DNA of 64,000 nucleotides from Flavimaricola marinus (GTDB lineage: Bacteria; Pseudomonadota; Alphaproteobacteria; Rhodobacterales; Rhodobacteraceae), in NCBI RefSeq assembly GCF_900184895.1, contig NZ_FXZK01000001.1:1054001-1118000 (forward strand), read 5' to 3'. Of the stretch, positions 1 to 64,000 are shown piece after piece; positions within the stretch are counted from its first letter, which is position 1, and every line of letters starts with the position of its first letter. The notes under the pieces were generated by a model. The model had not been told where the DNA came from, made no database searches, and saw only the letters and a program-made list of their open reading frames with translations. The translations under genes were made by a program, and so were the position numbers.

Positions 1-1041
1 CTCTTCGGCGCCCTCCCCGGTGATCAGACCCCGCTTCAGACTGGCATCGACAATCTTGGCGACGTTCTGCTTGGCGCGGGCGACCCCCTCGGCATCGGTC
101 TCCAGCAAGGTGACGGTCAGCCCTGCGTTCAGCAACGCGTAGGCGATGCCGGCCCCCATGGTGCCACCGCCGACGACGGCGACATGGTCTATCGGGGCAG
201 GTTCGGCTTTGATCCACTCGGGCTGGCGGGCAGCACGCTCGGCAAAGAACATGTGGCGCAGGGCGCGCGCCTGATCGCCGGTCCGCAGGGTCAAAAACGC
301 GGCGCGTTCCGTCGCCATGCCCTCGGCAAATTCCATATCGGCCGTGGAGGCGACCAGATCAATCGCCCGAAGCGGTGCGATCTGGTTCGGGGTCTTCTTG
401 GCGGCCAGCGCCCGCGCCGCCTCGACCGCATCGGCATCCAACACCGGCTTGGGCAGGTCCGAGACCGGGACAGACAGCTCCATCGTGCCGATATCCAGAT
501 GACTGGCGACGAACAGCGGATTGTCGGCAATACCATCGATCAGGCTCATAGCCTCAGCGGCTTCGGCAGTCACGGCCCGACCCGTCGCGATCATGTCCAG
601 CGCCTTGGCCATGCCGATCAAGCGCGGCAACCGCTGCGTGCCGCCAGCGCCGGGGACGACGCCCAAGGTCACCTCTGGCATCCCGATCTGCACGCCGGGG
701 GCGGCAATGCGATAGCGACAGGCCAGAAGCAACTCACAGCCACCGCCCAAGGCCACTCCGCTGACGGCGGCGATCCACGGCACCGCCGAGGCTTCGATCC
801 GCGCCACGACATCCGGCAAATGCGGCGGCACGGGATCGGCATCGAACTCGCGGGCATCCGCTCCGGCGGCAAAGGCGCGGCCCGCCCCTGACAGCACCAC
901 GCGCGACAAGCCCTCTTGGGCGTCGACCCAATCCAATGCGGCCATCAGCCCTTCGCGCATCGCAAGACCAATCGCGTTCACAGGCGGGTTGTTCAACTCG
1001 ACGAATGCGATCGGGCCCTCGCGGCGGGTGGTCACGGACAT
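1..1041 (-). CDS. Enoyl-CoA hydratase/3-hydroxyacyl-CoA dehydrogenase (FadB/FadJ-like), 3' end cut by window
   Basis: This is a bifunctional beta-oxidation enzyme whose C-terminal part lies beyond the left edge, so only 347 codons are visible. An N-terminal crotonase domain shows the GAGRAFAAGAD and GVALGGGCELLLAC oxyanion-hole motifs. A Rossmann NAD-binding domain begins near residue 285 with VAVVGGGTMGAGIAYAL. The ATG at 1041 lies 18 bp after the boxR stop on the same strand. In box pathways the ring-opened 3,4-dehydroadipyl-CoA must be hydrated and oxidised to beta-ketoadipyl-CoA, and an enzyme of this type fits that step. That role is inferred from position; a general fatty-acid enzyme is the alternative. 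Confidence 0.85.
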   Translation of the reverse strand, partial: MSVTTRREGPIAFVELNNPPVNAIGLAMREGLMAALDWVDAQEGLSRVVLSGAGRAFAAGADAREFDADPVPPHLPDVVARIEASAVPWIAAVSGVALGGGCELLLACRYRIAAPGVQIGMPEVTLGVVPGAGGTQRLPRLIGMAKALDMIATGRAVTAEAAEAMSLIDGIADNPLFVASHLDIGTMELSVPVSDLPKPVLDADAVEAARALAAKKTPNQIAPLRAIDLVASTADMEFAEGMATERAAFLTLRTGDQARALRHMFFAERAARQPEWIKAEPAPIDHVAVVGGGTMGAGIAYALLNAGLTVTLLETDAEGVARAKQNVAKIVDASLKRGLITGEGAEE

Positions 1042-1059
1042 GAGGTGTCTCCGGTCAGG

Positions 1060-1938
1060 TCAGGGCTTGGATAGGAAAGCGCTCTCTTCGATCAGGTCCA
1101 GCAGATCATTCAGCGACTGGTCGACGGTCTTGCTTGACGTATCAAGCTGGGCCTCGGCTTGGGCGTATAGGCTCTCGCGGCTGGCCAGAAGGCTGCGCAG
1201 CTGGCTCATCGCCTCGGGCACACCCGCCATCGGGCGCTCGTCCCCTTGGGCGCGGACGCGGTTCATGTGCTCCATCGGCGTCGCCCTGAGCCAGACGGTG
1301 TGACAGGTGTCGAGCAAGGTGCTGAACGTCCGCGGTTCGGCCACGATCCCGCCCGCAACGGCAAGGACCATACGGTCGTGCTCTGCGGTCACGGCCTCCA
1401 AAGCATCAGCCTCCAGCTTGCGGTATCCGTCAGCACCGTAAAGGCCCATGATCTCGGCAATGGGCATCCCGCCAATCGCCTCGATCTCCTTGTTCAATTC
1501 CACGAACGGCATATCGAGCACCCCGGCCGCAGCGCGACCAAGGGTCGACTTGCCCGCACCGCGCAACCCGATCAGGCAGACACGCTGTGCGCGGGAATGC
1601 GTCGGCGGGATCGGACTCAACTGGCGCAGCACACGGGCCTGTGTCGCCTCGTCGGCCGAGCGGAAAAGCTCGGCCACCTTGATGACGTCGGACGTGCGGG
1701 GATCGTCCTCAGCCACCAACCATTCGATGCGCATCCTAAGAGCACCGGCGATGCGGTGGAGCAAGGCAATCGAAATATTGCCGTCGCCGCCCTCCAACTG
1801 CGCCAGATAGCGGGGCGAAACGCCGGAAAGCTCCGACAATTGACGGCGAGGCATACCCATCTGGGTCCGGGCGATGCGCACACGCTCACCAACCTGCTGG
1901 ATCAAGGGGTCGATCGCTGTATCAGGGGCTTTGGTCAT
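1060..1938 (-). CDS. boxR: BoxR: benzoyl-CoA-responsive HTH/shikimate-kinase-like regulator
   Basis: This 292-aa protein has an N-terminal XRE-type helix-turn-helix (about residues 15-75, GMPRRQLSELSGVSPRYLAQLE). It is fused to a shikimate-kinase-like domain with the P-loop GLRGAGKST at about residues 124-132. This architecture is the hallmark of the BzdR/BoxR family, in which the kinase-like domain senses benzoyl-CoA rather than acting as a kinase. The start is placed at ATG 1938 (MTKAP); a longer reading from 2013 only translates an operator-like palindrome. A perfect TATAAT sits 6 bp upstream of this ATG, so boxR may have its own near-leaderless promoter besides readthrough from the box operon. 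Confidence 0.92.
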   Translation of the reverse strand: MTKAPDTAIDPLIQQVGERVRIARTQMGMPRRQLSELSGVSPRYLAQLEGGDGNISIALLHRIAGALRMRIEWLVAEDDPRTSDVIKVAELFRSADEATQARVLRQLSPIPPTHSRAQRVCLIGLRGAGKSTLGRAAAGVLDMPFVELNKEIEAIGGMPIAEIMGLYGADGYRKLEADALEAVTAEHDRMVLAVAGGIVAEPRTFSTLLDTCHTVWLRATPMEHMNRVRAQGDERPMAGVPEAMSQLRSLLASRESLYAQAEAQLDTSSKTVDQSLNDLLDLIEESAFLSKP

Positions 1939-1942
1939 AGCG

Positions 1943-1954
1943 GCATTATATTGC
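1943..1954 (-). promoter_or_regulatory. GCA-N6-TGC operator overlapping the boxR -10 box
   Basis: The sequence is GCATTATATTGC, a GCA...TGC dyad around TATA. Read on the minus strand it contains the perfect -10 hexamer TATAAT at 1950-1945, six bases before the boxR ATG. The same 12-mer recurs exactly at the boxC promoter. BzdR/BoxR proteins are known to recognise TGCA-type repeats, so this is inferred to be an autoregulatory BoxR site. Confidence 0.6.
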
Positions 1955-1993
1955 ACAGAGGACTTGGAGCGAACAGCACTTTCCGGTGGCATA

Positions 1994-2434
1994 TCAGGCA
2001 CCTGCCTGCGCAATCAGCGGCTCGATCAGGGCGCGGATATCCTCTGGCGGGCGCTGTTTCCTGAACTGATCGGCAACCGTGAAAACGTTGGTGAATTTCC
2101 CGGTGAAGCCAAGCTTGCCATCCTGATAGGCATCGACCTGAAAGGTGATCGACGTCTCGCCCAGCCGGATGGGCCAGACATAGCACCGCAGCACATGGCG
2201 CGGGGTGACGGGGCGCTTGAAATCCATCTCGATGCGGACAAACGGCGTGCCCATGTTGCGGTCCAGTTCCATCTGAAACCAGCCATCGCCGCCAAGATGA
2301 CGCTCCCACCATGCGTTGATCGCATCGAGGGCAAACCACGGAAGACGACCGGTATAGGCGATCTTGGCCGGGTCACAGTCACCCCATGTGACGCGAATAT
2401 CGTGGGCAAAGGCAGAATCGGGCGGCGATCCCAT
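1994..2434 (-). CDS. 4-hydroxybenzoyl-CoA thioesterase family protein (hotdog fold)
   Basis: This 146-aa protein is of the length expected for a single-hotdog acyl-CoA thioesterase. The N-terminal VTWGDCDPAKIAYTG segment matches the catalytic-Asp motif of the 4-hydroxybenzoyl-CoA thioesterase family. It starts 1 bp after the boxA stop and precedes boxR, so it is co-transcribed with the box genes. The likely role is hydrolysis of benzoyl-CoA or stalled ring-opened CoA esters to release trapped CoA. The exact substrate cannot be read from the sequence. Confidence 0.85.
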   Translation of the reverse strand: MGSPPDSAFAHDIRVTWGDCDPAKIAYTGRLPWFALDAINAWWERHLGGDGWFQMELDRNMGTPFVRIEMDFKRPVTPRHVLRCYVWPIRLGETSITFQVDAYQDGKLGFTGKFTNVFTVADQFRKQRPPEDIRALIEPLIAQAGA

Positions 2435-2435
2435 C

Positions 2436-3617
2436 TCAGTAGGTTTCCACGTGATAGCGGCCGTCCTCGCGCATCACGTCACGCATGGCGATCCACTGCT
2501 CGCCGATGCTCTCGGCGATGGTGGTAAAGGCGCGCTCCACGCCTTCCTCCATGCCGCGCAGACCACAGATGTAGATATGGGTCTTGGGATCGGCCAGCAG
2601 TTCGGCGACCTTCTCTTCCTCGGCAATAAGACGGTCCTGCACGTATTCCTTCTCGCCCTCGCGCGAATAGACCAAATGCTGTTCCAGCAGGCTCTTGGGC
2701 ACCTTCGACAGGGGGCCGAAATAGGGCAGGCTCTTCTTGGTGCGGGCGCCAAAGAACATCGTCATGCCGCCCGAGGGGCCGTTCAGGGTGCGCTGGCGGC
2801 GCATGGTAAAGGCGCGCATCGGGGCAGAGCCGGTGCCGGTGCAGATCATCAGCAGCTTGGCCTCCGCATCGGCCGGCAGCAGGAAGGTCGCGCCAAACGG
2901 GCCGGTCACTTGCACTTCGGCACCCGTCGGCAGATCGCAAAGGTAGTTCGAGCATAGACCACCGGCCTCACGTTTGACGGTCAGCGACAGGTTGTTGAAG
3001 CCGGGGCGCTCGCCGTCACGCGGGCTGGAGACAGAGTAGAGGCGGGGCAAATGCGGCTTGCCCTCTGCATCTGTGCCGGGCGGTATGATGCCCACCGATT
3101 GGCCCTCGAGCACCGGAAACGGCAGGTTGCCCAGATCAAGGATGATGTGGCGAACGTCGTGTTCCGGGTCATCGGTCAGGGGGTAGTTGCCCGTGATCTT
3201 GGCGGTCGCGGGCTTGCCCAGATTATACATGTTGATCGAGGGCTTGGCCGCAGTGGCCGGAGCCTTGGCCTTGCCGCCGGCACCCTTGTGAGCCTCGGCG
3301 AGCAACGCGGCCATCGCATCGTCCAGAGCCTCCAGCCCCGTGGCCGCTTCGTCCTGACCAAGCTCCTCCTGTTCGGGCAATTCCTCCCAGCTGTATTGGG
3401 CCTCCAGCGAATAGGGCTCCACGACGACCCGCCATTCGTCAATCGAGCCCGTCGGACAGACCGGAATGCAATCCATGCAGAAGTTGCAGCTATCGGCATT
3501 CACCACCACGTTGTTGTCGTCGTGCTCGATGGCACCGACAGGGCAGGTCATCTCGCAGGTGTAGCAGCGGATACAGATCTCGGGATCAATGAGGTGCTGT
3601 TTGACGGGCTTGTTCAT
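2436..3617 (-). CDS. boxA: BoxA: NADPH-dependent reductase of benzoyl-CoA 2,3-epoxidase
   Basis: This 393-aa flavoprotein passes electrons from NADPH to BoxB. An N-terminal bacterial-type ferredoxin module carries two [4Fe-4S] motifs: C15, C18, C21, C25-Pro and C44, C47, C50, C54-Pro. An acidic linker follows. A ferredoxin-NADP reductase module comes next, with PRLYSVSS for FAD binding, GTGSAPMRAF for nucleotide binding and a C-terminal aromatic Tyr. The domain order and length match BoxA of Azoarcus-type pathways. Its start lies 1 bp downstream of the small Cys-rich gene stop, which suggests translational coupling. Confidence 0.95.
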   Translation of the reverse strand: MNKPVKQHLIDPEICIRCYTCEMTCPVGAIEHDDNNVVVNADSCNFCMDCIPVCPTGSIDEWRVVVEPYSLEAQYSWEELPEQEELGQDEAATGLEALDDAMAALLAEAHKGAGGKAKAPATAAKPSINMYNLGKPATAKITGNYPLTDDPEHDVRHIILDLGNLPFPVLEGQSVGIIPPGTDAEGKPHLPRLYSVSSPRDGERPGFNNLSLTVKREAGGLCSNYLCDLPTGAEVQVTGPFGATFLLPADAEAKLLMICTGTGSAPMRAFTMRRQRTLNGPSGGMTMFFGARTKKSLPYFGPLSKVPKSLLEQHLVYSREGEKEYVQDRLIAEEEKVAELLADPKTHIYICGLRGMEEGVERAFTTIAESIGEQWIAMRDVMREDGRYHVETY

Positions 3618-3618
3618 G

Positions 3619-3786
3619 TCAGGCCTTCTTGGACAGGATGATGTCGGGCAGGGTCAGTGCTTCGATCAGGGCGGCGCACAATCCGCGACAGTCCGAACAG
3701 CCTACGCAGGGGCCCTGCAATTGGGCAATGTCTTTGGCGGCTGCGGTGGTGCGCGGGGCAAATCCGATTTTGCGGTCGATCATCAT
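3619..3786 (-). CDS. 55-aa Cys-rich putative Fe-S protein between boxB and boxA
   Basis: This small gene starts at ATG 3786 with a good AGGAG ribosome site about 8 bp upstream and stops 1 bp before boxA. It encodes 55 residues with four cysteines, C27, C30, C33 and C37, in the order CVGCSDCRGLC. The spacing CX2CX2CX3C is that of a ferredoxin cluster ligand set, but the usual proline after the fourth Cys is replaced by Ala. No second motif and no signal peptide are visible. I do not recognise a named family. Tight placement between the oxygenase and its reductase suggests an accessory electron-transfer or cluster-delivery role, which is inference. Confidence 0.75.
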   Translation of the reverse strand: MMIDRKIGFAPRTTAAAKDIAQLQGPCVGCSDCRGLCAALIEALTLPDIILSKKA

Positions 3787-3816
3787 CTGCGCTCTCCTGA
3801 AATGCTGAAACGGAGT

Positions 3817-3846
3817 GCGCATCCCACGGGGGTCCGCAGGATGCGC
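3817..3846 (-). promoter_or_regulatory. Intercistronic hairpin between boxB and the small Cys-rich gene
   Basis: An 8-bp perfect stem (GCGCATCC at 3817-3824 pairing with GGATGCGC at 3839-3846) with a 14-base loop lies directly after the boxB stop. There is no T-run, so it is not a classical terminator. It may stabilise the 3' end of boxB mRNA and make the oxygenase more abundant than its reductase. Confidence 0.5.
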
Positions 3847-3854
3847 GTCAGGGC

Positions 3855-5306
3855 TCATGCCATGTGAAGCTTGACGTATTCGAAGTCGCCCGGCTTGTTG
3901 TCGATGCCCACCTTGGGTGGCGCAATCCAGCTGGCGTATTTGCCGGGCTCGAAGCACGGCACCATCAACGATTGGATAAAGGCACCGTCTTCCTTGGTGG
4001 GAAGCCAGTCCTTGACGCCTTTGTCCCATGCGTCCTGGGTGATGATCACCCCCTCGGGATTGGCACGAATGGCCGAGAACACACCGATCTGACGGTGAAA
4101 CGCCTCGTCGGGCAGCTTCATCTCGAATTCGACACCGGCCTTGGCGATCTGCTTGTTCCAGCGGCCAAGGCCACCGGCAGCATCACGAACATAGTCGTCG
4201 CGCAGGCGCATGTTGATGGCGGTCAGCGCGGGCACTTCCTGCGCCACGATCTTGCCGTCCACAATCGTGCGAACGACATAGGTGTCGTCCTTGAGCTTGT
4301 GGTCATCGTCGATCCGCATCTCCATGTAGCGGCCCTTGATGCCCGAGTTGAAGGCGTTGGCGGCGTTAGTCGAAACCTCCTGACCAAACAGATCCAGCGA
4401 CAGCGAATAGTGCAGGTTCAGCTTCTTCTGGATGGTCGGCAGGTCGATGACGCCCAGATCGCGGATCTTGTCGATATCATAGGGGTCGGTGATGCCCGCC
4501 TTGTTCATCGCCTCGCAGGTCGCCTGAATCACCCGGCCCACACCAGTCTCGCCCACAAACATGTGGTGGGCCTCCTCGGTGAGCATAAAGCGGCAAGTGC
4601 GGCTGAGCGGATCAAAGCCCGACTGGGCGAGGCTCTCAAGCTGCATCTTGCCGTCACGGTCGGTAAAGTAGGTGAACATGAAGAACGACAGCCAATCCGG
4701 CGTTTCCTCATTGAACGCCCCCAGCATCCGAGGCGCTTCTTCGGACCCGGACGAGCGGATCAGCAGATCGTCGGCTTCTTCGCGGCCATCCTTGCCGAAG
4801 TATTTCTGAAGCAGATAGACCATCGCCCACAGGTGGCGGCCCTCCTCGACATTCACCTGAAACAGGTTTCGCATGTCATAGAGGCTCGGCGCGGTCAGGC
4901 CGAGGAAGCGTTGCTGCTCGACCGACCCCGGCTCGGTGTCGCCCTGAATGACGATCAACCGCTTGAGCATGTTTCGATATTCGCCCGGCACTTCCTGCCA
5001 CGCCAATTCACCGGCATGTTCACCCATCGGGATGCGGCGATCCTCGACCTGCGGGGCGAGCAAGACGCCCCAGCGGTATTCCGGCATCTTCACATAGTCG
5101 AACTTGGCCCAACCCTTGGGGTCCACCGAAACGGCGGTCCGCAGATACACCATGCTCTCCTGAAAGTTCTGCGGAATCAGATCGTTCCACCAGTTGATAT
5201 AGCCGGGGTGCCACTTCTCCAGCGCCTTGAGCACCTTCTTGTCCTGCGCGAGGCCCACATTGTTGGGGATCTGGGTGTCATAGCTGACGTTGATGAGGTC
5301 TAGCAT
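3855..5306 (-). CDS. boxB: BoxB: benzoyl-CoA 2,3-epoxidase (di-iron oxygenase)
   Basis: This 483-aa enzyme inserts one oxygen atom of O2 into benzoyl-CoA to give 2,3-epoxybenzoyl-CoA, with electrons from BoxA. The protein shows a ferritin-like di-iron ligand set: E125, E155-x-x-H158, D216, E245-x-x-H248. As I recall them, the Azoarcus BoxB iron ligands fall five residues earlier, so the whole set is conserved at a constant offset. Length is typical. The gene lies 24 bp downstream of boxC and clearly belongs to the same operon. Confidence 0.97.
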   Translation of the reverse strand: MLDLINVSYDTQIPNNVGLAQDKKVLKALEKWHPGYINWWNDLIPQNFQESMVYLRTAVSVDPKGWAKFDYVKMPEYRWGVLLAPQVEDRRIPMGEHAGELAWQEVPGEYRNMLKRLIVIQGDTEPGSVEQQRFLGLTAPSLYDMRNLFQVNVEEGRHLWAMVYLLQKYFGKDGREEADDLLIRSSGSEEAPRMLGAFNEETPDWLSFFMFTYFTDRDGKMQLESLAQSGFDPLSRTCRFMLTEEAHHMFVGETGVGRVIQATCEAMNKAGITDPYDIDKIRDLGVIDLPTIQKKLNLHYSLSLDLFGQEVSTNAANAFNSGIKGRYMEMRIDDDHKLKDDTYVVRTIVDGKIVAQEVPALTAINMRLRDDYVRDAAGGLGRWNKQIAKAGVEFEMKLPDEAFHRQIGVFSAIRANPEGVIITQDAWDKGVKDWLPTKEDGAFIQSLMVPCFEPGKYASWIAPPKVGIDNKPGDFEYVKLHMA

Positions 5307-5330
5307 TCTCGTGTCTCCCTTTGGGCGTCC

Positions 5331-6992
5331 TCAGACGCGCTCCATGTTGTAATCGCCGCGCACGCCCGTGCCGTAGCGCTGCAAAGCACCCGTCTCGCCC
5401 ACAGCGTTGGGGCGGTTGAAAATCCAGTTCTGCCAGGCGGTCAGACGGCCAAAGATGCGGGTCTCCATCGTTTCCGGGCCAGCAAAGCGCAGGTTGGCTT
5501 CCATCCCGGTCATCGCGTCGGGGCTGAACGAGGCACGCTCTTCGGCAAAGATGCGTATCTCGTCCTCCCAGTCGATGTCGTCGAGGATCATGGTCACAAG
5601 ACCCAACTCGTCGGCCTCCTCGGCCTCCAGCGCCTCTCCGATCTTGGCCTTGGCGGCCTCCACCGCTTCGGGCTCGCCCAGAAACCGGGTCTCCAGACGG
5701 GTGATGCCATTGCCCATCGGATAGGGGCCGAAATTCGCGTCCGTCAGAGTGACCGCAGCCATATGGCGATTGTCGCCGTCAAACTCGTCTTCCATCATAT
5801 AGCTGCGGTCCACGGCAAACAGCAGCTCGGCCAGCACGCCTACAAAGCAAGAGCCATGTTCCACCAGCGCCATCATCGAGCGCGATGTCACATCCACGCG
5901 CTTGAGAATACGCTTCCAATACTGGCGCACCTCATTGGCCAGCCAGTGATCGGCATTGTCGGCGAGCAGCGCCTCGTGGGCGGCGAACAACTCCGGGTCA
6001 CCCTGCGTGCGGAACGACCACAGACCTGCCTCCATCTCGTTGAGTCGCAGGTGCAGAATGGCATCGTCCAACTCACGGGCGAGGCGGAGCATATAGGCCT
6101 GATCGCCCTGCGCTTCGAACGCTGCCATATCGGCAGGCGCATCGGCATCCGGGCCGCTCAGCGTGATGGTGGCGGTGCGCTTGGCGCGATCCACGACCAC
6201 TTCGACGAGCGAGTAGGACAGCGATCCATCCTCCGCCACCGTCTTGGCGAGCGGTCCGAGGGTGATACCCTTGGACACATCAACCTTGGGCGAGGCTGCG
6301 GCAAACTCGCGGGCACGTTTCTGCACCACATCGTCAAACTTGGAATTCGGGATCACCTCATCGACCAGACGCCACTCCTTGGCGCGCTTGCCCTTCACGC
6401 CCTCCTCGATCGAGCAGAAAATATCGGCACGGTCGCGGCGCACCTTGCGCTTGTCGGTCACGCGGGTCAGTCCGCCGGTGCCGGGCAGCACAGCAAGCAG
6501 CGGCACCTCCGGCAGCGCCACCGACGACGTGCTGTCATCCGTCAGCATGATATGGTTGCAGGCCAGCGCCAGCTCATAGCCACCCCCGGCACATGCGCCC
6601 TTCACGGCCGCGATATACTTCTGCCCACTGTCCGCTTCGGCAGCCTCAAAGGTATTGCGGGTCTCGTTGGTAAACTTGCAGAAGTTGACCTTGTGACTAT
6701 GGGCAGCGCCGCCCAACATGCGAATGTTCGCCCCGGCGCAGAACACCCGGTCCTTGCCCGACTGCATGACCACGACCTTCACTTCGGGATGCTCAAAGCG
6801 CATCCGCTGGACCACGTCGGCCAATTCGATATCGACACCCAGATCATAGGAATTGAGCTTCAGCTGATAGCCATCGAACAGGCCACCGTCTTCGTCGACA
6901 TCCATGAACAGGTTGGCGACCGGGCCATCGTACTCCACGCGCCAGTGGCGATACTGATCGGGGCTGGTTTGAAAATCGATGACCTTTGCCAT
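5331..6992 (-). CDS. boxC: BoxC: 2,3-epoxybenzoyl-CoA dihydrolase
   Basis: This 553-aa crotonase-superfamily enzyme hydrolytically opens the epoxide ring and releases formate, giving 3,4-dehydroadipyl-CoA semialdehyde. The N-terminal half carries SGKDRVFCAGANIRML and GACAGGGYELALACN, the CoA-binding and oxyanion-hole signatures. The long extra C-terminal half distinguishes BoxC from ordinary 260-aa crotonases. The ATG at 6992 follows an AGGGA ribosome site. It is the first box gene after an intergenic stretch with a promoter and two operator-like palindromes. Confidence 0.97.
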   Translation of the reverse strand: MAKVIDFQTSPDQYRHWRVEYDGPVANLFMDVDEDGGLFDGYQLKLNSYDLGVDIELADVVQRMRFEHPEVKVVVMQSGKDRVFCAGANIRMLGGAAHSHKVNFCKFTNETRNTFEAAEADSGQKYIAAVKGACAGGGYELALACNHIMLTDDSTSSVALPEVPLLAVLPGTGGLTRVTDKRKVRRDRADIFCSIEEGVKGKRAKEWRLVDEVIPNSKFDDVVQKRAREFAAASPKVDVSKGITLGPLAKTVAEDGSLSYSLVEVVVDRAKRTATITLSGPDADAPADMAAFEAQGDQAYMLRLARELDDAILHLRLNEMEAGLWSFRTQGDPELFAAHEALLADNADHWLANEVRQYWKRILKRVDVTSRSMMALVEHGSCFVGVLAELLFAVDRSYMMEDEFDGDNRHMAAVTLTDANFGPYPMGNGITRLETRFLGEPEAVEAAKAKIGEALEAEEADELGLVTMILDDIDWEDEIRIFAEERASFSPDAMTGMEANLRFAGPETMETRIFGRLTAWQNWIFNRPNAVGETGALQRYGTGVRGDYNMERV

Positions 6993-7059
6993 GTGACACG
7001 TCCCTTATTGACTGTTCCCCAAGCCTACCGGGGCAAGGAGGATTCGTAAACAAATGTGA

Positions 7060-7071
7060 GCATGATAATGC
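7060..7071 (-). promoter_or_regulatory. GCA-N6-TGC motif in the boxC leader
   Basis: GCATGATAATGC lies 68 bp upstream of the boxC start codon, downstream of the predicted promoter. It differs by one base from GCATCATAATGC at the ligase operon (10456-10467). A repressor bound here would act as a roadblock. Assignment to BoxR is inference from the shared motif. Confidence 0.5.
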
Positions 7072-7110
7072 ACACTTATTTTATTATTAAAATCCGAGTA
7101 TTGCATGTTT

Positions 7111-7557
7111 TTACGCATTATATTGCAACTCACTTGACGTGCTCAACGCCAGAACCTCGACCCTCAACGCCGCCACATCGCAGCCCAGAACAACCTCTCC
7201 GCGCACCTCGTCCAAATGTGCCAAGGCAATCTGGCAAAGGCGCGTGGCGGCGCGCGGCTTGCCCATCCGCAGCTTCAACTGGGCGTTCGCCAACTGGATG
7301 ATCGCCTGCACAAAGGCACGCGGCTCCGAATTTGGCGGGCAGGCCATCCAGACCGGCTCCAACACCTCGTGGGCCTCCCAGAAATGACCAGACGCGCGAA
7401 ACGCCAAACCCGCCCGGAACGCCTCCGTCCGGGCAAGCTCCTTTGAGGACATACCCTCCCGGACCGAGGCGCGGATCGGATCAAAGGCGCCCTCAGTATG
7501 GCGGGCCGTATGACCGGGCACATAGGCATGTGACGGAAGGACCGGCGCATCGGTCAT
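7111..7557 (-). CDS. DUF309 family protein
   Basis: This 148-aa helical protein has the DUF309 signature. FWEAHEVLEPVW lies near residue 58 and is followed by FVQAIIQLANAQLKLRMGKP. The biochemical function of the family is unknown to me; the conserved Glu/His pairs suggest metal binding. Its start overlaps the upstream alpha/beta hydrolase gene by 4 bp (ATGA), so it is translated in the benzoate-ligase operon. Its last codons double as the boxC promoter-operator. A link to benzoate metabolism is inferred only from the operon. Confidence 0.85.
   Translation of the reverse strand: MTDAPVLPSHAYVPGHTARHTEGAFDPIRASVREGMSSKELARTEAFRAGLAFRASGHFWEAHEVLEPVWMACPPNSEPRAFVQAIIQLANAQLKLRMGKPRAATRLCQIALAHLDEVRGEVVLGCDVAALRVEVLALSTSSELQYNA
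7115..7146 (-). promoter_or_regulatory. boxC promoter with embedded operator, inside the 3' end of the DUF309 gene
   Basis: On the minus strand a -35 TTGAGC (7146-7141) is followed after 18 bp by a perfect -10 TATAAT (7122-7117). The -10 lies within GCATTATATTGC (7115-7126), identical to the boxR promoter palindrome. A second TGCAATA half-site lies 22 bp further downstream. The promoter overlaps the last codons of the DUF309 gene, whose C-terminal residues LQYNA are the operator read in frame. Confidence 0.65.
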
Positions 7558-8369
7558 GCGACCGCGATCTCCGGCGCATCAATGCGGATCAAACGGGTGG
7601 TGAACTCGGAAATCGCGGCCAAGACCTGATCGGGTTTCTCGGCGAACGGCGCATGGCCACAGCCCTCCAACTCCAGCCGATCCACCGGCGCATAGGACCG
7701 GTCTTCGACCTCGTCGATCTGCGCCATGGTGCCATAAGGATCATCCCGGCCCTGAATGACCAGCGTCGGGATGCGCAGGTAGTCGATGACATCCGCCACA
7801 TTCCACCCGGCAAAGTCTGGGTGCAGCCAGGCATCGTTCCAGCCGCGAAAGGTGGCCTCGGGATCGCGATGATACTTGGCCATCTTCCGCTTGAGATCGC
7901 CCGTCTCGAAATCCAAACGCGCCCGCTCGATTTCGGCAAGGCCCATCGGCTCGGTAAAGAAATGCGGCGCCATGAGAACAAGACCGCGAATGCGGGTATC
8001 CGACACGCTGCCCGCATAGATCGCCGCAATGGTGCCACCGTCGCTATGGCCCACCAGAACCGCCTTCTGCACGTCAAATGCGGCAAGGACCTGTGGCAGC
8101 ACATCCACCGCCTCGCGGGTCATGTAATCGAGCGGACGTGGCAGCTCCGCCGGGCCGGATTGACCATAGCCCGCGCGGGAATAGACCAACACGCCAAGCC
8201 CGGTCGCCTCGGCCAACCGTTGTGGAAAATCGCGCCACAGGGCCACGCAGCCCAAACCTTCGTGCAGCAGCACCAGCGTCAGCGCCTCGCTCGGATCAGG
8301 CCCATAACAGGCGTATTCCAAGGGAACACCGCCCGCCTCGACCACACCGCTGTCTGTCCAGAGTGTCAT
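7554..8369 (-). CDS. Alpha/beta-fold hydrolase
   Basis: This 271-aa alpha/beta hydrolase has the nucleophile elbow GHSDGG near residue 108, an HEGLG oxyanion segment near the N-terminus and a C-terminal GCGHAPFAEKP His region. No signal peptide is present, so it is cytoplasmic. It overlaps the downstream DUF309 gene and the upstream benzoate-CoA ligase gene by 4 bp each, giving tight translational coupling. A plausible role is hydrolysis of aromatic esters or of an enol-lactone/CoA intermediate. The substrate cannot be stated. Confidence 0.85.
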   Translation of the reverse strand: MTLWTDSGVVEAGGVPLEYACYGPDPSEALTLVLLHEGLGCVALWRDFPQRLAEATGLGVLVYSRAGYGQSGPAELPRPLDYMTREAVDVLPQVLAAFDVQKAVLVGHSDGGTIAAIYAGSVSDTRIRGLVLMAPHFFTEPMGLAEIERARLDFETGDLKRKMAKYHRDPEATFRGWNDAWLHPDFAGWNVADVIDYLRIPTLVIQGRDDPYGTMAQIDEVEDRSYAPVDRLELEGCGHAPFAEKPDQVLAAISEFTTRLIRIDAPEIAVA

Positions 8370-9901
8370 GCCGTCACCTCGCGCAATTTGAACCGTTGGA
8401 TCTTGCCCGTCGCGGTCTTTGGCAAATCATCGACCACCTCGATCCAACGAGGGTATTTCCATTTGCCGATCGCGGTCTTCACATGCTCCTTGATGCCATC
8501 AAGGGCATCGGCCCCCGCGCCGGACTTCAGCACAACAAAAGCCATCGGCTTTTCCAGCCCGTCGTCGTCGCGGCGGGCGACCACGGCGGCCTCCAGAACT
8601 GCCGGATGCGCGGCCAATGCCTGTTCCACCTCGAACGGGCTCAGCCAGATGCCGGAAACCTTGAACATATCGTCGGTGCGACCGCAGTAAATCAGGCGAC
8701 CACCCTCGCCGACTTCGTATTTGTCGCCCGTCCGGGTCCAGATGCCCTCGAACGTGGCGCGAGATTTGTCGCGTTGGTTCCAATAATCCGCCGCCGCCGA
8801 TCCACCACGGACCAGCAGTTCACCGACGCCACCGGGCGCGACCTCGGCTCCGTCCTCGTCGACGACACGGATGTCATAGCCGGGCACGGCCACCCCGGAA
8901 GTGCCGTATTGCACGTCGCCCGCACGGTTCGACAAGAAGATATGGAGCATCTCAGTCGAGCCGACGCCGTCCAGAATATCGACGCCCCAGATGTCCTTCC
9001 ACTTCCGGCCAATCTCGGCAGGCAGCGCCTCGCCTGCGGAAATGCAGGTGCGCAAGGGGGCATCGGGATGAGCGCCCTCGCTCTCCCACTTGTGAATCAT
9101 CGCAGCATAGAGGGTCGGCACGCCGCAATAGATCGTGGGCTTTTCGGCCGCCAAGACGTCCGACACGCTGTCCGGCGTCGGACGGCCGTCAAACAGAACC
9201 GCCGTCGCGCCGACAGACATCGGAAACGACATACCGTTGCCAAGGCCATAGGCAAAGAACAGCTTCGCCGCAGAGAACACCGTATCGCCCTCTGTCACGC
9301 CCAGCACCTGCGCGCCGTAGGTGTCGCAAGTCACCTGCAACGCCCCGTGGACATGGCGAACGCCCTTGGGCTGTCCTGTCGAGCCTGACGAATAGAGCCA
9401 GAACGCCACCTCGTCGGCGCAACAGGGCACCGTCCTGATCGGGTCGGCACCGGCGACAAAAGCTTCGATCTCGGTCGCGCCCTCGGCCTCTGCCCCGATC
9501 ACCACGACCTGACGGACAAGAGGGCAGTCGGCCAGCGCGGGCATCACCACCGGGATCATCTCTTTGCTGACAAAGGCGATGGAGGCGCGGCTGTCCTGCA
9601 ATATTGTCCGATACACGTCGGTCGACAGCAGCGTATTGAGCGGAATTGGCACCACACCGGCCTTGATCGCCCCCCAGAAAATCAGCGGAAATTCGATCTG
9701 ATCCAGCACGAACATCGCCGCACGCTCCTCGCGCTGGATGCCCGCCCGGTAGAACGCACCCGCCAATTGCGCGGCCCCCTCGGCCAATGCGCCATAGGTC
9801 AGGCTACGACGCTGTCCCGCGGCCTCGCGGAATGCGATCTTGTCGGCGCGCCCCTCCTCGACATGGCGGTCCACAAACCACAATGCAGCGTTTCCTGTCA
9901 T
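8366..9901 (-). CDS. Benzoate-CoA ligase
   Basis: This 511-aa adenylate-forming enzyme activates benzoate to benzoyl-CoA with ATP and CoA, the entry step of the box pathway. Core motifs are present: YSSGSTGQPKGVRHVHG (phosphate loop), CISAGEALP, GSTEMLHIFLSN, TRTGDKYEV, YCGRTDDMFKVSG and the C-terminal catalytic Lys in LPKTATGKIQRFKL. The start at 9901 has a strong GGAGGAG ribosome site; a longer in-frame reading upstream overlaps the DUF4863 gene and is rejected. It is called benzoate-specific because of the GSTEMLHIF region typical of Bcl/BadA enzymes and the box context. A substituted benzoate is possible. Confidence 0.92.
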   Translation of the reverse strand: MTGNAALWFVDRHVEEGRADKIAFREAAGQRRSLTYGALAEGAAQLAGAFYRAGIQREERAAMFVLDQIEFPLIFWGAIKAGVVPIPLNTLLSTDVYRTILQDSRASIAFVSKEMIPVVMPALADCPLVRQVVVIGAEAEGATEIEAFVAGADPIRTVPCCADEVAFWLYSSGSTGQPKGVRHVHGALQVTCDTYGAQVLGVTEGDTVFSAAKLFFAYGLGNGMSFPMSVGATAVLFDGRPTPDSVSDVLAAEKPTIYCGVPTLYAAMIHKWESEGAHPDAPLRTCISAGEALPAEIGRKWKDIWGVDILDGVGSTEMLHIFLSNRAGDVQYGTSGVAVPGYDIRVVDEDGAEVAPGGVGELLVRGGSAAADYWNQRDKSRATFEGIWTRTGDKYEVGEGGRLIYCGRTDDMFKVSGIWLSPFEVEQALAAHPAVLEAAVVARRDDDGLEKPMAFVVLKSGAGADALDGIKEHVKTAIGKWKYPRWIEVVDDLPKTATGKIQRFKLREVTA

Positions 9902-9926
9902 CTCACTTTCTCCTCCCAGAGCCAGC

Positions 9927-10394
9927 CTATCGGTTGGTGAATTCGATTGCCCCCTCCGGCAAAAGATACAGGACGTAAGCGTCGCCGCCCGCCACTGTCG
10001 GGTGATGGTGCGAACCAGGCGGATAGACATACCAGCCCGGCCCCCGGCCATCGAAAGTAGGGTCGCCCTCAATCGGCATCACCGCACCGATCTCGCCGTT
10101 GGGATGGATGTGGTGCGGCCCGATGAGGTTGTTCATCCGCACGACGTCGACGCTGAAACGGCCCGCGCCAGAGCCCGGCTTCAGGGCGCGGCCAAACTTG
10201 ATCCCGCCCTGTTCTCGGCCCATCAGCCAGCCTTCGCGCTCGCCCTTGGCGCAAAGCGCCGTCATCTCCTCGAAAAGCGGGCCGTCCTTTGGAAAGGTCG
10301 CGTTCAGATGATCGGCCATCTCTTGGCCGACCGGCAGATCCACAAGGCTCTCGGCCACTTGGTGCATCAATTCGGTGAAGCGTTCCTTTGACAT
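9927..10394 (-). CDS. DUF4863 (PnbB-like) cupin-fold protein
   Basis: This 155-aa protein is built around the metal-binding-type motifs GPHHIHPNGE (about residue 92) and PPGSHHHPTV (about residue 125), as in a cupin. It resembles the DUF4863 family. As I recall, 4-hydroxylaminobenzoate lyase (PnbB) belongs to that family, but nothing else for nitrobenzoate use is visible here. It is the first gene of the ligase operon, 25 bp upstream of the benzoate-CoA ligase, with a GGGAGG ribosome site. The role in benzoate degradation is unknown. Confidence 0.8.
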   Translation of the reverse strand: MSKERFTELMHQVAESLVDLPVGQEMADHLNATFPKDGPLFEEMTALCAKGEREGWLMGREQGGIKFGRALKPGSGAGRFSVDVVRMNNLIGPHHIHPNGEIGAVMPIEGDPTFDGRGPGWYVYPPGSHHHPTVAGGDAYVLYLLPEGAIEFTNR

Positions 10395-10440
10395 CCCGTC
10401 CTCCCGTGATGGGGGAGAGTTTGCCGATCTGACGTTGCTG

Positions 10441-10481
10441 AGTCACGAAGAATAAGCATCATAATGCTTTTCTTCGTGACT
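10441..10481. promoter_or_regulatory. 41-bp nested dyad upstream of the benzoate-ligase operon
   Basis: An 11-bp perfect inverted repeat (AGTCACGAAGA at 10441-10451, TCTTCGTGACT at 10471-10481) encloses a second palindrome AAGCAT-cata-ATGCTT. The inner part is GCATCATAATGC (10456-10467), the GCA-N6-TGC motif. It lies in the only gap of the ligase operon, 47 bp before the DUF4863 start. No T-run follows on either strand, so an operator is favoured over a terminator. Confidence 0.6.
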
Positions 10482-10485
10482 TTAT

Positions 10486-10497
10486 GCGCTATATCGC
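10486..10497. promoter_or_regulatory. Second GC(A/G)-N6-(T/C)GC site at the ligase-operon promoter
   Basis: GCGCTATATCGC sits with its centre 30 bp (three helical turns) from the inner palindrome of the neighbouring dyad. It overlaps the last codons of the upstream acyl-CoA dehydrogenase gene. It is a variant of the boxR/boxC motif with CG in place of CA/TG at the edges and the same TATA core. Confidence 0.5.
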
Positions 10498-12030
10498 ATT
10501 AAATTTCGCGAGCGCCACCAAGGAGCGGCGCGATGCACGCGCAGCCAGCCGCTGCATCCGAGCCGTGTCCGGGTGCTGCGACGCGGCAGCATCAATCCGG
10601 TGCCAGACCAGTTGGTTCACCAGCTCGGCCGTTACTTGCATAAAGCCGTCAGCCAGCTTCGCCGGAGCGTCGGCAGCCTCCACCACGTCACGTGCGCGGC
10701 GCCATCCATACAACATCGGCGTCCCGTCCAGTGGTCCGGCACAGGCCGCGTCCAGCGCATCGAGCGGCGCCTTCTGCCGCAAGAGGCGGGTCGCCAGCGC
10801 CAAGGCATGAATCCCGTTCGCGCCCTCGTAGATGCGGCAAATCCGGGCATCACGCCAAATCTGCGCCAGCCCGTACTCCTCCAGATAGCCATAGCCGCCA
10901 AGCACCTGAATCCCCAGATCAGCCGCCTCCGTCGCAGCCTCGGTGCAGAAATACTTGGCCACCGGCGTCAGGGCCTCCAGCAGATCAGGCGCATCACCGC
11001 GCTCCAGCACGGCCATCGCGAAATGGGCAATGCCGCGCGCGCCGACGGCCAACATATCCATCTGGTCCAGCATCCGGGCGACATCGGGGTGTTGGTCCAA
11101 GGTCAACCCCCTGCCCTGCACCCGCTCGGCGGCATAGGTCCGGGCGATATCGGTGGCGCGGGCGGCATGAGCCACACCCTGCAAGGCGACGTCCAAACGG
11201 GCATGGTTCATCATGGTGAACATTGCAGCCAGCCCAGCGCCCTCGGCGCCGATCAACTCGGCCTCAGCCCCGTCAAAGCTCAACTGACAGGTCGGCGAGG
11301 CATGGATGCCCAGCTTTTCCTCGATCCGGGTCACGGTCACCGCATTGCGGGTCCGATCGGCACGCTCCGACCGGCACAGGAACAGCGACAAGCCACCCAA
11401 ACCGTCGTCGCCGCTGCGGGCCAGAACCAGATGCAGGATGCCGCGCGACATGTTCTGATCGCCGCCGCTGATGAAAATCTTCTCACCGGTGATCGACCAC
11501 GTGTCACCGGTTCGCTCTGCCTTGCAGCGAATGCGGGACAGGTCCGACCCGGCTCCGGCCTCGGTCAGCGCCATCGTCGAAAGCCACTCACCACTGACCA
11601 GCGGCGGAATATTCTGCGCCTGCTGCTCGGGCGTGCCATAGCGCATCAGCACGCCGATTGCGCCGGGAACAAGCCCGGTGACCATCTGCATGGCGTGGTT
11701 GGCACCGCTATAGATCTCGGACACGGCAGCCTGCGTCAAGCTGTCCATCTCCTGACCACCATGGGCCTCTGGGGCGGTCAGGCCGGGCCATCCCTGTTCG
11801 GCAAACTGCGCATACGCCGCCTTGAAGCCATCGGGCATCCGAACCCGGCCATTCTCCAACCGCGCGCCTTGCGCATCTCCCACCGCGTTCAACGGGGCGA
11901 GCTCGGCTTCGGCAAAGCTGGCAAAATGAGCGGCGATCTCACCGCTCAACTCGGCATCCCAATCCGGCACATCAGCGACATGGCGCAACGAAAAGGCGAT
12001 ATCGTCAAGCGGTGCGCGGAATGGGATCAT
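10489..12030 (-). CDS. Acyl-CoA dehydrogenase family protein
   Basis: This 513-aa FAD enzyme has the ACAD signature ALTEAGAGSDLSRIRCKAER around residue 155 and GEKIFISGGDQNMS just after it. A C-terminal QVLGGYGYLEEYGLAQIWRDARI segment is followed by YEGANGIHALAL. It is longer than classical 380-aa dehydrogenases and resembles the AidB/DmdC-like large class. It follows the amidohydrolase gene by 3 bp and so belongs to the hydroxycinnamate-type operon. It could oxidise an arylpropionyl-CoA to the cinnamoyl-CoA level, which would let saturated side chains enter the pathway; that substrate is inferred. Confidence 0.88.
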   Translation of the reverse strand: MIPFRAPLDDIAFSLRHVADVPDWDAELSGEIAAHFASFAEAELAPLNAVGDAQGARLENGRVRMPDGFKAAYAQFAEQGWPGLTAPEAHGGQEMDSLTQAAVSEIYSGANHAMQMVTGLVPGAIGVLMRYGTPEQQAQNIPPLVSGEWLSTMALTEAGAGSDLSRIRCKAERTGDTWSITGEKIFISGGDQNMSRGILHLVLARSGDDGLGGLSLFLCRSERADRTRNAVTVTRIEEKLGIHASPTCQLSFDGAEAELIGAEGAGLAAMFTMMNHARLDVALQGVAHAARATDIARTYAAERVQGRGLTLDQHPDVARMLDQMDMLAVGARGIAHFAMAVLERGDAPDLLEALTPVAKYFCTEAATEAADLGIQVLGGYGYLEEYGLAQIWRDARICRIYEGANGIHALALATRLLRQKAPLDALDAACAGPLDGTPMLYGWRRARDVVEAADAPAKLADGFMQVTAELVNQLVWHRIDAAASQHPDTARMQRLAARASRRSLVALAKFNAI

Positions 12031-12033
12031 GGG

Positions 12034-12906
12034 TCAGGCCAGACCAAGCAACCGGGCGGCGTTGCCCTTGATGATGTCCGGGCGCAACTCGTCCTTGATG
12101 GCGATCTTCTCGAAATCCGACAGCCAGCGTTCCGGCGTGATCATCGGCCAGTCAGAGCCGAACAGCACCTTCTTGCGCAGGATGGAGTTGCAGTAGCGAA
12201 CAAGGATCTCCGGGAAATACTTCGGGCTCCAGCCACTCAGGTCGATATAGACATTGGGTTTGTGCTGCGCCACGGCCAACGCCTCTTCCTGCCACGGGAA
12301 AGAAGGGTGGGCGAGGATGATCTTCATCTCAGGAAAATCGACGGCCACATCGTCCATATACATCGGATTGGAATACTTCAGACGCATGCCATTGCCGCCC
12401 GGCATGCCTGATCCCACGCCGGTCTGGCCGGTGTGAAACAGGGCGATCCCGCCCTCATCGGCAATCGCCTCATAGAGGCCGTATGCCATGCGGTCGTTGG
12501 GGTAGAATCCCTGCATCGTCGGGTGAAACTTGAACCCCTTGATGCCGAAATCCTTGATCAGACGGCGGGCTTCGCGTTGACCCATCTTGCCCTTATGCGG
12601 GTCGATGCTGGCAAACGGGATCAGCACATCGCTGTTCTCCGCGGCGATCTCGGCGACCTCCTCATTGGCATAGCGGCGATAGCCGGTCTCACGCTCTGCA
12701 TCGACGGGAAAGATCACGGCGGCGATGTTCTGGGCGCGGTAATGGGCGGCGGTTTCAGGGACGGTCGGTGGATGCTTCCACGGGGCGCGGAAATAGCTGG
12801 CCATCGTGGACTGCAAATCGTCGTAGCCATCGTCGGCATGGCATCCGCAGGGTTCCTCGGCATGGGTATGAATGTCGATGGCGCGAATTTTGTCGAGGTC
12901 AATCAT
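12034..12906 (-). CDS. Amidohydrolase-2 family (ACMSD-like) hydrolase/decarboxylase
   Basis: This 290-aa TIM-barrel metalloenzyme carries the metal-binding DIHTHAEEP near residue 10, KGFKFHPTMQGF, FHTGQTG, ILAHPSFPWQEEAL and the C-terminal FGSDWPMI. These are the usual elements of the amidohydrolase-2 family. Members act as decarboxylases, hydratases or lactonases on aromatic-derived acids. It lies 2 bp after the CoA ligase and 3 bp before the acyl-CoA dehydrogenase. A role on a hydroxycinnamate breakdown product is inferred; its exact reaction is unknown. Confidence 0.85.
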   Translation of the reverse strand: MIDLDKIRAIDIHTHAEEPCGCHADDGYDDLQSTMASYFRAPWKHPPTVPETAAHYRAQNIAAVIFPVDAERETGYRRYANEEVAEIAAENSDVLIPFASIDPHKGKMGQREARRLIKDFGIKGFKFHPTMQGFYPNDRMAYGLYEAIADEGGIALFHTGQTGVGSGMPGGNGMRLKYSNPMYMDDVAVDFPEMKIILAHPSFPWQEEALAVAQHKPNVYIDLSGWSPKYFPEILVRYCNSILRKKVLFGSDWPMITPERWLSDFEKIAIKDELRPDIIKGNAARLLGLA

Positions 12907-12908
12907 GG

Positions 12909-14708
12909 TCAGCCTTTCGGAATCAGGATCGTGGCCGCATCGTCATCGGAGTAGAGCCGCTCCAGCAGATCGGCGCGGCGGGTCTGGATCTTGCGGAGGT
13001 TGAGGTTGCCCTTGGCGGTGATCTCGCCATCGGTCAGTTGCGGCGGCTCTGCCATGACGAGGGCGCGGGCGATGCGGGTCGATGAACCTGCGGTCGCATT
13101 GGACAGCGCCTTGACCAGCACGTCGGCCAGCCCCGGCACGATCAGCGCACCGTTGTCCTCGGTCACGCCCTCGGCATCGCGCAGAGACTGCGACGGCACG
13201 ATCAGCACCCCGATCTCGCTCCGGTCGGCACCGGTGATCACCAGATCGGCGGCGTGCGGGCCAAGAGCGGCCAAAACCTCCAGCCGCAGGTTCGCCGCAC
13301 GAACCCAAGTGCCGGTCATCAGCTTGAAATCCTCAGAGATGCGCCCGTCAAACAGCAGGCCCAGATTGGGCGTGTCGAAATCCACGAATTTCATCGCGTC
13401 ACCGGTGAGGAAGAAGCCATCTTCATCAAAGCTGTCGGCAGTCTTGACCGGATCGGCAAAGTAGCCGTCAAAGATGTTCGGGCCACGAACGCGCACTTCG
13501 CAGCGTTTGTCCTCGTCCGGGATCAGCTTGACCTCGATCCCGGGCAGCGGCACCCCGATCACGCCGGAACGATGGGTCGGCTCATGCTGCAACAAGGTCG
13601 CCGGAGCGGTCTCGGTCAGGCCCCAGCTAGAGGTGAACAGCGGCATGTCCCCACGCACCTCGCGGGCCATGTCCTCAAGGTCGGTCCACACATCCTGCGG
13701 CAGCGAAGCGCCGGCATAGAACAGCATGTCGAGGTCTTGGAAATAAGCGCGGCGCAACTCCTTGTCGTCGCGCATCACATCGCGCAGCTTGGCAAAACCG
13801 ACGGGAACGTTGAACGTCACCGTCCCGGTTTGCAGACGCAGGTTCTCGATCGTCTTGCCGACCAGCGCGGGCACAGGCTTGCCGCCATCCACATACAACG
13901 ATCCGCCATTGGCGAGGATCATGTTGAAATTGTGAGAGCCGCCGAAGACGTGGTTCCACGGCAGCCAATCGACGATCACCGGCGGCTTGGCCGTCAGAAA
14001 CGGCAGCGCCTGCGCGATCTGGGTCTGGTTGGTGCACATCATCCGGTGAGTGGTCAACACGCCCTTGGGCGAGGATGTGGAGCCGGACGTCATCAGGATC
14101 TTGGCCACGGATTCAGGGCCAACGGCGCGGGCAGCCTCCGTGATGTCACCGCCCTTTGCGGTCAACTCGGCCAAGGTGACCGACCCGGACGGGCCACCCT
14201 GGCTGGTCAGCTTGCGCATCCCCGCAAAGCAGTCACGCTCGAGCACTTCGGCCAGCGCATCACCGTCCTCGGCAAACACGGCGCCCGGCTTGACGAGGCC
14301 CGCGACGTAATCGAGCTGCACGCGGGCGGGCGGGATCAGAGCGTATTGCTCGGCCACCGGAACCGTCGGAATACCGACATACTGGGCCGCCAGCGTCAAC
14401 AAGGCGTGGTCGACACTGTTGCCCGAGATAATCAGTATCGGAGTTTCGGAGGTCAGTCCGAGGCCGAGCAATCCACCGGCCATGGCGCGGGTCTGCTCTT
14501 GCGTTTCGGCATAGCTCATCTCGCGCCAGCCGGGGCCAGAGCGTTCCGCGATGAACAAGGCGTCGGGGGTCTCGGCGGCCCATTTATCGAGCCAGTCGGT
14601 CGTCTTGTCGACCACCGTGCCCAACGGCGTGTTGCTGGTCAGGAGATAGGTTCCGTCCGCACGCTCGGTGCGGGTGATGTCATGGCTTAGGTATGGTGAC
14701 TGGGACAT
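12909..14708 (-). CDS. Feruloyl-CoA synthase-like acid-CoA ligase
   Basis: This 599-aa adenylate-forming enzyme has ILMTSGSTSSPKGVLTTHRMM (phosphate loop), WLPWNHVFGG, SSWGLTETAPA, FFLTGDAMKF and FDGRISEDFKLMTGTWV. The WNHVFGGSHN segment and the degenerate C-terminal motif are characteristic of feruloyl-CoA synthases. It activates a hydroxycinnamate (ferulate, coumarate or similar) to its CoA ester. Its first 29 bp overlap the MarR gene, so the two are co-translated. Neighbouring crotonase and SDR genes support side-chain beta-oxidation. Confidence 0.88.
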   Translation of the reverse strand: MSQSPYLSHDITRTERADGTYLLTSNTPLGTVVDKTTDWLDKWAAETPDALFIAERSGPGWREMSYAETQEQTRAMAGGLLGLGLTSETPILIISGNSVDHALLTLAAQYVGIPTVPVAEQYALIPPARVQLDYVAGLVKPGAVFAEDGDALAEVLERDCFAGMRKLTSQGGPSGSVTLAELTAKGGDITEAARAVGPESVAKILMTSGSTSSPKGVLTTHRMMCTNQTQIAQALPFLTAKPPVIVDWLPWNHVFGGSHNFNMILANGGSLYVDGGKPVPALVGKTIENLRLQTGTVTFNVPVGFAKLRDVMRDDKELRRAYFQDLDMLFYAGASLPQDVWTDLEDMAREVRGDMPLFTSSWGLTETAPATLLQHEPTHRSGVIGVPLPGIEVKLIPDEDKRCEVRVRGPNIFDGYFADPVKTADSFDEDGFFLTGDAMKFVDFDTPNLGLLFDGRISEDFKLMTGTWVRAANLRLEVLAALGPHAADLVITGADRSEIGVLIVPSQSLRDAEGVTEDNGALIVPGLADVLVKALSNATAGSSTRIARALVMAEPPQLTDGEITAKGNLNLRKIQTRRADLLERLYSDDDAATILIPKG

Positions 14709-15156
14709 CGTCTTCTCCCTTGTGGCCGTTGGCCTCTATCCTTTGCAGCAGGCCGATCAGCGCCTCGCGCTCGGCCAGGCTGAAACCTGTCGTCAACCGG
14801 GCATCATGGTCCTGAACCGCAGCCGTGGCTGTGCGATACTTCTCGCGACCGGCCAGCGTGCAGGTCAGCACCCATGCACGGCGATCGCTCGGATCGCGGT
14901 TGCGGCTGATCCAGCCGGCAACCTCCAACTCGTCGATCAGTTGCACCACATTCGGGCGCTCGATCGACAGGGCATCGGCCAGTTGCGACTGACGCACCCC
15001 GGCATGGGACGCGATCACCGACAGCACCGAATAGGACGTCATCCGAAGGCCAAGAGGCTTCAGCGTCGCATTCAGATCCGCCTGTATCACGTTGAAGGCC
15101 CGCTTCATGTGATAGCCGGAAAACTGGCGCAGCGCGGTATCGATACGATCGGGCAT
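14680..15156 (-). CDS. MarR-family regulator (CouR/FerR-like)
   Basis: This 158-aa winged-helix protein has a recognition region reading GVRQSQLADALSIERPNVVQLIDELE, followed by the wing GWISRNRDPSDRRAWVLTCT. It starts at ATG 15156, sharing one base with the stop of the crotonase gene (TGATG), and overlaps the ligase gene by 29 bp. MarR proteins known as CouR and FerR sense hydroxycinnamoyl-CoA thioesters and repress adjacent ligase/hydratase genes. The context makes the same role likely here. The probable target is the dyad upstream of the SDR gene. Confidence 0.88.
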   Translation of the reverse strand: MPDRIDTALRQFSGYHMKRAFNVIQADLNATLKPLGLRMTSYSVLSVIASHAGVRQSQLADALSIERPNVVQLIDELEVAGWISRNRDPSDRRAWVLTCTLAGREKYRTATAAVQDHDARLTTGFSLAEREALIGLLQRIEANGHKGEDDVPVTIPKP

Positions 15157-15917
15157 CAGCGGAATTTCGGGGCGCGTTTTTCGAGAAACGCGTTCAGCCC
15201 CTCCTTGGCATCTGCTGTGGTGACCGCCAGCGAGGCGGCAAGGCTCTCGGTAAACAGACCATCCTGGGTGGACATGTTGTTGATGCGCGGGATCGCCTGC
15301 AACATCATGTAATTGGACAGCGGAGCATTTCGGGCGATCTTGCCCGCCAACTCTCTGGCCAAGCCCATCGCCTCGCCCTCGCCCACGGAATAATGCGCAA
15401 GCCCAAGGGCAAGGCCCTCGTCGGCGGTATACTTGCGGCCGGTCAGCATCATCTCGGTCATGCGGTCCGCGCCGATGATCTTGCCGACGCGAACAGTGGC
15501 ACCACCGCCGACAAAGATGCCCCTGCGGCCCTCGGGCAGTTGAAAGATCGTCGACGGCTCGGCAATGCGGACATGGGTCGACGTGGCGATCTCGAGGCCG
15601 CCACCGATCACCGCACCGAACATCGCCGACACGACAGGCAGGCCACCCATCTGGATCTGATCCAGAATGCGGTGCCACCCGCGGGAATGGTAAATGCTCT
15701 CCTCGGCGTCGCGGGCGACATGCTCGGCCAGATCAAGGCCCGAGCAATAGTGGCCAGCGGTGCCTGTGAGGATCGCCACGCGGACCCCCTTCGGCGGGTT
15801 GAAAAAGAACGCGCCCAGCTCGTCGAGCAACTCGTCCGACATCGCATTGCGCTTTTCCGGGCGGTTCATTGTCAGGGTGGCAATCGGGCCATCAACGTCG
15901 ATCAGAACTTGGGTCAT
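15156..15917 (-). CDS. Enoyl-CoA hydratase/isomerase family protein (crotonase)
   Basis: This 253-aa crotonase has TGTAGHYCSGLDLAEH around residue 52 and SAMFGAVIGGGLEIA near residue 95 as oxyanion-hole elements, then LPEGRRGIFVGGGATVRV with a catalytic-type Glu. It is likely to hydrate a hydroxycinnamoyl-CoA produced by the ligase two genes downstream. A retro-aldol hydratase-lyase (Ech) would release vanillin, but no aldehyde dehydrogenase is nearby. Because an SDR dehydrogenase gene precedes it by 5 bp, the beta-oxidative route is preferred. Confidence 0.85.
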   Translation of the reverse strand: MTQVLIDVDGPIATLTMNRPEKRNAMSDELLDELGAFFFNPPKGVRVAILTGTAGHYCSGLDLAEHVARDAEESIYHSRGWHRILDQIQMGGLPVVSAMFGAVIGGGLEIATSTHVRIAEPSTIFQLPEGRRGIFVGGGATVRVGKIIGADRMTEMMLTGRKYTADEGLALGLAHYSVGEGEAMGLARELAGKIARNAPLSNYMMLQAIPRINNMSTQDGLFTESLAASLAVTTADAKEGLNAFLEKRAPKFR

Positions 15918-15922
15918 TCAGG

Positions 15923-16687
15923 CTACCTCGGCGGCAAACGCACAGCGCCATCGAGGCGGATGATCGTGCCATTCAAATAGGGGTTTTCAATAATGTCGCC
16001 GGCCAGCTTGGCGAACTCGGAGGCATGGCCCAGACGGGCCGGGAACGGGATGTTTGCGGTGATCTGCTGGGCGACCTCTTCGGGAAGGGTCTCCATCATC
16101 GGGGTCATGAACAGGCCCGGCGCAATGGTCATAACGCGAATGCCGGGCTTGGCGAATTCGCGAGCGGCCGGCAGGCACATCGACGCGATGGCGCCTTTGG
16201 AGGCAGCATAGGCGGCTTGGCCCAACTGGCCGTCCTCATAAGCGGCGGACGAGGTGTTGATGATCACGCCGCGCTCGGTCGTATCGAGCGGCGGCATGTC
16301 CATCATGGCCTGGGCGGCATAGGTCATGATGTTGTAGGTGCCAAACAGGTTGACGTTGATCACCCGGCGGAACTCGTCGATCGAAGTCTTGCCCTCGCGG
16401 CCGACGATACGGGCGGCGGTGCCGATGCCTGCGCAATTGACGACGATCCGGGGGGCCTGACCAAAACGGGCCATGGTCGAGGAAATCGCGATGGCGGCAT
16501 GCTCGCTGTCACTCACGTCGCATTGCTGGGAATACCCGCCGATCTCGGCGGCCACCTGCGCGGCGCGATCACCGTCGAAATCGAGGATGGCAACATCCGC
16601 GCCCTTGTCGGCCAGATAGCGGGCCGTCGCCTCGCCCAGACCACTGGCTCCGCCGGTGACGACCGCCACTTGCCCTTCAATACGCAT
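15923..16687 (-). CDS. SDR dehydrogenase, 3-hydroxyacyl-CoA dehydrogenase type
   Basis: This 254-aa short-chain dehydrogenase begins with the NAD-binding TGGASGLGEATARYLA. It then has DFDG (Asp that favours NAD), NCAGIG, the catalytic Ser in NTSSAAYEDG and YAASKG with the catalytic Tyr and Lys. The sequence resembles type-II 3-hydroxyacyl-CoA dehydrogenases (HSD10-like). It is the first gene of the hydroxycinnamate module and would oxidise the 3-hydroxyacyl-CoA made by the crotonase. Confidence 0.88.
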   Translation of the reverse strand: MRIEGQVAVVTGGASGLGEATARYLADKGADVAILDFDGDRAAQVAAEIGGYSQQCDVSDSEHAAIAISSTMARFGQAPRIVVNCAGIGTAARIVGREGKTSIDEFRRVINVNLFGTYNIMTYAAQAMMDMPPLDTTERGVIINTSSAAYEDGQLGQAAYAASKGAIASMCLPAAREFAKPGIRVMTIAPGLFMTPMMETLPEEVAQQITANIPFPARLGHASEFAKLAGDIIENPYLNGTIIRLDGAVRLPPR

Positions 16688-16754
16688 GCCACCAGCCTCC
16701 CACTGATTATGCCTGATAATAGATATGCACTATACCTATATGCGAGTCAACGAT
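16688..16754 (-). promoter_or_regulatory. Promoter/operator region of the hydroxycinnamate module
   Basis: The 67-bp gap between dctM and the SDR gene holds a -35-like TTGACT (16750-16745 on the minus strand). It is followed by an AT-rich imperfect dyad, ATGCACTATA cc TATATGC, at about 16724-16742. The -10 is not clear-cut. The dyad does not fit the GCA-N6-TGC motif and is a candidate site for the MarR regulator of this operon. Confidence 0.45.
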
Positions 16755-18251
16755 CTACCAGGGAATAAGGACCAGAGTGATGATCGGGAATGCCACCAGA
16801 ACCGCCACACGAAACAGGTCGGACGCGACAAAGAACAGCACGGCCTTGTAGGTCTCGGTCATCTTTGTATCGCGGTCCATGGCGTTGATGATGAACAGGT
16901 TCATCCCCACCGGCGGCGTGATCAGCCCGACCTCGACGACGATCAGCACAAGGATGCCGAACCAGATCGCGACCTGCTCGGCGTTCAAACGGTTCAGCGC
17001 CCCGGTCGAGACGCCGCGCATGCCCAATTCGCGCACCTGCTCACGGGTCAGCTCCACGCCTTGAGCGAGTGCAGCCTGCGCCTCGGCCAAAAGCGCGGGC
17101 GCGATCTCGGCACCATCCTTGATCAGTTCGGACAGGCGATGGGCCTGCAAATCGACCATCGAGACAAAGCCGAAATCGAGCTCCTGCATCACAGGCCAGA
17201 AGATCGGGATCGTCAAAAGGATCATCGACAGACTGTCCATCAGACAGCCGAGAAGCAGATAGAAGATCAGGATCAGGATGAGGACGACCATCGGGCTGAA
17301 CCCCTGCTCGACAACCCATGCCGCGATCTCTTGCGGCACTTGGGTCAGCGCGAGAAATCCGTTGTAGAACGCCGCGCCCAGCACGATGAAGAAGATCATC
17401 GCGGTGGAGCGCGCGGTCACAAAAATGCTCTCGGCAAGGCTTTCGCGGTTCAGCCCCCCGTTGACCCACGCGATCAAGCCTGTGCCAAACGCACCGACAG
17501 CCGCACCCTCGGTCGGGGTGAACCAGCCAAGGTAGATACCGCCGACGACGAGGCCAAAGACCAGCAGGACAGGCCAGACATCGACCATGGCGCGAAAGCG
17601 CTCGGCATAGGGAATCCGCTCCCGGACACCGGCCGATTTCGGAAATAGCCGGACATAGATCGAGATCACGACGATATAGCCAAGGGCTGCCAGAATGCCG
17701 GGGATAAAGGCTGCGAGAAACAGCTTGGCGATGTTCTGCTCTGTCAGAATGGCATAGATCACCAGCACCACAGAGGGCGGGATCAGAATGCCCAAGGTGC
17801 CACCGGCGGCGAGGGTCGCGGTCGAGAAACCACCGGCATAGCCATAGCGACGCATCTCAGGCAGGGCGACACGGCTCATCGTGGCAGCGGTCGCCAGGGA
17901 CGACCCGCAAATCGCGCCGAATCCGGCACAAGCGCCCACGGCGGCCATGGCCACACCGCCCTTGCGGTGGCCGAGCCAGCTTTCGGCGGCCTTGAACAGC
18001 GCCTGAGACATACCGCCCAAGGTTGCGAAATGGCCCATCAGCAGGAACATCGGAATGATCGACAGCGAATAGCTGGAAAAGGTGGTGAAGGTCTCCGACT
18101 TCAACCGGCCGAACGGCACGGTGGTGTCTCCGGTCACAAGGACTAGGCCCACCAGACCGGCCAGAAACATGGCGAGGCCGATCGGGACTCGCAGGAAAAT
18201 CAGGAGCAAGACTGCCGGAAACGACAGTATGCCGATGATCAGGTCACTCAA
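16755..18251 (-). CDS. dctM: TRAP transporter large permease (DctM)
   Basis: This 498-aa polytopic membrane protein is the ion-coupled translocation subunit of a TRAP uptake system. It shows typical DctM segments such as GASLATAATM-like CGSSLATAATMSRVALPEM, GGTLGILIPPSVVLVIYA and GLITPPVGMNLFIIN. It is about 60-70 residues longer than usual, because a hydrophilic helical insert (roughly residues 370-430) separates IFWPVMQELDF from VAIWFGILVLIVVEVG. It overlaps the dctQ gene by 4 bp. The neighbouring aromatic genes suggest an aromatic acid as substrate, but uronates are possible. Confidence 0.93.
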   Translation of the reverse strand: MSDLIIGILSFPAVLLLIFLRVPIGLAMFLAGLVGLVLVTGDTTVPFGRLKSETFTTFSSYSLSIIPMFLLMGHFATLGGMSQALFKAAESWLGHRKGGVAMAAVGACAGFGAICGSSLATAATMSRVALPEMRRYGYAGGFSTATLAAGGTLGILIPPSVVLVIYAILTEQNIAKLFLAAFIPGILAALGYIVVISIYVRLFPKSAGVRERIPYAERFRAMVDVWPVLLVFGLVVGGIYLGWFTPTEGAAVGAFGTGLIAWVNGGLNRESLAESIFVTARSTAMIFFIVLGAAFYNGFLALTQVPQEIAAWVVEQGFSPMVVLILILIFYLLLGCLMDSLSMILLTIPIFWPVMQELDFGFVSMVDLQAHRLSELIKDGAEIAPALLAEAQAALAQGVELTREQVRELGMRGVSTGALNRLNAEQVAIWFGILVLIVVEVGLITPPVGMNLFIINAMDRDTKMTETYKAVLFFVASDLFRVAVLVAFPIITLVLIPW

Positions 18252-18832
18252 TGGTCCGCTCCCAGGTCAGCAGGAAGGATGGCCTGGCCGGTCGCGGCCT
18301 CGGCCAGACGCACCACGGCGATATAGATTGAAATGATCGCGGCGACGGCCGCGCCGACGACCGACGGGGCATAGGCCCACCACACCGGAAACTGGATCAA
18401 CAGGGTGGTCTGCCCGGATCGCATCTTGCTTTGCATGCCGCCAAGCAATTGCACCGCGATCAGAACGATCACTGCGGCGAACAGGATGTCGATGATCACC
18501 CGCAATATGCGGTTCGCCCGATCCGACATCTGCGAGGTAAAGATATCCACCGTCGCATGGCCGCCGGATATCTGGCAGAGCGGCAGGAATGAAAAAATCG
18601 AGAAGGCGATACCCGCTTCGATCAGCTCAAAGTCTCCGTTGATCGGACCGATGCCCAAAGCCAGCGCCCAATCGGCAAAGCCCTTGAGGCCCCCCTGAAA
18701 GAAATCCGAATGCAGCACGCCGTTCAGGGAACGGCCGACAATCGACACACAGGCCATCAGGATCAAGGCAATCAGCATCAGCCCACCCAGATATGCCATC
18801 AGGCGGGATAACTTGAGCATGAATGGATACAC
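18248..18832 (-). CDS. dctQ: TRAP transporter small permease (DctQ)
   Basis: This 194-aa membrane protein has four hydrophobic segments, the normal size and topology for DctQ. It associates with DctM in the inner membrane and helps dock the binding protein. It lies between dctP and dctM and overlaps dctM by an ATGA junction. Confidence 0.9.
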   Translation of the reverse strand: MYPFMLKLSRLMAYLGGLMLIALILMACVSIVGRSLNGVLHSDFFQGGLKGFADWALALGIGPINGDFELIEAGIAFSIFSFLPLCQISGGHATVDIFTSQMSDRANRILRVIIDILFAAVIVLIAVQLLGGMQSKMRSGQTTLLIQFPVWWAYAPSVVGAAVAAIISIYIAVVRLAEAATGQAILPADLGADH

Positions 18833-18860
18833 CGCTCATCTCCAAATTCTGGTGTGAGAG

Positions 18861-18888
18861 TGGCCGCGCCCGATGCGGAGCGCGGCCA
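18861..18888 (-). promoter_or_regulatory. Intercistronic hairpin after dctP
   Basis: A perfect 9-bp GC-rich stem (TGGCCGCGC at 18861-18869 and GCGCGGCCA at 18880-18888) with a 10-base loop lies between the dctP stop and the dctQ start. It has no T-run. It probably stabilises dctP mRNA so that the binding protein exceeds the permeases. Confidence 0.55.
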
Positions 18889-18896
18889 GAGGCGCC

Positions 18897-19937
18897 TTAG
18901 TTGGCGGCTTCGTATTCGGCCATCAGGGCACGGGCCTGATCGATCCGGGCCTGACCGTCGACGCCGAGCTCGGCCATGTCGGCGATCCAGGAGTCGTAGA
19001 TCGGCTGAACGAGCGGCAGCCAATCGGACTCGGCGGTTGCCGCATCGATGGTGATAATGTTGTTGCCAAGCTCGACAGCGACCTCACGGGCCGGGCCATC
19101 GGCATCCGCCTGCGTGCCACCGGCAAAGATCGAGAATTCCAGACCGGAATTGTCGTCGATCACCTGCTGCAGGTCAGCGGGCAGATTGTTGTAGGCGTCG
19201 TTGTTCATCGCCAGAACAAAAGTCAGGTTATACAGCGCCGGACCTTCGAACTCGGTGTGGTTCTCGACTAGCTCTGCCACGCGGAGCGAGGTGGTCACTT
19301 CCCACGGAATGGTGGTGCCGTCGATCACACCCTTGGACAGACCCTCGGACACCGCAGGCACAGGCATACCGACCGGGGTCGCACCGGCGAGCTCCAGAAG
19401 CTGGTTCACCAGACGCGAACCGCCACGGATCTTCATGCCTTCGAGATCGGCAGGCACTTCGACAGGATCCGACGTGTGGAACATGCCGGGGCCATGCACC
19501 CATGTGCCCAGAATATGCACGTCAGAGAATTCGTCCTGCATATGCTCTTCGTACATCTTCCAATAGGCGTAGGACGCAGCGCGGGCATCGCCCACCATGA
19601 ACGGCAGCTCGAATACCTCGGTAGAGGGGAAGCGGCCCGGCGTATAGCCGACGACCGTCCAGACGATGTCGGCCACGCCGTCGATCGCCTGGTCCATCAG
19701 CTCCGGCGGGGCACCACCCAACTGCATGGCGGGAAAGCGGTCGATCTTGATGCGGCCATCCGAATCGGCTTCGACAGCGTCGGCCCAGACGTCCAGAACC
19801 TGCACGGGCACATTGGCCTGCGCCGGCAGGAACTGGTGCAGCTTGAGCGTATATTCCTGAGCAAGAGCGCCCGTGGCCGCCATCGCTCCGACTGCGGCAC
19901 CAGCCATGGCGCACAGAATAGTTCTCCGATTGGTCAT
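18897..19937 (-). CDS. dctP: TRAP transporter periplasmic binding protein (DctP)
   Basis: This 346-aa protein has a signal peptide (cleavage after the ATGALA region near residue 26). The body reads as a DctP-type binding protein: YTLKLHQFLPAQ at the start, SDGRIKIDRFP, and a central MKIRGGSRLVNQLLELAGATPVG that includes the conserved Arg that binds the ligand carboxylate. It starts with a GGGAGG ribosome site and is the first gene of the TRAP operon. Confidence 0.93.
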   Translation of the reverse strand: MTNRRTILCAMAGAAVGAMAATGALAQEYTLKLHQFLPAQANVPVQVLDVWADAVEADSDGRIKIDRFPAMQLGGAPPELMDQAIDGVADIVWTVVGYTPGRFPSTEVFELPFMVGDARAASYAYWKMYEEHMQDEFSDVHILGTWVHGPGMFHTSDPVEVPADLEGMKIRGGSRLVNQLLELAGATPVGMPVPAVSEGLSKGVIDGTTIPWEVTTSLRVAELVENHTEFEGPALYNLTFVLAMNNDAYNNLPADLQQVIDDNSGLEFSIFAGGTQADADGPAREVAVELGNNIITIDAATAESDWLPLVQPIYDSWIADMAELGVDGQARIDQARALMAEYEAAN

Positions 19938-20381
19938 ATGTTTTCCTCCCTAAGACCGTTCTCCAAAGGCCTTGCGACCTGTGTCTCCTCACGCCGCGCA
20001 CGGGCAATCAGACCCGACTCGACGACGTGACCCCTCAGTGGGTATGATGCATAACCATTATAGTTTGTCATCATATTTCTCGGGAGAGGGGCGTGATCGC
20101 GTTCGGGGCGACGCAAGACTTGCGGTGCGTGGCCCGGCAATGCCAGTTGGACCGACACTCTGCGCGAAGAATTGGAAGCCGCCAAGCCCGTTTCTGAAAC
20201 AGCTGCATGCACACGCTCCCTCGGCGATGACAACGCCGCCCGGACATCGGCCGATGCGACGCCAAATTCCAGCCATGTCAAGGCGTTGCGCTGATCCGGC
20301 TCGATCAGCTTTGGACGACAAGCACCCCCGCCCCGGCCCGAAGGCCGGCCCAGGGCCTCGGCCCCCGCGCAATCTCCCGAC
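19938..20381. other. Non-coding stretch between dctP and mobR, with a possible TRAP promoter
   Basis: No convincing gene is seen in this 444-bp gap; short open frames lack ribosome sites and family motifs. A perfect TATAAT on the minus strand (20062-20057) points toward dctP. It lies inside an outer inverted repeat ATGATG (20044-20049) / CATCAT (20069-20074), a possible operator. A good -35 is not visible. Confidence 0.45.
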
Positions 20382-20816
20382 CTACTCAAGCGACAAACTC
20401 TTCTGCATCAGACGCACCAACTGCGCGGCCTCTTCCTCGGTCAGACTGCCAAGAATCTGTGGCTGCAACTCCGTGACCAAGGGCGTCAATCGGTTCAAGA
20501 GAGCGGCACCCTCTTCCGTCAATCGAAGTTTCCGGGCGCGGCGATCGTCGGCATCGGTCCACCGGACGACCAATCCACGATCCACCAGACGGGCCACGAC
20601 ACCACCGATCGTGGCGCGGTCATAGGCCACCATCCCGGCCAACGTCGCCTGATCTATGCCTGGCCATTGCGCCAAGGCCGACAGCGCGGCGAACTGCACC
20701 GAGGTGATCTCGATCCCCGCCGCCCTGACCCGCTCCTGAAACACCGCCGTCGACTGCTGATGCAGTCTGCGGATCAAATGACCCGGCATTTTGACGATGG
20801 GGAAATCAGCGTTCAT
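20382..20816 (-). CDS. mobR: MobR-like MarR-family regulator
   Basis: This 144-aa protein has a MarR winged helix (QATLAGMVAYDRATIGGVVARLVDRGLV followed by the wing WTDADDRRARKLRLT). The start at ATG 20816 (MNADFP) is chosen over an upstream ATG that would include operator sequence. It is transcribed divergently from mobA, with two palindromes in the shared 96-bp gap. Comamonas MobR, a MarR protein responding to 3-hydroxybenzoate, controls mobA, and the same arrangement is proposed here. Confidence 0.85.
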   Translation of the reverse strand: MNADFPIVKMPGHLIRRLHQQSTAVFQERVRAAGIEITSVQFAALSALAQWPGIDQATLAGMVAYDRATIGGVVARLVDRGLVVRWTDADDRRARKLRLTEEGAALLNRLTPLVTELQPQILGSLTEEEAAQLVRLMQKSLSLE

Positions 20817-20832
20817 CGGCGCTCCACAATTA

Positions 20833-20846
20833 GTATGCATGCTTAC
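20833..20846. promoter_or_regulatory. Candidate MobR operator O1
   Basis: GTATGCATGCTTAC is a 14-bp palindrome with a single mismatched pair. It lies 17 bp upstream of the mobR start codon and just upstream of the mobA -35 element TTGACT (20851-20856). Confidence 0.6.
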
Positions 20847-20874
20847 CATATTGACTCGCGGCGCTGAAGTCCAC

Positions 20875-20892
20875 TAGAAAGTAAGCATACTT
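20875..20892 (+). promoter_or_regulatory. mobA -10 and candidate MobR operator O2
   Basis: TTGACT (20851) is followed after 18 bp by TAGAAA (20875-20880) as a -10. Operator O2, AAGTA-AGCA-TACTT (20879-20892), overlaps the -10 and transcription start. O1 (minus strand) and O2 share GTAAGCAT, so one repressor probably binds both. Confidence 0.55.
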
Positions 20893-20912
20893 ATTATTTT
20901 GGGAGGCGCGCC

Positions 20913-22793
20913 ATGCAATATCACCTCAACGGATTTCACTCAGGCGATCCGGCGCGGGCCATAGCCGCTCACAACGATGCCGCGGGCGACACCGTCGATG
21001 TGTTGATCGTCGGCTGCGGCCCCGCCGGGCTGACGCTCGCCGCGCAACTGGCGCAGTTCCCCGACATCACGACGCGGATCACCGAACGCAAAGCCGGCCC
21101 GCTCGAAATGGGTCAGGCCGACGGGATCGCCTGCCGCTCGATCGAGATGTTCGAGGCCTTCGGCTTTGCCGACAAGGTGATGAAAGAGGGCTACTGGGTG
21201 AACGAAGTCGCCTTCTGGCGGCCCAAGACCGACGGCAAAGGGCTGCAGCGCGCCGACAGGATACAGGACGTCGAGGACGCCCTGTCCGAGATGCCGCATT
21301 TGATCCTCAGCCAAGCCCGCGTCCACGATTTCTATCTGGAGGTCATGGAAAACAGCGCCCATCGGCTCCAGCCCTCCTATAACCGCGACCTGATCACCGT
21401 CACGCGGACCGACGGCGCCGAGCACCCGATCACTGCAACCTTTGCCCTGCCGGATGGCAGCACCGAGACGGTCAACGCGCGCTATATCGTCGGCTGCGAC
21501 GGCGCCCGCAGCGTCGTGCGCACTGCGATGGGGCATCAGCTCAAGGGCGAGGCCGCACGCCAGCTTTGGGGGGTGATGGACATCCTCTGCGTCACCGACT
21601 TCCCCGATATCCGGCTCAAGGCGGCGATCCAGTCTGCCGATCAGGGCAGCATCCTGATCATCCCCCGCGAAGGTGGCTATCTGGTGCGGATGTATATCGA
21701 ACTCGACGCGCTGCACGGCGACGAACGCGCCACCGACAGGAACGTCAGCGCCGAGATGCTGATCGAAAAAGCGCGGACGATCCTCGCGCCCTACACGCTC
21801 GACGTGGCGCAGGTGGCATGGTGGTCGGCCTACGAAATCGGACAGCGGGTCTGCGACGGCTTTGACGATATCGGCGCCGACGAACGGGGCAGCCGCAGCC
21901 CCCGGATGTTCATCGCGGGCGATGCCTGCCACACCCACAGCCCCAAGGCGGGGCAAGGGATGAACGTCTCCATGGCCGACACCTTCAACCTCGGCTGGAA
22001 ACTGGCCGCCGTGCTGCGCGAACAGGCCGGGCCGGAATTGCTCGACACCTACTCCGAGGAACGGCGTGCCAAGGCCAAGGAACTGATCGACTTCGACCGC
22101 GACATGGCCCGGCTGTTCTCGGCCAAGCCAAAGGACGCCACCGAAGCTGCGCAATTCCAGACCTACTTCAAAAAGCACGGTCGCTATACTGCTGGCGTCG
22201 AGACCCGGTATGACGCCTCGATGATCACCGGCAGCGGTGCGCACCAACAACTGGCCAACGGGCTTCGGGTCGGGATGCGGTTCCACTCGGCGCCTGCGAT
22301 CCGGTTGGGCGATGGGCGGCGGCTCCAGCTTGGGCACGTGCTCAAAGCCGACGGACGCTGGCGGATCATGGCCTTTGCCGGGGCGGGCGATACGGGGCAA
22401 CCGGACGGCGGGATAGGAAAGCTCTGCGACTTTCTAGGCAGCGACGACCACAGCCCGCTGCGGCTGTTCACCCCGATCGGCGCGGATATCGACAGCGTCA
22501 TCGACCTGCGGGCGGTGTTCCAATCCGATCACCGAAGCATTGATTTGGGTCAGCTACCCGCGCTGCTGCTGCCGCGCAAAGGCAACTTCGGGCTGATCGA
22601 CTATGAAAAGGCGTTCTGCCCCGATCTGAAAACCGGGCCGGATCTCTTTGACCTGCGCGGGATCAACCGGACGAAAGGGGCCATCGCCATCGTGCGACCC
22701 GATCAATTCGTGGCGGATATCCTGCCGCTCGACGATTTCGCCGGGTTGAGCAGCTTCTTTGGCCACATCATGCGTGTGCCAAAGCGCGGATAA
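20913..22793 (+). CDS. mobA: 3-hydroxybenzoate 4-monooxygenase (MobA-like)
   Basis: This 626-aa single-component flavoprotein hydroxylase of the phenol-hydroxylase type converts 3-hydroxybenzoate to protocatechuate with NADPH and O2. It has the FAD Rossmann motif DVLIVGCGPAGLTLAAQ near residue 30, the internal DG motif CDGARSVVR, GDACHTHSPKAGQGMN near residue 336, and a C-terminal thioredoxin-like domain. The opening MQYHLNGFHSGDP closely resembles the MobA N-terminus. The ribosome site is GGGAGG. Its 3' end runs 26 bp into the convergent uxuA gene. Confidence 0.9.
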   Translation: MQYHLNGFHSGDPARAIAAHNDAAGDTVDVLIVGCGPAGLTLAAQLAQFPDITTRITERKAGPLEMGQADGIACRSIEMFEAFGFADKVMKEGYWVNEVAFWRPKTDGKGLQRADRIQDVEDALSEMPHLILSQARVHDFYLEVMENSAHRLQPSYNRDLITVTRTDGAEHPITATFALPDGSTETVNARYIVGCDGARSVVRTAMGHQLKGEAARQLWGVMDILCVTDFPDIRLKAAIQSADQGSILIIPREGGYLVRMYIELDALHGDERATDRNVSAEMLIEKARTILAPYTLDVAQVAWWSAYEIGQRVCDGFDDIGADERGSRSPRMFIAGDACHTHSPKAGQGMNVSMADTFNLGWKLAAVLREQAGPELLDTYSEERRAKAKELIDFDRDMARLFSAKPKDATEAAQFQTYFKKHGRYTAGVETRYDASMITGSGAHQQLANGLRVGMRFHSAPAIRLGDGRRLQLGHVLKADGRWRIMAFAGAGDTGQPDGGIGKLCDFLGSDDHSPLRLFTPIGADIDSVIDLRAVFQSDHRSIDLGQLPALLLPRKGNFGLIDYEKAFCPDLKTGPDLFDLRGINRTKGAIAIVRPDQFVADILPLDDFAGLSSFFGHIMRVPKRG

Positions 22794-23940
22794 CGCCGCG
22801 CAACTCGGCCAGCCCGCGCATCCGTCCGATCAATGGGTAGCCGGGCACGTTGTCGCGGCCCAGATCGGAGAGCATCTCGTGGCCGTGATCCGGGCGGAAC
22901 GGGATCAGCGCGTCATCGCGGCCCACCTCCGTCCGGCGGGCTTGCTCGGCCAACAGCACCTTGATCAGGGCCACCATATCGGTGTCGCCGTCCAGATGGG
23001 CAGCCTCCTCGAACGACCCGTCCGGGTCTTTGCGGACATTGCGCAGATGAGCAAAATGGATGCGGTCGGCCACTTGGGCGGCAATCGCGGGCACATCGTT
23101 GACCGGGTTCGCACCCAGCGATCCCGAACACAGGGTCACACCGTTGGCCGGGCTGTCCACAGCCGCCATGATCCACGCCAGATCCTCGCCCGACGACACG
23201 ATGCGGGGCAGGCCCAGAATGTCGCGGGGCGGATCGTCGGGGTGGACACACATCCGCATCCCCAAGTCCTCGGCAGTCGGTATGATCTCTTCCAGAAACC
23301 GTTTGTAGTTGGCACGCAGCGCCGCCCGGTCGATCCCGGCATAGGCGCGAAGCGCCCGCTTCAGGCCCTCGATGTCATAGCGGTCAAAAGCGCCGGGCAG
23401 ACCGGACATGATCGAATGCAGCAAGCCCTCGCGCTCGGCCTCGCTGGCCCGCTGAAACCATGCGGCGGCCTTGGCGCAGACCTCGGGGGAATAGTCGGCC
23501 TCGGCCTCCTTGCGGCCGAGCATGTGGATCTCGAATCCGGCCATGCGGACCGCGTCAAAGCGCAGACAGGTGCCGCCGCCCGGCACCGGATGGGCAAGGT
23601 CGGTCCGGGTCCAATCCAGCAGCGGCATGAAGTTGTAGCAGATGGTCTTCACCCCCTGCCCCGCCAGATTCGCCATCGACTGGCGGTAGTTGGCAAACAA
23701 CCCGCTCAGATCACCGTCGCCGCGCTTGATGCGCTCGTGGATCGGCAGGCTCTCGACGACGACCCAGTCAAAGCCGACAGCCTCAAGCTGAGACTTGCGA
23801 TCGGCCACAGCGGAGACGGGCCATACCTCGCCGTATGGGATGTCGTGCAGCGCGGTCACGATGCCGGTCGCGCCGGTCTGGGCCACCTCGGCCAAGGTGA
23901 TGGGATCGAACTCGCCGTACCAACGCCAACTCTCGATCAT
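22768..23940 (-). CDS. uxuA: Mannonate dehydratase
   Basis: This 390-aa metal-dependent TIM-barrel enzyme dehydrates D-mannonate to 2-keto-3-deoxygluconate. Typical UxuA segments are visible: MIESWRWYGEFDPI at the N-terminus, VESLPIHERIKRG, MPLLDWTRTDLAH, MCVHPDDPPRDILGLPRIVSS, LCSGSLGANP and the C-terminal FRPDHGHEMLSDLG. Length matches the family. It is the last gene of the uronate operon and overlaps the mobA 3' end by 26 bp in convergent orientation. Confidence 0.95.
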   Translation of the reverse strand: MIESWRWYGEFDPITLAEVAQTGATGIVTALHDIPYGEVWPVSAVADRKSQLEAVGFDWVVVESLPIHERIKRGDGDLSGLFANYRQSMANLAGQGVKTICYNFMPLLDWTRTDLAHPVPGGGTCLRFDAVRMAGFEIHMLGRKEAEADYSPEVCAKAAAWFQRASEAEREGLLHSIMSGLPGAFDRYDIEGLKRALRAYAGIDRAALRANYKRFLEEIIPTAEDLGMRMCVHPDDPPRDILGLPRIVSSGEDLAWIMAAVDSPANGVTLCSGSLGANPVNDVPAIAAQVADRIHFAHLRNVRKDPDGSFEEAAHLDGDTDMVALIKVLLAEQARRTEVGRDDALIPFRPDHGHEMLSDLGRDNVPGYPLIGRMRGLAELRGVIRALAHA

Positions 23941-23968
23941 CGCTCACCTGTGCCTTCGGCCCGTCCGG

Positions 23969-24712
23969 TCATCGGGCGAGCCAGCCGCCATCAACGGCCA
24001 GGACCGTGCCGTGCACATACTTGGCAGCAGGGGTGCAAAGGTAAACCGCCGCACCCGCAATATCCTCGGGCTGGCCCCAGCGGCCCGCCGGGATTCGCTC
24101 CAGAATCGCCTTGTTGCGCTCGGGATCGTTGCGCAACGCCTCGGTGTTGTTGGTGTCGATATAGCCGGGCGCCACCGCATTCACATTGATACCGCGGGCA
24201 GCCCATTCGTTGGCGAGCAGCTTGGTCAAACCGGCCACACCATGCTTCGACGCGGTATAAGACGGCACGCGAATGCCGCCCTGAAACGCCAGAAGAGACG
24301 AGATATTGACCACGGCCCCCTGCGCCTCGCGGGCAAAGACCGCCTTGCCAAAGGCCTGCGTGGTGAAGAACAGCGCCTTGAGGTTGACGTCCATCACCGC
24401 ATCCCAATCGGCCTCGGAAAACTCCAGCGCATCATCGCGGCGAATGATGCCGGCGTTATTAATCAGGATATCGATATCAGGTCCGTCGAACAGGGTCTGA
24501 CCCGCCATCGGATCGGCAAAATCGACGAGAACCGACGAGGCGACGCCGCCCCCGGCCTCGATCTGGGCGACCGTCTCGTCACAAGACCGGCGACCGGCGC
24601 AGAGCACCTCGGCCCCGGCTTGGGCCAAGCCCACGGCGATGGCCTGACCGATGCCGGTATTGGCCCCGGTCACGAGGGCGCGTTTGCCGTTCAGGGAAAA
24701 AGCAGCATTCAC
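23969..24712 (-). CDS. kduD: 2-deoxy-D-gluconate 3-dehydrogenase / DKII reductase (KduD)
   Basis: This 247-aa SDR protein has TGANTGIGQAIAVGLAQAGA for NAD binding, NNAGIIRRD, a catalytic Ser in VVNISSLLAFQGG and the YTASKHG Tyr/Lys pair. The IRRDDALEFSEADWDAVMDVN segment is characteristic of KduD. It reduces 3-deoxy-D-glycero-2,5-hexodiulosonate to 2-keto-3-deoxygluconate. Its start overlaps the kduI stop by 4 bp. Confidence 0.93.
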   Translation of the reverse strand: MNAAFSLNGKRALVTGANTGIGQAIAVGLAQAGAEVLCAGRRSCDETVAQIEAGGGVASSVLVDFADPMAGQTLFDGPDIDILINNAGIIRRDDALEFSEADWDAVMDVNLKALFFTTQAFGKAVFAREAQGAVVNISSLLAFQGGIRVPSYTASKHGVAGLTKLLANEWAARGINVNAVAPGYIDTNNTEALRNDPERNKAILERIPAGRWGQPEDIAGAAVYLCTPAAKYVHGTVLAVDGGWLAR

Positions 24713-25533
24713 CGCAACGCCTCCATCGGGATCATGTCCATGTCGGTGAAGTCGACGTTATCACCGGCCATCGCCCAGCAGAAGGTATATGCGCCGGTCC
24801 CCGCACCGCAATGGATCGACCACGGCGGCGAGATCACCGCCTCTTCGTTGGCCATCACAATATGGCGGGTCTGCGACGGCTCGCCCATAAAGTGGAACAC
24901 ACGCTGGTCGGCGCCTACGTCAAAATAGAGATAGGCCTCCATCCGGCGGTCATGGGTGTGGGCGGGCATGGTGTTCCAGACGGAGCCTTCCGCGAATTGG
25001 GTGTAACCCATGAGCAATTGGCAGCTCTCGGCCACCTCCGGGTGGAGGAATTGCAGGATGACGCGCTCGTTGGCGGTCTCCTTGGCGCCCATCTCGACGC
25101 GGCGAGCGTCCGCGAGGGTGATCAGCTTGGTCGGGCATGTGCGATGGGCCGGAGCCGACAGGATGTAGAACCGGCCCGCGCCGGCAAACTCGACCGGGCC
25201 AGCACCCATCCCGATATACAGAACCTCGCCACGCTCCAGCGTGTAGGTTTCGCCGGTGACGGCGACGGTGCCCGTGTCGCCCACGTTCAACACCGCCATC
25301 TCGCGGCGCTCAAGGAAGGTCGCGGTGCCGGTCTCTTCGACGCGGTCCAGGGTCAGGGTGCCGGCGGCAGGAACAGCAGAGCCGAGGATCAGACGGTCAT
25401 AGTGACTGTAGACGATGTTGATCTCGCCCTCCGCGAACAGGCCGCCCACATGGAAATGATCGCGCAACTGTTCGGTGTCCAATCCCTTGGCCGTCGCCGG
25501 ATCAATCGCATAACGGGTTTGGGTCTTAAGCAT
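24709..25533 (-). CDS. kduI: 5-keto-4-deoxyuronate isomerase
   Basis: This 274-aa bicupin isomerase converts 5-keto-4-deoxyuronate to 3-deoxy-D-glycero-2,5-hexodiulosonate. Family segments include the N-terminal TRYAIDPATAKGLDTEQLRDHF, MPAHTHDRRMEAYLYFD with the metal-binding His/Glu, and SPPWSIHCGAGTGAYTFCWAM near the C-terminus. Length is the family norm. It sits between kdgF and kduD in one operon. Confidence 0.96.
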   Translation of the reverse strand: MLKTQTRYAIDPATAKGLDTEQLRDHFHVGGLFAEGEINIVYSHYDRLILGSAVPAAGTLTLDRVEETGTATFLERREMAVLNVGDTGTVAVTGETYTLERGEVLYIGMGAGPVEFAGAGRFYILSAPAHRTCPTKLITLADARRVEMGAKETANERVILQFLHPEVAESCQLLMGYTQFAEGSVWNTMPAHTHDRRMEAYLYFDVGADQRVFHFMGEPSQTRHIVMANEEAVISPPWSIHCGAGTGAYTFCWAMAGDNVDFTDMDMIPMEALR

Positions 25534-25551
25534 GAGGTCGGTCCTTTTCGG

Positions 25552-25857
25552 TCAAAGAAAATCGTCGCGGCGCGGCGTGAAGGTGTCGATCAGAGTGCCG
25601 GCCGCCATGCAGACACAGCCGTGGCGCGCGCCGGACGGGATGATCAGGCTGTCTCCGGCGGCAAGGTCATGGTCCTGGCCATCCAGATGAAAACGGAACT
25701 TGCCGCTTTCCACGTAGGTCGATTGCACGTGAGGGTGATCGTGGAGCTTGCCCTCGGCACCTTCTTCGAAACGAAAAGCGACGACCATCAGCGGCTCCGC
25801 CTCGGCAAGAATTTGACGGGTGACACCAGGGTCGGCGGCGACAACGGGATAAGACAT
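25552..25857 (-). CDS. kdgF: KdgF-like cupin (4-deoxyuronate linearisation)
   Basis: This 101-aa single-domain cupin has HDHPHVQSTYVESG (metal-binding His, Gln/Glu) and a second motif around IPSGARHGC. KdgF proteins speed ring opening of the unsaturated uronates produced from pectin or alginate. The size and position as the first gene before kduI support this call. It faces the divergent GntR regulator across 275 bp. Confidence 0.87.
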   Translation of the reverse strand: MSYPVVAADPGVTRQILAEAEPLMVVAFRFEEGAEGKLHDHPHVQSTYVESGKFRFHLDGQDHDLAAGDSLIIPSGARHGCVCMAAGTLIDTFTPRRDDFL

Positions 25858-26048
25858 GTGAAACCTCCGAGGATTGAAAATCAGGCCGCGCGGGACGCAA
25901 GTCGAACAGACGGGGGCGCTTGAACCAGAGGTCCGATCAGGATACCCAAGCAGAACAGCATCCGAACAAGCGGCTCTCCGGGCAACACATCAGTCAAACG
26001 CTTTTCCTCACGGCTCCCCCACTCCCTCTTCATCCTCTACTAATATTC

Positions 26049-26079
26049 TAGTATACTACCTGTCAAGACTGGTATACTA
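26049..26079. promoter_or_regulatory. Twin GntR/FCD operators in the kdgF-gntR intergenic region
   Basis: Two palindromes, TAGTATACTA (26049-26058) and TGGTATACTA (26070-26079), have centres 21 bp apart, two helical turns. Both fit the TNGTNNNACNA pattern of FadR/FCD-type GntR regulators. They are the probable sites for the adjacent regulator controlling itself and the kdgF-kduI-kduD-uxuA operon. Confidence 0.7.
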
Positions 26080-26132
26080 CGAAGACGAGCAAACACCGGC
26101 GACGGGAAAGGGCGCGCGGGGAAAGGGTGACG

Positions 26133-26831
26133 ATGTCAACGGGACAAGCCATTGAACCGCTGGAGAAGATGGGGGAGCCGTCGGTCACCGATCAGGTATT
26201 CGGCGTCTTGCGGCACCAGATCCTCAACTTGACGCTCGAGCCCGGCACCAAACTCTCCGAGATAGAAGTCGCACGGCAGATGGACGTGTCGCGTCAGCCG
26301 GTGCGCAATGCCTTCTACAGCCTGTCGAAACAGGGGCTTCTCGTGATCCGGCCGCAGCGAGCCACGCAAGTCAGCCTGATCTCAGAGCCTGACGTCGCTC
26401 AGGCCAACTTCATCCGGACCGCTCTGGAAGCAGAGACCTGCCGGATCGCCGCACAGAGCATGACCAAGGATGATCTCAAGGTGCTGGAAACCCTGATCCA
26501 GGATCAGTTCTCGGCAGAGGCGGCGGGGGACAAGCCCTTGTTCCACCAGCTCGACGACCAATTCCACCAAGAGATCTGCAATCGGACCGGCGCACCGCAC
26601 GCGTGGGAGATCATCTACGAATCCAAGGCTCACGTGGACCGGGTCCGCATGCTCTCGCTCGATCTCGGATTGAGGGCGGCGATCGACGGACATGTCGCGA
26701 TCTTCGATGCGATCAAGGCCCGGAACGAGGTGGACGCGGTCGCCGCACTTCGGGCGCACCTGTCGCGGATCCGCATTGCATTCAACGACATCAAGGCCAG
26801 CCACCCCGACTGGTTCGACACCGACGCCTAG
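26133..26831 (+). CDS. GntR/FCD-family regulator of uronate genes (UxuR/KdgR-like)
   Basis: This 232-aa regulator has an N-terminal winged helix (VFGVLRHQILNLTLEPGTKLSEIEVA region with RQPVRNAFYSLSKQGLL) and a C-terminal all-helical FCD ligand domain (ETCRIAAQ, DDQFHQEICNRTG, DGHVAIFDAI). ATG 26133 is preferred over an in-frame GTG at 26127 because the GGGGAAAGG ribosome site is correctly spaced only for the ATG. It is divergent from the uronate operon and is likely to sense a uronate intermediate. Confidence 0.88.
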   Translation: MSTGQAIEPLEKMGEPSVTDQVFGVLRHQILNLTLEPGTKLSEIEVARQMDVSRQPVRNAFYSLSKQGLLVIRPQRATQVSLISEPDVAQANFIRTALEAETCRIAAQSMTKDDLKVLETLIQDQFSAEAAGDKPLFHQLDDQFHQEICNRTGAPHAWEIIYESKAHVDRVRMLSLDLGLRAAIDGHVAIFDAIKARNEVDAVAALRAHLSRIRIAFNDIKASHPDWFDTDA

Positions 26832-27104
26832 GCGATCGACCCTGCCATCGGCGCCATGCGGTGCATCAAGGCACACAGGCCCGTTCCCGAATACATCGCC
26901 CCTGACCTCGCCGCCCGCGGAACCGGCACTCCGGCCGGGGGCAACGGCGCGGGCCCGAATGACCGGCGCGCCGAACGGTTCAGGACCACCGACACGACCT
27001 GTCCGACAGCGGCGTGACTCCGGGCCGCGCGGTGCTTGCGTTGAATCGGACAAGCTGCGAGATTTCCAAGGACGCAAAGCCAACCAGAAGCCGGGGCCTA
27101 AAAC

Positions 27105-28985
27105 TTGAGCACATCCACCAAAGAAACCGACATCTTCGATCTGCGCTTCGAGCGCAGCGCATCCGATCTGCTGCCGATGCTGGACGCGCTCTATTCCGGG
27201 CATCCGGAATACAAGGCCACGCGGCAAGAGCTGATCGACGAAATGCGCAAGGCGTGGAAGCAACGGCCCGCAGACCTCAAGACGCTCGATCTCAAACGGG
27301 ATCTGGAACCTGATTGGTTCCAGCGGCCGGACATGGTGGGCTATGTCTTCTATATCGACAGGTTCGCCGGCAACCTGAAGGGCATCCACGACAAGCTCGA
27401 CTACCTCGAATCGCTGGGGGTGACCTACGTGCACCTGATGCCGTGCCTCAAGCCACGGCCGGGGGACAGCGACGGCGGCTATTCGGTGATGGACTACCGC
27501 AAGATCAACCCCGATCTGGGCACCATGACAGAGCTGCAAAAGCTGGCGAAGGTGCTGCGAGAGCGGGGCATCTCGCTCTGCATCGACATGGTGCTGAACC
27601 ACACGGCCAAGGAACATGAATGGGCGCAAAAGGCGCGCAAGGGCGACCCGGCCTACCAAGACATGTATCTGATGTTCGACGACGACCGGCTGCCAAAGGC
27701 CTACGAACAGTCGCTCGTCGAGGTCTTTCCCGACAACGCGCCGGGGAACTTCACCTATTACGACGATATGGAGAAATGGGTCTGGACCACGTTCAACGAA
27801 CACCAGTGGGATCTGAACTGGGCCAACCCCCGCGTGTTCCTCGAAATCGCCAAGATCATGATGTTCCTCGCCAACAAGGGGCTCACGGTCATGCGGCTGG
27901 ACGCCGTTGCCTTCATGTGGAAGCGGCTGGGCACCCGGTGCCAGTCGGAACCGGAAGTGCACATGATCCTGCGGGCGCTCAGGGCGGTGACGCGGATCGT
28001 TGCGGCGTCGGTGCTGCATCTGGAGGAAGCGATCGTCGGCCCCGCAGAGATGCTCACCTATTTCGGACGTGGCGAACACGACGGGCGGGAAGGCAACCTC
28101 GCCTACCACAACAACCTCATGGTGCAATACTGGAGCGCGCTGGCCACGCGGGACACCGGGATGATGACCTATGTCATGCGGACGCACTTCCCGGAAAACC
28201 TGACCAACGCCACCTATGCGACCTACGCCCGCTGCCACGACGATATCGGCTGGGCGATCACCGACGAAGACGCCAACGCAATGGGGGTCACCGGTCAGGG
28301 GCACCGGGCCTTCCTGTCTGACTTCTACGAAGGGGTGTTCGAGGGGAGCTTCGCCCGCGGCGCCCTGTTCCAGAGCAACGAGGAAACCGGCGACAAACGT
28401 ATCTCCGGCACATTCGCGTCACTGGCGGGATTGGAACGGGCGCTGGAATCCGGAGACGACGTCCTCGTCAAGATGGCCGTCGAACGGATCCTGATGGGCA
28501 ATGCCCTCATCGCCTCTTACGGCGGCGTGCCGCTGATCTATATGGGCGACGAGATCGCGCTGCTCAATGAATACAGCTATCTGGACGAACCGGATCACGC
28601 ACACGACAGCCGCTGGCTGCACCGGCCGCACATGGATTGGAACGCGGTGGCCGAAGCCGAAAAGGGCGAAACGCCCGCCGGTCAGATTCTGGCAGGCACC
28701 CGGCATATTCTGGCGCGGCGCAAGGCCACGCCGCAATTGCACGGGGGCTACCCCACCCGAGTGCTCGACGCACCGAACAACGCGATCTTCGCCTTCGCGC
28801 GGATCACGCCGACGGGCAATCTGATCGGGCTTTTCAACTTCTCGGAATACGTGCAGGTGATCCCCCGCCAATGGCTCGTGGATAATGGCGTGACGCATTT
28901 CCACGATGCACTCGCGAACTCGAGCGCGGGGCTTCAGTCGGGAACGCTGACCTTGTTGCCATATGGGCGCGCTTGGGTCATCTGA
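27105..28985 (+). CDS. Amylosucrase-type GH13 enzyme
   Basis: This 626-aa alpha-amylase superfamily protein of the GH13_4 class uses sucrose to build alpha-glucan or hydrolyses it. The catalytic residues are in place: nucleophile D266 in VMRLDAVAF, acid/base Glu in LEEAIVG (E307 or E308) and the transition-state Asp in CHDDIGW (residues 379-380). The N-terminal helical region before the barrel is typical of amylosucrases. There is no signal peptide. It starts with TTGAGC-preceded ATG at 27105 and is followed by a strong terminator, so it is monocistronic. Sucrose hydrolase is the main alternative. Confidence 0.88.
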   Translation: MSTSTKETDIFDLRFERSASDLLPMLDALYSGHPEYKATRQELIDEMRKAWKQRPADLKTLDLKRDLEPDWFQRPDMVGYVFYIDRFAGNLKGIHDKLDYLESLGVTYVHLMPCLKPRPGDSDGGYSVMDYRKINPDLGTMTELQKLAKVLRERGISLCIDMVLNHTAKEHEWAQKARKGDPAYQDMYLMFDDDRLPKAYEQSLVEVFPDNAPGNFTYYDDMEKWVWTTFNEHQWDLNWANPRVFLEIAKIMMFLANKGLTVMRLDAVAFMWKRLGTRCQSEPEVHMILRALRAVTRIVAASVLHLEEAIVGPAEMLTYFGRGEHDGREGNLAYHNNLMVQYWSALATRDTGMMTYVMRTHFPENLTNATYATYARCHDDIGWAITDEDANAMGVTGQGHRAFLSDFYEGVFEGSFARGALFQSNEETGDKRISGTFASLAGLERALESGDDVLVKMAVERILMGNALIASYGGVPLIYMGDEIALLNEYSYLDEPDHAHDSRWLHRPHMDWNAVAEAEKGETPAGQILAGTRHILARRKATPQLHGGYPTRVLDAPNNAIFAFARITPTGNLIGLFNFSEYVQVIPRQWLVDNGVTHFHDALANSSAGLQSGTLTLLPYGRAWVI

Positions 28986-29017
28986 ATACCCTCAGTTCAC
29001 GGCAATTGAATGAATTG

Positions 29018-29043
29018 ATCGGCCGCAATAGCGGCCGATTTTC
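29018..29043 (+). terminator. Rho-independent terminator of the amylosucrase gene
   Basis: A perfect 9-bp stem (ATCGGCCGC / GCGGCCGAT) with an AATA loop is followed by TTTTC, 33 bp after the stop codon. Confidence 0.85.
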
Positions 29044-29108
29044 AATTGTATGGCTGAATACAATTCCAACTCAAACATTGTCGCAGCAGTCAATGGCAAT
29101 TATCGACG

Positions 29109-29140
29109 AAAAAAAGACGCATGGTATGAAACCATGCGTC
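29109..29140 (-). terminator. Rho-independent terminator of the PLDc_N gene
   Basis: On the minus strand a 9-bp stem (GACGCATGG / CCATGCGTC) with a 7-base loop is followed by seven T residues (29115-29109). It lies about 110 bp downstream of the PLDc_N stop. Confidence 0.9.
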
Positions 29141-29247
29141 AGTGAAAATATGAATGCCGCGAGGGACAGAGAGCAACGGCATTCACATTTGGCAATAACG
29201 TCGATTAACAGCGGGGAGGAAGCAAATCGACTTGCCGAATTCAGTCG

Positions 29248-29433
29248 TTAAACGCGGGCGGTGCTGCCGCGCGGGCCGGCAAAGAACCAGATGATAAAGC
29301 CGAGAACGGGCAGAACCAAAACCAGAAGAGTCCAAAGAAGTTTCGACCCTCCGGAGGCACCGCTTTGCCAGATGTTGATCAGCGCGTAAACCGCAAGTGC
29401 CAAACCCAGGATGCCAAGAATACCATATTCCAT
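29248..29433 (-). CDS. Small PLDc_N-type two-TM membrane protein
   Basis: This 61-aa protein has two hydrophobic helices (about residues 4-22 and 33-53) separated by a short polar loop, ending in WFFAGPRGS. This is the phospholipase-D-nuclease N-terminal (PLDc_N) small-protein family. ATG 29433 is chosen because GGAG lies 6 bp upstream; an in-frame TTG start would add four residues. A perfect EcfG-like promoter lies upstream, which points to general-stress induction. The molecular role is unknown. Confidence 0.85.
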   Translation of the reverse strand: MEYGILGILGLALAVYALINIWQSGASGGSKLLWTLLVLVLPVLGFIIWFFAGPRGSTARV

Positions 29434-29468
29434 GAGAGTCTCCAATTCTTCCAGTGTTGCTATCTACC

Positions 29469-29493
29469 AACGCGAAAGTCGGTGAATTGTTCC
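29469..29493 (-). promoter_or_regulatory. EcfG-type general-stress promoter of the PLDc_N gene
   Basis: On the minus strand GGAAC (29493-29489) is followed after exactly 16 bp by CGTT (29472-29469). This matches the alphaproteobacterial EcfG consensus GGAAC-N16/17-CGTT, about 36 bp upstream of the start codon. Confidence 0.8.
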
Positions 29494-29551
29494 ATGTAAA
29501 TTTCGATACGAGCGGGATCGAGGCTATGACGGCCTATCCCGCGCCGTCCGG

Positions 29552-29977
29552 TCAGGCCGCGGGCATCGCGGCCGCTCCGGTCGCCTCGTCCACCGGCCGC
29601 GCCCCGACAAAGGTCCAGGCGTCACCCGTCTCCGAGACAGAGAACGCACGAGCGTCGACGGGAATGATCTTGTCGAGGAAACCGATCATCCGGTTCGCCC
29701 GCTCCGGTGCGCCGACCACGGCATAACGGGACACGTGCTTGAGCGCCCGGAACCGCGATTCAATGACGTCGTCGTCGAACAGGCTGTCCCAGTCGCTACC
29801 GGTAAAGCCGCTCAAATCGAGAAGAAGATTGACCTTCTTGTGCTGGTCGAACGCAATGTTCATCACCTTGGCCAGCGCCTCGGACGCGTCGTCCGTCATC
29901 CGGCCGGTCACCTTGAAGGCATAGACCGTCGGAACATCGGTCTTGATCTGCTGAATTGGTCCAAAAGAAAAAGCCAT
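29552..29977 (-). CDS. SpoIIAA-like (STAS/SEC14-fold) protein
   Basis: This 141-aa soluble protein has the SpoIIAA-like pattern: VYAFKVTGRMTDDASEALAKVMN, then KVNLLLDLSGFTGSDWDSLFDD, then VSRYAVVGAPERANRMIGFLDK and a final DARAFSVSETGDAW. Such proteins bind small ligands or lipids and are often stress-linked. ATG 29977 is preferred because GGGAA is suitably spaced; ATG 29989 is possible. It lies between two stress-type genes on the same strand, after a terminator, and has no EcfG promoter of its own that I can see. Confidence 0.8.
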   Translation of the reverse strand: MAFSFGPIQQIKTDVPTVYAFKVTGRMTDDASEALAKVMNIAFDQHKKVNLLLDLSGFTGSDWDSLFDDDVIESRFRALKHVSRYAVVGAPERANRMIGFLDKIIPVDARAFSVSETGDAWTFVGARPVDEATGAAAMPAA

Positions 29978-30005
29978 GTCGTTTCCCATCTGTCAGAGCG
30001 AAGAA

Positions 30006-30029
30006 GGGCCGGAGCGTATGCCCCGGCCC
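30006..30029 (-). terminator. Terminator after the PRC-barrel gene
   Basis: The inverted repeat GGGCCGGAG (30006-30014) / CCCCGGCCC (30021-30029) forms a GC-rich stem with one internal mismatch 10 bp after the PRC-barrel stop. On the minus strand it is followed by a short TTCTTC stretch. Confidence 0.65.
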
Positions 30030-30038
30030 CTGCATTGA

Positions 30039-30905
30039 TTAGCCTTCGTAGGCAGGCTGCTGCTCAAGCGCCTCTTGCGAAGCGTCGATGTAGACACGGA
30101 AGTGTCCGTCGCCGTCGGCACGCATGATGTTCAGCTCGTCCAGCGTCACGGCGACCGGGTGTTCGCCAATGCCGAGGAAGCCACCAACGTCGATCACGGC
30201 GCGGTCCAGCTTGCCGTCAGCGGTCAGAAGAAGCTCGGAAATCTCACCGACATCTTCGTCGCCAACGCCGTAGACGCGGGCACCGGTCAGGTCTTCGGTG
30301 TTGAGATCTTCGACCACGGCGGTCTGGAAACCGTCACGTTCGATGTCGGGACGGGTCAGCATGGGGCGGGCGTCTGCCTCCATCTGGTCCATCTCGGTGT
30401 CCATCTCTTCGGACATGTCCGTATCCAGTTCGGCGGCCATCTCTTCGTCGGTCATCTGGTCGTCCATCTCGGCACCCAGAGCGGTCCGCTCATAGGCAGG
30501 AGCGTCTTCCACGCCGGCTGTCGAGGCGTTGATCACCAGGAAGAAGTCGTCGCTGTCGCCCTCTTCGTTGACGAACTGGATTTCGGACATGTTCACCGAA
30601 ACGTCCTTTTCGCCAATTCCGAGGAAACCGCCGACGCCGACGATCACGGATTGAACTTCGCCGGAACGGGTCAGAATGATTTCATTGATTTCACCAATGT
30701 CGTCCCATTCGGTTTCGCCGTCGGCGGCAATGGTATTGTTGATATCGGCCTCGGATGCGTAAACGCGCATACCGATCAATTCCGATGCATTCAGGTTTGT
30801 TTCCACGTCAAAGGTCATATCCGAAAAGGCGCTGGTATGGCCATCGGCATATGCTGCTGTTCCAAGAACCAATGCGGTGGCGGCTGTCGTGAGGAAGCGT
30901 GTCAT
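30039..30905 (-). CDS. Secreted double PRC-barrel protein with acidic Met-rich linker
   Basis: This 288-aa protein has a signal peptide (MTRFLTT..., cleavage near residue 20). Two PRC-barrel repeats follow, about residues 35-130 and 200-285. Each carries a near-identical signature: VGVGGFLGIGEKDVSV in the first and IDVGGFLGIGEHPVAV in the second. The two are joined by a linker (residues 145-180) made almost only of Asp, Glu, Met and Ala. It is exported to the periplasm. PRC-barrel proteins of this kind are common in alphaproteobacterial stress loci, but their function is unsettled. A near-EcfG promoter (GGAAC-N17-AGTT, 30980-30955) lies upstream. Confidence 0.85.
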   Translation of the reverse strand: MTRFLTTAATALVLGTAAYADGHTSAFSDMTFDVETNLNASELIGMRVYASEADINNTIAADGETEWDDIGEINEIILTRSGEVQSVIVGVGGFLGIGEKDVSVNMSEIQFVNEEGDSDDFFLVINASTAGVEDAPAYERTALGAEMDDQMTDEEMAAELDTDMSEEMDTEMDQMEADARPMLTRPDIERDGFQTAVVEDLNTEDLTGARVYGVGDEDVGEISELLLTADGKLDRAVIDVGGFLGIGEHPVAVTLDELNIMRADGDGHFRVYIDASQEALEQQPAYEG

Positions 30906-31080
30906 TTCGTTTCTCCTATTAATGGTGCGCCGTCGTCGGGCGCTACAGCCTCACAACTGCGGCAACTCGATATTGGTTCCGTTCAATTCAACGATAGTTT
31001 GCTTGACGACGGGTCGATCGGCGGAAAAGTTCCGACGCATATATATAGTGCGCGGTCACTGAATGCTTGGCGGCTATTTC

Positions 31081-31105
31081 GGAACGATTTAATCAACGGC
31101 GCGTT
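31081..31105 (+). promoter_or_regulatory. EcfG-type general-stress promoter of the DUF892 gene
   Basis: GGAAC (31081-31085), 16 bp, CGTT (31102-31105) matches the EcfG consensus exactly. It ends 33 bp before the DUF892 start codon. Confidence 0.82.
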
Positions 31106-31138
31106 GGATGGGTAATCGAAACGTGACAGGAGATCGCT

Positions 31139-31636
31139 ATGACCATGAATACGCTCACCGACGTCTACCTTGACCAGCTGCAGGACATCTGGAGCGCCAA
31201 CAAGCAATCGCTCGACGTTGTCGTCGAACTTGGCAAGGCCGCCAGCGACAAGGAGCTGTCGAAAGCCCTGATCGACGGCTCCAACGGCATCAACGACGGT
31301 CTGCAAAAGGTCGCCGAGATCTGCAACAAGCACGGCATCAAGCCGAGCGGCGAGCACTGCAAGGGGATGGAGGGCCTCGTCAAGGAAGCCCACGCCCACG
31401 TGCTGGATGCCGAATTCAGCGACGATGACGTGCGCGACGCCATGATCATCACGCAGTATCAGCGGATGGTGCACTACGCGTTGGCCGGCTACGGCTGCCT
31501 CGTCGCCTTCGCCAACCGGATCGGCGAAGACGAAGACGGCGCGATCCTGCAAGAATGCCTCGATCACACCTATGACGGCGACCGCCGCATGACCGAGATC
31601 GCGACGAGCGGCATCAACAAGGCCGCCGCCGCCTGA
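31139..31636 (+). CDS. DUF892 ferritin-like stress protein (YciE/YciF-type)
   Basis: This 165-aa all-helical protein is in the DUF892 ferritin-like family. LTDVYLDQLQDIWSANKQ opens the first helix, and CNKHGIKPSGEHCKGMEGLVKEA and ITQYQRMVHYALAGYG supply the Glu/His positions of a four-helix bundle. Family members are induced by osmotic and oxidative stress. An AGGAG ribosome site lies 6 bp before ATG 31139. The upstream EcfG promoter supports a general-stress role. Confidence 0.9.
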   Translation: MTMNTLTDVYLDQLQDIWSANKQSLDVVVELGKAASDKELSKALIDGSNGINDGLQKVAEICNKHGIKPSGEHCKGMEGLVKEAHAHVLDAEFSDDDVRDAMIITQYQRMVHYALAGYGCLVAFANRIGEDEDGAILQECLDHTYDGDRRMTEIATSGINKAAAA

Positions 31637-31666
31637 TTGCACTGCCAGTGACGATAAAATGCCATG

Positions 31667-31693
31667 CCGGCCCCGCTGCATAGCCGGGGCCGG
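31667..31693. terminator. Bidirectional stem-loop between the DUF892 gene and quiC
   Basis: CCGGCCCC (31667-31674) pairs with GGGGCCGG (31686-31693), and TTT follows on the plus strand. It lies between the convergent ends of the DUF892 gene and quiC and could stop transcription from both sides. Confidence 0.7.
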
Positions 31694-31733
31694 TTTGCTA
31701 TGTGGTGCCCGGCATGATCGCGTCGGCGCGCGA

Positions 31734-33620
31734 CTACTTCCGAGGCATACCCTTCTGCCGCATCAATCGCTTCTGCGCTGCAATACGGAACGGCGCATTG
31801 GGGGCGCCATAGCCGGAATAGCCGCCGCGCCGCTCGACGATTTCAAAGAACATCCCGCCTGCATAGGGTCTGGAATAGTATTGAAAGAACGTCCCGTTCG
31901 CGTCTTCGTCATAAAGAATGTTGCCCGCCTTGAGCTTGGCCAGCATCTCCGGCGCGAGGTCGAAGCGGGCGACGAGATCGGCGTAATAGTTGTCCGACAT
32001 CGGCAGAGGCTCGAACCCTTTCGACGCCATCGCGGCACTCGTCGCAAAGATATCCGAGCTTGCCAGCGCGATATGCTGAACCGAGGCACCGAAGCTGTCG
32101 GCCAGAAAACCACCCGCCATCGTGCGATGCGTTTCGGCACCGTTCAGGGTGATGCGAATGGACCCGTCCGACGCCTCCAGCGCCTGACTGCGGACCAACC
32201 CGTCCGGGTCGACCACATCCACCATCGGCGTTTTCCGCATCTGGAAAAGCGTCGTGTAGAACAGCGACCAACTCAGCATTTCGTCGTAGCTCATCGTCTG
32301 CGCCAGATGGTCGATCCGGGTCAGCCCCGCATCGCCGTGCTCCCCGGCGGTCGGTTCGAATTCGACGGTCCAGACGTCATTCAGCCCCGAGGCCTCGTCG
32401 ATAAAGTGCAGGACGCTGCCGCTCAGGCCGCGGATGGCGGGAATATCAAGCTCTCCCGGGCCGACCGCTTGCCTGAACGTATCCGCCCCGAGCTTCTGGG
32501 CACGATCCACGGCAGCGCCGGCATAATCGACGGCGATACCGATATCGCACACTGTGGTGCCGTGCATCGTGTAGGCGCTGCTGGCGTATCCGGTGGTCTC
32601 GCGGTTCACGACGATACGGATTTCGCCTTGGGTCCATAGCGCCAGCTTCTTGGCGATATGGGTGCCGGAATGCCGGAATCCGAGGGTTCGGAACATCTCC
32701 TCCAACGCATCCGCCTCGTCACGTCGGGTCGCGAACTCGACGAACGAGACGCCATTCACGAGGGCGCGTCCGGGCATTTCCGGGGCAGGCTGTGGTTCTA
32801 CGGGCTCACAGCGTCGAACGTCATCCATCAGGGCCACGAGCGACCGATAGCCATCCTTGGCGATCGTTCTGGGCCGGCCGCCACGGAATTGATCGTTGAA
32901 GATCTCGAGCGAGATCGGCCCGGCGTATCCAGTGGCGACGACGGCCCTCATGAAATCGGCAACCGCAAGATCACCTTCGCCGGGCATATTGCGGAAATGA
33001 CGCGACCAATAGAGCAGGTCCATCTCGATCAGCGGGGCATCGGCAAGCTGGACATAAAAGATCTTGTCGCCCGGAATGCGCCGGATCGTGTCCGGGTCGA
33101 TCTTGCGTGCCAAGGTATGAAAACTGTCGAGGATCAAGCCGACGTTGTCGTGGTCCGCACGTCTGACGATCTCCCACGCATCACGGTGATCGTTGACATG
33201 CCTGCCCCATGCCAGCGCCTCATAACCGACGCGAAGGCCGCGGCTGGCCGCGCGGTCGCCCAGTTCGGCAAAGTCCTGCGCGGCGCGATCGATCCCGCCA
33301 AGAGCCTCCGGATGGCAGCTGGAGCACACCAGAACGAGATCGGTCCCCAGCTCCTGCATCAGATCGAACTTGCGCTCGGCGCGATCAAAGGCCTTTGCGC
33401 GCAGCGGCTCCGGCAACCCCTCGAAGTCACGGAAAGGCTGAAAAAGCTGGATCTCCAGCCCCATGGACCGGATCAGATCACCCACCTCGCGGGGATGGCC
33501 GTCGTGGGCGATGAAGTCCTGCTCGAAAATCTCGATACCGTCAAAGCCGGCGGCCGCAATGGCTTCCAGCTTTTCGACCAGATTGCCCGAGATGGATACC
33601 GTCGCGATGGAGGTCTTCAT
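31734..33620 (-). CDS. quiC: 3-dehydroshikimate dehydratase (QuiC-type AP-endonuclease/HPPD-like fusion)
   Basis: This 628-aa two-domain enzyme dehydrates 3-dehydroshikimate to protocatechuate. The N-terminal half (1-270) is a xylose-isomerase-like TIM barrel (GFDGIEIFEQDF, CSSCHPEALGG, LILDSFHTLAR, ISLEIFND) holding the active site. The C-terminal half (300-620) is a two-module VOC domain like 4-hydroxyphenylpyruvate dioxygenase (RIDHLAQTMSYDEMLSWSLFYTTLF, VQHIALAS, FFEIVERRGGYSGYG). It overlaps the shikimate dehydrogenase gene by 4 bp, which confirms the pathway order. Confidence 0.93.
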   Translation of the reverse strand: MKTSIATVSISGNLVEKLEAIAAAGFDGIEIFEQDFIAHDGHPREVGDLIRSMGLEIQLFQPFRDFEGLPEPLRAKAFDRAERKFDLMQELGTDLVLVCSSCHPEALGGIDRAAQDFAELGDRAASRGLRVGYEALAWGRHVNDHRDAWEIVRRADHDNVGLILDSFHTLARKIDPDTIRRIPGDKIFYVQLADAPLIEMDLLYWSRHFRNMPGEGDLAVADFMRAVVATGYAGPISLEIFNDQFRGGRPRTIAKDGYRSLVALMDDVRRCEPVEPQPAPEMPGRALVNGVSFVEFATRRDEADALEEMFRTLGFRHSGTHIAKKLALWTQGEIRIVVNRETTGYASSAYTMHGTTVCDIGIAVDYAGAAVDRAQKLGADTFRQAVGPGELDIPAIRGLSGSVLHFIDEASGLNDVWTVEFEPTAGEHGDAGLTRIDHLAQTMSYDEMLSWSLFYTTLFQMRKTPMVDVVDPDGLVRSQALEASDGSIRITLNGAETHRTMAGGFLADSFGASVQHIALASSDIFATSAAMASKGFEPLPMSDNYYADLVARFDLAPEMLAKLKAGNILYDEDANGTFFQYYSRPYAGGMFFEIVERRGGYSGYGAPNAPFRIAAQKRLMRQKGMPRK

Positions 33621-34468
33621 GCGTCGTCTCCCTGGATCGCGGCGCGAAGAGCCGCGTGGTCGATGTCCTGCCCGGTGAATATCTCCCAGGCATCGACACC
33701 CTGCCCAAAGAACAGCTCATAGCCCGTGATGACGGTCAGTCCGGCCTTTGCGGCGTCCTGAAGGAACTGGGTGTCCACAGGTGTATAGACCGCGTCAAAG
33801 ACCCAAGTGGCGCCCTGCATCGCCTCGGCTTCGAGGGGCGAGCCTCCGATGCCGACCATTCCCAGCGGTGTGCAATTGATGATCCCGTCCGCACCGCGCG
33901 CGGCGGTAACGGCGTCGGTCAAGACCTCGATGCACGTCTCTGAGCCGAGCGATGTCAGCGCCTGCGCAAGAGCGTCCGCCTTGGCGGGATCGAGGTCGAC
34001 GCAACGAATGACCCGCGCACCCAGCCCGACGAGCCCGAAAGCGACGGCCTTGCCCACGCCGCCGGTCCCGATCAGGCAGACCACGCCGGGCGGCTCGGTG
34101 CCGCGGATCGACCGGTAGGCATGCATGAAACCGGTATAGTCCGTGTTGAAACCCTTGGGTCCGTCCTCACCAAAGACAACCGTGTTGACGGCACCGATGC
34201 CGCGGACCAACGGGTCGGTCACGGTCACTTTTGCGGTCACGACCTCCTTGTAGGGATAGGTCACGTTGATGCCGCGATAGCCCGACTTGAGGACCTGTTC
34301 GAACACCTCGTCGAACGAGCGGCCCATGTCTTTCGGGATCAGCCGGTCATAGGTCACATCCCGGCCTGTCAGCTTGCCCGCAGTCCGGTGCAGTCGCGGC
34401 GATTTCGACCGGGTGATATTGTCGCCGATCAGGCCGAGTTTGATGGTGCCGGTCGTTGCTTGGGTCAT
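33617..34468 (-). CDS. Shikimate/quinate dehydrogenase
   Basis: This 283-aa enzyme has the AroE-type substrate site GDNITRSKSPRLHR and NVTYPYKEVV with the catalytic Lys, and the NADP/NAD Rossmann motif LIGTGGVGKAVAFGL. The Asp after the beta-strand (RCVDLD) suggests NAD preference, as in catabolic YdiB/QuiB-like enzymes. It would oxidise shikimate or quinate to the 3-dehydro form for QuiC. It is fused by 4-bp overlaps to both tctA and quiC, which argues against a purely biosynthetic role. Confidence 0.9.
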   Translation of the reverse strand: MTQATTGTIKLGLIGDNITRSKSPRLHRTAGKLTGRDVTYDRLIPKDMGRSFDEVFEQVLKSGYRGINVTYPYKEVVTAKVTVTDPLVRGIGAVNTVVFGEDGPKGFNTDYTGFMHAYRSIRGTEPPGVVCLIGTGGVGKAVAFGLVGLGARVIRCVDLDPAKADALAQALTSLGSETCIEVLTDAVTAARGADGIINCTPLGMVGIGGSPLEAEAMQGATWVFDAVYTPVDTQFLQDAAKAGLTVITGYELFFGQGVDAWEIFTGQDIDHAALRAAIQGDDA

Positions 34469-35973
34469 GTCGTTGCCCTTCCAAAAAGGCGGTTCTTCAT
34501 GGCGGTCCAGAGCGGTGTCTGACTGACAAAGATCATGATCACCGACACGAAAAGAACCAGAGAGAGCGGGCTGGTGACGATCCCCTCGAAAAAGCGGCCA
34601 AGGTCTTCCCGCTCGGAAATGATCGCGCGGCGCCAGTTGTCGTCCAGCAGGCGCGACAGGATCACACCCAGAATGACAGGTCCGAGCGGATAACCATAGT
34701 GGCGCATGAAATATCCGAACACGCCAAATCCGAGCATCCAGTAGACGTCGGTGATCGAATTGTTCACCGCATAGGCGCCCACGATCGACAACAGCAGGAT
34801 CAGCGGAATGATGATCGAACGGGGCATTTCGACGATCTTGGTAAAGATCCTGATGCCTGTCAGCCCGAATATCAACATGAAGACGTTCGCCGTCAGCAGG
34901 GCTCCGACGATGAACCAGAACATGTCGGGTTGATCGATCATCAGCATCGGTCCGGGGTTCAGCCCGTGAATGAACAGCGCACCGATCATGATCGCAGTCA
35001 CCGCGTCACCGGGAATGCCAAGCGTCATCATCGGGATGAACGCCCCGCCCACGGCGGCATTGTTGGCAGTCTCGGGCGCGACAAGGCCCTCCATCGCGCC
35101 CTCGCCAAAGGGGACGTCGGGCTCCTTGGTCACGCGTTTCGCATGGTCATAGGCCATCAGCGCGGCGATGTCGCCGCCGGTTCCGGGCAAGGCGCCGATG
35201 ATCACCCCGATCGAAGAGGTCTGAAGCGACAGCGGCAGGTATTTCCGAATGGTGCCGAACGAGGGAACGATGCGGTCGATCTTCTGGCGGACCGACTTCA
35301 TGTTGACGTTCTGAAGCTGCTGCAGCGCCTCGGAGACGCCAAACATGCCGATCATCACGGCGATGAACGAGATCCCGCCCTCCATGATCTTGAAGTCGAA
35401 GGTGAAACGCTCCGCGAAGGTCAGCGGGTCGCGACCGACGGCACCGATGGCAATGCCGAAGGCACCGGCAAAGATGCCCTTGACCAGAGACCCGCTCGAC
35501 AGCGACCCGACCAGAAGGATGCCGAGCACGGCCAGCAGCATGTAGTCGCGGGGCTGAAAGGTCAGGGCGAATTCCGAAACGAAAGGCGCCGCAAGGGCCA
35601 GCACCAGAATGCCGATCAGCCCGCCGAAGAACGACATGACCGTGGTGACGCCGATGGCCTCGCCGGCCGCGCCCTTCTGCGCCATGGGATAGCCGTCCAT
35701 CGCCGTGGCGATGGCCGAGGGCGCTCCGGGTATATTGAGCAGGATCGCGGTGCGTGAACCGCCGTAGACGCCGCCCATGTAGATGCCGACCATCAGCGAA
35801 ATCGCGGGCAGCACCTCCCACGAGAAGGTAAAGGAGATCAGGATCGACACGGCCATCGTTACCGAAAGACCGGGGATCGCTCCGATATAGATGCCCGCAA
35901 AGGTGCCGACGCCTACCAACATCAAGAGCTGCGGCTGGGTAAAGACCGTCAGGATCGCAAGGAGGGTTTCCAT
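34465..35973 (-). CDS. tctA: Tripartite tricarboxylate transporter large permease (TctA)
   Basis: This 502-aa polytopic membrane protein has family segments GAIPGLSVTMAVSILISFTF, GGVYGGSRTAILLNIPGAPSA, GALPGTGGDIAALMAYDHAK and MTLGIPGDAVTAIMIGAL. It is the translocation subunit of a TTT system. The gene overlaps the shikimate dehydrogenase gene by 4 bp, so the natural substrate is probably quinate, shikimate or dehydroshikimate. Confidence 0.94.
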   Translation of the reverse strand: METLLAILTVFTQPQLLMLVGVGTFAGIYIGAIPGLSVTMAVSILISFTFSWEVLPAISLMVGIYMGGVYGGSRTAILLNIPGAPSAIATAMDGYPMAQKGAAGEAIGVTTVMSFFGGLIGILVLALAAPFVSEFALTFQPRDYMLLAVLGILLVGSLSSGSLVKGIFAGAFGIAIGAVGRDPLTFAERFTFDFKIMEGGISFIAVMIGMFGVSEALQQLQNVNMKSVRQKIDRIVPSFGTIRKYLPLSLQTSSIGVIIGALPGTGGDIAALMAYDHAKRVTKEPDVPFGEGAMEGLVAPETANNAAVGGAFIPMMTLGIPGDAVTAIMIGALFIHGLNPGPMLMIDQPDMFWFIVGALLTANVFMLIFGLTGIRIFTKIVEMPRSIIIPLILLLSIVGAYAVNNSITDVYWMLGFGVFGYFMRHYGYPLGPVILGVILSRLLDDNWRRAIISEREDLGRFFEGIVTSPLSLVLFVSVIMIFVSQTPLWTAMKNRLFGRATT

Positions 35974-35975
35974 GG

Positions 35976-36548
35976 TCAGCCCTTTCCCGAAAAGAAATTG
36001 CGGAAGATCTGGATGAACTCGGCCTCCGGCACGATGCCCGCAGGCAGCAGGACGGTGAACAGGATGCGAAACACCAGCCAGATCACCAGAAGGGACACGA
36101 ATGCCATGGTCAGCGCATGGGCCCAGCTCTTGCCGGACAAGAGCTTGAAGGCGGCGATCAGAAACAGCGCGGCGGTCGGCAGGAAACCCAAGGGTTTCAG
36201 CAGCACGCCGAACAGCACGAGAAATCCGACGAAGACGACGACCATCATCGGCAGGATGTCTTTCGACAGGGTCTCGCCCGCAACCCTGGGCAGCCTCGCG
36301 GTGCGAACCGCGACCACAAGCGCAGAGATCACCATGACCAGACTCGTCGCCATCGGGATCGAACCGGGCGATGACAGCGCCTTGAACCCGGAGATGCCGT
36401 AGGCGCTGTATAGCAGGCCAAGGCTCGCCACGGTCAGAAAGACCGCAAAGCCAAGCTCACCCGGTCTGCGCTTTTCGACGTAGCCGCCCGGCAACGCGTC
36501 CGACGTGCCGTCGTGATGGTCCATGTCGCCTCTGAATTCGGGATCCAT
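35976..36548 (-). CDS. tctB: Tripartite tricarboxylate transporter small permease (TctB)
   Basis: This 190-aa membrane protein has four predicted helices after a hydrophilic N-terminus of about 30 residues, as in TctB. ATG 36548 has a strong GGAGGAGG ribosome site. It is 2 bp upstream of tctA and separated from tctC by a terminator-like hairpin. Confidence 0.87.
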   Translation of the reverse strand: MDPEFRGDMDHHDGTSDALPGGYVEKRRPGELGFAVFLTVASLGLLYSAYGISGFKALSSPGSIPMATSLVMVISALVVAVRTARLPRVAGETLSKDILPMMVVVFVGFLVLFGVLLKPLGFLPTAALFLIAAFKLLSGKSWAHALTMAFVSLLVIWLVFRILFTVLLPAGIVPEAEFIQIFRNFFSGKG

Positions 36549-36601
36549 GATGTGCCTCCTCCCTCATGTGATATCCCGGCTCCCCACCCGGGAAAGAAAA
36601 A

Positions 36602-36632
36602 GGCGCCACCCTGCGATGGGCTGGGTGGCGCC
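36602..36632 (-). terminator. Terminator/attenuator between tctC and tctB
   Basis: GGCGCCACC (36602-36610) pairs with GGTGGCGCC (36624-36632). On the minus strand the stem is followed by TTTTTCTTT. It lies between tctC and the permease genes and is likely to give high tctC and lower tctBA expression by partial readthrough. Confidence 0.85.
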
Positions 36633-36678
36633 TTTGGTCGGGCGGCCTGGCTGGGCCACCCGTTCGATACGGCTTGGT

Positions 36679-37683
36679 CTATTCGCCCGGGCGCGCGATG
36701 CCGAACTCTTCCGGCGACGCCTGCGTCAGACCGGCGTCATCCAGAAGCCATGCTGTGCCCTGCTGCCACTTGGTCAGAAACTCGGTGGCCTCGTCACCGC
36801 TGATGTTCATCATGGTAAAGCCGCGACCGTCCATCAGGGAAACGAACTCCTCGTTTTCGGCCGCTGTCGCATAGGCCGCGGTCAGTGCCTCGACCACGTC
36901 GTCCGGCGTGCCGTTCTTGACGAAAACGCCAAAGAAGGGGCCCCAGGGCAAGTAGGTCGCATAGTTTGCGTTGGCATCGGTTGCGATCTGCACATCGGGC
37001 AAGGTGGCGTTGGGCTCGGTATCGAACACCAGTAGCGGCTTCATGTTGCCGGCACGAACGCCTTCGATCGCCGCGCCCAGAACTGCGGGCATCACGTCGA
37101 TGGCACCGCCCTGAAGGGCAGTCAGAGCGGGGCCGTCGCCGTCATAGGGAACCGCGATCACGTCGAGCTCGCCCTCGACGGTGTTCATCATCGCGGTGAT
37201 GACCGACGGCAGGCCACCGGGACCGGTGGCGCCCATCTTCAGCTCGCCCGGGTTCTCGGCGATATAGGCCAGCATCCCAGCATAATCGTCGAACGGCGCG
37301 TCGACATTGGCCACCAGCAGGGGCGTGCCGCGGGCCAGCAGGTTGATCGGTGTAAAGGCGGAATAGTCCTCGTCGCCCAGACCCATGATCTTGTAGAGCA
37401 TGGGGTTCTCGGCGCCCATCAACAGGGTATAGCCATCGGCCTCGGCATCGACGACGTAGTTCAGAGCGATCGCACCCACGGCACCGGTCATGTTCTGCAT
37501 GACGACAGTGCCGCCAAGCGCGTCTTCGGCATGAGGGGTGACCGACCGCATCACGGTGTCGGTCGAGCCGCCGGCACCCCATTGGATGATGCCTTGAATC
37601 TCCTTCGCCGGATAATCTTGCGCGGTGGCAACGGTCGCACTCAGGCCAAGCGCTACGACGGCGCCCATAAGTTTCCGAGACAT
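36679..37683 (-). CDS. tctC: TTT-family periplasmic binding protein (TctC)
   Basis: This 334-aa protein has a signal peptide (MSRKLMGAVVALGLSATVATA). The body has typical TctC segments: IQGIIQWGAGGSTDTVMRSVTPHAE, NMTGAVGAIALNYV and VDVMPA-like AIDVMPAVLGAAIEG. The start at 37683 follows a GGAGG site; a longer reading adds an unlikely leader. It is the first gene of the operon and faces a TetR regulator across a region with twin operators. Confidence 0.92.
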   Translation of the reverse strand: MSRKLMGAVVALGLSATVATAQDYPAKEIQGIIQWGAGGSTDTVMRSVTPHAEDALGGTVVMQNMTGAVGAIALNYVVDAEADGYTLLMGAENPMLYKIMGLGDEDYSAFTPINLLARGTPLLVANVDAPFDDYAGMLAYIAENPGELKMGATGPGGLPSVITAMMNTVEGELDVIAVPYDGDGPALTALQGGAIDVMPAVLGAAIEGVRAGNMKPLLVFDTEPNATLPDVQIATDANANYATYLPWGPFFGVFVKNGTPDDVVEALTAAYATAAENEEFVSLMDGRGFTMMNISGDEATEFLTKWQQGTAWLLDDAGLTQASPEEFGIARPGE

Positions 37684-37750
37684 CTCTGTCCTCCCTAGGT
37701 GTTTTTCAGCCAACGATTCGCTCCTCGCCTCGTCGGTCGCCTCTGTTTAT

Positions 37751-37794
37751 GTACCCACGGGTTAATTTGTCAAATAAAATGTACCCGTGGGTTA
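37751..37794. promoter_or_regulatory. Twin TetR-type operators and tctC promoter
   Basis: GTACCCACGGGTTA (37751-37764) and GTACCCGTGGGTTA (37781-37794) have 10-bp cores that are reverse complements of each other and lie 30 bp apart. On the minus strand TTGACA (37773-37768) and CATAAA (37751-37746), spaced 16 bp, form the tctC promoter with the first operator in its spacer. The adjacent TetR protein is the obvious ligand. Confidence 0.75.
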
Positions 37795-37844
37795 AAGTTA
37801 TGCTATCCCAAGGTCAGAATCGTGAATTATCGAAGGCAGTTACC

Positions 37845-38528
37845 ATGAATGGCAGCGCGGACAGCCCGGCCAACAGTCGCAAGACCTCGTGGAAAAAAGA
37901 CCCCGAGGCCGTCAAAGAAAACATTCTGGCCATTGCCACCGAGGAATTCGCCGCCCACGGGCTGTCCGGCGCGAACATCAACGAAATCGCGCGCAAGACC
38001 TCCACGTCAAAGCGGATGATCTACTACTACTTCGGCGACAAGGAGGGGCTCTACTGCGCTGTCCTCGAAGGCGTCTACAGCGCGTTGCGGCGCAGCGAGG
38101 ATCTGCTCGACGTGGCCGGGCTGGAACCGGTGCAGGCCCTGCGGCGGCTCGTGGAATCGACGTTCGACACCCACGCCAACGCACCGCACTTCATCCGGCT
38201 CGTGATGATCGAGAACATCCACAACGGCGACTACCTGCGGAAATCCGACATCGTGCCGAAACTGAACCGCTCGATCATCGACAAGCTCGAGGAAGTCTGC
38301 GCCCGGGGCAAGGCGATGGGTCTGTTTCGCGACGGCGCGGACGCGCTTCAGCTGCACTGGCTGATCAGCTCGTTCAGCTTCTACAACGTGTCGAACAAGG
38401 CCACCTTTTCGGCATCGTTCGGCACGTCGATCTACTCCAAGTCACAGCAATCGATCCTCAAGGCACGGACGACCGACATGATTCTGGCGGCCGTCGTGAT
38501 CGGATATGAACCAAAGTCCTGGAACTGA
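37845..38528 (+). CDS. TetR-family regulator of the tct-aroE-quiC operon
   Basis: This 227-aa protein has an N-terminal TetR helix-turn-helix (VKENILAIATEEFAAHGLSG then INEIARKTSTSKRMIYYYFGDKEGLY, residues 25-75) and a long C-terminal ligand domain. ATG 37845 is chosen since the longer frame translates operator DNA. It is divergent from tctC with two 14-bp palindromes between them. An inducer such as quinate, shikimate or protocatechuate is inferred. Confidence 0.88.
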   Translation: MNGSADSPANSRKTSWKKDPEAVKENILAIATEEFAAHGLSGANINEIARKTSTSKRMIYYYFGDKEGLYCAVLEGVYSALRRSEDLLDVAGLEPVQALRRLVESTFDTHANAPHFIRLVMIENIHNGDYLRKSDIVPKLNRSIIDKLEEVCARGKAMGLFRDGADALQLHWLISSFSFYNVSNKATFSASFGTSIYSKSQQSILKARTTDMILAAVVIGYEPKSWN

Positions 38529-38596
38529 CGCGGCCCCCGATCCGTCATGGGTCTGATGAAGATCCGTTCAAACGTTGCGGGCGACAGGTGCGGCGG

Positions 38597-39394
38597 TCAA
38601 AGCAGCTTCTTGCGCAGGGTAGAGGATATGACCTCGCCGCTGATGACGAGGGCGAGGATCGTGATCAGGACCATCGAAACCTCCTGCCACTGAAACGTGT
38701 CGATCGCGCCCTGCAGGATGATCCCGATCCCCCCCGCACCAACGAGGCCGAGGACGGTGGATTCGCGCAGGTTGATGTCCCAACGCAGGATGCTGACGGC
38801 AAAGAACGCGGGCATGACCTGCGGGACGATGCCATAGATCACCGTCTTGAACCGAGAGGCACCGCAGGCCTCCAGCGCCTCGATGGGGGCGTGGTCGATC
38901 TCCTCGATCGCCTCGCCCAGAAGCTTGCCCAGAAATCCGATGGACCGAAACATGATCGCGATGATGCCCGCGATGATACCCGGGCCAAAGATCGCCACGA
39001 ACAACAGCGCCCAGATGATCGTGTTGACCGACCGGGACGACACCAGAATGAAGCGGCCGATCCACAGGCAGGCCCTGTTCGGCGTCGTGTTCTGGGCCGA
39101 GATATAGGCCACCGGCAGCGACAGCAGGATGGCGAGCATCGTGGCGATGGTGGCGATGTTGATCGTCTGCCACGTCGCCTCGAGGATCGACGGCAGGTTG
39201 GTCGGATCGGGCGGCACCATCCGGGCAAAGAGATCCGCCAGCTGGATCGGCGCGTCCCAGACCCATTCCCAGATCACGTCGATGCTGCTCAGCGCCCAGA
39301 CCACTACGACCGTGGCGGCCAGCATCACGAGATAGCGCCGCAGCCGCTCCGCAGGGGTGAATCGCGCCCAATCTTGTGCCCTGTCGGTGGTCAT
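38597..39394 (-). CDS. phnE: Phosphonate-type ABC transporter permease (PhnE, second copy)
   Basis: This 265-aa inner-membrane permease has the PhnE/binding-protein-dependent transport signature, with the EAA-type loop EACGASRFKTVIYGIVPQVMPAFFAVS. The N-terminal helix is followed by a periplasmic segment and at least five more hydrophobic stretches. It overlaps the first phnE by 4 bp. No C-P lyase genes are in the window. Confidence 0.9.
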   Translation of the reverse strand: MTTDRAQDWARFTPAERLRRYLVMLAATVVVVWALSSIDVIWEWVWDAPIQLADLFARMVPPDPTNLPSILEATWQTINIATIATMLAILLSLPVAYISAQNTTPNRACLWIGRFILVSSRSVNTIIWALLFVAIFGPGIIAGIIAIMFRSIGFLGKLLGEAIEEIDHAPIEALEACGASRFKTVIYGIVPQVMPAFFAVSILRWDINLRESTVLGLVGAGGIGIILQGAIDTFQWQEVSMVLITILALVISGEVISSTLRKKLL

Positions 39395-40182
39395 GTCATC
39401 CGCTTTCTGATCACGCCGCTGACGGCTTCGGATATCAGGATCGCGCCGACGATCACCATGGTGATGGCAAGCGCAAAGTCATAGTCGTAGCGGCCAAAGG
39501 CATTGGCGAGCGTCGCCCCGATGCCGCCCGCGCCGACGATGCCGACCACCGCAGACGCGCGCAGATTGCTGTCGAGCTGGTAGATGCCGAGGCCGACGAG
39601 ACGGGGCATGATCTGCGGCAGGATGGCGTAGACCATGGTGCTCAGAAACGGCGCTCCGGCAGAGCGTATCGCCTCGACCTGACCGAAATCGATCTCTTCG
39701 ATCCGTTCGGCCAGCAGCTTGGCGACAAAGCCGATGGAATAGATCGTCAGGGTCAGCGCACCGGCCAGCGGGCCAAATCCCACGGCCTTTACAAAAATGA
39801 TCGCCACGATCACCGGATGGAAACTGCGCGCGAGGATAAAGATCCCGCGTCCAAGGAAATAGACCGGCTTGGGGGAGACGTTCCGCGCCGCCATGAAGGC
39901 CAGCGGCACCGACAGGATCATCCCGAGGGTGGTGGCGAGGATGGCGATCTTCAGGCTTTCCATAAAGCCCGAGATCATCAGGCCGGAGCGGTCGAAACTT
40001 GGCGGGAAAGCACCGCTGAAGATGCGCCCCGCACGCGCAAAGCCTTCGGACGTACGCTCCCAATCGATGGGCAGTGTGGCGATGGTGCCGATGACATAGG
40101 CCGCGACCGACAGAATGAATAGCCAGCGCAGGGCGGGCGACTGGATGAATGGCGGCTTGCGCCAGGTCGTCGGGGTGCTCAT
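39391..40182 (-). CDS. phnE: Phosphonate-type ABC transporter permease (PhnE, first copy)
   Basis: This 263-aa permease is paralogous to the neighbouring one. It has the coupling loop EAIRSAGAPFLSTMVYAILPQIMPRLVGLG and the C-terminal GIVGAGGIGATLANAFGRYDY. Two different PhnE subunits probably form a heterodimeric channel. It overlaps phnC and the other phnE by 4 bp each. Confidence 0.9.
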   Translation of the reverse strand: MSTPTTWRKPPFIQSPALRWLFILSVAAYVIGTIATLPIDWERTSEGFARAGRIFSGAFPPSFDRSGLMISGFMESLKIAILATTLGMILSVPLAFMAARNVSPKPVYFLGRGIFILARSFHPVIVAIIFVKAVGFGPLAGALTLTIYSIGFVAKLLAERIEEIDFGQVEAIRSAGAPFLSTMVYAILPQIMPRLVGLGIYQLDSNLRASAVVGIVGAGGIGATLANAFGRYDYDFALAITMVIVGAILISEAVSGVIRKRMT

Positions 40183-40952
40183 GCAACCGCCCCGATTTCC
40201 TGCCGGTCCTCGGACGGGGTGCCAGCATAGATTTCGTCCATCTGCGCGGCGTCCAGCGCGGCGGGCTTGTCGTCAAAGATGATGCGGCCATAGCGCATGC
40301 CGACGATGCGGTCGCTGAACTCCTTCGCTTCGGTCACGTTGTGGATGTTGATGATGACCGGCAGGTTCAGCTCGCGGGCAAGGTCGCGCAGCAGGGTCAT
40401 GATCTGCTCCGACGTCTTGGGATCCAGCGAAGCGGTCGGCTCGTCCGCAAGCAGGATTTCGGGCCGCTGCATCAGGGCGCGGACCACGCCGACGCGCTGG
40501 CGTTCGCCGCCGGAAAGCTCGTCTGCACGCTTGTCGGCATATTGCGCAATGCCGACACGTTCCATCAGCTCGAACGCACGTTCGATGTCGGCAGCGGGAT
40601 AGCGGCGGGTGATCGCCGCCCATGTCGAGATATAGCCGAGGCGACCGGACTGGACGTTCTCCATCACGCTCAGACGGTCCACCAGATTGAAGCCCTGAAA
40701 CACCATGCCGATGCGGCGGCGGGCGCGGCGCAGATCCTTGGCGGCCAGCTTGGTGATGTCCGTGCCGTTGAGGGTGATCGACCCCTCGGTCGGCTCGACA
40801 AGACGGTTCACGCAGCGCAGCAGGGTGCTCTTGCCCGCGCCAGACGAACCGATGATCGACATCAGCTGTTCTCCCTGAACCAACAGGTTCAGATCCTTCA
40901 GGACAGGCGCACCTTTGCCGTATCGCTTCACGAGATTCTTGATTTCGAGCAT
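40179..40952 (-). CDS. phnC: Phosphonate-type ABC transporter ATPase (PhnC)
   Basis: This 257-aa ATPase has Walker A GSSGAGKST, the Q-loop FQGFNLVDRLSV, the signature LSGGERQRVG and Walker B ILLADEPTASLD. The sequence and its neighbours identify PhnC. It drives import by the two PhnE permeases. Confidence 0.94.
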   Translation of the reverse strand: MLEIKNLVKRYGKGAPVLKDLNLLVQGEQLMSIIGSSGAGKSTLLRCVNRLVEPTEGSITLNGTDITKLAAKDLRRARRRIGMVFQGFNLVDRLSVMENVQSGRLGYISTWAAITRRYPAADIERAFELMERVGIAQYADKRADELSGGERQRVGVVRALMQRPEILLADEPTASLDPKTSEQIMTLLRDLARELNLPVIINIHNVTEAKEFSDRIVGMRYGRIIFDDKPAALDAAQMDEIYAGTPSEDRQEIGAVA

Positions 40953-40976
40953 GGAGCCTCTCAGGGGGTATTCGGG

Positions 40977-41002
40977 CCGCCCCGATCAAAGGATCGGGAC
41001 GG
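40977..41002 (-). promoter_or_regulatory. Intercistronic hairpin after phnD
   Basis: CCGCCCCGATC (40977-40987) pairs with GATCGGGACGG (40992-41002) with one mismatch and an AAAG loop. It lies between the phnD stop and the phnC start and lacks a T-run, so mRNA stabilisation of phnD is likely. Confidence 0.55.
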
Positions 41003-41023
41003 CGATGTCGTTGCGGTTCGGGA

Positions 41024-42007
41024 TCAGTTCGCCGCGAGACCCTGCGGCGTGTACTCGACACCGTTCGAGGCCTGGATTTCGCGGATGACGGCCCACTGGT
41101 CCTTGTAGGTGATCGGGATGAACCGGCTCACGCCTTCGAACTCGTCACCAAGGGCGGTGCCTTCGAATTCGAACGAAAAGAACGCCTGCCGGATCGTTTC
41201 GGCGAGCTCCGGATCCAGATCGTGCGCGAGTGTGAACGAGGTCGTCGGGAACGGATCGCTTTCCCAGATCTTGCGCACGTCGGCAGGGTCGTAGAGGCCG
41301 CGCTCGGCCATGCGGTCGACCACTTCCGACGCAACCGGTGCCGCGTCGTAGTCGCCCGCGACCACGCCCAGCATGGATTGGTCGTGCGAGCCGGAATAGA
41401 TCACCTCGTAATCCTCGTCGGGAACGACGCCGAGGCCCGGAAACAGGGCGCGTGGCGCCTGGTTGCCGGAGTTCGACGTGGGCGAGGTATGCGCCACGCG
41501 CCGGCCCGCCAGATCGGATACCTGCTGGATGTCGCTGTCGGCCTGGGTAAAGACCTGCAGGCGATAGCCGAATTGGCCGTCGTCCGCACCCATGATGGCA
41601 AAGGGCACCGCACCGGCAAGGTTGACGGCAAACGGCGTCGGACCGGTCGAGAACCCGGCGATGTGCAAACGGCCCGACCGCATCGCTTCGACCTCGGCGG
41701 AGTTGGATTGCACCGCGAAGAACTGGACATCCTTGCCGGTCTCGGCCTCGAGGTGGGCGATGAACGGCGCCCAGATGTCGGCGTAAACGGCCGGATCCTC
41801 GACGGGGGTATAGGCAAATACCAATGTGTTGGGATCGTTCAGCTCTGCCGGATCGGTCGGAGTATCGGCGACCATATCGCCGTTCGCATCGCAATAAAGC
41901 ACATCCAGCGCACCGCGCTCGGGACAATCCTGTGCGGCGGCGGCTGTCGCGCTTGCCAATACCACAAGGCTCGCAGCCCAGGCTGCGTTGGTCAGTCTTA
42001 TCGTCAT
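41024..42007 (-). CDS. phnD: Phosphonate-type periplasmic binding protein (PhnD)
   Basis: This 327-aa protein has a signal peptide (MTIRLTNAAWAASLVVLASATAAAA). Family features include LVFAYTPVEDPAVYADIWAPFIAHLE near the N-terminus of the mature part, FSTGPTPFAVNLAGAVPF, and the ligand-binding HTSPTSNSGNQAPRALF loop. The ligand could be a phosphonate, phosphite or another oxyanion; the loop alone does not settle it. The start at 42007 follows a GGGAG site. It is divergent from a two-component system. Confidence 0.9.
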   Translation of the reverse strand: MTIRLTNAAWAASLVVLASATAAAAQDCPERGALDVLYCDANGDMVADTPTDPAELNDPNTLVFAYTPVEDPAVYADIWAPFIAHLEAETGKDVQFFAVQSNSAEVEAMRSGRLHIAGFSTGPTPFAVNLAGAVPFAIMGADDGQFGYRLQVFTQADSDIQQVSDLAGRRVAHTSPTSNSGNQAPRALFPGLGVVPDEDYEVIYSGSHDQSMLGVVAGDYDAAPVASEVVDRMAERGLYDPADVRKIWESDPFPTTSFTLAHDLDPELAETIRQAFFSFEFEGTALGDEFEGVSRFIPITYKDQWAVIREIQASNGVEYTPQGLAAN

Positions 42008-42119
42008 GTCAGTCAGTCTCCCTAGTTGTATCGCAACTCGCGGCGGGATCCTCCAACCCGGTGCCACGGCGATCTGGCTGAGCCTACGGCCCTTCTTCGA
42101 CCCATGGCGAGGCTACCAT

Positions 42120-42161
42120 TGTTAACAGTCGGTTACAGGGAGGGGGTCTTGTGTTAACAGT
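42120..42161. promoter_or_regulatory. Direct-repeat operator between phnD and the two-component system
   Basis: The decamer TGTTAACAGT occurs at 42120-42129 and again at 42152-42161, 32 bp apart. Each copy is followed within 9-11 bp by a second GTTAC half-site. Tandem half-sites of this kind suit an OmpR-type response regulator, so the adjacent regulator probably binds here. Confidence 0.6.
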
Positions 42162-42260
42162 GTTACGGTCCGGCACGATATCGCAGGGTCAGACCTATAC
42201 CGCGCACCCGCTTTGCGCCAGATTGTCAGTCTCGGCGGTGGATCAGGGAGGGATTGCACA

Positions 42261-42995
42261 GTGCCTGAGACGCGGGACCAGATGAATGCGTCGCCCATAG
42301 TCGCCATTGTCGATGATGACCATGAGGTTCGGGTCACGCTGTGCGAATTGCTGGAGCGCAGCGGCTTCACACCTGTGGCCTGCGAGGGCAGCGCCGATTT
42401 CCTGGCGCTGGGCGATCCGCCCCGTGTCGATCTCGCGATCATCGATCTGCGGCTGCGCGCGGAATCCGGACTCGACCTCGCGGTGCAGATCCGCGCCCGC
42501 TACGAATTGCCCATCGTCATGCTGACCGGCGTCGGCGACGAGATCGACCAGATCATCGGGCTCGAAACAGGCGCCGACGACTATCTGATGAAGCCGTTCA
42601 ACCCCCGCGAACTGGTGGCGCGGATCCGGTCGGTGCTGCGGCGCTATGGGCACGGGGTCAACCGCAAGCCCTCGGCGCCCGAGCACACGATCGCCTTCGG
42701 CGCCAAGCGGATCGACCTCAAGAGCCGGGCCCTTCTGGATGCGGCGGGGGACGAGATCCCGCTGACCAACGGCGAATACCGGCTGCTGGAATATCTGGCC
42801 CGCAATCCCGAGCGGGTGATCTCGCGGCCCGAACTGCTGTCCGAACTCGGCTCGGACATGGAGCGCTACGTCGATCGCACCATCGACGTTCTGATCCTGC
42901 GGCTGCGGCGCAAGATCGAGGACACGCCGTCCAAACCGGTCCACCTGCAAACCCGGCGGGCGCAGGGGTATTACTTTCAGCTGAATGCCGATTGA
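42261..42995 (+). CDS. OmpR-family response regulator
   Basis: This 244-aa regulator has a receiver domain (acidic VDDDHE pair, phospho-acceptor Asp in LAIIDLRL, Lys in YLMKPFNP) and a C-terminal winged helix ending in DVLILRLRRKIEDTP and RAQGYYFQLN. A GTG at 42261 has an AGGGAGGG ribosome site 8 bp upstream and is preferred; ATG 42282 is the alternative. It overlaps the kinase gene and is probably its phosphorylation partner. Divergence from phnD suggests control of the transporter. Confidence 0.9.
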   Translation: MPETRDQMNASPIVAIVDDDHEVRVTLCELLERSGFTPVACEGSADFLALGDPPRVDLAIIDLRLRAESGLDLAVQIRARYELPIVMLTGVGDEIDQIIGLETGADDYLMKPFNPRELVARIRSVLRRYGHGVNRKPSAPEHTIAFGAKRIDLKSRALLDAAGDEIPLTNGEYRLLEYLARNPERVISRPELLSELGSDMERYVDRTIDVLILRLRRKIEDTPSKPVHLQTRRAQGYYFQLNAD

Positions 42996-45495
42996 CCTCA
43001 TGCCGACACGGTTCCGCGATCTAAGCGTCAAGGCGCGTCTGTTCAGCGCAATCGTGACGCTATGCGTGGTGACGCTGGTGATCTCGGGCGTCAGCCTGCT
43101 GATGCTGCGCAACGCCGAGAACTGGCTGGACAGGATCCACCAAGAGACACTCGCAGAAGTCTCGCAAGCACTCGAACTGTCCCGGAATGCCGCCGATCTC
43201 GCGACGGCGGCCCCGTTTCTGCTGACCGTGCAGATGCCGTTTCAACGGCAAGCGGACGCGGCCGAGATCCTGCGGACGATCGACCGGATGGACGATCTGT
43301 CCTCTGGCCGGGACGAATTGGACCTGCCCCTGTCGCGAATCCGGGTGGCCATCGACAGACTGCTGGGTCTCTCGTCTCCGCAAGGCGAGCTGGATGCTCA
43401 GATCGCACAGGGCGACGCCGATCTGACCCGGCTGTTGGACAGGTATGCACAACGGGCCGACCGCGAGCGGGCCAACCTCGATGACCGGCTGTCCTGGGCG
43501 GCGCTCAACAGGTTGGCGAACGAGGCGCGCAACATGACCCGCGCGCAGGGGATCCTCGAAGTGGGAGAGCTGAACCGTCGCTACAACAAGAGCCGTGCGG
43601 CGATGCCTCGGACAGAGATCGTGGCACAGGGGCTGCTGGAGATCGAAGCCGTGCTGACCCGGCAGCCCGAAGACCTGTTCCAGCTCAAGTATCGGTCGCT
43701 GACCGCAGCACTCGACGCCGAGAATGCGCTGTTCCGGATCAAGCAGTTGTCGGGCGACATCAGCGACTACGCGACCCGGCGCGTTCAGGACGCGCAGGAT
43801 CGGTTGAGCCTCGCACAGATGCAAACCTCGCGGGATCTGGGCATCGCGCAGACCGGCGTCGCCGTCCTTGGCCTGTTCAGCCTGTGCATCGCGGTGATGT
43901 CGGCGCTCTTCGTGTCGCGCTACGTGACGCGGAACCTGCGGCGGATCGCCGACGGGATGCACCGGCTGGCCTCGGGCGACCATACGGCCACGCTCTCCGA
44001 TCAGGGAATGTCGCACGACGAGATCGGGCAGCTGTTCCACGCTTTCGGCGTCTTTCGGGCCAATGCGCGCAAACTGGTCCGGCGCACCGCGCAGATCAAA
44101 CGTCAGAACGCTATGTTCGCCAGTGTCTTCAGCAATATCAAGGACGGCGCCGCGATCCTGTCCTCCACCGGCGTGATCGAGGCCGAGAATGACAAGGTGC
44201 GTGCGCTGCTGCATCTTTCGCCCGGCGCCGGCAGCGGCCCCCAGACGATGCAGGATCTCTTCGCTGCGTCGTCCTTTGTCCTGCAAAGCAGCGAGGACGA
44301 ACGCGGCGGGTTCGAGGAATATACCAATCCCGCAGGCGAAGTCATCGAGGTGCGCAAATCCGACCTGCCGGACGGGCGGGCGGTCTGGCTGTTGTCCGAG
44401 GCGACCGAGCGCAAGCTCATCGACGACCGGCTCGAAGAGATCCGGCGCGTCGAGACCCTGGGCAAGGTCACGGGCGAGGTCGCCCATGATTTCGGCAACA
44501 TCCTGTCGACCATCTCGGGCAACCTGCACCTGCTCGATCCGATCGACCCGGCCACGGCGCCCATTCATCTCGGCCGCATCCGAACCGCGGTCGATCTGGG
44601 CGTGTCGCTGACGGAAAGGCTCGTGGCCTTTGCGCGCAAGCAACAACTCGATTCCGAACGGGTCGAAATCGGATCGCTGATCGAAGGGATGATGGACCTG
44701 CTGGATATCGCCCTGCCCCAGTCCGTGACACTCCACCTCGACCTCGGCGAGACCCCGCAATACGCCATCCTCGATCCCGGACAGTTGGAAAGCGCGCTTC
44801 TCAACGTCTGCATGAATGCGGGACAGGCGATCACCGGCTCCGGCAACATCTGGATCACGCTGGGGGCCGAGAACGATCAGGTCGTCCTGTCAGTCAGGGA
44901 CGACGGGGCGGGGATGGACGAGAAGACCCGCCGCCGCGCATCCGATCCGTTCTTCACCGCCCGACCGGACGGCGAGGGCACCGGGCTGGGATTGTCGATG
45001 GTCTACGGATTCGTCACCCAATCCGGCGGGACGATGGTGATCCGCTCGGTCCTCGGCCGGGGCACGGAAATCACCATTCGGTTCCCCGCATCCCGGCAGG
45101 TGCCCGACAAGGAGGTCGGGCAAAGGCTGGCAGGCCGGGCGCTCGTGGTCGACGACGACCCCGCCTCGGCAAAGCACCTGCGGGGCTTGCTCAGCGCCAT
45201 GGGCTACGCGGCAGACTGTGCCACCAGCTTCTCTCAGGCCCGGGACATCGTCGACCAGACGCCCGACTTCGCGCTGATCGTCTCGGACCTCAATCTGGAT
45301 CACGGCCAGTCGGGGCTGCATCTGATCCAGACGGTCCTGCGCCGGGACGCATCCGCGCGCGCGGTGCTGATGTCCTCCAGACTGCCCGACGAAGCCATGC
45401 TGACAGAGCCCTACAAAGATCGGATCGCGATGCTGGAAAAGCCTGTCACAAGCGCTGTTCTGTTCGAGAAAGCCTCCGGTCTGGGGCGAACATGA
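42985..45495 (+). CDS. Hybrid sensor histidine kinase
   Basis: This 836-aa membrane kinase has TM1 at about residues 18-40, a long helical periplasmic sensor, TM2 at about 289-310, a HAMP domain, a PAS-like region (about 375-480), HisKA with H501 in GEVAHDFGNILST, a HATPase domain (DDGAGMDEKTRRR, GEGTGLGLSMVYGF) and a C-terminal receiver with D768 in LIVSDLNLD. No HPt domain is present. It overlaps the response regulator by 11 bp if ATG 42985 is used; ATG 43000 is possible. The periplasmic domain may sense the ligand or the ligand-loaded PhnD. Confidence 0.9.
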   Translation: MPIDLMPTRFRDLSVKARLFSAIVTLCVVTLVISGVSLLMLRNAENWLDRIHQETLAEVSQALELSRNAADLATAAPFLLTVQMPFQRQADAAEILRTIDRMDDLSSGRDELDLPLSRIRVAIDRLLGLSSPQGELDAQIAQGDADLTRLLDRYAQRADRERANLDDRLSWAALNRLANEARNMTRAQGILEVGELNRRYNKSRAAMPRTEIVAQGLLEIEAVLTRQPEDLFQLKYRSLTAALDAENALFRIKQLSGDISDYATRRVQDAQDRLSLAQMQTSRDLGIAQTGVAVLGLFSLCIAVMSALFVSRYVTRNLRRIADGMHRLASGDHTATLSDQGMSHDEIGQLFHAFGVFRANARKLVRRTAQIKRQNAMFASVFSNIKDGAAILSSTGVIEAENDKVRALLHLSPGAGSGPQTMQDLFAASSFVLQSSEDERGGFEEYTNPAGEVIEVRKSDLPDGRAVWLLSEATERKLIDDRLEEIRRVETLGKVTGEVAHDFGNILSTISGNLHLLDPIDPATAPIHLGRIRTAVDLGVSLTERLVAFARKQQLDSERVEIGSLIEGMMDLLDIALPQSVTLHLDLGETPQYAILDPGQLESALLNVCMNAGQAITGSGNIWITLGAENDQVVLSVRDDGAGMDEKTRRRASDPFFTARPDGEGTGLGLSMVYGFVTQSGGTMVIRSVLGRGTEITIRFPASRQVPDKEVGQRLAGRALVVDDDPASAKHLRGLLSAMGYAADCATSFSQARDIVDQTPDFALIVSDLNLDHGQSGLHLIQTVLRRDASARAVLMSSRLPDEAMLTEPYKDRIAMLEKPVTSAVLFEKASGLGRT

Positions 45496-45558
45496 GACCG
45501 GGCCGAAATGGTCGGCAGGCTCCGCATCGCGCGATAGCGCGGCGGGCATGAGCGCCCG

Positions 45559-46272
45559 CTATGCGTATCGCACCGGCTGCACCCCTGCGGCAAAGACGAC
45601 ACGGCGCTTTCGAAAGGCCGGACCCTCGACGATCTCCGGGCTGGTGATCCGATCCATTCGGAAATGCCGAACGTCTTCTCGGGTCGGGTCCCACGCGACC
45701 AGATACCAAAGCGGCGGCAGGATCAGCATGGCCTGCGGTTCCACACGGCGGGTCGACCTCGCGCCCCCCGCGTCGCTGTAGTCGAACGTCAGATGCAGAC
45801 AGTCCAGAAACGCACGCTCAAAAGCCGGGAGCAGCTCGCTGTCGATCGGTCCGACGCCCGAGACATCGACCTGCGGGGCCAGCGGCCCGACATAGAGGCT
45901 GTCGAGCAATCGACGCAGGTCGCGGAGCTTGTCAGACGGCAAGGACTTTTCGATCTTCGACAGCCCGCTATCGGCAAGGCCGGCGAACGGAAGCGATCCC
46001 GCGGCCCGCATGCTCGCAATGCCAAGTATCAGCGCGAAGACTTCGGGCACCGACAATCTGGCCGTCGTCTGGACGGACCCCGGATCGAGATAGAGCCCGC
46101 CACCCCGGCCCTGATCGGCATGGATCACATAGCCCTCGTCACGCAGCGCGGACAGGTCGCGCAGGATGGTGCTGCGCGACGCACCGACCTCGGCTCCGAG
46201 GGCGTCGATTGTGGTCGGACCGCCGCGGCGGAGGCTTCGGACGATGGCGTCCTGTCTGGATCGGCTCTTCAT
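45559..46272 (-). CDS. WYL-domain DeoR-type transcriptional regulator
   Basis: This 237-aa YafY-like regulator has an N-terminal winged helix (TTIDALGAEVGASRSTILRDLSALRDEGY) and a C-terminal WYL domain (VEPQAMLILPPLWYLVAWDPTREDVRHFRMDRI). It is divergent from the epoxide hydrolase gene across 85 bp, with a 25-bp dyad between them. It probably controls that hydrolase and itself. Confidence 0.9.
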   Translation of the reverse strand: MKSRSRQDAIVRSLRRGGPTTIDALGAEVGASRSTILRDLSALRDEGYVIHADQGRGGGLYLDPGSVQTTARLSVPEVFALILGIASMRAAGSLPFAGLADSGLSKIEKSLPSDKLRDLRRLLDSLYVGPLAPQVDVSGVGPIDSELLPAFERAFLDCLHLTFDYSDAGGARSTRRVEPQAMLILPPLWYLVAWDPTREDVRHFRMDRITSPEIVEGPAFRKRRVVFAAGVQPVRYA

Positions 46273-46290
46273 TCTTCGTCCCTAGCACAT

Positions 46291-46315
46291 AAAGGTGTCA
46301 GGTTTTGATACCTTT
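46291..46315. promoter_or_regulatory. 25-bp dyad in the WYL regulator/hydrolase gap
   Basis: AAAGGTGTCA (46291-46300) and TGATACCTTT (46306-46315) are 10-bp inverted arms with one mismatch and a 5-bp spacer. It is the only strong palindrome in the divergent promoter region and the likely WYL-regulator site. Confidence 0.65.
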
Positions 46316-46357
46316 TGCGGCTAGGCCCGTTTGAACCAATCAAACAGGAGATACCAC

Positions 46358-47302
46358 ATGCCCACGATCGCCAATTTTCCCGCCCCGACGCTCGTCACGC
46401 TCGGTGACATCGAACTGGAGGTTTTCGAAGCAGGCGAGGAGAACAGAGGCAACCCCATCGTGCTGTGCCACGGATGGCCCGAACACGCCTATTCATGGCG
46501 GCACCAAATGCCCGCGCTCGCAAAGGCAGGTTTCCACGTCATCGTCCCCAACCAGCGGGGCTATGGCAATTCCTCGCGCCCCGAGGACGTGGCGGAATAC
46601 GACATCGCCCATCTGACGGGGGATCTCGCCGCGCTCCTGGATCACTTCGGCTATGACGATGCGGTGTTCGTCGGGCATGACTGGGGCGCCAACGTCGTGT
46701 GGAACATGGCGCTGCTGCACCCAGACAGGGTGCGGAAGATCGTCAACCTCGCGCTGCCCTATCAGGTCCGAACGCCCATGCCCTGGATCGACTTCATGGC
46801 GGCGGTGTTTGGCGACGACAACTATTTCGTCCACTTCAACCGGCAGCCCGGCGTCGCGGATGCGGTCCTGAAACGGCACACCGGCCAGTTTCTGCAAAAC
46901 CTGTTTCGCAAGAACCTGCCGCCGGAACCGCCGGAACCGGGCATGATGATGATCAACCTCGCCCAATCCTCGACGCCGCTGGGCGATCCGGTGATGAGCG
47001 ACGACGAACTCGCCGTCTTCACGGCGTCGTTCGACGCGACCGGGTTCACCGGCAGTATCAACTGGTATCGAAACATGGACCGGAATTGGCATCTTCTGGC
47101 AAACGTCGATCCGGTCATTCGGCACCCCGCACTGATGATCTACGGCACTCAGGACATGATCCCTCCGTCCGAAAACCTCGCGGAATTCGTGCCCAACGTC
47201 GAGGTGCTCAGCCTTGAGTGCGGGCATTGGATTCAGCAGGAAAAGCCGCAGGAGACAACACAGGCGATCCTGAAATGGCTCGCCGTGGCGCAGGCCGCAT
47301 AG
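46358..47302 (+). CDS. Epoxide hydrolase-like alpha/beta hydrolase
   Basis: This 314-aa enzyme has the HGWPE oxyanion motif, the nucleophile elbow VGHDWGANVVW in which Asp replaces Ser, a lid region containing NWYRNMDRNW with the epoxide-polarising Tyr, and a C-terminal CGHWIQQEKP His. These features define soluble epoxide hydrolases. ATG 46358 follows CAGGAG. It is monocistronic and divergent from the WYL regulator. Confidence 0.88.
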   Translation: MPTIANFPAPTLVTLGDIELEVFEAGEENRGNPIVLCHGWPEHAYSWRHQMPALAKAGFHVIVPNQRGYGNSSRPEDVAEYDIAHLTGDLAALLDHFGYDDAVFVGHDWGANVVWNMALLHPDRVRKIVNLALPYQVRTPMPWIDFMAAVFGDDNYFVHFNRQPGVADAVLKRHTGQFLQNLFRKNLPPEPPEPGMMMINLAQSSTPLGDPVMSDDELAVFTASFDATGFTGSINWYRNMDRNWHLLANVDPVIRHPALMIYGTQDMIPPSENLAEFVPNVEVLSLECGHWIQQEKPQETTQAILKWLAVAQAA

Positions 47303-47443
47303 GCCCGTCGACAGCGGCTCTCGGAGCACCGCGAAGGGCAAGCGACATCTGGCACCCGCCGCGATGTCGCGGCCAGCGTCAAGACGCGGCGCCTCCCTTC
47401 GGGATCGAGGGGGGCGCCAACGGCCTATCGGCCGCTCCCTGCA

Positions 47444-48913
47444 TCAGGCGGGTTGCAGCAAATCGGCCCCGATCCGAAGGACTTCGGCCACCAGCAGATC
47501 CAGATCCTCGCTCCGGGTCCGGTGATTGCAGATCGCCACGCGCAGGCAATGACGGCCGCGCAACGTCGTATCGCTGATAACCGCGATCCCGGTCTCCTGC
47601 AGACGCAGCATGATTTCCGTGTTGTGGGCGCGCAATCCGGCTTCGTCCAAACCGTCCGGTTCATGGCGAAAGCAGACCACCGCCGCGACTGTCGGCGCCA
47701 TCAGCGCCAGCTGCGGCTCCTTTTCGACAAGCGACGTGAGGTGACGCGCCTGAGCGACGGTCTGGTCCAGCATCCGGCCGAATGTCTCGACGCCGAATTG
47801 GCGCAGCATCATCCAGACCTTCAGCGCCCGAAATCCGCGCGAGGTTTCGGGACCGTAGTCGTGCAGGAATTCCGCGGCCGCCAGACCACGGGTCGCGACC
47901 TGCAGATACTCGGCATCCTCCGCAAAGGTGGCACGGTGAATCCTGCGGTCGCGGACCAGCGCACAGCCCACGTCGAACGGAGCCTGCAAACCCTTGTGCA
48001 GATCAAGCGCCAGCGAATCCGCGCGATCGATCCCGGCCACCAGATGCCGGCTTTCCGGTGCGATGGCGAACATCGCGCCGATACAGCCATCGACATGCAG
48101 CCAAAGGCCTTCCTCGCCGCACAGATCGGCGATCTCGGGGACAGGGTCGATGGAGCTGGTGTTGGTCGTCCCCGCCGTCGCAATCACACAGGCCGGGCGC
48201 AGGCCCGCCTCCCGGTCGGCCTGAATGGCCTTGCGGAGCGCGTCCATATCCATCTGAAACGCGTCATCCGTTGGCACACGAACCAGCGCCTTGGCCCCGA
48301 GGCCCAGCAGGTTCATCGCCTTCATGTGGCAATTATGGACCTGATCCGATGCGTAGAACCGAAGCGGTGCCGCAATGTCGGCCACGCTCTGCTGGTGCAG
48401 ATCGACACCGGCCATCGCGTTTCGGGCGGCTGTCAGGCCCACGATATTCGCCATGGACCCGGCGTTGACCAATATGCCGCTTGCCCCTTCGGGAAAGCCC
48501 ATCATTTGCCGCAGCCAATCCGTGACCTGCAGATCGACTTGGGCTGCGCCGGTATCTCCGCCGCCCAGGTTGGTGCCGTCGACCCCCGCCAGAAAGTCCG
48601 CCAAGGCGCCGGTCAAGCAGCCCGCGCCCATGTACCAGCCCCAGAAACGCGGATGAATATTGCCCATCGCATAGGGGTAGAGAGTCCCCGTCACGTCCGC
48701 ATAGACGGCGTCCAGGGGCGTGCCTTTCGCCGGTGGCGGCCCCTCGAACCCTTGCCGCGTCGCGGCGGGCATCGGTTGCCAGACCGGGCCGTCGCGCAAT
48801 CCTTGCAGCCGGGCGATGGCATCGTCGACCATCCCGTGAGCAAGCCTGCGCATCTCGTCCCAATTGTCGGGATCAAGCGAGATTTCCGATGCATCTTCAC
48901 GAATCCGAGCCAT
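47444..48913 (-). CDS. PLP-dependent group II amino-acid decarboxylase family protein
   Basis: This 489-aa protein belongs to the aromatic-L-amino-acid decarboxylase class. It shows INPHRFWGWYMGAG-like IHPRFWGWYMGAGC near the N-terminus, ILVNAGSMANIVGL, IATAGTTNTSSIDPVPEIAD, and LHVDGCIGAMFAI. The PLP Lys is in DSLALDLHKGLQAPFDVG. Length is normal for the family. It stands alone between convergent and divergent neighbours. The substrate (an aromatic amino acid or a related one) is unknown. Confidence 0.88.
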   Translation of the reverse strand: MARIREDASEISLDPDNWDEMRRLAHGMVDDAIARLQGLRDGPVWQPMPAATRQGFEGPPPAKGTPLDAVYADVTGTLYPYAMGNIHPRFWGWYMGAGCLTGALADFLAGVDGTNLGGGDTGAAQVDLQVTDWLRQMMGFPEGASGILVNAGSMANIVGLTAARNAMAGVDLHQQSVADIAAPLRFYASDQVHNCHMKAMNLLGLGAKALVRVPTDDAFQMDMDALRKAIQADREAGLRPACVIATAGTTNTSSIDPVPEIADLCGEEGLWLHVDGCIGAMFAIAPESRHLVAGIDRADSLALDLHKGLQAPFDVGCALVRDRRIHRATFAEDAEYLQVATRGLAAAEFLHDYGPETSRGFRALKVWMMLRQFGVETFGRMLDQTVAQARHLTSLVEKEPQLALMAPTVAAVVCFRHEPDGLDEAGLRAHNTEIMLRLQETGIAVISDTTLRGRHCLRVAICNHRTRSEDLDLLVAEVLRIGADLLQPA

Positions 48914-49412
48914 TCTCAGCCCTCCATGTCAGTGGGTCATCCCGTCTCAATCGCGCCTTGCATCACGCGGCTCCATCCGGGTTTGGCGAGATGTGCCAGA
49001 GCCCTTCAAGGCTCCACCATCCTTGACCCACGAGTCAATGCCGGGCGGTTTCGGCGCCATCCGCCGGCAAAACGCCACACCAGAAAGGGCCAGTCGGCGC
49101 GGATCAAGGTCCACCCAAACGTGTCGCCGGCATGGTCGGGAGCCAGCCGAGACGATGCCCAACCTCCCGGCAGCAGTGCGCGGATGGTTCACCGATGCGG
49201 CTGGATCGTGGCGATATTCGTCGTGTAGAAGTGTCGGACAGGGCAAACCCGCCCCCGCATCGAAACCGACGCGCCCGGCCAAATGCGCACCGTGCAGACC
49301 TACCGGCCGTCGTGTCGCCGCGACGGCAACCCGCCATCCGCAAACGGGTGAACTTGCCACCGCGGGCACGGCGGAGCATCAAGGTTCACCACGCAATATT
49401 GGAAAGAAACAG
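48914..49412. other. Non-coding gap between the decarboxylase and bglX
   Basis: This is about 500 bp between divergent genes. Open frames here lack ribosome sites and recognisable motifs. It must hold both promoters, but no clear operator was found. Confidence 0.5.
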
Positions 49413-51629
49413 ATGACCAGCCAGCCACAGGACGCCGACACCATCAAAGAGCGGGTTTCGTCCCTGCTGTCGCAGATGACGGTCGAAGAGAAAGCCGGAC
49501 AACTGACGCAATACTTCACCTTTCCCGGTGTGCAGGAACAGCTGGATGTCGTCGAAGCCGAGCTGCGGGCCGGTCGGGCCGGATCGCTACTCTTTGTGGC
49601 CGAGGCAGATGAGATTGACCGGCTGCAACGGATCGCGGTCGAGGAATCGCGGTTGGGGATTCCGGTGCTCTTCGGCTACGATGTCATCCACGGTTTCCGC
49701 ACCGCCATGCCGGTGCCGCTGGCGCTTGCCGCCAGCTGGGATCCGCAACTGGCCGAGGATTGTCAGGCCGTCGCCGCGAAAGAAGCGCGGTCCATCGGGC
49801 TGCACTGGGCCTTCGCGCCGATGGTCGACATCGCCCGCGACCCGCGCTGGGGCCGGATGATCGAGGGCGCCGGCGAAGACCCCTACCTGGGATCGGCAAT
49901 GGCCGCCGCGCAGGTCCGCGGCTTCCAAGGGCCGCGCATCGGAACGCCGGATCGGGTCATCGCCGGGCCGAAGCATTTCGCAGGCTATGGCGGATCTCTC
50001 GGCGGGCGCGACTATGACGAGGCCGATCTGTCCGACAGTGAGCTGTGGAACATTCACCTGCCGCCCTTCAAGGCCGCCATCGAGGCGGGGGCAGGCAATA
50101 TCATGAGCGCCTACATGGGCCTCAACGGCGTGCCGGCATCGGGAAACCACTGGCTGCTGACCGAAGTGCTGCGCGACGCATGGGGCTTTGAGGGGTTCGT
50201 CGTGACGGATGCCGGAGCTGCCGCCGACCTCGAAACCCACCACTTCGCCGCCGACCTCAAGGATGCCGCCGTGCGGGCGCTCAACGCCGGGATCGACATG
50301 GAAATGGCGCCGCCTTTCGACGACAGGTCCGCGTTCAAGACGCTGCCCGAGGCGCTGAAGGCCGGGCGGATCACCATGGACCGGCTCGACCTTTCGGTCA
50401 GTCGCATTCTGGAACAGAAGTTCCGCATGGGGCTGTTTGAAAGCCCCTATGTCGACCGCGCACGATCCGTGCAGGTTCTGGCCATGCCCGAGCACCGGGA
50501 GGTGGCGCGTCGGGCCGCGGAACGATCCGCCGTTCTGCTGCGCAACACCGGCGACCTGCTGCCGCTGAGCCGCGATCAGGGGTCGATCGCGGTGATCGGA
50601 CCGTTCGCCGATGCCGCCAGAGACACCTCCGGTCCGTGGATCTTCAAACAGGACGACGGCGAAACCGTCACCGTGCTGGAGGGCATTCGCAAGGCCGTAG
50701 GCAATGCGACGCGGGTGGATCATTCGGTGGGGGTTTCGGTCCCGAAACGGCTGCATCCGTCGATCTTTGAAAACCCGTTCACGCCCGCGACACCGGAAAT
50801 CACGGTCGACGACGATGCCGAGATCGCGCAGGCGGTCAAACTGGCCACCGATGCGGAGGTCGCCGTTCTGGTCCTGGGCGAAGGGCAGATCATGATCGGC
50901 GAGCACGCGTCGCGCTCGACCCTCGACCTGCCGGGTCGCCAGCAGGAACTGCTCGAAGCCGTGGTGGCCACCGGCACACCGACGGTGCTCCTGATCATGA
51001 CCGGCCGTCCGCTGGACCTGAAAGGTGTCGAGCCAGAGGCGCAAATGATGGTCTGGTATCCTGGTACGCGCGGCGGAGACGCCATCGCACGGCTGCTCTT
51101 TGGCGAGGCGGTGCCGGGCGGCAAGCTGCCCTACAACTGGCCGCGCAACATCGGCCAGATCCCCCTGCCCTACGCGCATCTTCGATCCTTCAAACCGGAA
51201 GAGACGACCATGCGCTATTGGAACGAGGGCAATGCGCCGCTGTTCCCGTTCGGCTTCGGTCTGAGCTACACCTCGTTCGACTACGACAATCTGAGGCTCT
51301 CGGCCGAACAGATCGCCGTCGGTGAGGCGATCGAGGTGACGGTCGATGTCACCAACAAGGGTGACGTGACGGCGGACGAGGTCGTCCAGCTCTACATCCA
51401 CCAACGGTTCGGAACATCGGCCCGCCCGGTGCGCGAGTTGAAAGGCTTCCGACGGGTCAATATCGAGGCACACCAGACTCAGGAGGTGACGTTCACGCTC
51501 GGGCCGGACGAATTGCGGTATTGGAGCACCGCGACGCGGGACTGGGTGCAGGATGCGACGGTCTTCGATGTTTTCGTCGGAGGGTCGTCCACGGCGGCTT
51601 TGTCGACGCGGTTCGAGGTCACCGCCTAG
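49413..51629 (+). CDS. bglX: GH3 beta-glucosidase (BglX-like)
   Basis: This 738-aa enzyme hydrolyses beta-glucosides or related oligosaccharides. The N-terminal GH3 barrel has GIPVLFGYDVIHGFRTAMPV, GLHWAFAPMVDIARDPRWGR, GPKHFAGYG and the nucleophile Asp in GFVVTDAGAAADL; many family members read SDWGA at that point. The (alpha/beta) sandwich and a C-terminal fibronectin-III-like domain follow (LFPFGFGLSYTSFDYDNLRLS). No signal peptide is seen, so it appears cytoplasmic. The ATG at 49413 is chosen over a long upstream extension without motifs. Confidence 0.92.
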   Translation: MTSQPQDADTIKERVSSLLSQMTVEEKAGQLTQYFTFPGVQEQLDVVEAELRAGRAGSLLFVAEADEIDRLQRIAVEESRLGIPVLFGYDVIHGFRTAMPVPLALAASWDPQLAEDCQAVAAKEARSIGLHWAFAPMVDIARDPRWGRMIEGAGEDPYLGSAMAAAQVRGFQGPRIGTPDRVIAGPKHFAGYGGSLGGRDYDEADLSDSELWNIHLPPFKAAIEAGAGNIMSAYMGLNGVPASGNHWLLTEVLRDAWGFEGFVVTDAGAAADLETHHFAADLKDAAVRALNAGIDMEMAPPFDDRSAFKTLPEALKAGRITMDRLDLSVSRILEQKFRMGLFESPYVDRARSVQVLAMPEHREVARRAAERSAVLLRNTGDLLPLSRDQGSIAVIGPFADAARDTSGPWIFKQDDGETVTVLEGIRKAVGNATRVDHSVGVSVPKRLHPSIFENPFTPATPEITVDDDAEIAQAVKLATDAEVAVLVLGEGQIMIGEHASRSTLDLPGRQQELLEAVVATGTPTVLLIMTGRPLDLKGVEPEAQMMVWYPGTRGGDAIARLLFGEAVPGGKLPYNWPRNIGQIPLPYAHLRSFKPEETTMRYWNEGNAPLFPFGFGLSYTSFDYDNLRLSAEQIAVGEAIEVTVDVTNKGDVTADEVVQLYIHQRFGTSARPVRELKGFRRVNIEAHQTQEVTFTLGPDELRYWSTATRDWVQDATVFDVFVGGSSTAALSTRFEVTA

Positions 51630-52213
51630 CGATCCCGCCGAAAGCGGACAAGCGCGGCAGCCGTCGATGGGCAACTGCCGGTCCGACAACCCTCAAGGCA
51701 ACAGCCCCCGCCCTTCGCCGAGGGAGGGGGCAACCCAACACGGTGCATCAGGGCGATCAAGAAGAGCCACACTCATGGCAGGAGGCCCGATGCCAAAGGC
51801 GAGCCCCGATTCGTGGAAAGCCTGTTCAGTCTGGCCGCATGATAGAGCAACGGGGCAGGATCAATGTCCGCACCGGAAAACCGACGCAACTGAACAAAGC
51901 TATGCATCGTCTCTTCGAGATTGCCCTACGGATCAAACGCTTCGCAGTTCCGATCGATGAGCGAGTTCGCGTGTCACTGGATTGAATGAATATCGCCAAC
52001 GACGTGCTCAACCAAACGCGCACTGTTAGGAAAAGGGCGCGTCAGCTCCAGATCACATCAAGACGCTATGACCACCACCGCGATTGAAAATGCAACTCCA
52101 GGTGCCGCGGGCTCAGCTTTGGGAACTGTCATCCCCATATGTGCCCAAAAACTCACAGCGAACGGACTTCACTCTTATACTTCAAGCCAGAAGTTTCAGT
52201 TATAAGGGTAAAG
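51630..52213. other. Non-coding gap after bglX, junction to mobile-element scar
   Basis: No convincing gene is seen. The GC content falls toward the right end, approaching the tRNA fragment and integrase. It starts with a bglX stem-loop, described separately. Confidence 0.5.
51704..51731 (+). terminator. Stem-loop downstream of bglX
   Basis: GCCCCC (51704-51709) pairs with GGGGGC (51726-51731), extended by CCCT/AGGG inside. There is no T-run, so termination strength is uncertain. Confidence 0.5.
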
Positions 52214-52260
52214 TGGTGAGCCCGTCGGGGTTCGAACCCGAGACCTACTGATTAAAAGTC
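52214..52260 (-). repeat. tRNA-Lys(TTT) 3' half, probable attachment-site (att) copy
   Basis: Read on the minus strand, this 47-base stretch runs from the anticodon stem and TTT anticodon loop (GACTTTTAATCAGTAGGTC) through the T-loop GGTTCGAACCC to the CCA end. Tyr integrases often target exactly this part of a tRNA. The 5' half of the tRNA is absent. Sequence identity to tRNA stops abruptly at the anticodon stem, and a tyrosine integrase gene follows 170 bp away. Confidence 0.8.
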
Positions 52261-52430
52261 TTACGGTCTATTACTCCTCTTGTTTCGATGAGGCTCGTAG
52301 AAACACTGCAAGCCACTACAATATAACAAGATATCCTAGAATTAGTCTTACTTTCTTTATCTTCCCTACTTCCCTTTTCGACGACAAAAGCTTACCAATT
52401 GCTTACCCACTCAAGACACGAAGCATAGTC

Positions 52431-53606
52431 ATGCCAAAGCAGCGTCTATCCAAATCCATCGTCGACCAACTCGAAGCACTCGACACAGAAACAGTCTACT
52501 GGGACGCCGCCCTCCCTGGTTTTGGCGTTCGGATTAAGCCCAGCGGGTCCAAATCCTACGTAGTCCAGTATCGTGTTAGAAGCTCTGGACGCTCGCGCAG
52601 AAAAACAATCGGACAACATGGGCCGCTTATGTCGTTTGCGCAGGCGAGATCAATTGCGACAGGTTTACTTTCAGACGTAGTGCGAGGCGGCGACCCGGTC
52701 GCGGAGGCGAGAGCAATTCGTGTCGCGCCAACGGTGCAAGACCTTTGCAACCAATATCTCGAAGCTCACGCCATACCGAAGAAGCGACCCAAAAGTGTTG
52801 CCAACGATCGTTCGATGATCGACCGCCTCATTCTGCCAGAAATGGCAGCGCATAAGGTTTCAGAAGTCGGCCACAAGGACATTCAGTCTTTCCACAACTC
52901 ACTCAAAGCGACGCCCTACCAAGCCAACCGGGCACTATCCTTGCTTTCAAAGATGTTCGAGCTGGCAATCAAATGGGGAATGCGATCCGACAACCCCGCC
53001 AAGGGCATCGGCAAGTTCCAAGAAGAAAAACGCCACCGTTGGCTGTCGCAAGACGAGTTAAACCGACTGGGACAAGCTCTGGATCGGCATCCAAACCAGA
53101 CAGCGGCGAACGCAATCCGACTACAACTTCTCACAGGTGCCCGCATTGGCGAGGTCCTGACTGCAAAATGGAGTGACTTCGATCTAGATCGCGGCGTCTG
53201 GATCAAGCCATCTCATCATACCAAACAGAAACGTACCGAACATTTGCCGTTGTCGTCGGCAGCAGTGACGCTCCTGAGTGGCGTTATGTCCAATCGTGCA
53301 GGTTCGGATTTCGTTTTCCCGGGCAGGTCTGGCGACAAGCCGATGATCGACCTCAAGAAGTTCTGGAGATCAGTTCTTTCGGTTGCCGAGATAAGCGACT
53401 ACCGGATCCACGACAATCGTCACACCTACGCATCGCAGCTCGTATCGAACGGGGCAAGCTTGGCTATTGTCGGCCGCCTTCTCGGGCACACAAATCCAAT
53501 GACAACCCAAAGGTACGCTCACATTGCGGATGACCCGCTCCGCGCTGCGACCGAGGTCATGGTCGGAAAAATGAAGCTTACGGTGTCAGTTAATAAAGGT
53601 ACGTGA
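52431..53606 (+). CDS. Tyrosine recombinase (phage/island integrase)
   Basis: This 391-aa integrase has an N-terminal DUF4102-type arm-binding region (residues 1-90), a core-binding SAM-like domain and the catalytic domain. The active-site set is complete: R238 in LLTGARIGEV, H327 and R330 in HDNRHTYAS, H353 in LLGHTN and Y362 in TQRYAHI. It reads away from the tRNA-Lys fragment. Codon use and GC look lower than in the flanking genes, consistent with transfer. Confidence 0.93.
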   Translation: MPKQRLSKSIVDQLEALDTETVYWDAALPGFGVRIKPSGSKSYVVQYRVRSSGRSRRKTIGQHGPLMSFAQARSIATGLLSDVVRGGDPVAEARAIRVAPTVQDLCNQYLEAHAIPKKRPKSVANDRSMIDRLILPEMAAHKVSEVGHKDIQSFHNSLKATPYQANRALSLLSKMFELAIKWGMRSDNPAKGIGKFQEEKRHRWLSQDELNRLGQALDRHPNQTAANAIRLQLLTGARIGEVLTAKWSDFDLDRGVWIKPSHHTKQKRTEHLPLSSAAVTLLSGVMSNRAGSDFVFPGRSGDKPMIDLKKFWRSVLSVAEISDYRIHDNRHTYASQLVSNGASLAIVGRLLGHTNPMTTQRYAHIADDPLRAATEVMVGKMKLTVSVNKGT

Positions 53607-53679
53607 TTGTTGTGTAAGGTCAGGATGCATCGATTTCAGTCGCCCTGCGTGTTTCAAGGCTCGAAAAACGTAGCGGTGA

Positions 53680-54170
53680 GATTAGCGACCTTTACTCGCT
53701 GACAGACGAGCAGATGGCCAAGCTTTCCCCGTTCTTCCCGAAGCCGCATGGCAAGCCGCGAGTTGATGTCAAGCGCGTGTCTATTGGGATTATCTTCATC
53801 AATCGCAATGGGTTGCGCTGGAGCGATGCTCCTGCCCCTTACGTCCTGCACAAGATGCTCTACGGCCGGTGGAAATGTCGAAGCGAGAAGGCATTTTCAA
53901 GCGGATAATGGCCTGGTTGACTGCGAAATACGGCCAGCGGAAGACCTTGATGATCGACGCGACGTACCTGAACGCACATCGAACGGCGACCAGCATGGCC
54001 GCCAGGAATGGGGGGTACGGTCGCGTGATCGGTCGCACCAAGGGCGGCATAAACACCTATCTACACGCCGCCTGCGAGAGGTGAGCCATGATGCGCCATT
54101 GGTTCGAGCACATTGGCGAATGACGATCGATCGACCTGTTTGTCACCGCCGGACAAGTGCGATGCTAGTC
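53680..54170 (+). pseudogene. Decayed IS5/IS427-type transposase
   Basis: Pieces of a single transposase appear in shifting frames. SLTDEQMAKLSPFFPKPHGKPR and NRNGLRWSDAP lie in one frame up to a stop at 53908. Then KTLMIDATYLNAHRTA and GRVIGRTKGGINTYLHA lie in another frame from about 53870 to 54084. A short VTAGQV remnant near 54140 is in a third. At least two frameshifts and a missing C-terminal part (no DRGYDADW region) make it non-functional. No intact terminal inverted repeats were found. Confidence 0.82.
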
Positions 54171-54715
54171 CTGATCCGCGATCTCGCCTCCAGAGGGGAT
54201 CTTAAGTCCTCCTCCGTGCTGCAGGTTGTCGGATTGACCCCGGCTGTGGCCCGGCTTGCAGCCACTGTGGGGCCAGGTCATTCAGTCATCAGGCTTTGTA
54301 CCGACAATTTGCGTATCAACGAAGCCACCGCTCGCTCGACGTCAAGGACCGTCTGCAGAAAGGTGGAGATCGGCAAGCAGAGCGAGTCGTCAGGGATCGT
54401 GGTGCTGCCGGGATAAGGGTTGCCGTACAGCAAGGCTCCGGGTTCCAACGACGCTCCTTTGCCTTGGTTGAAGCGCGGGACACTTTCAGCTTTTCGCATC
54501 GGATACCGCGCGATGCATCACCGTCGTAAAAGAGCTCAAAGTTGGTATTCGCCGCAGACCGCTACAAGTGCCGCTATTGCCCGATAAGCCATTTCTGCCG
54601 ATCGTTTCAAGTACGTCCTGAGCCAGATCGGTTCGAGGTCTCTTGCGCAAGTTAAGCAGCTACCACTCCCTTGAGGCGTCAGTCAAGCTCTTCGTGCCGA
54701 ATGGAGGACGCAAAC
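54171..54715. other. Degraded region between the IS remnant and the sorbosone-dehydrogenase-like gene
   Basis: No intact gene is recognised. A 73-codon minus-strand frame at 54278-54499 has a plausible protein-like composition but no motif, and may be a truncated gene. The region looks like insertion-sequence and island debris. Confidence 0.4.
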
Positions 54716-56008
54716 ATGGATTTTATCGCCAAGGCAACCGCATTGGTGGGCGGCACGGTCGCTTATGTGCGACGCAGGGGATCTCCCTCGTTTCAAGCCT
54801 TCGGCCCCGAGCCCGATATTCCCGAGGCCCGCAAACAAGGGATCATGACCTTGAAGATGCCCGTCGCCGAGGGCTGGAAAGATGGTCGCGTGCCCATATG
54901 CGCGCCCGGCCTTGCAGTGAACGCCTTTGCCACGGGCCTAGACCACCCACGCTGGATCGAGGTCCTGCCCAACGGTGACGTCCTGGTGGCTGAATCCAAA
55001 GAGCAGGCTGGTCCGCCAAAGACCCTGATGGATCACGCGGCACAAGCGACGATGCGGCGAGTCAAAGCAATTGGTGAAAGCGCGAACCGGGTTACCCTCT
55101 GGCGGGATGCAGACGGGGACGGCATGGCGGAAATCCGTGAGGTTTTCGTGGAGAATCAGAACCAGCCGTTCGGAATGGCGTTGGTTGGGAACCGTTTCTA
55201 TCTCGGCAATACCGATGGCATCAAGGTGTTCGACTACACACCGGGCGACACCGCGCTGTCGGGCAGCGGTCAGACGCTGGTAGAGTTCAAGCCGCATGGC
55301 CACTGGACGCGGAGCCTCATCGTCTCATCCGACGGCACAAAGATTTATGCTGGTGTGGGATCCCTCTCGAACATCGGTGATCAGGGCCTTGAGGCCGAAG
55401 AGGGCCGTGCAGCGATCTGGGAGTTGGATCTGGCCTCCGGAAAGGCGCGCATTTTTGCTTCGGGCCTGCGCAATGCCGTCGGCATGGCTTGGGAGCCGGT
55501 CACGGGCAAGCTCTGGACCGTCGTCAACGAGCGTGATGGGCTGGGCGACGAAACGCCGCCTGATTATCTCACCTCGGTCGAGGAAGGAGGCTTCTACGGT
55601 TGGCCCTTTTGCTATTGGGGAAAGACATTGGACGATCGCGTCCCGCAAGACCCGGCCATGGTCGCCAAAGCGATCACGCCTGATTTTGCCCTCGGCGGCC
55701 ACACAGCGTCGCTTGGTCTGTGCTGGATGCCGGAAGGTACACTGCCCGGTTTCGGATCCGGTATGGTGATTGGCCAGCATGGATCATGGAATCGCTCAAA
55801 GCTGAGCGGCTACAAGTTGATCTTCGTGCCGTTCGCCAACGGAGCACCGAGCGGCCCGGCGCAGGACATCCTCACAGGGTTTCTGTCCGAGGACGAGAAA
55901 CTGGCCTATGGGCGGCCCGTTGGCGTGACGCTGGGGCCAGATGGAAAATCCCTCCTTATGGCGGATGACGTCGGCGATATAATCTGGCGCGTGTCTGGCG
56001 CGGCTTGA
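54716..56008 (+). CDS. Sorbosone dehydrogenase-like PQQ/beta-propeller protein
   Basis: This 430-aa protein has the L-sorbosone/soluble-glucose dehydrogenase beta-propeller pattern. LPNGDVLVAES near residue 85, GVGSLSNIGDQGLEAEEGRAAIWELD, and WTVVNERDGLGDETPPDYLTSV followed by YGWPFCYWG are typical. QHGSWNRSKLSGYKLIFVPF and a final GVTLGPDGKSLLMADDVGDIIWRV complete the repeats. A GGAGG site precedes ATG 54716. An N-terminal hydrophobic stretch (MDFIAKATALVGGTVAYV) may be an uncleaved anchor. The substrate (a sugar or sugar aldehyde) is unknown. Confidence 0.83.
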   Translation: MDFIAKATALVGGTVAYVRRRGSPSFQAFGPEPDIPEARKQGIMTLKMPVAEGWKDGRVPICAPGLAVNAFATGLDHPRWIEVLPNGDVLVAESKEQAGPPKTLMDHAAQATMRRVKAIGESANRVTLWRDADGDGMAEIREVFVENQNQPFGMALVGNRFYLGNTDGIKVFDYTPGDTALSGSGQTLVEFKPHGHWTRSLIVSSDGTKIYAGVGSLSNIGDQGLEAEEGRAAIWELDLASGKARIFASGLRNAVGMAWEPVTGKLWTVVNERDGLGDETPPDYLTSVEEGGFYGWPFCYWGKTLDDRVPQDPAMVAKAITPDFALGGHTASLGLCWMPEGTLPGFGSGMVIGQHGSWNRSKLSGYKLIFVPFANGAPSGPAQDILTGFLSEDEKLAYGRPVGVTLGPDGKSLLMADDVGDIIWRVSGAA

Positions 56009-56424
56009 GGGCCGCCAGATGCGCGGAATGATGGCGCGAGTGTCGATTTCCGAAGAAGAAGGTCCTCGCGCCAGCGGACTATCTTGCCAAAGCCGGCGCC
56101 GAGTTGAATCCTGATCTCAAGTAGGCCGCCAACGGCCCGTCCTATGGGCTTTGCCGCAGCATTGGATAATTGCCTTGAACGGTCAGATTGGGCAGTGCAC
56201 GACACGTGCCCAATATCGTCGAGCTCTACTCCTACCTGACCGCCGAAAGCCCTGTTCGAGCCCGGCGACGACTCGTTCCGTCTGGCAAGTTCTTCGCCAA
56301 ACAATAGCTACTTGGCTACGCGCTGGTTGGAGAAGGTCGCTCGCCGCGCACCCGGAGCTTCGTTCTTGAACCGGCTCGCACCTTGTTTCGAATCGCCCGC
56401 TGTCTGAAGTGAACCGCGGCAAGA
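56009..56424. other. Non-coding gap between convergent genes
   Basis: About 416 bp with no recognised gene; open frames here have no motifs or ribosome sites. No strong terminator hairpin was seen for either neighbour. Confidence 0.45.
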
Positions 56425-57477
56425 TCAGTTTCGGCTGTCCAGTCCGGTCGTCTGGACGACACCCATCGCTTCCAGCGCGGAATCAGTGAAACTGTAGTCC
56501 ACGATGTCACCGAGTTCGATCGCCGGGACATCGTTGAAATCGGGATTCGTATAGATGAAATCCACCGAGGCCTGCAGGGTATCGGCACGCATACAGCCAT
56601 TGACGCACCAGAGTGTGGCATTGAACTCCGCAGTGCGTTCGATGCTGTCGCGCTCCAGGTCGGGGCGCGCAGCCGCCGCGGCCTCGACCCAGTGCTCAGG
56701 ATTGGCAGCGAAATCGCGTGAGGCATCGATGATCGCATTGGTGAAGCGTTGAAGAGCCTCTTGCTTTTCTTCGATGGTGTCCTCGCGCGCGACCAGGAAT
56801 TTCGGTTGGGCCGGCGCACGCGACGCAAAAACGTCGGCGGGCACCAAGATATGCAGGCCGGGCGTGTCCTCGACCGCAGCAAAAGTTCCGAATGAAACAG
56901 TCGTCGCATCCACCCGGCCGACCGCAAGCGCCTGAACACGGACGGACGGCGGGCCAATGGCGACATAGCTCGGTGCGTTGTCGTCGATGCCGAAGCTGCG
57001 TAACGCTGCCTGTGTCAGCGCATGGTCAAGGCCGCCGATGTCGGAGATCGCGAAGCTACGGCCGGTGAGTTCCTCGAGCGAGGTGATGTCCGATCGCGAT
57101 GCGATCAGGAAGGGAATACCCGATCCAACAGAAAGGAAGCCGCGAACTGGTAGGTCGTTGCCCGCCGTGAGGCGGATTGCAGCATCGATGCTGATATGAG
57201 CAACGTCTACATCACCCGATTGAAGCGCAGCAGCTGCCAAAGGTGAGCCGTCTAGACCCACGAAGGTCACTTTGACCTGGTGCTTGTCGTAGTATCCGAA
57301 GTCCTCGGCCAGCTGAAACACTGAGGACGTAGTCGGATTGAATACGTTGTCGTCCGTGGCAAGTGTCACGATGAGTTCGGGGTATTCCTGCGCCAAGGCA
57401 GCGCCGGTCCCGGTCAATGCGACCAGTGCGGCAGCCGCGAGAGCCGATCTTAGCAATGATGTGGTCGATTCGAACAT
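56425..57477 (-). CDS. NitT/TauT-type ABC transporter binding protein
   Basis: This 350-aa protein has a signal peptide (MFESTTSLLRSALAAAALVA, cleavage near ALA). The body has NMT1/SsuA-like features: DFGYYDKHQVKVTFV, GDVDVAHISIDAAIRL, LTGRSFAISDIGGLDHALTQ, and LAVGRVDATTVSFGT. It is the last gene of a five-gene operon with the ATPase, the permease and two DUF genes, 50 bp after the DUF1501 stop. The ligand (sulfonate, aromatic, pyrimidine or other) cannot be read from sequence. Confidence 0.88.
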   Translation of the reverse strand: MFESTTSLLRSALAAAALVALTGTGAALAQEYPELIVTLATDDNVFNPTTSSVFQLAEDFGYYDKHQVKVTFVGLDGSPLAAAALQSGDVDVAHISIDAAIRLTAGNDLPVRGFLSVGSGIPFLIASRSDITSLEELTGRSFAISDIGGLDHALTQAALRSFGIDDNAPSYVAIGPPSVRVQALAVGRVDATTVSFGTFAAVEDTPGLHILVPADVFASRAPAQPKFLVAREDTIEEKQEALQRFTNAIIDASRDFAANPEHWVEAAAAARPDLERDSIERTAEFNATLWCVNGCMRADTLQASVDFIYTNPDFNDVPAIELGDIVDYSFTDSALEAMGVVQTTGLDSRN

Positions 57478-57527
57478 GACGGTTACCTCTAGTAAGGGCC
57501 CTCTGTCGCTAGGGCGGGAAAGTGGAA

Positions 57528-58769
57528 TCACGCGGACCTTCGGAAGACGGGCAACGGCTCGAAGTCCTTGCTGAGTATCGTCCCGACAGCGTCATGCCCC
57601 ATCCAGCCGCGGATGAGCGTGGCATAGACGCGGCGGAAGTCGGTTGTGTACTTGAGGTTCCCTTCATCGAGGTCGGTCAGACTCGGAACGCCGCCATAGT
57701 GACCGCCGTGTATTGGTTTGCCGATAATGAAAGCGGGGCCTGCTGTACCATGGTCGGTGCCTAGACTGGTATTCTCGGCCACCCTCCGGCCAAACTCGGA
57801 GAACGCCATCAACAACACGTCGTCGCCCCGCCCGAGCCTGTCCATGTCGCGCAGAAAGGCGGCAATGTGATCTGACGTGTATGACCACAGACGCGTATGC
57901 AGGTTGCCCTGATGGACATGGGTATCGAACGCGTTGTTTCGGTAGGGGACGTAGTAGACGTTGGTCGGGAAGTCGGCCGCAATCAGCGCGGCGACCCGTT
58001 CGAGTCCCCAGTTCACCAGACCGTAGTCGACAGGTGTTTCGTAGCTATCCCAAGCCTCGCGGACCAATCGTTCCGAACGGCTGGCGCTGGCCGCGATATC
58101 GAGCAGATAGTCCAGTGGAGGGTTTTGATCCACTCCGCTTTTGGCGTCGCCGGCTGCGATTGCTTTCGCCTCGGCATGGAACATGCGGCGGCTGAATTTC
58201 TCGGGATCGTCGAAGACCAGTGGCACATGGTGCATCGCCTTGACTGCAATCGACTGGTGGTCGTCGATGTTGACGAGAAAGTTCTGCCTGTGCCCTGCGG
58301 GATCGATGGCGTCCGCCATGCGTCCCAGCCACCCATAGACTTCGCCGCTATTCGGCGCGCCGGTCTGCCAATAGGCCATCGACGAAAAATGTGAGAACGA
58401 TGGTTGGTCGTAGCCGACGCCGTGGACGATGGCCATCTGCCCGTCCTTGTAGAGCCGCTCGAAGCCCGTCATCGAGTTTTGGAAGGCAAAGTGGTCGTCG
58501 ATGCGGATGGCCTTGTCTTCGCGGATGCCCAGATTTGGCCGCGACCGGTAGTAGGCGTCATCGGCAAAGGGAATGACGGTGTTCAGCCCATCATTTCCGC
58601 CGGACAATTCGACGATGACCAGGATACGGTCACTAGGGTCCTGCTTGGTCAGTTTCGACCAGACGGGCGAGCTGGCGATGCCTCCGGCACCTTCGAGAAC
58701 GATGCTGTCATAGCCCGACTTGATAAGGGTGTCCCTTTCGTCGGCGGTCAGCTTGGATCGTTTGGCCAT
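57528..58769 (-). CDS. DUF1501 family protein
   Basis: This 413-aa protein has the DUF1501 pattern: ILVIVELSGGNDGLNTVIPFADDAYYRSRP near residue 50, HGVGYDQPSFSHFSSMAYWQTG, VLLMAFSEFGRRVAENTSLGTDHGTAGPAFIIG near residue 310, and YTTDFRRVYATLIRGWMG. The family is related to the alkaline-phosphatase/sulfatase fold. ATG 58769 lies 20 bp after the DUF1800 stop. No Tat or Sec signal is visible, which is unusual because many relatives are exported. Its place in an ABC operon suggests work on the imported ligand, which is inference. Confidence 0.9.
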   Translation of the reverse strand: MAKRSKLTADERDTLIKSGYDSIVLEGAGGIASSPVWSKLTKQDPSDRILVIVELSGGNDGLNTVIPFADDAYYRSRPNLGIREDKAIRIDDHFAFQNSMTGFERLYKDGQMAIVHGVGYDQPSFSHFSSMAYWQTGAPNSGEVYGWLGRMADAIDPAGHRQNFLVNIDDHQSIAVKAMHHVPLVFDDPEKFSRRMFHAEAKAIAAGDAKSGVDQNPPLDYLLDIAASASRSERLVREAWDSYETPVDYGLVNWGLERVAALIAADFPTNVYYVPYRNNAFDTHVHQGNLHTRLWSYTSDHIAAFLRDMDRLGRGDDVLLMAFSEFGRRVAENTSLGTDHGTAGPAFIIGKPIHGGHYGGVPSLTDLDEGNLKYTTDFRRVYATLIRGWMGHDAVGTILSKDFEPLPVFRRSA

Positions 58770-58789
58770 TTCACTGTTCCCTGGACACT

Positions 58790-60511
58790 TCAGGCTAATT
58801 GATACTGTGGCGTGCACATGATCGCGTGGGCCACCAACCGCAGACCGTATTCGGTATAACCCTGGGCCCTCTCCAGTTCGGACGTGCCGAGCTCTTCGGT
58901 CAGCATCTCGATCAGTGCATTGCGCGAAGACGCGGTCAGAGGCACGCACAGAAGACGTCCGCCAAGAAGGTCGACCGCGTCTTCGGTCGTGCGGGCGCCC
59001 TCGGCAGAGAGTGTCTTGGTCAGATCGAACTGGGCTGCTGCTCTTGGGATCGGCTTCAACTTGCGCATGGCCTCCTGCCAGCCCATGAGATTGCCGAACC
59101 GGGTATTGAAGCTCTCCTGTATGCCAGCGGTCGCACTGGGAGCCGCACCCTCTTCGAGCGTTGCGGCTGTGATTTCCATGCCCGCATTTATGTTGTCATT
59201 GGTTCGGCGGACGATGTCGCCCGGTTCGTAATTCGGGTCGACGAACGAGATCATGTCGGGGAACATCACCTCGCGGGCAAAGTTTCCGCGCTCGAACAGA
59301 AGGCCCGGGGTAATCCAGGCTCGGCCTTCACTCCATCCTGCGACGGTCGGCGGATAGAGCAGTATCTGACCCAAAGTCTTGCCGGTCGTAAACGGATCGG
59401 GGATCCCCGGCAGTGCGTCGAGGCCGAGCTTACGATATGTCGATAAAATGAGTTCGGTCGGCGACATGATATGCGTGGCGATGGACGCGTCGCTGTAGAA
59501 GTCCTCCGACAGGAACAGCGTCTTCAGAAACGGAGCCAGCTGGTAGTCGCCGTCGCGCAACAGGCTGCCCAGCTCGATGGCGAAACCCTCGGGAATGTCA
59601 TCGCGCACGAAGAAGCGATAGAGCTTGGTGGCGATATAATTGGCCGTTTGCTCCTGATCGAGGATCATGGCGAGGATATCGTCCCCGTCAAAAGCCCCTC
59701 TCTCGCCGAAGAAGGTCTTATCGCCCGTGTCGTGTTTGGCTTCGTCGAAGCGAAATTCCAGATCGTCGTTGCTCCAGCCGGTGAAGGCGCGGGCGGCTTC
59801 GCGGATGTCATCCTCGGTGTAGTTGCCGACCCCCAAGGTAAAGAGTTCCATGACCTCGCGACCGAAATTCTCGTTTGGGGAGCCTTTCACGTTGTGCGTC
59901 GCATCGAGGAAAACGAGCATCGCCGGGTCTTTGGCGATCGCGGTCAAGAGATCGCGGAAGCTTCCCAGCGCGCCTGCCCGAAGCGTGTCGATCTGGAGCT
60001 TGATCTTGCGGTAATCGCGCACCTTTTCCTCTCCGGTCGCGAAATGGCCATGCCAGAAGAGCGTCATCTTTTCTTCAAGCGGATGGCCACTTCGGAGCAT
60101 CCGCTCAAGCCACCAGAATGCGACGCGCCGGGTCTCGAGCATGCTTGCGCGGCGCCAGTAAAAGAAGCGATTGGTGGCAGGCTGCAACGGGCGCGGCCCG
60201 GTGGGCTTGTTCTTCACACCCATGACCTCGCCAGTTTCGGCGGCCTCGTCGGTTGTGGCCGGGCGCGAAGGGGGGAAATCGGCAAGGTTGGGTTCCCAGA
60301 AGCCGGAGTCTTCAAAATCCAGCAAGGTTGGTCCATCGGCCCGTCCGCTGATGAAAAGATCGACCGCGTCGCTTGGAGACATGGCTGCAAGTTCTGCGAT
60401 CTCGGCTGGTGTCCCTCCGAAACCGGCACGGCTCAGAAGATGTTCGGCTCGTTTGATGTTCCAATGTGACGCGCTGATCGGCGCGAGGCTACCCTCGGCT
60501 AGTGGTGTCAT
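58790..60511 (-). CDS. DUF1800 family protein
   Basis: This 573-aa protein has the DUF1800 architecture: AEHLLSRAGFGGTPAEIAEL at the N-terminus, EEKMTLFWHGHFATG near residue 155, DATHNVKGSPNENFGREVMELFTLGVGNYTEDDI, and a C-terminal QILLYPPTVAGWSEGRAWI. DUF1800 and DUF1501 proteins regularly occur as neighbours. The start at 60511 removes a long motif-free extension. It is 113 bp after the ATPase gene and upstream of DUF1501 in the same operon. No signal peptide is visible. The molecular function is unknown. Confidence 0.9.
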   Translation of the reverse strand: MTPLAEGSLAPISASHWNIKRAEHLLSRAGFGGTPAEIAELAAMSPSDAVDLFISGRADGPTLLDFEDSGFWEPNLADFPPSRPATTDEAAETGEVMGVKNKPTGPRPLQPATNRFFYWRRASMLETRRVAFWWLERMLRSGHPLEEKMTLFWHGHFATGEEKVRDYRKIKLQIDTLRAGALGSFRDLLTAIAKDPAMLVFLDATHNVKGSPNENFGREVMELFTLGVGNYTEDDIREAARAFTGWSNDDLEFRFDEAKHDTGDKTFFGERGAFDGDDILAMILDQEQTANYIATKLYRFFVRDDIPEGFAIELGSLLRDGDYQLAPFLKTLFLSEDFYSDASIATHIMSPTELILSTYRKLGLDALPGIPDPFTTGKTLGQILLYPPTVAGWSEGRAWITPGLLFERGNFAREVMFPDMISFVDPNYEPGDIVRRTNDNINAGMEITAATLEEGAAPSATAGIQESFNTRFGNLMGWQEAMRKLKPIPRAAAQFDLTKTLSAEGARTTEDAVDLLGGRLLCVPLTASSRNALIEMLTEELGTSELERAQGYTEYGLRLVAHAIMCTPQYQLA

Positions 60512-60624
60512 GCCGGCCTCCCTCCAATGCGCCGTGGTCTGCCGCGCGGATCGATATCGGGATGGTAGGCAAGGCGCCGGTTTCGGACAATTCCCCGGCG
60601 ACCTATCAGATCGATAAGCAAATC

Positions 60625-61488
60625 CTATCGGGTCGGATCGTCTGTCGGCGCGGGGCGTCCGAAGGCACCGGCCAGTTCCTCGAGAGCGGTTCCCTCGCGA
60701 CCCATCGCCTGGATTCTGTCCCACAAAGAGCGGCGGAGTTCGGCAAAGACAGGGAGGCCGCGAGGATCCGTCTGAGAACGTGGCCCAGGCAGATCGACCG
60801 GGATGATGGCATCTATGCGGCCCGGTCTCGGGCGCAGAACCACGATCCTCTGGGAAAGGATGATCGCCTCATCGATGTCATGTGTCACGAAGACAACGGC
60901 CATGTGCCGCCGCTCCCAAAGCCGCAACAGTTCGATGCGAAGCGTTTCTCGTGTCATCGCGTCCAGCGCCGCGAAGGGCTCGTCCATCAGGAGCACATCG
61001 GGCTCGACGGCCAGCGCGCGAGCGAGGCCCACGCGCTGCTGCATCCCGCCCGAGAGTTCATGGGGATGGGCGTCGGCGAAATCCCGAAGCCCGACGACAC
61101 CCAGCAAGGCCAGCGCACGGGATCTGCTGTCCAAGCGAGAATGGCCTCGAATACGCAGGACGAATTCGATATTGCTGACCACCGTCCGCCATGGCAGGAG
61201 CCGGGCGGATTGGAAGACGATCGCCATGTTCTGCGTGGGTTCGGGCGGGCGGCCATTGACCAAGACCTCGCCGCCATCGGGCTTGATAAGTCCGTTGATG
61301 AGCCGCAGCAATGTTGTTTTTCCGCAGCCAGACGGGCCGACCACGCTGACGAATTCGCCCGGCCGGACGTCGAAGGACAAGTCGTCCAGCGCGTGAACTC
61401 TGCCGTCCTTGAACGACTTGCTCACGCCTTTCAGCAATATTGGCGGATGCACAACTTCCGCCACCTCAGTCTCCACCGCGCATCTCAA
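60625..61488 (-). CDS. NitT/TauT-type ABC transporter ATPase
   Basis: This 287-aa ATPase has Walker A GPSGCGKTT, the Q-loop VFQSARLLPWRTV, the signature LSGGMQQRVG and Walker B VLLMDEPFAALD, followed by the switch His in VTHDIDEA. It is of the SsuB/TauB class. Its start overlaps the permease gene by 23 bp. Confidence 0.93.
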   Translation of the reverse strand: MRCAVETEVAEVVHPPILLKGVSKSFKDGRVHALDDLSFDVRPGEFVSVVGPSGCGKTTLLRLINGLIKPDGGEVLVNGRPPEPTQNMAIVFQSARLLPWRTVVSNIEFVLRIRGHSRLDSRSRALALLGVVGLRDFADAHPHELSGGMQQRVGLARALAVEPDVLLMDEPFAALDAMTRETLRIELLRLWERRHMAVVFVTHDIDEAIILSQRIVVLRPRPGRIDAIIPVDLPGPRSQTDPRGLPVFAELRRSLWDRIQAMGREGTALEELAGAFGRPAPTDDPTR

Positions 61489-62338
61489 CCCGCCAGCGAC
61501 CGAACTTCCGCTCGGCCAGCCTCAACGCAATGGTGATAAGCGAGCCCAGCGCCATCATCACAATCACCACTGCGAAATAGCGGTCCATCTGGAACCGGTT
61601 GCCGGCCTTTATCATGAGCCCACCAAGACCAGACTGGGCCATAGTGAGCTCGGCGATCACCGTTCCCACGATACAGATCGCCGCTCCGATGCGCAGCCCG
61701 GAAAGAATCGAGGGTAGTGCGTCAGGAACCATCACCTGCCAGAACAGCCTCCGCCGGGGAGCCCCGAACGACTCCGCCATCTCGACCAGATCCCTGTTGG
61801 CATTGGCGATTCCGGCCGTAGTGTTGATCAAGATCGGAAAGACCGCAGCCAACCAGACCAGCATGACCTTCGCCTCTGTATAGAGGCCGAACCAGACGAT
61901 GATCAGCGGTATGAAGGCTGCGCTCGGGGTCGCGTTCACCGCGTTCACATAGGGGTCCAGCACACGGCCGATAAACGGAAAACCACCCAGCAGAATGCCG
62001 ATCAGAATGCCTGACGTTGCGGCCAGCACGAAGCCGAGACCCAAAACCGCAAACGACTCGCCAAGTGCACGCGGGATTGTCCCGTCGGACCACATCTCGA
62101 CGCTTTGCCAGAACACCGCCTCGGGACTCGGCATGACCAGATTGCCCGACGTAGTGTTCAGCAGTTTCATGCCGGCGATCAGAATGAGGAGAATGAACAA
62201 CTGCCAGAACACGATGACACGGCGCGTTTGGGATTTCTTTGCCTCTGCCACTTGGGAGGCGGACTTTGCCGTGCGGTCACCGCCAGACGCTCTTCGAGCA
62301 TCTTGAGCCTGCGCATCCTCTGCCTCCCGATCCGCCAT
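61466..62338 (-). CDS. NitT/TauT-type ABC transporter permease
   Basis: This 290-aa inner-membrane permease has about six hydrophobic segments after a hydrophilic N-terminus of about 40 residues. The EAA loop reads AESFGAPRRRLFWQVMVPDALPSILSGLRIG. It is the first gene of the operon and is divergent from the LysR regulator. Confidence 0.92.
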   Translation of the reverse strand: MADREAEDAQAQDARRASGGDRTAKSASQVAEAKKSQTRRVIVFWQLFILLILIAGMKLLNTTSGNLVMPSPEAVFWQSVEMWSDGTIPRALGESFAVLGLGFVLAATSGILIGILLGGFPFIGRVLDPYVNAVNATPSAAFIPLIIVWFGLYTEAKVMLVWLAAVFPILINTTAGIANANRDLVEMAESFGAPRRRLFWQVMVPDALPSILSGLRIGAAICIVGTVIAELTMAQSGLGGLMIKAGNRFQMDRYFAVVIVMMALGSLITIALRLAERKFGRWRVEMRGGD

Positions 62339-62420
62339 GTCACCCTTCTATCTGGATGGCGCTTCTATTCTTCGCAATTCCAACTAGCCCGTTTGTATTT
62401 ACACGTATCTGTCTATCGCG

Positions 62421-62438
62421 AATACAATACGTTGTATT
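62421..62438. promoter_or_regulatory. LysR-type operator between permease and LysR genes
   Basis: AATACAA-TACG-TTGTATT is a perfect 7-bp inverted repeat with a 4-bp spacer, 140 bp upstream of the LysR ATG and 83 bp upstream of the permease start. It fits the T-N11-A class of LysR sites. Confidence 0.65.
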
Positions 62439-62577
62439 GCATCGGATGCTTGCCGACGCTGTTAGACTGCCACTTAACGCATCGTGGCAGGAGCTGGAAT
62501 TGAACACCACCACCTACGATTTCGAGGCCGGACTGGCAGAGCAGGACGAAAGTGCCCCACGCAGGGCCGTCCTGCCC

Positions 62578-63546
62578 ATGACGCTGCAACAGTTGCGGAT
62601 TTTCCATGCCGTGGCGAATGCAGAGACGATGACAAAGGCGGCCAAGCAACTTGGGCTGGCCCAGCCTTCGGTGTCACAGCAGCTGAACAGGCTCGAGGCA
62701 TCCATCGGCACGCGTCTCTTCATCCGCCGCCCAAACGAAATGGAACTTACCGAGGCAGGACTCTACCTGTTGCCGCGCGTCGAGCAGTTGCTGCGAATCC
62801 TCAATGAGGCAGAAGACGGGCTGCAACGTTTTTGCGAAGGCCGCCCCGCCGTGGTCAAGTTGGCGGGTCTCGACTCGGTGTTGCGAAACCTCCTTCCCGG
62901 AGCGGTCGGCCGTCTACACGATTGCTTTCCCGGCGTGACCATGGACGTGCAGGAAAGTGCGCCTGCGGAAATCGTGGAATTACTCGATGCCAGGCGCATC
63001 AACTTCGGTCTGGTGGCGGGGAACTCGCTGGCCGAGACACACGAGCAATTCCTTCAAGTACCGATCATGGAGGACCCCTATGTTCTCGCCGTGCCCAAGG
63101 AATTGGATCTTGCCGGGGTGGCGGATCCGGCGCGGGAGCTGTCACCGGCCGCCTACCGAACTCTCAACCGGTCGATTCAATTTGCGTTCGGAAGCACGCA
63201 TACCCGGCGCGTCTCGAATTGGTATGACAGGCTCTTGCCGGGTCATCAGCCGATCGTTCAATGTCGCAGCTACGAGTCCGCGCTTTCCTTCGTGCGGGCG
63301 GGAGCCGGTGTTTGTGTCGCGCCGGCGCTTTCCACGATCGGATCGGCAGGTCCGGACGCCGGTGTTAAGCGCTACCTGATCGGTGTTCCACCTCGGCGCA
63401 TCGTTGCTCTGATGCTATCGCAGCACCGGACGATGGAGCCCATGGCGACCCTGATTGCAGCTTTGAAAGACGTCGGTCGGGCTCTCGACATGCAGACAAT
63501 TCTGCCGACGCCGACGTTCCTTGCCGACGACGCGATGTCGCGCTAA
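62578..63546 (+). CDS. LysR-family regulator
   Basis: This 322-aa regulator has a LysR helix-turn-helix (TLQQLRIFHAVANAETMTKAAKQLGLAQPSVSQQLNRLEASIG) and a C-terminal effector domain. ATG 62578 gives the normal family N-terminus. A TTG at 62500 with a CAGGAG ribosome site would add 26 residues and is possible. It probably controls the divergent ABC-DUF1800-DUF1501 operon and may respond to the transported compound. Confidence 0.9.
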   Translation: MTLQQLRIFHAVANAETMTKAAKQLGLAQPSVSQQLNRLEASIGTRLFIRRPNEMELTEAGLYLLPRVEQLLRILNEAEDGLQRFCEGRPAVVKLAGLDSVLRNLLPGAVGRLHDCFPGVTMDVQESAPAEIVELLDARRINFGLVAGNSLAETHEQFLQVPIMEDPYVLAVPKELDLAGVADPARELSPAAYRTLNRSIQFAFGSTHTRRVSNWYDRLLPGHQPIVQCRSYESALSFVRAGAGVCVAPALSTIGSAGPDAGVKRYLIGVPPRRIVALMLSQHRTMEPMATLIAALKDVGRALDMQTILPTPTFLADDAMSR

Positions 63547-63738
63547 GCGGGCCTCGCGCGATCGGTTTCTTGCGGTTTGAGGTCGGCTGACCCAATAGCT
63601 TTGACCTGCCCGTGAATCTTCGACCAGCCGCCACCGCAACCCATGGTGTGTTGAGACAACGCTCCGATACCTGTGGCATCCGGAAGCTTCTTCAATGCAT
63701 CTCATAGGTAACATCAATCGAGGATTGGCGCAGTCTGG

Positions 63739-63755
63739 GCTCCTATAAAAGGAGC
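63739..63755 (+). promoter_or_regulatory. Hairpin that masks the ribosome site of the last gene
   Basis: GCTCCT (63739-63744) is complementary to AGGAGC (63750-63755), with a 5-base loop. The Shine-Dalgarno AGGAG lies in the stem, 5 bases before the ATG. Confidence 0.4.
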
Positions 63756-63760
63756 TTGCG

Positions 63761-64000
63761 ATGAGACATTTTCTACTTGCGGTTTCGGTGATCCTGCCCG
63801 GTCCGGTTCTGGGTGAAAGCTTCGACGAGGCCTGGCGGCTAGGGGGCTTCAGCTTGCCCGAATCTGCCTGGTACGAGGCCAGCATCGACAAGATCATCGT
63901 CAGCAACATCGGGGTCTTCGGCCCCGACGGCGGCATGGACGGCCGTCTTTCCCTGGTTTCGACGGATGGCACCGTCGAGAATGCCGGTTGGGTCACCGGG
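63761..64000 (+). CDS. SMP-30/gluconolactonase-like secreted protein, 3' end cut by window
   Basis: The first 80 codons are visible and the frame continues past the right edge. A signal peptide (MRHFLLAVSVILPGPVLG) is followed by ESFDEAW and SLPESAWYEASIDKIIVSNIG. FGPDGGMDGRLSLVSTDGTVE follows in the repeat style of SMP-30-like beta-propellers. The ATG has an AGGAG site 5 bp upstream. The short stretch makes the family call moderate. Confidence 0.65.
   Translation, partial: MRHFLLAVSVILPGPVLGESFDEAWRLGGFSLPESAWYEASIDKIIVSNIGVFGPDGGMDGRLSLVSTDGTVENAGWVTG

Follow-up and report, generated by a model that had tools for sequence, protein, structure and literature searches.

Does the benzoyl-CoA 2,3-epoxidase of Flavimaricola marinus have a third component? 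In the parts of the published accounts drawn on here, the enzyme is described as BoxB reduced by BoxA and NADPH (PMC5489048) or as BoxB with its reductase BoxA (PMC10803450). In F. marinus, a short open reading frame (ORF) for a protein with four cysteines lies between boxB and boxA. A sequence-only reading of this DNA had suggested that the protein might be a further, possibly iron-sulfur-bearing component of BoxAB. Among the open-access papers found on box genes, flavodoxin and the cysteine motif, none mentions the four-cysteine protein in its title or the opening lines of its abstract, and the protein is apparently undescribed.

Gene and operon context

The small gene and its neighbors (Table 1) lie in the window, that is, the whole 64,000-nucleotide stretch of F. 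marinus DNA that was analyzed. The sequence-only reading had placed the ORF correctly at positions 3619-3786 without naming a strand. The coding strand is minus: the product encoded from 3786 to 3619 is MMIDRKIGFAPRTTAAAKDIAQLQGPCVGCSDCRGLCAALIEALTLPDIILSKKA, and translation of the plus strand of this interval does not yield the 55-residue four-cysteine protein. The other local claims of that reading also hold. Its good ribosome site is an AGGAG ending 7 nucleotides upstream of the ATG. The gene indeed sits between boxB and boxA, beginning 68 bp after the boxB stop codon and ending in a TGA codon with the boxA ATG 1 bp downstream, and all three genes are codirectional. The four cysteines have ferredoxin spacing, with CVGCSDCRGLC corresponding to CX2CX2CX3C. 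The residue after the fourth cysteine (Cys4) is alanine, not proline.

Table 1. Features of the box cluster in the window
Feature	Position	Strand	Remarks
55-residue four-cysteine protein gene	3619..3786	-	CX2CX2CX3C at residues 27-37
boxB, diiron benzoyl-CoA 2,3-epoxidase subunit	3855..5306	-	TIGR03225, 891 bits (cut-off 499); directly 5' of small gene
boxA, reductase, two CX2CX2CX3CP motifs and FNR-like part	2436..3617	-	TIGR03224, 514 bits (cut-off 459); directly 3' of small gene
boxC, 2,3-epoxybenzoyl-CoA dihydrolase	5331..6992	-	TIGR03222, 984 bits (cut-off 712)
boxR-like regulator (HTH and shikimate-kinase-like)	1060..2013	-	
Thioesterase-like protein of box operon	1994..2434	-	4HBT_2; recurs after boxA or flavodoxin at many loci
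Benzoate-CoA ligase family protein	8366..10072	-	TIGR02262, over cut-off
DctP-type TRAP solute-binding protein, same cluster	18912..19865	-	

The cluster runs in the order boxR, thioesterase, boxA, small gene, boxB, boxC, a DUF309 protein, an alpha/beta hydrolase, benzoate-CoA ligase, more genes (one of them a second ligase) and a TRAP transporter. Box clusters often have TRAP genes at their left end, and in some genomes that lack boxB these genes are still beside the small gene. Many of the examined box clusters carry the gene for the DUF309 protein (7111-7557 in the window) flanked by the hydrolase gene and boxC, and in one boxB-less genome (G283) it adjoins the small gene.

Distribution among box loci of Rhodobacteraceae

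The earliest search of public genomes recovered the small gene from six relatives with 53-62% identity, in all six between boxB and boxA. boxB is present in 81 of 394 Rhodobacteraceae genomes, and the flank after boxB was read in 80 of these. The remaining genome (G361), whose contig is cut inside boxB, was left out; a profile search of this genome, which is 84% complete, gave no match to the small gene. One of the 80 flanks (locus L105) stops at the boxB stop codon. Comparison of the box loci of other Rhodobacteraceae, the check that the sequence-only reading had proposed, reveals a conserved small ORF: a four-cysteine frame directly follows boxB at 60 of the 80 loci. This recurrence at the same place, together with shuffling, rules out a chance ORF. 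With dinucleotide shuffling of the 237 bp between boxB and boxA, 7 of 20,000 shuffled sequences contain a coding-strand open stretch of at least 40 codons with CX2CX2CX3C.

boxA directly follows boxB, with or without the small gene in between, at 70 of the 80 loci. The small ORF is present at 53 of 55 loci where the boxB-boxA gap is at least 150 bp and at none of the 15 where the gap is short (2-116 bp). Thus, it is the small gene that accounts for the gap. Of the two long-gap exceptions, L059 is frame-broken, and L090 carries only a frame of comparable length whose cysteines are otherwise spaced and which was not counted. At 36 of the 53 loci with boxA next, the stop codon of the small ORF overlaps the boxA start as ATGA.

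The full set comprises 68 proteins of 47-75 residues, made up of the 60 box-linked proteins and eight copies from loci without boxB. The box-linked ORFs were chosen by their four-cysteine pattern, so that counts of motif spacing over the 68 members describe spacing only, and the constancy of the cysteines is best judged from the figure of 53 in 55 long gaps. Alignment A2 holds 56 of the 60 box-linked proteins; two with TTG starts (L085 and L096) and two of the flavodoxin type (L092 and L097) were left out. The 55 other members of A2 share 22-65% identity with the window protein. The small ORF is a genuine conserved gene family of the box operon.

Box loci that lack the small gene

Outside Rhodobacteraceae, no small ORF follows boxB at any of 85 loci from 85 genomes. 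This sample consists of 65 flanks read among 79 boxB genomes of the same class and 20 from a search of the phylum. Nor did a profile search give anything credible in 45 boxB genomes from other families (best E 0.005). Of the 80 loci read in Rhodobacteraceae, 20 have no intact ORF, and searches of their genomes gave no match in 19 and a frame-broken copy in G010. The boxC gene of G010 is likewise in two pieces, and its broken frame is possibly due to cluster decay or sequencing error.

The sequence-only reading had counted absence or frame breakage in close relatives against its proposal. This is what is seen in some of them, the gene being absent from G150 and broken in G010 and in the boxB-less genome G160; elsewhere it is not, and the intact ORFs keep their cysteines. 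In a tree of BoxB C-terminal sequences, the BoxB of the window is sister, on a starred branch, to that of G150 (L101), which lacks the small gene. The tree contains about 15 presence changes over 60 rows with the small gene, and the starred branches force at least 3. Because it was made from 165 C-terminal residues by a quick method, with 10 of 89 inner branches starred and 4 of 12 outgroup rows misplaced, this tree supports repeated loss of the small gene only in outline. The simplest history would be one origin in or near Rhodobacteraceae, then several losses.

Small genes in genomes without boxB

At least 8 of 313 boxB-less Rhodobacteraceae genomes carry the small gene (profile search, E below 1e-10). 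In this search, the best 16 candidates per genome were scored, and matches at E 1e-4 to 0.01 were not counted as members. The gene is intact in seven genomes (G123, G405, G210, G256, G234, G349 and G283) and frame-broken in G160, and a search for boxA found it in none of the eight. A strict linkage to boxB, with BoxB as the only partner, was dropped once these copies turned up. A control search for boxC covered 253 Rhodobacteraceae genomes, of which 56 were positive, the same 56 that have boxB (lists compared by eye). None of the 197 boxB-less genomes has boxC, and at least 5 of these 197 keep the small gene (one broken).

Gene order in box-bearing relatives is, with variations, FAH - DctPQM - ligase(s) - hydrolase - DUF309 - boxC - boxB - small gene - boxA - thioesterase - boxR - AlkZ/YcaQ-like - LacI-like, where labels come from Pfam on single examples and LacI was assigned by eye. 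The corresponding order is DctP/DctM - small gene - AlkZ-like - LacI in G123 and G210, FAH - small gene - AlkZ-like - LacI in G405, and small gene - AlkZ-like - LacI in G256. Genes on both flanks of the small gene have thus been lost and the small gene retained. One genus with five species holds all states: G1120 has a box cluster, G123 and G1119 (the latter genome 85% complete) have the small gene without boxB, and G1117 and G1118 have neither. The proximity to the TRAP transporter, which at first suggested a link, is accounted for by the gene order of box clusters; in 21 of 30 box genomes examined, the top match to the TRAP protein is no more than about 18 kb from boxB.

Two copies of the small gene have moved: L112 (G349) lies next to a tungstate-type transporter and L111 (G234) next to an HpaI-like aldolase, both neighbors being named by eye from their translations. 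G399 has a boxB - small gene - boxA locus and, elsewhere, a second copy (L115) in a paralogous cluster without boxB, in which a TRAP transporter, an SDR, a CoA ligase and a BoxR-like regulator accompany the small gene.

The small gene is thus neither present wherever BoxAB is, given the 85 outside loci, the 45 outside genomes and the 19 Rhodobacteraceae boxB genomes without it, nor absent where BoxAB is absent. A third component of BoxAB as such, which the sequence-only reading had suggested, is not supported, given these absences and the occurrence of the gene in genomes in which boxB and boxA were not detected. The small protein is not an obligate BoxAB subunit. The separability is two-way, with the enzyme found without the small gene and the small gene without the enzyme, and a role independent of BoxAB is likely.

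Association with boxB and with boxA

boxA is not next to boxB at 10 loci, and at 7 of these the small gene still adjoins boxB (one other, L105, ends at the boxB stop). In five of the seven genomes, no boxA scores over the model cut-off: G406, G319, G257, G237 (75% complete) and G156, where boxA appears only as partial matches below the cut-off. G394 and G073 also have no boxA over the cut-off. L224 (G406) reads boxC - boxB - small gene - boxR, with no adjacent boxA or flavodoxin seen and no boxA in the genome.

At five loci (L221, L222, L223, L225 and L226, from G319, G156, G257, G394 and G073, respectively), a flavodoxin gene lies downstream of boxB. The arrangement is boxB - small gene - flavodoxin in G319, G156 and G257, and the small protein there has the spacing CX3CX2CX3C. 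In G394 and G073 flavodoxin directly follows boxB, so that the small gene is absent from 2 of the 5 boxB-flavodoxin loci. Flavodoxin was identified by Pfam Flavodoxin_1 at two of the five loci, one of them among the three with the small gene. Flavodoxin may have replaced BoxA as the electron donor of BoxB in these five genomes. Since some boxA-less loci keep it, the small gene is associated more closely with boxB than with boxA and can persist when the reductase changes. Staying with the oxygenase while the reductase changes is the behavior expected of a redox adaptor of BoxB.

Cysteine motif, family similarity and predicted structure

The spacing CX2CX2CX3C is found in 65 of the 68 members, and three have CX3CX2CX3C, which is not a ferredoxin spacing. 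L068, which has an extra cysteine in front, was counted with the former after inspection of its sequence (the automatic count gave 64 and 4). Exactly four cysteines are present in 61 of the 68 proteins and five in the other 7, and no chain has a second cluster motif. Proline follows Cys4 in 2 of 68 members. The sequence-only reading had taken the single motif and the missing proline of the window protein as arguments against an ordinary ferredoxin. Cys1 is mostly followed by Val, Ile or Leu and then Gly, as in PsaC. BoxA has two complete CX2CX2CX3CP motifs in 7 of 7 sequences examined.

When a profile of 56 members was compared with solved structures, the best match was PsaC, at both of its Fe-S motifs and over the motif region alone (E 8e-5). 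The window protein has no Pfam match at E 10, including Fer4, one NCBIfam match far below cut-off, and no match in PHROGs. Other members match Fer4_2 weakly (15 of 56, best E 0.0095); the best Fer4 model is Fer4_21 (E 5e-4), and weak matches to Fer4-type and other NCBIfam models reach E of about 1e-3 at best among 25 of the 33 matched families. The PsaC and Fer4_2 matches agree with the claim of ferredoxin-type cysteines in a conserved box-operon gene. A plasmid collection searched by tblastn at E 0.1 gave no match to the small protein.

The AlphaFold model of the lone chain, with clusters not modeled, is a helix-loop-helix of two helices and no strand (pLDDT 74.7, pTM 0.41). A fold search with this model gave 0 matches in the PDB and, elsewhere, 4 viral matches only, all with E above 4. 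An origin as a copy of the ferredoxin half of BoxA was rejected, because comparing the two profiles gave an alignment of just 14 columns (probability 3.8%).

The small protein resembles bacterial 2[4Fe-4S] ferredoxins and PsaC (Fer4 clan) in its cysteine spacing and in the hydrophobic residue and Gly after Cys1. In contrast to them, it has one motif instead of two, rarely has proline after Cys4, matches Fer4 models weakly and has a helical model. Many Rhodobacteraceae are aerobes. Semidoxins and protodoxin PD1, as presented in the part of a 2025 study drawn on here (PMC12648291), share with the small protein a short chain and a single [4Fe-4S]-type motif; unlike it, they have about 30 residues and a modeled beta-alpha-beta dimer. 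The same part of that study reports that designed half-ferredoxins ('semidoxins') dimerize and that natural semidoxins are rare, so far coming only from thermophilic anaerobes.

Selection on the coding sequence

A family-wide codon substitution analysis was uninformative (median pN/pS 0.71, with dN/dS above 1 in many closest pairs), because synonymous sites are saturated and GC-biased. Selection was judged from within-genus pairs only. In genus g317, two copies differ at 11 third positions and at only 4 residues (P 0.0012 versus a simulation without selection). All three pairs in genus g123 have fewer amino-acid changes than in the no-selection simulation. For G123-G1120 there are 10 residue changes versus about 18 expected (P 0.0004). 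The two other pairs have as few changes in 0 of 5,000 simulations; one of these, G123-G1119, has 19 residue differences versus about 32 expected, and both its members are boxB-less through a loss that is possibly shared.

The deletion in G123 left about 84 bp before the small gene and a short boxA stub after it, and these flanks, the stub and the gene match G1120 as one 302-bp match with 81% identity. Selection after loss of the box genes was not detected on the G123 branch (9 nonsynonymous, 4 synonymous and 8 unpolarized changes). Thus, the gene in G123 is possibly a young relic.

Possible functions of the small protein

The reading put forward here, tentatively, is that the small protein could be an accessory redox protein, specific to this lineage and probably of the [4Fe-4S] type, which docks on BoxB and improves the BoxAB system without being essential to it. 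It would be a cytosolic iron-sulfur protein of small size, whose four cysteines most likely bind a [4Fe-4S] cluster. Its gene, found only in Rhodobacteraceae, forms one operon with boxB and boxA, judging from its position and the stop-start overlap. Docked on BoxB, the protein would pass single electrons to the diiron site. It might do so as an extra step between the reductase and BoxB or, alternatively, in the rescue of oxidized or inactivated BoxB. The latter role would be analogous to that of YfaE, a [2Fe-2S] ferredoxin that serves the diiron subunit of ribonucleotide reductase and whose gene adjoins that of the diiron protein. YfaE is larger, and the likeness lies in the proposed job and the gene position. 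A second client is possible in some genomes, because the small gene outlives the box genes there.

What favors such an adaptor is a ferredoxin-type motif kept while the rest of the protein drifts (22-65% identity). Further points in its favor are the PsaC-like residues after Cys1, the ATGA overlap with boxA, the persistence beside boxB at 7 of the 10 loci where boxA is not next, and the few residue changes in g317. Several observations count against it. BoxA already has two full motifs, and boxB-boxA pairs do without the small gene at the 15 short-gap loci, as do all 85 outside loci. The gene is kept without boxB, three members have the variant spacing, and it is absent from the flavodoxin loci of G394 and G073. 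The AlphaFold model is of moderate quality and has no PDB match.

The main rival, which is somewhat unlikely, is an assembly or repair factor that delivers iron or an Fe-S cluster in the maturation of BoxA (two [4Fe-4S] clusters) or of the BoxB diiron site, with no need for electron transfer during turnover. The ATGA overlap with boxA at 36 of 53 loci would suit this role, and a helper backed by the general Isc/Suf systems would be dispensable in some boxB genomes, as is found; retention without BoxAB would point to other clients. However, the small gene stays with boxB in genomes without detected boxA, and neither Pfam nor 25 of the 33 matched NCBIfam families relate it to an Fe-S carrier or a protein of diiron assembly. 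The same overlap could instead belong to a translated leader that couples boxA translation to boxB, with an irrelevant peptide, and the 302-bp match of G123 to G1120, with its 9 nonsynonymous to 4 synonymous changes, would fit a relic. Either is very improbable, since the four cysteines are kept at 22-65% identity to the window protein, the gene is present where boxA is not next, and amino-acid changes fall below the no-selection expectation in the g123 pairs and in g317.

It is unlikely that the protein is a metal, redox or oxygen sensor that binds a cluster or zinc and tunes the aromatic-acid operon by acting on BoxR, the transporter or translation. The small gene does adjoin boxR at two loci (L224 and L115), and it lies beside a TRAP transporter in G123, G210 and G1119 and near one in G283 and at the second copy of G399. 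However, box-cluster gene order accounts for the TRAP proximity, the chain has 55 residues and one cysteine loop, and no DNA-binding fold is visible in the model. Decidedly unlikely is a homodimeric half-ferredoxin in which each of two [4Fe-4S] clusters would be bound by Cys1-3 from one chain and Cys4 from the other, a pair of chains thereby approximating one bacterial ferredoxin. The Cys4 of each ferredoxin motif is a ligand of the other cluster, and a lone conserved motif, complete in a short chain, would therefore call for a partner. Designed semidoxins do dimerize according to the part of PMC12648291 cited above, where the natural candidates nevertheless have about 30 residues and come from anaerobes. 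Also at odds with this pairing are the lack of proline after Cys4 in 66 of 68 members, a model that is helix-loop-helix and not beta-alpha-beta, and the mere 14 columns aligned with the ferredoxin part of BoxA.

Implications

That aerobic benzoate degraders possess a natural half-ferredoxin, a self-pairing single-motif protein with two [4Fe-4S] clusters that feeds a diiron oxygenase, is a long shot. If true, the protein would represent the ancestral half-ferredoxin in living form, outside the anaerobes known to have such proteins, and would be an adaptor letting BoxB use BoxA or flavodoxin. Flavodoxin in the place of BoxA at some loci raises the question of which donor supplies BoxB with electrons there. 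The two-way separability from BoxAB makes the role of the small gene testable. With a third gene conserved at 60 of 80 sampled Rhodobacteraceae loci, the activity, oxygen tolerance or reductase choice of the epoxidase may differ there.
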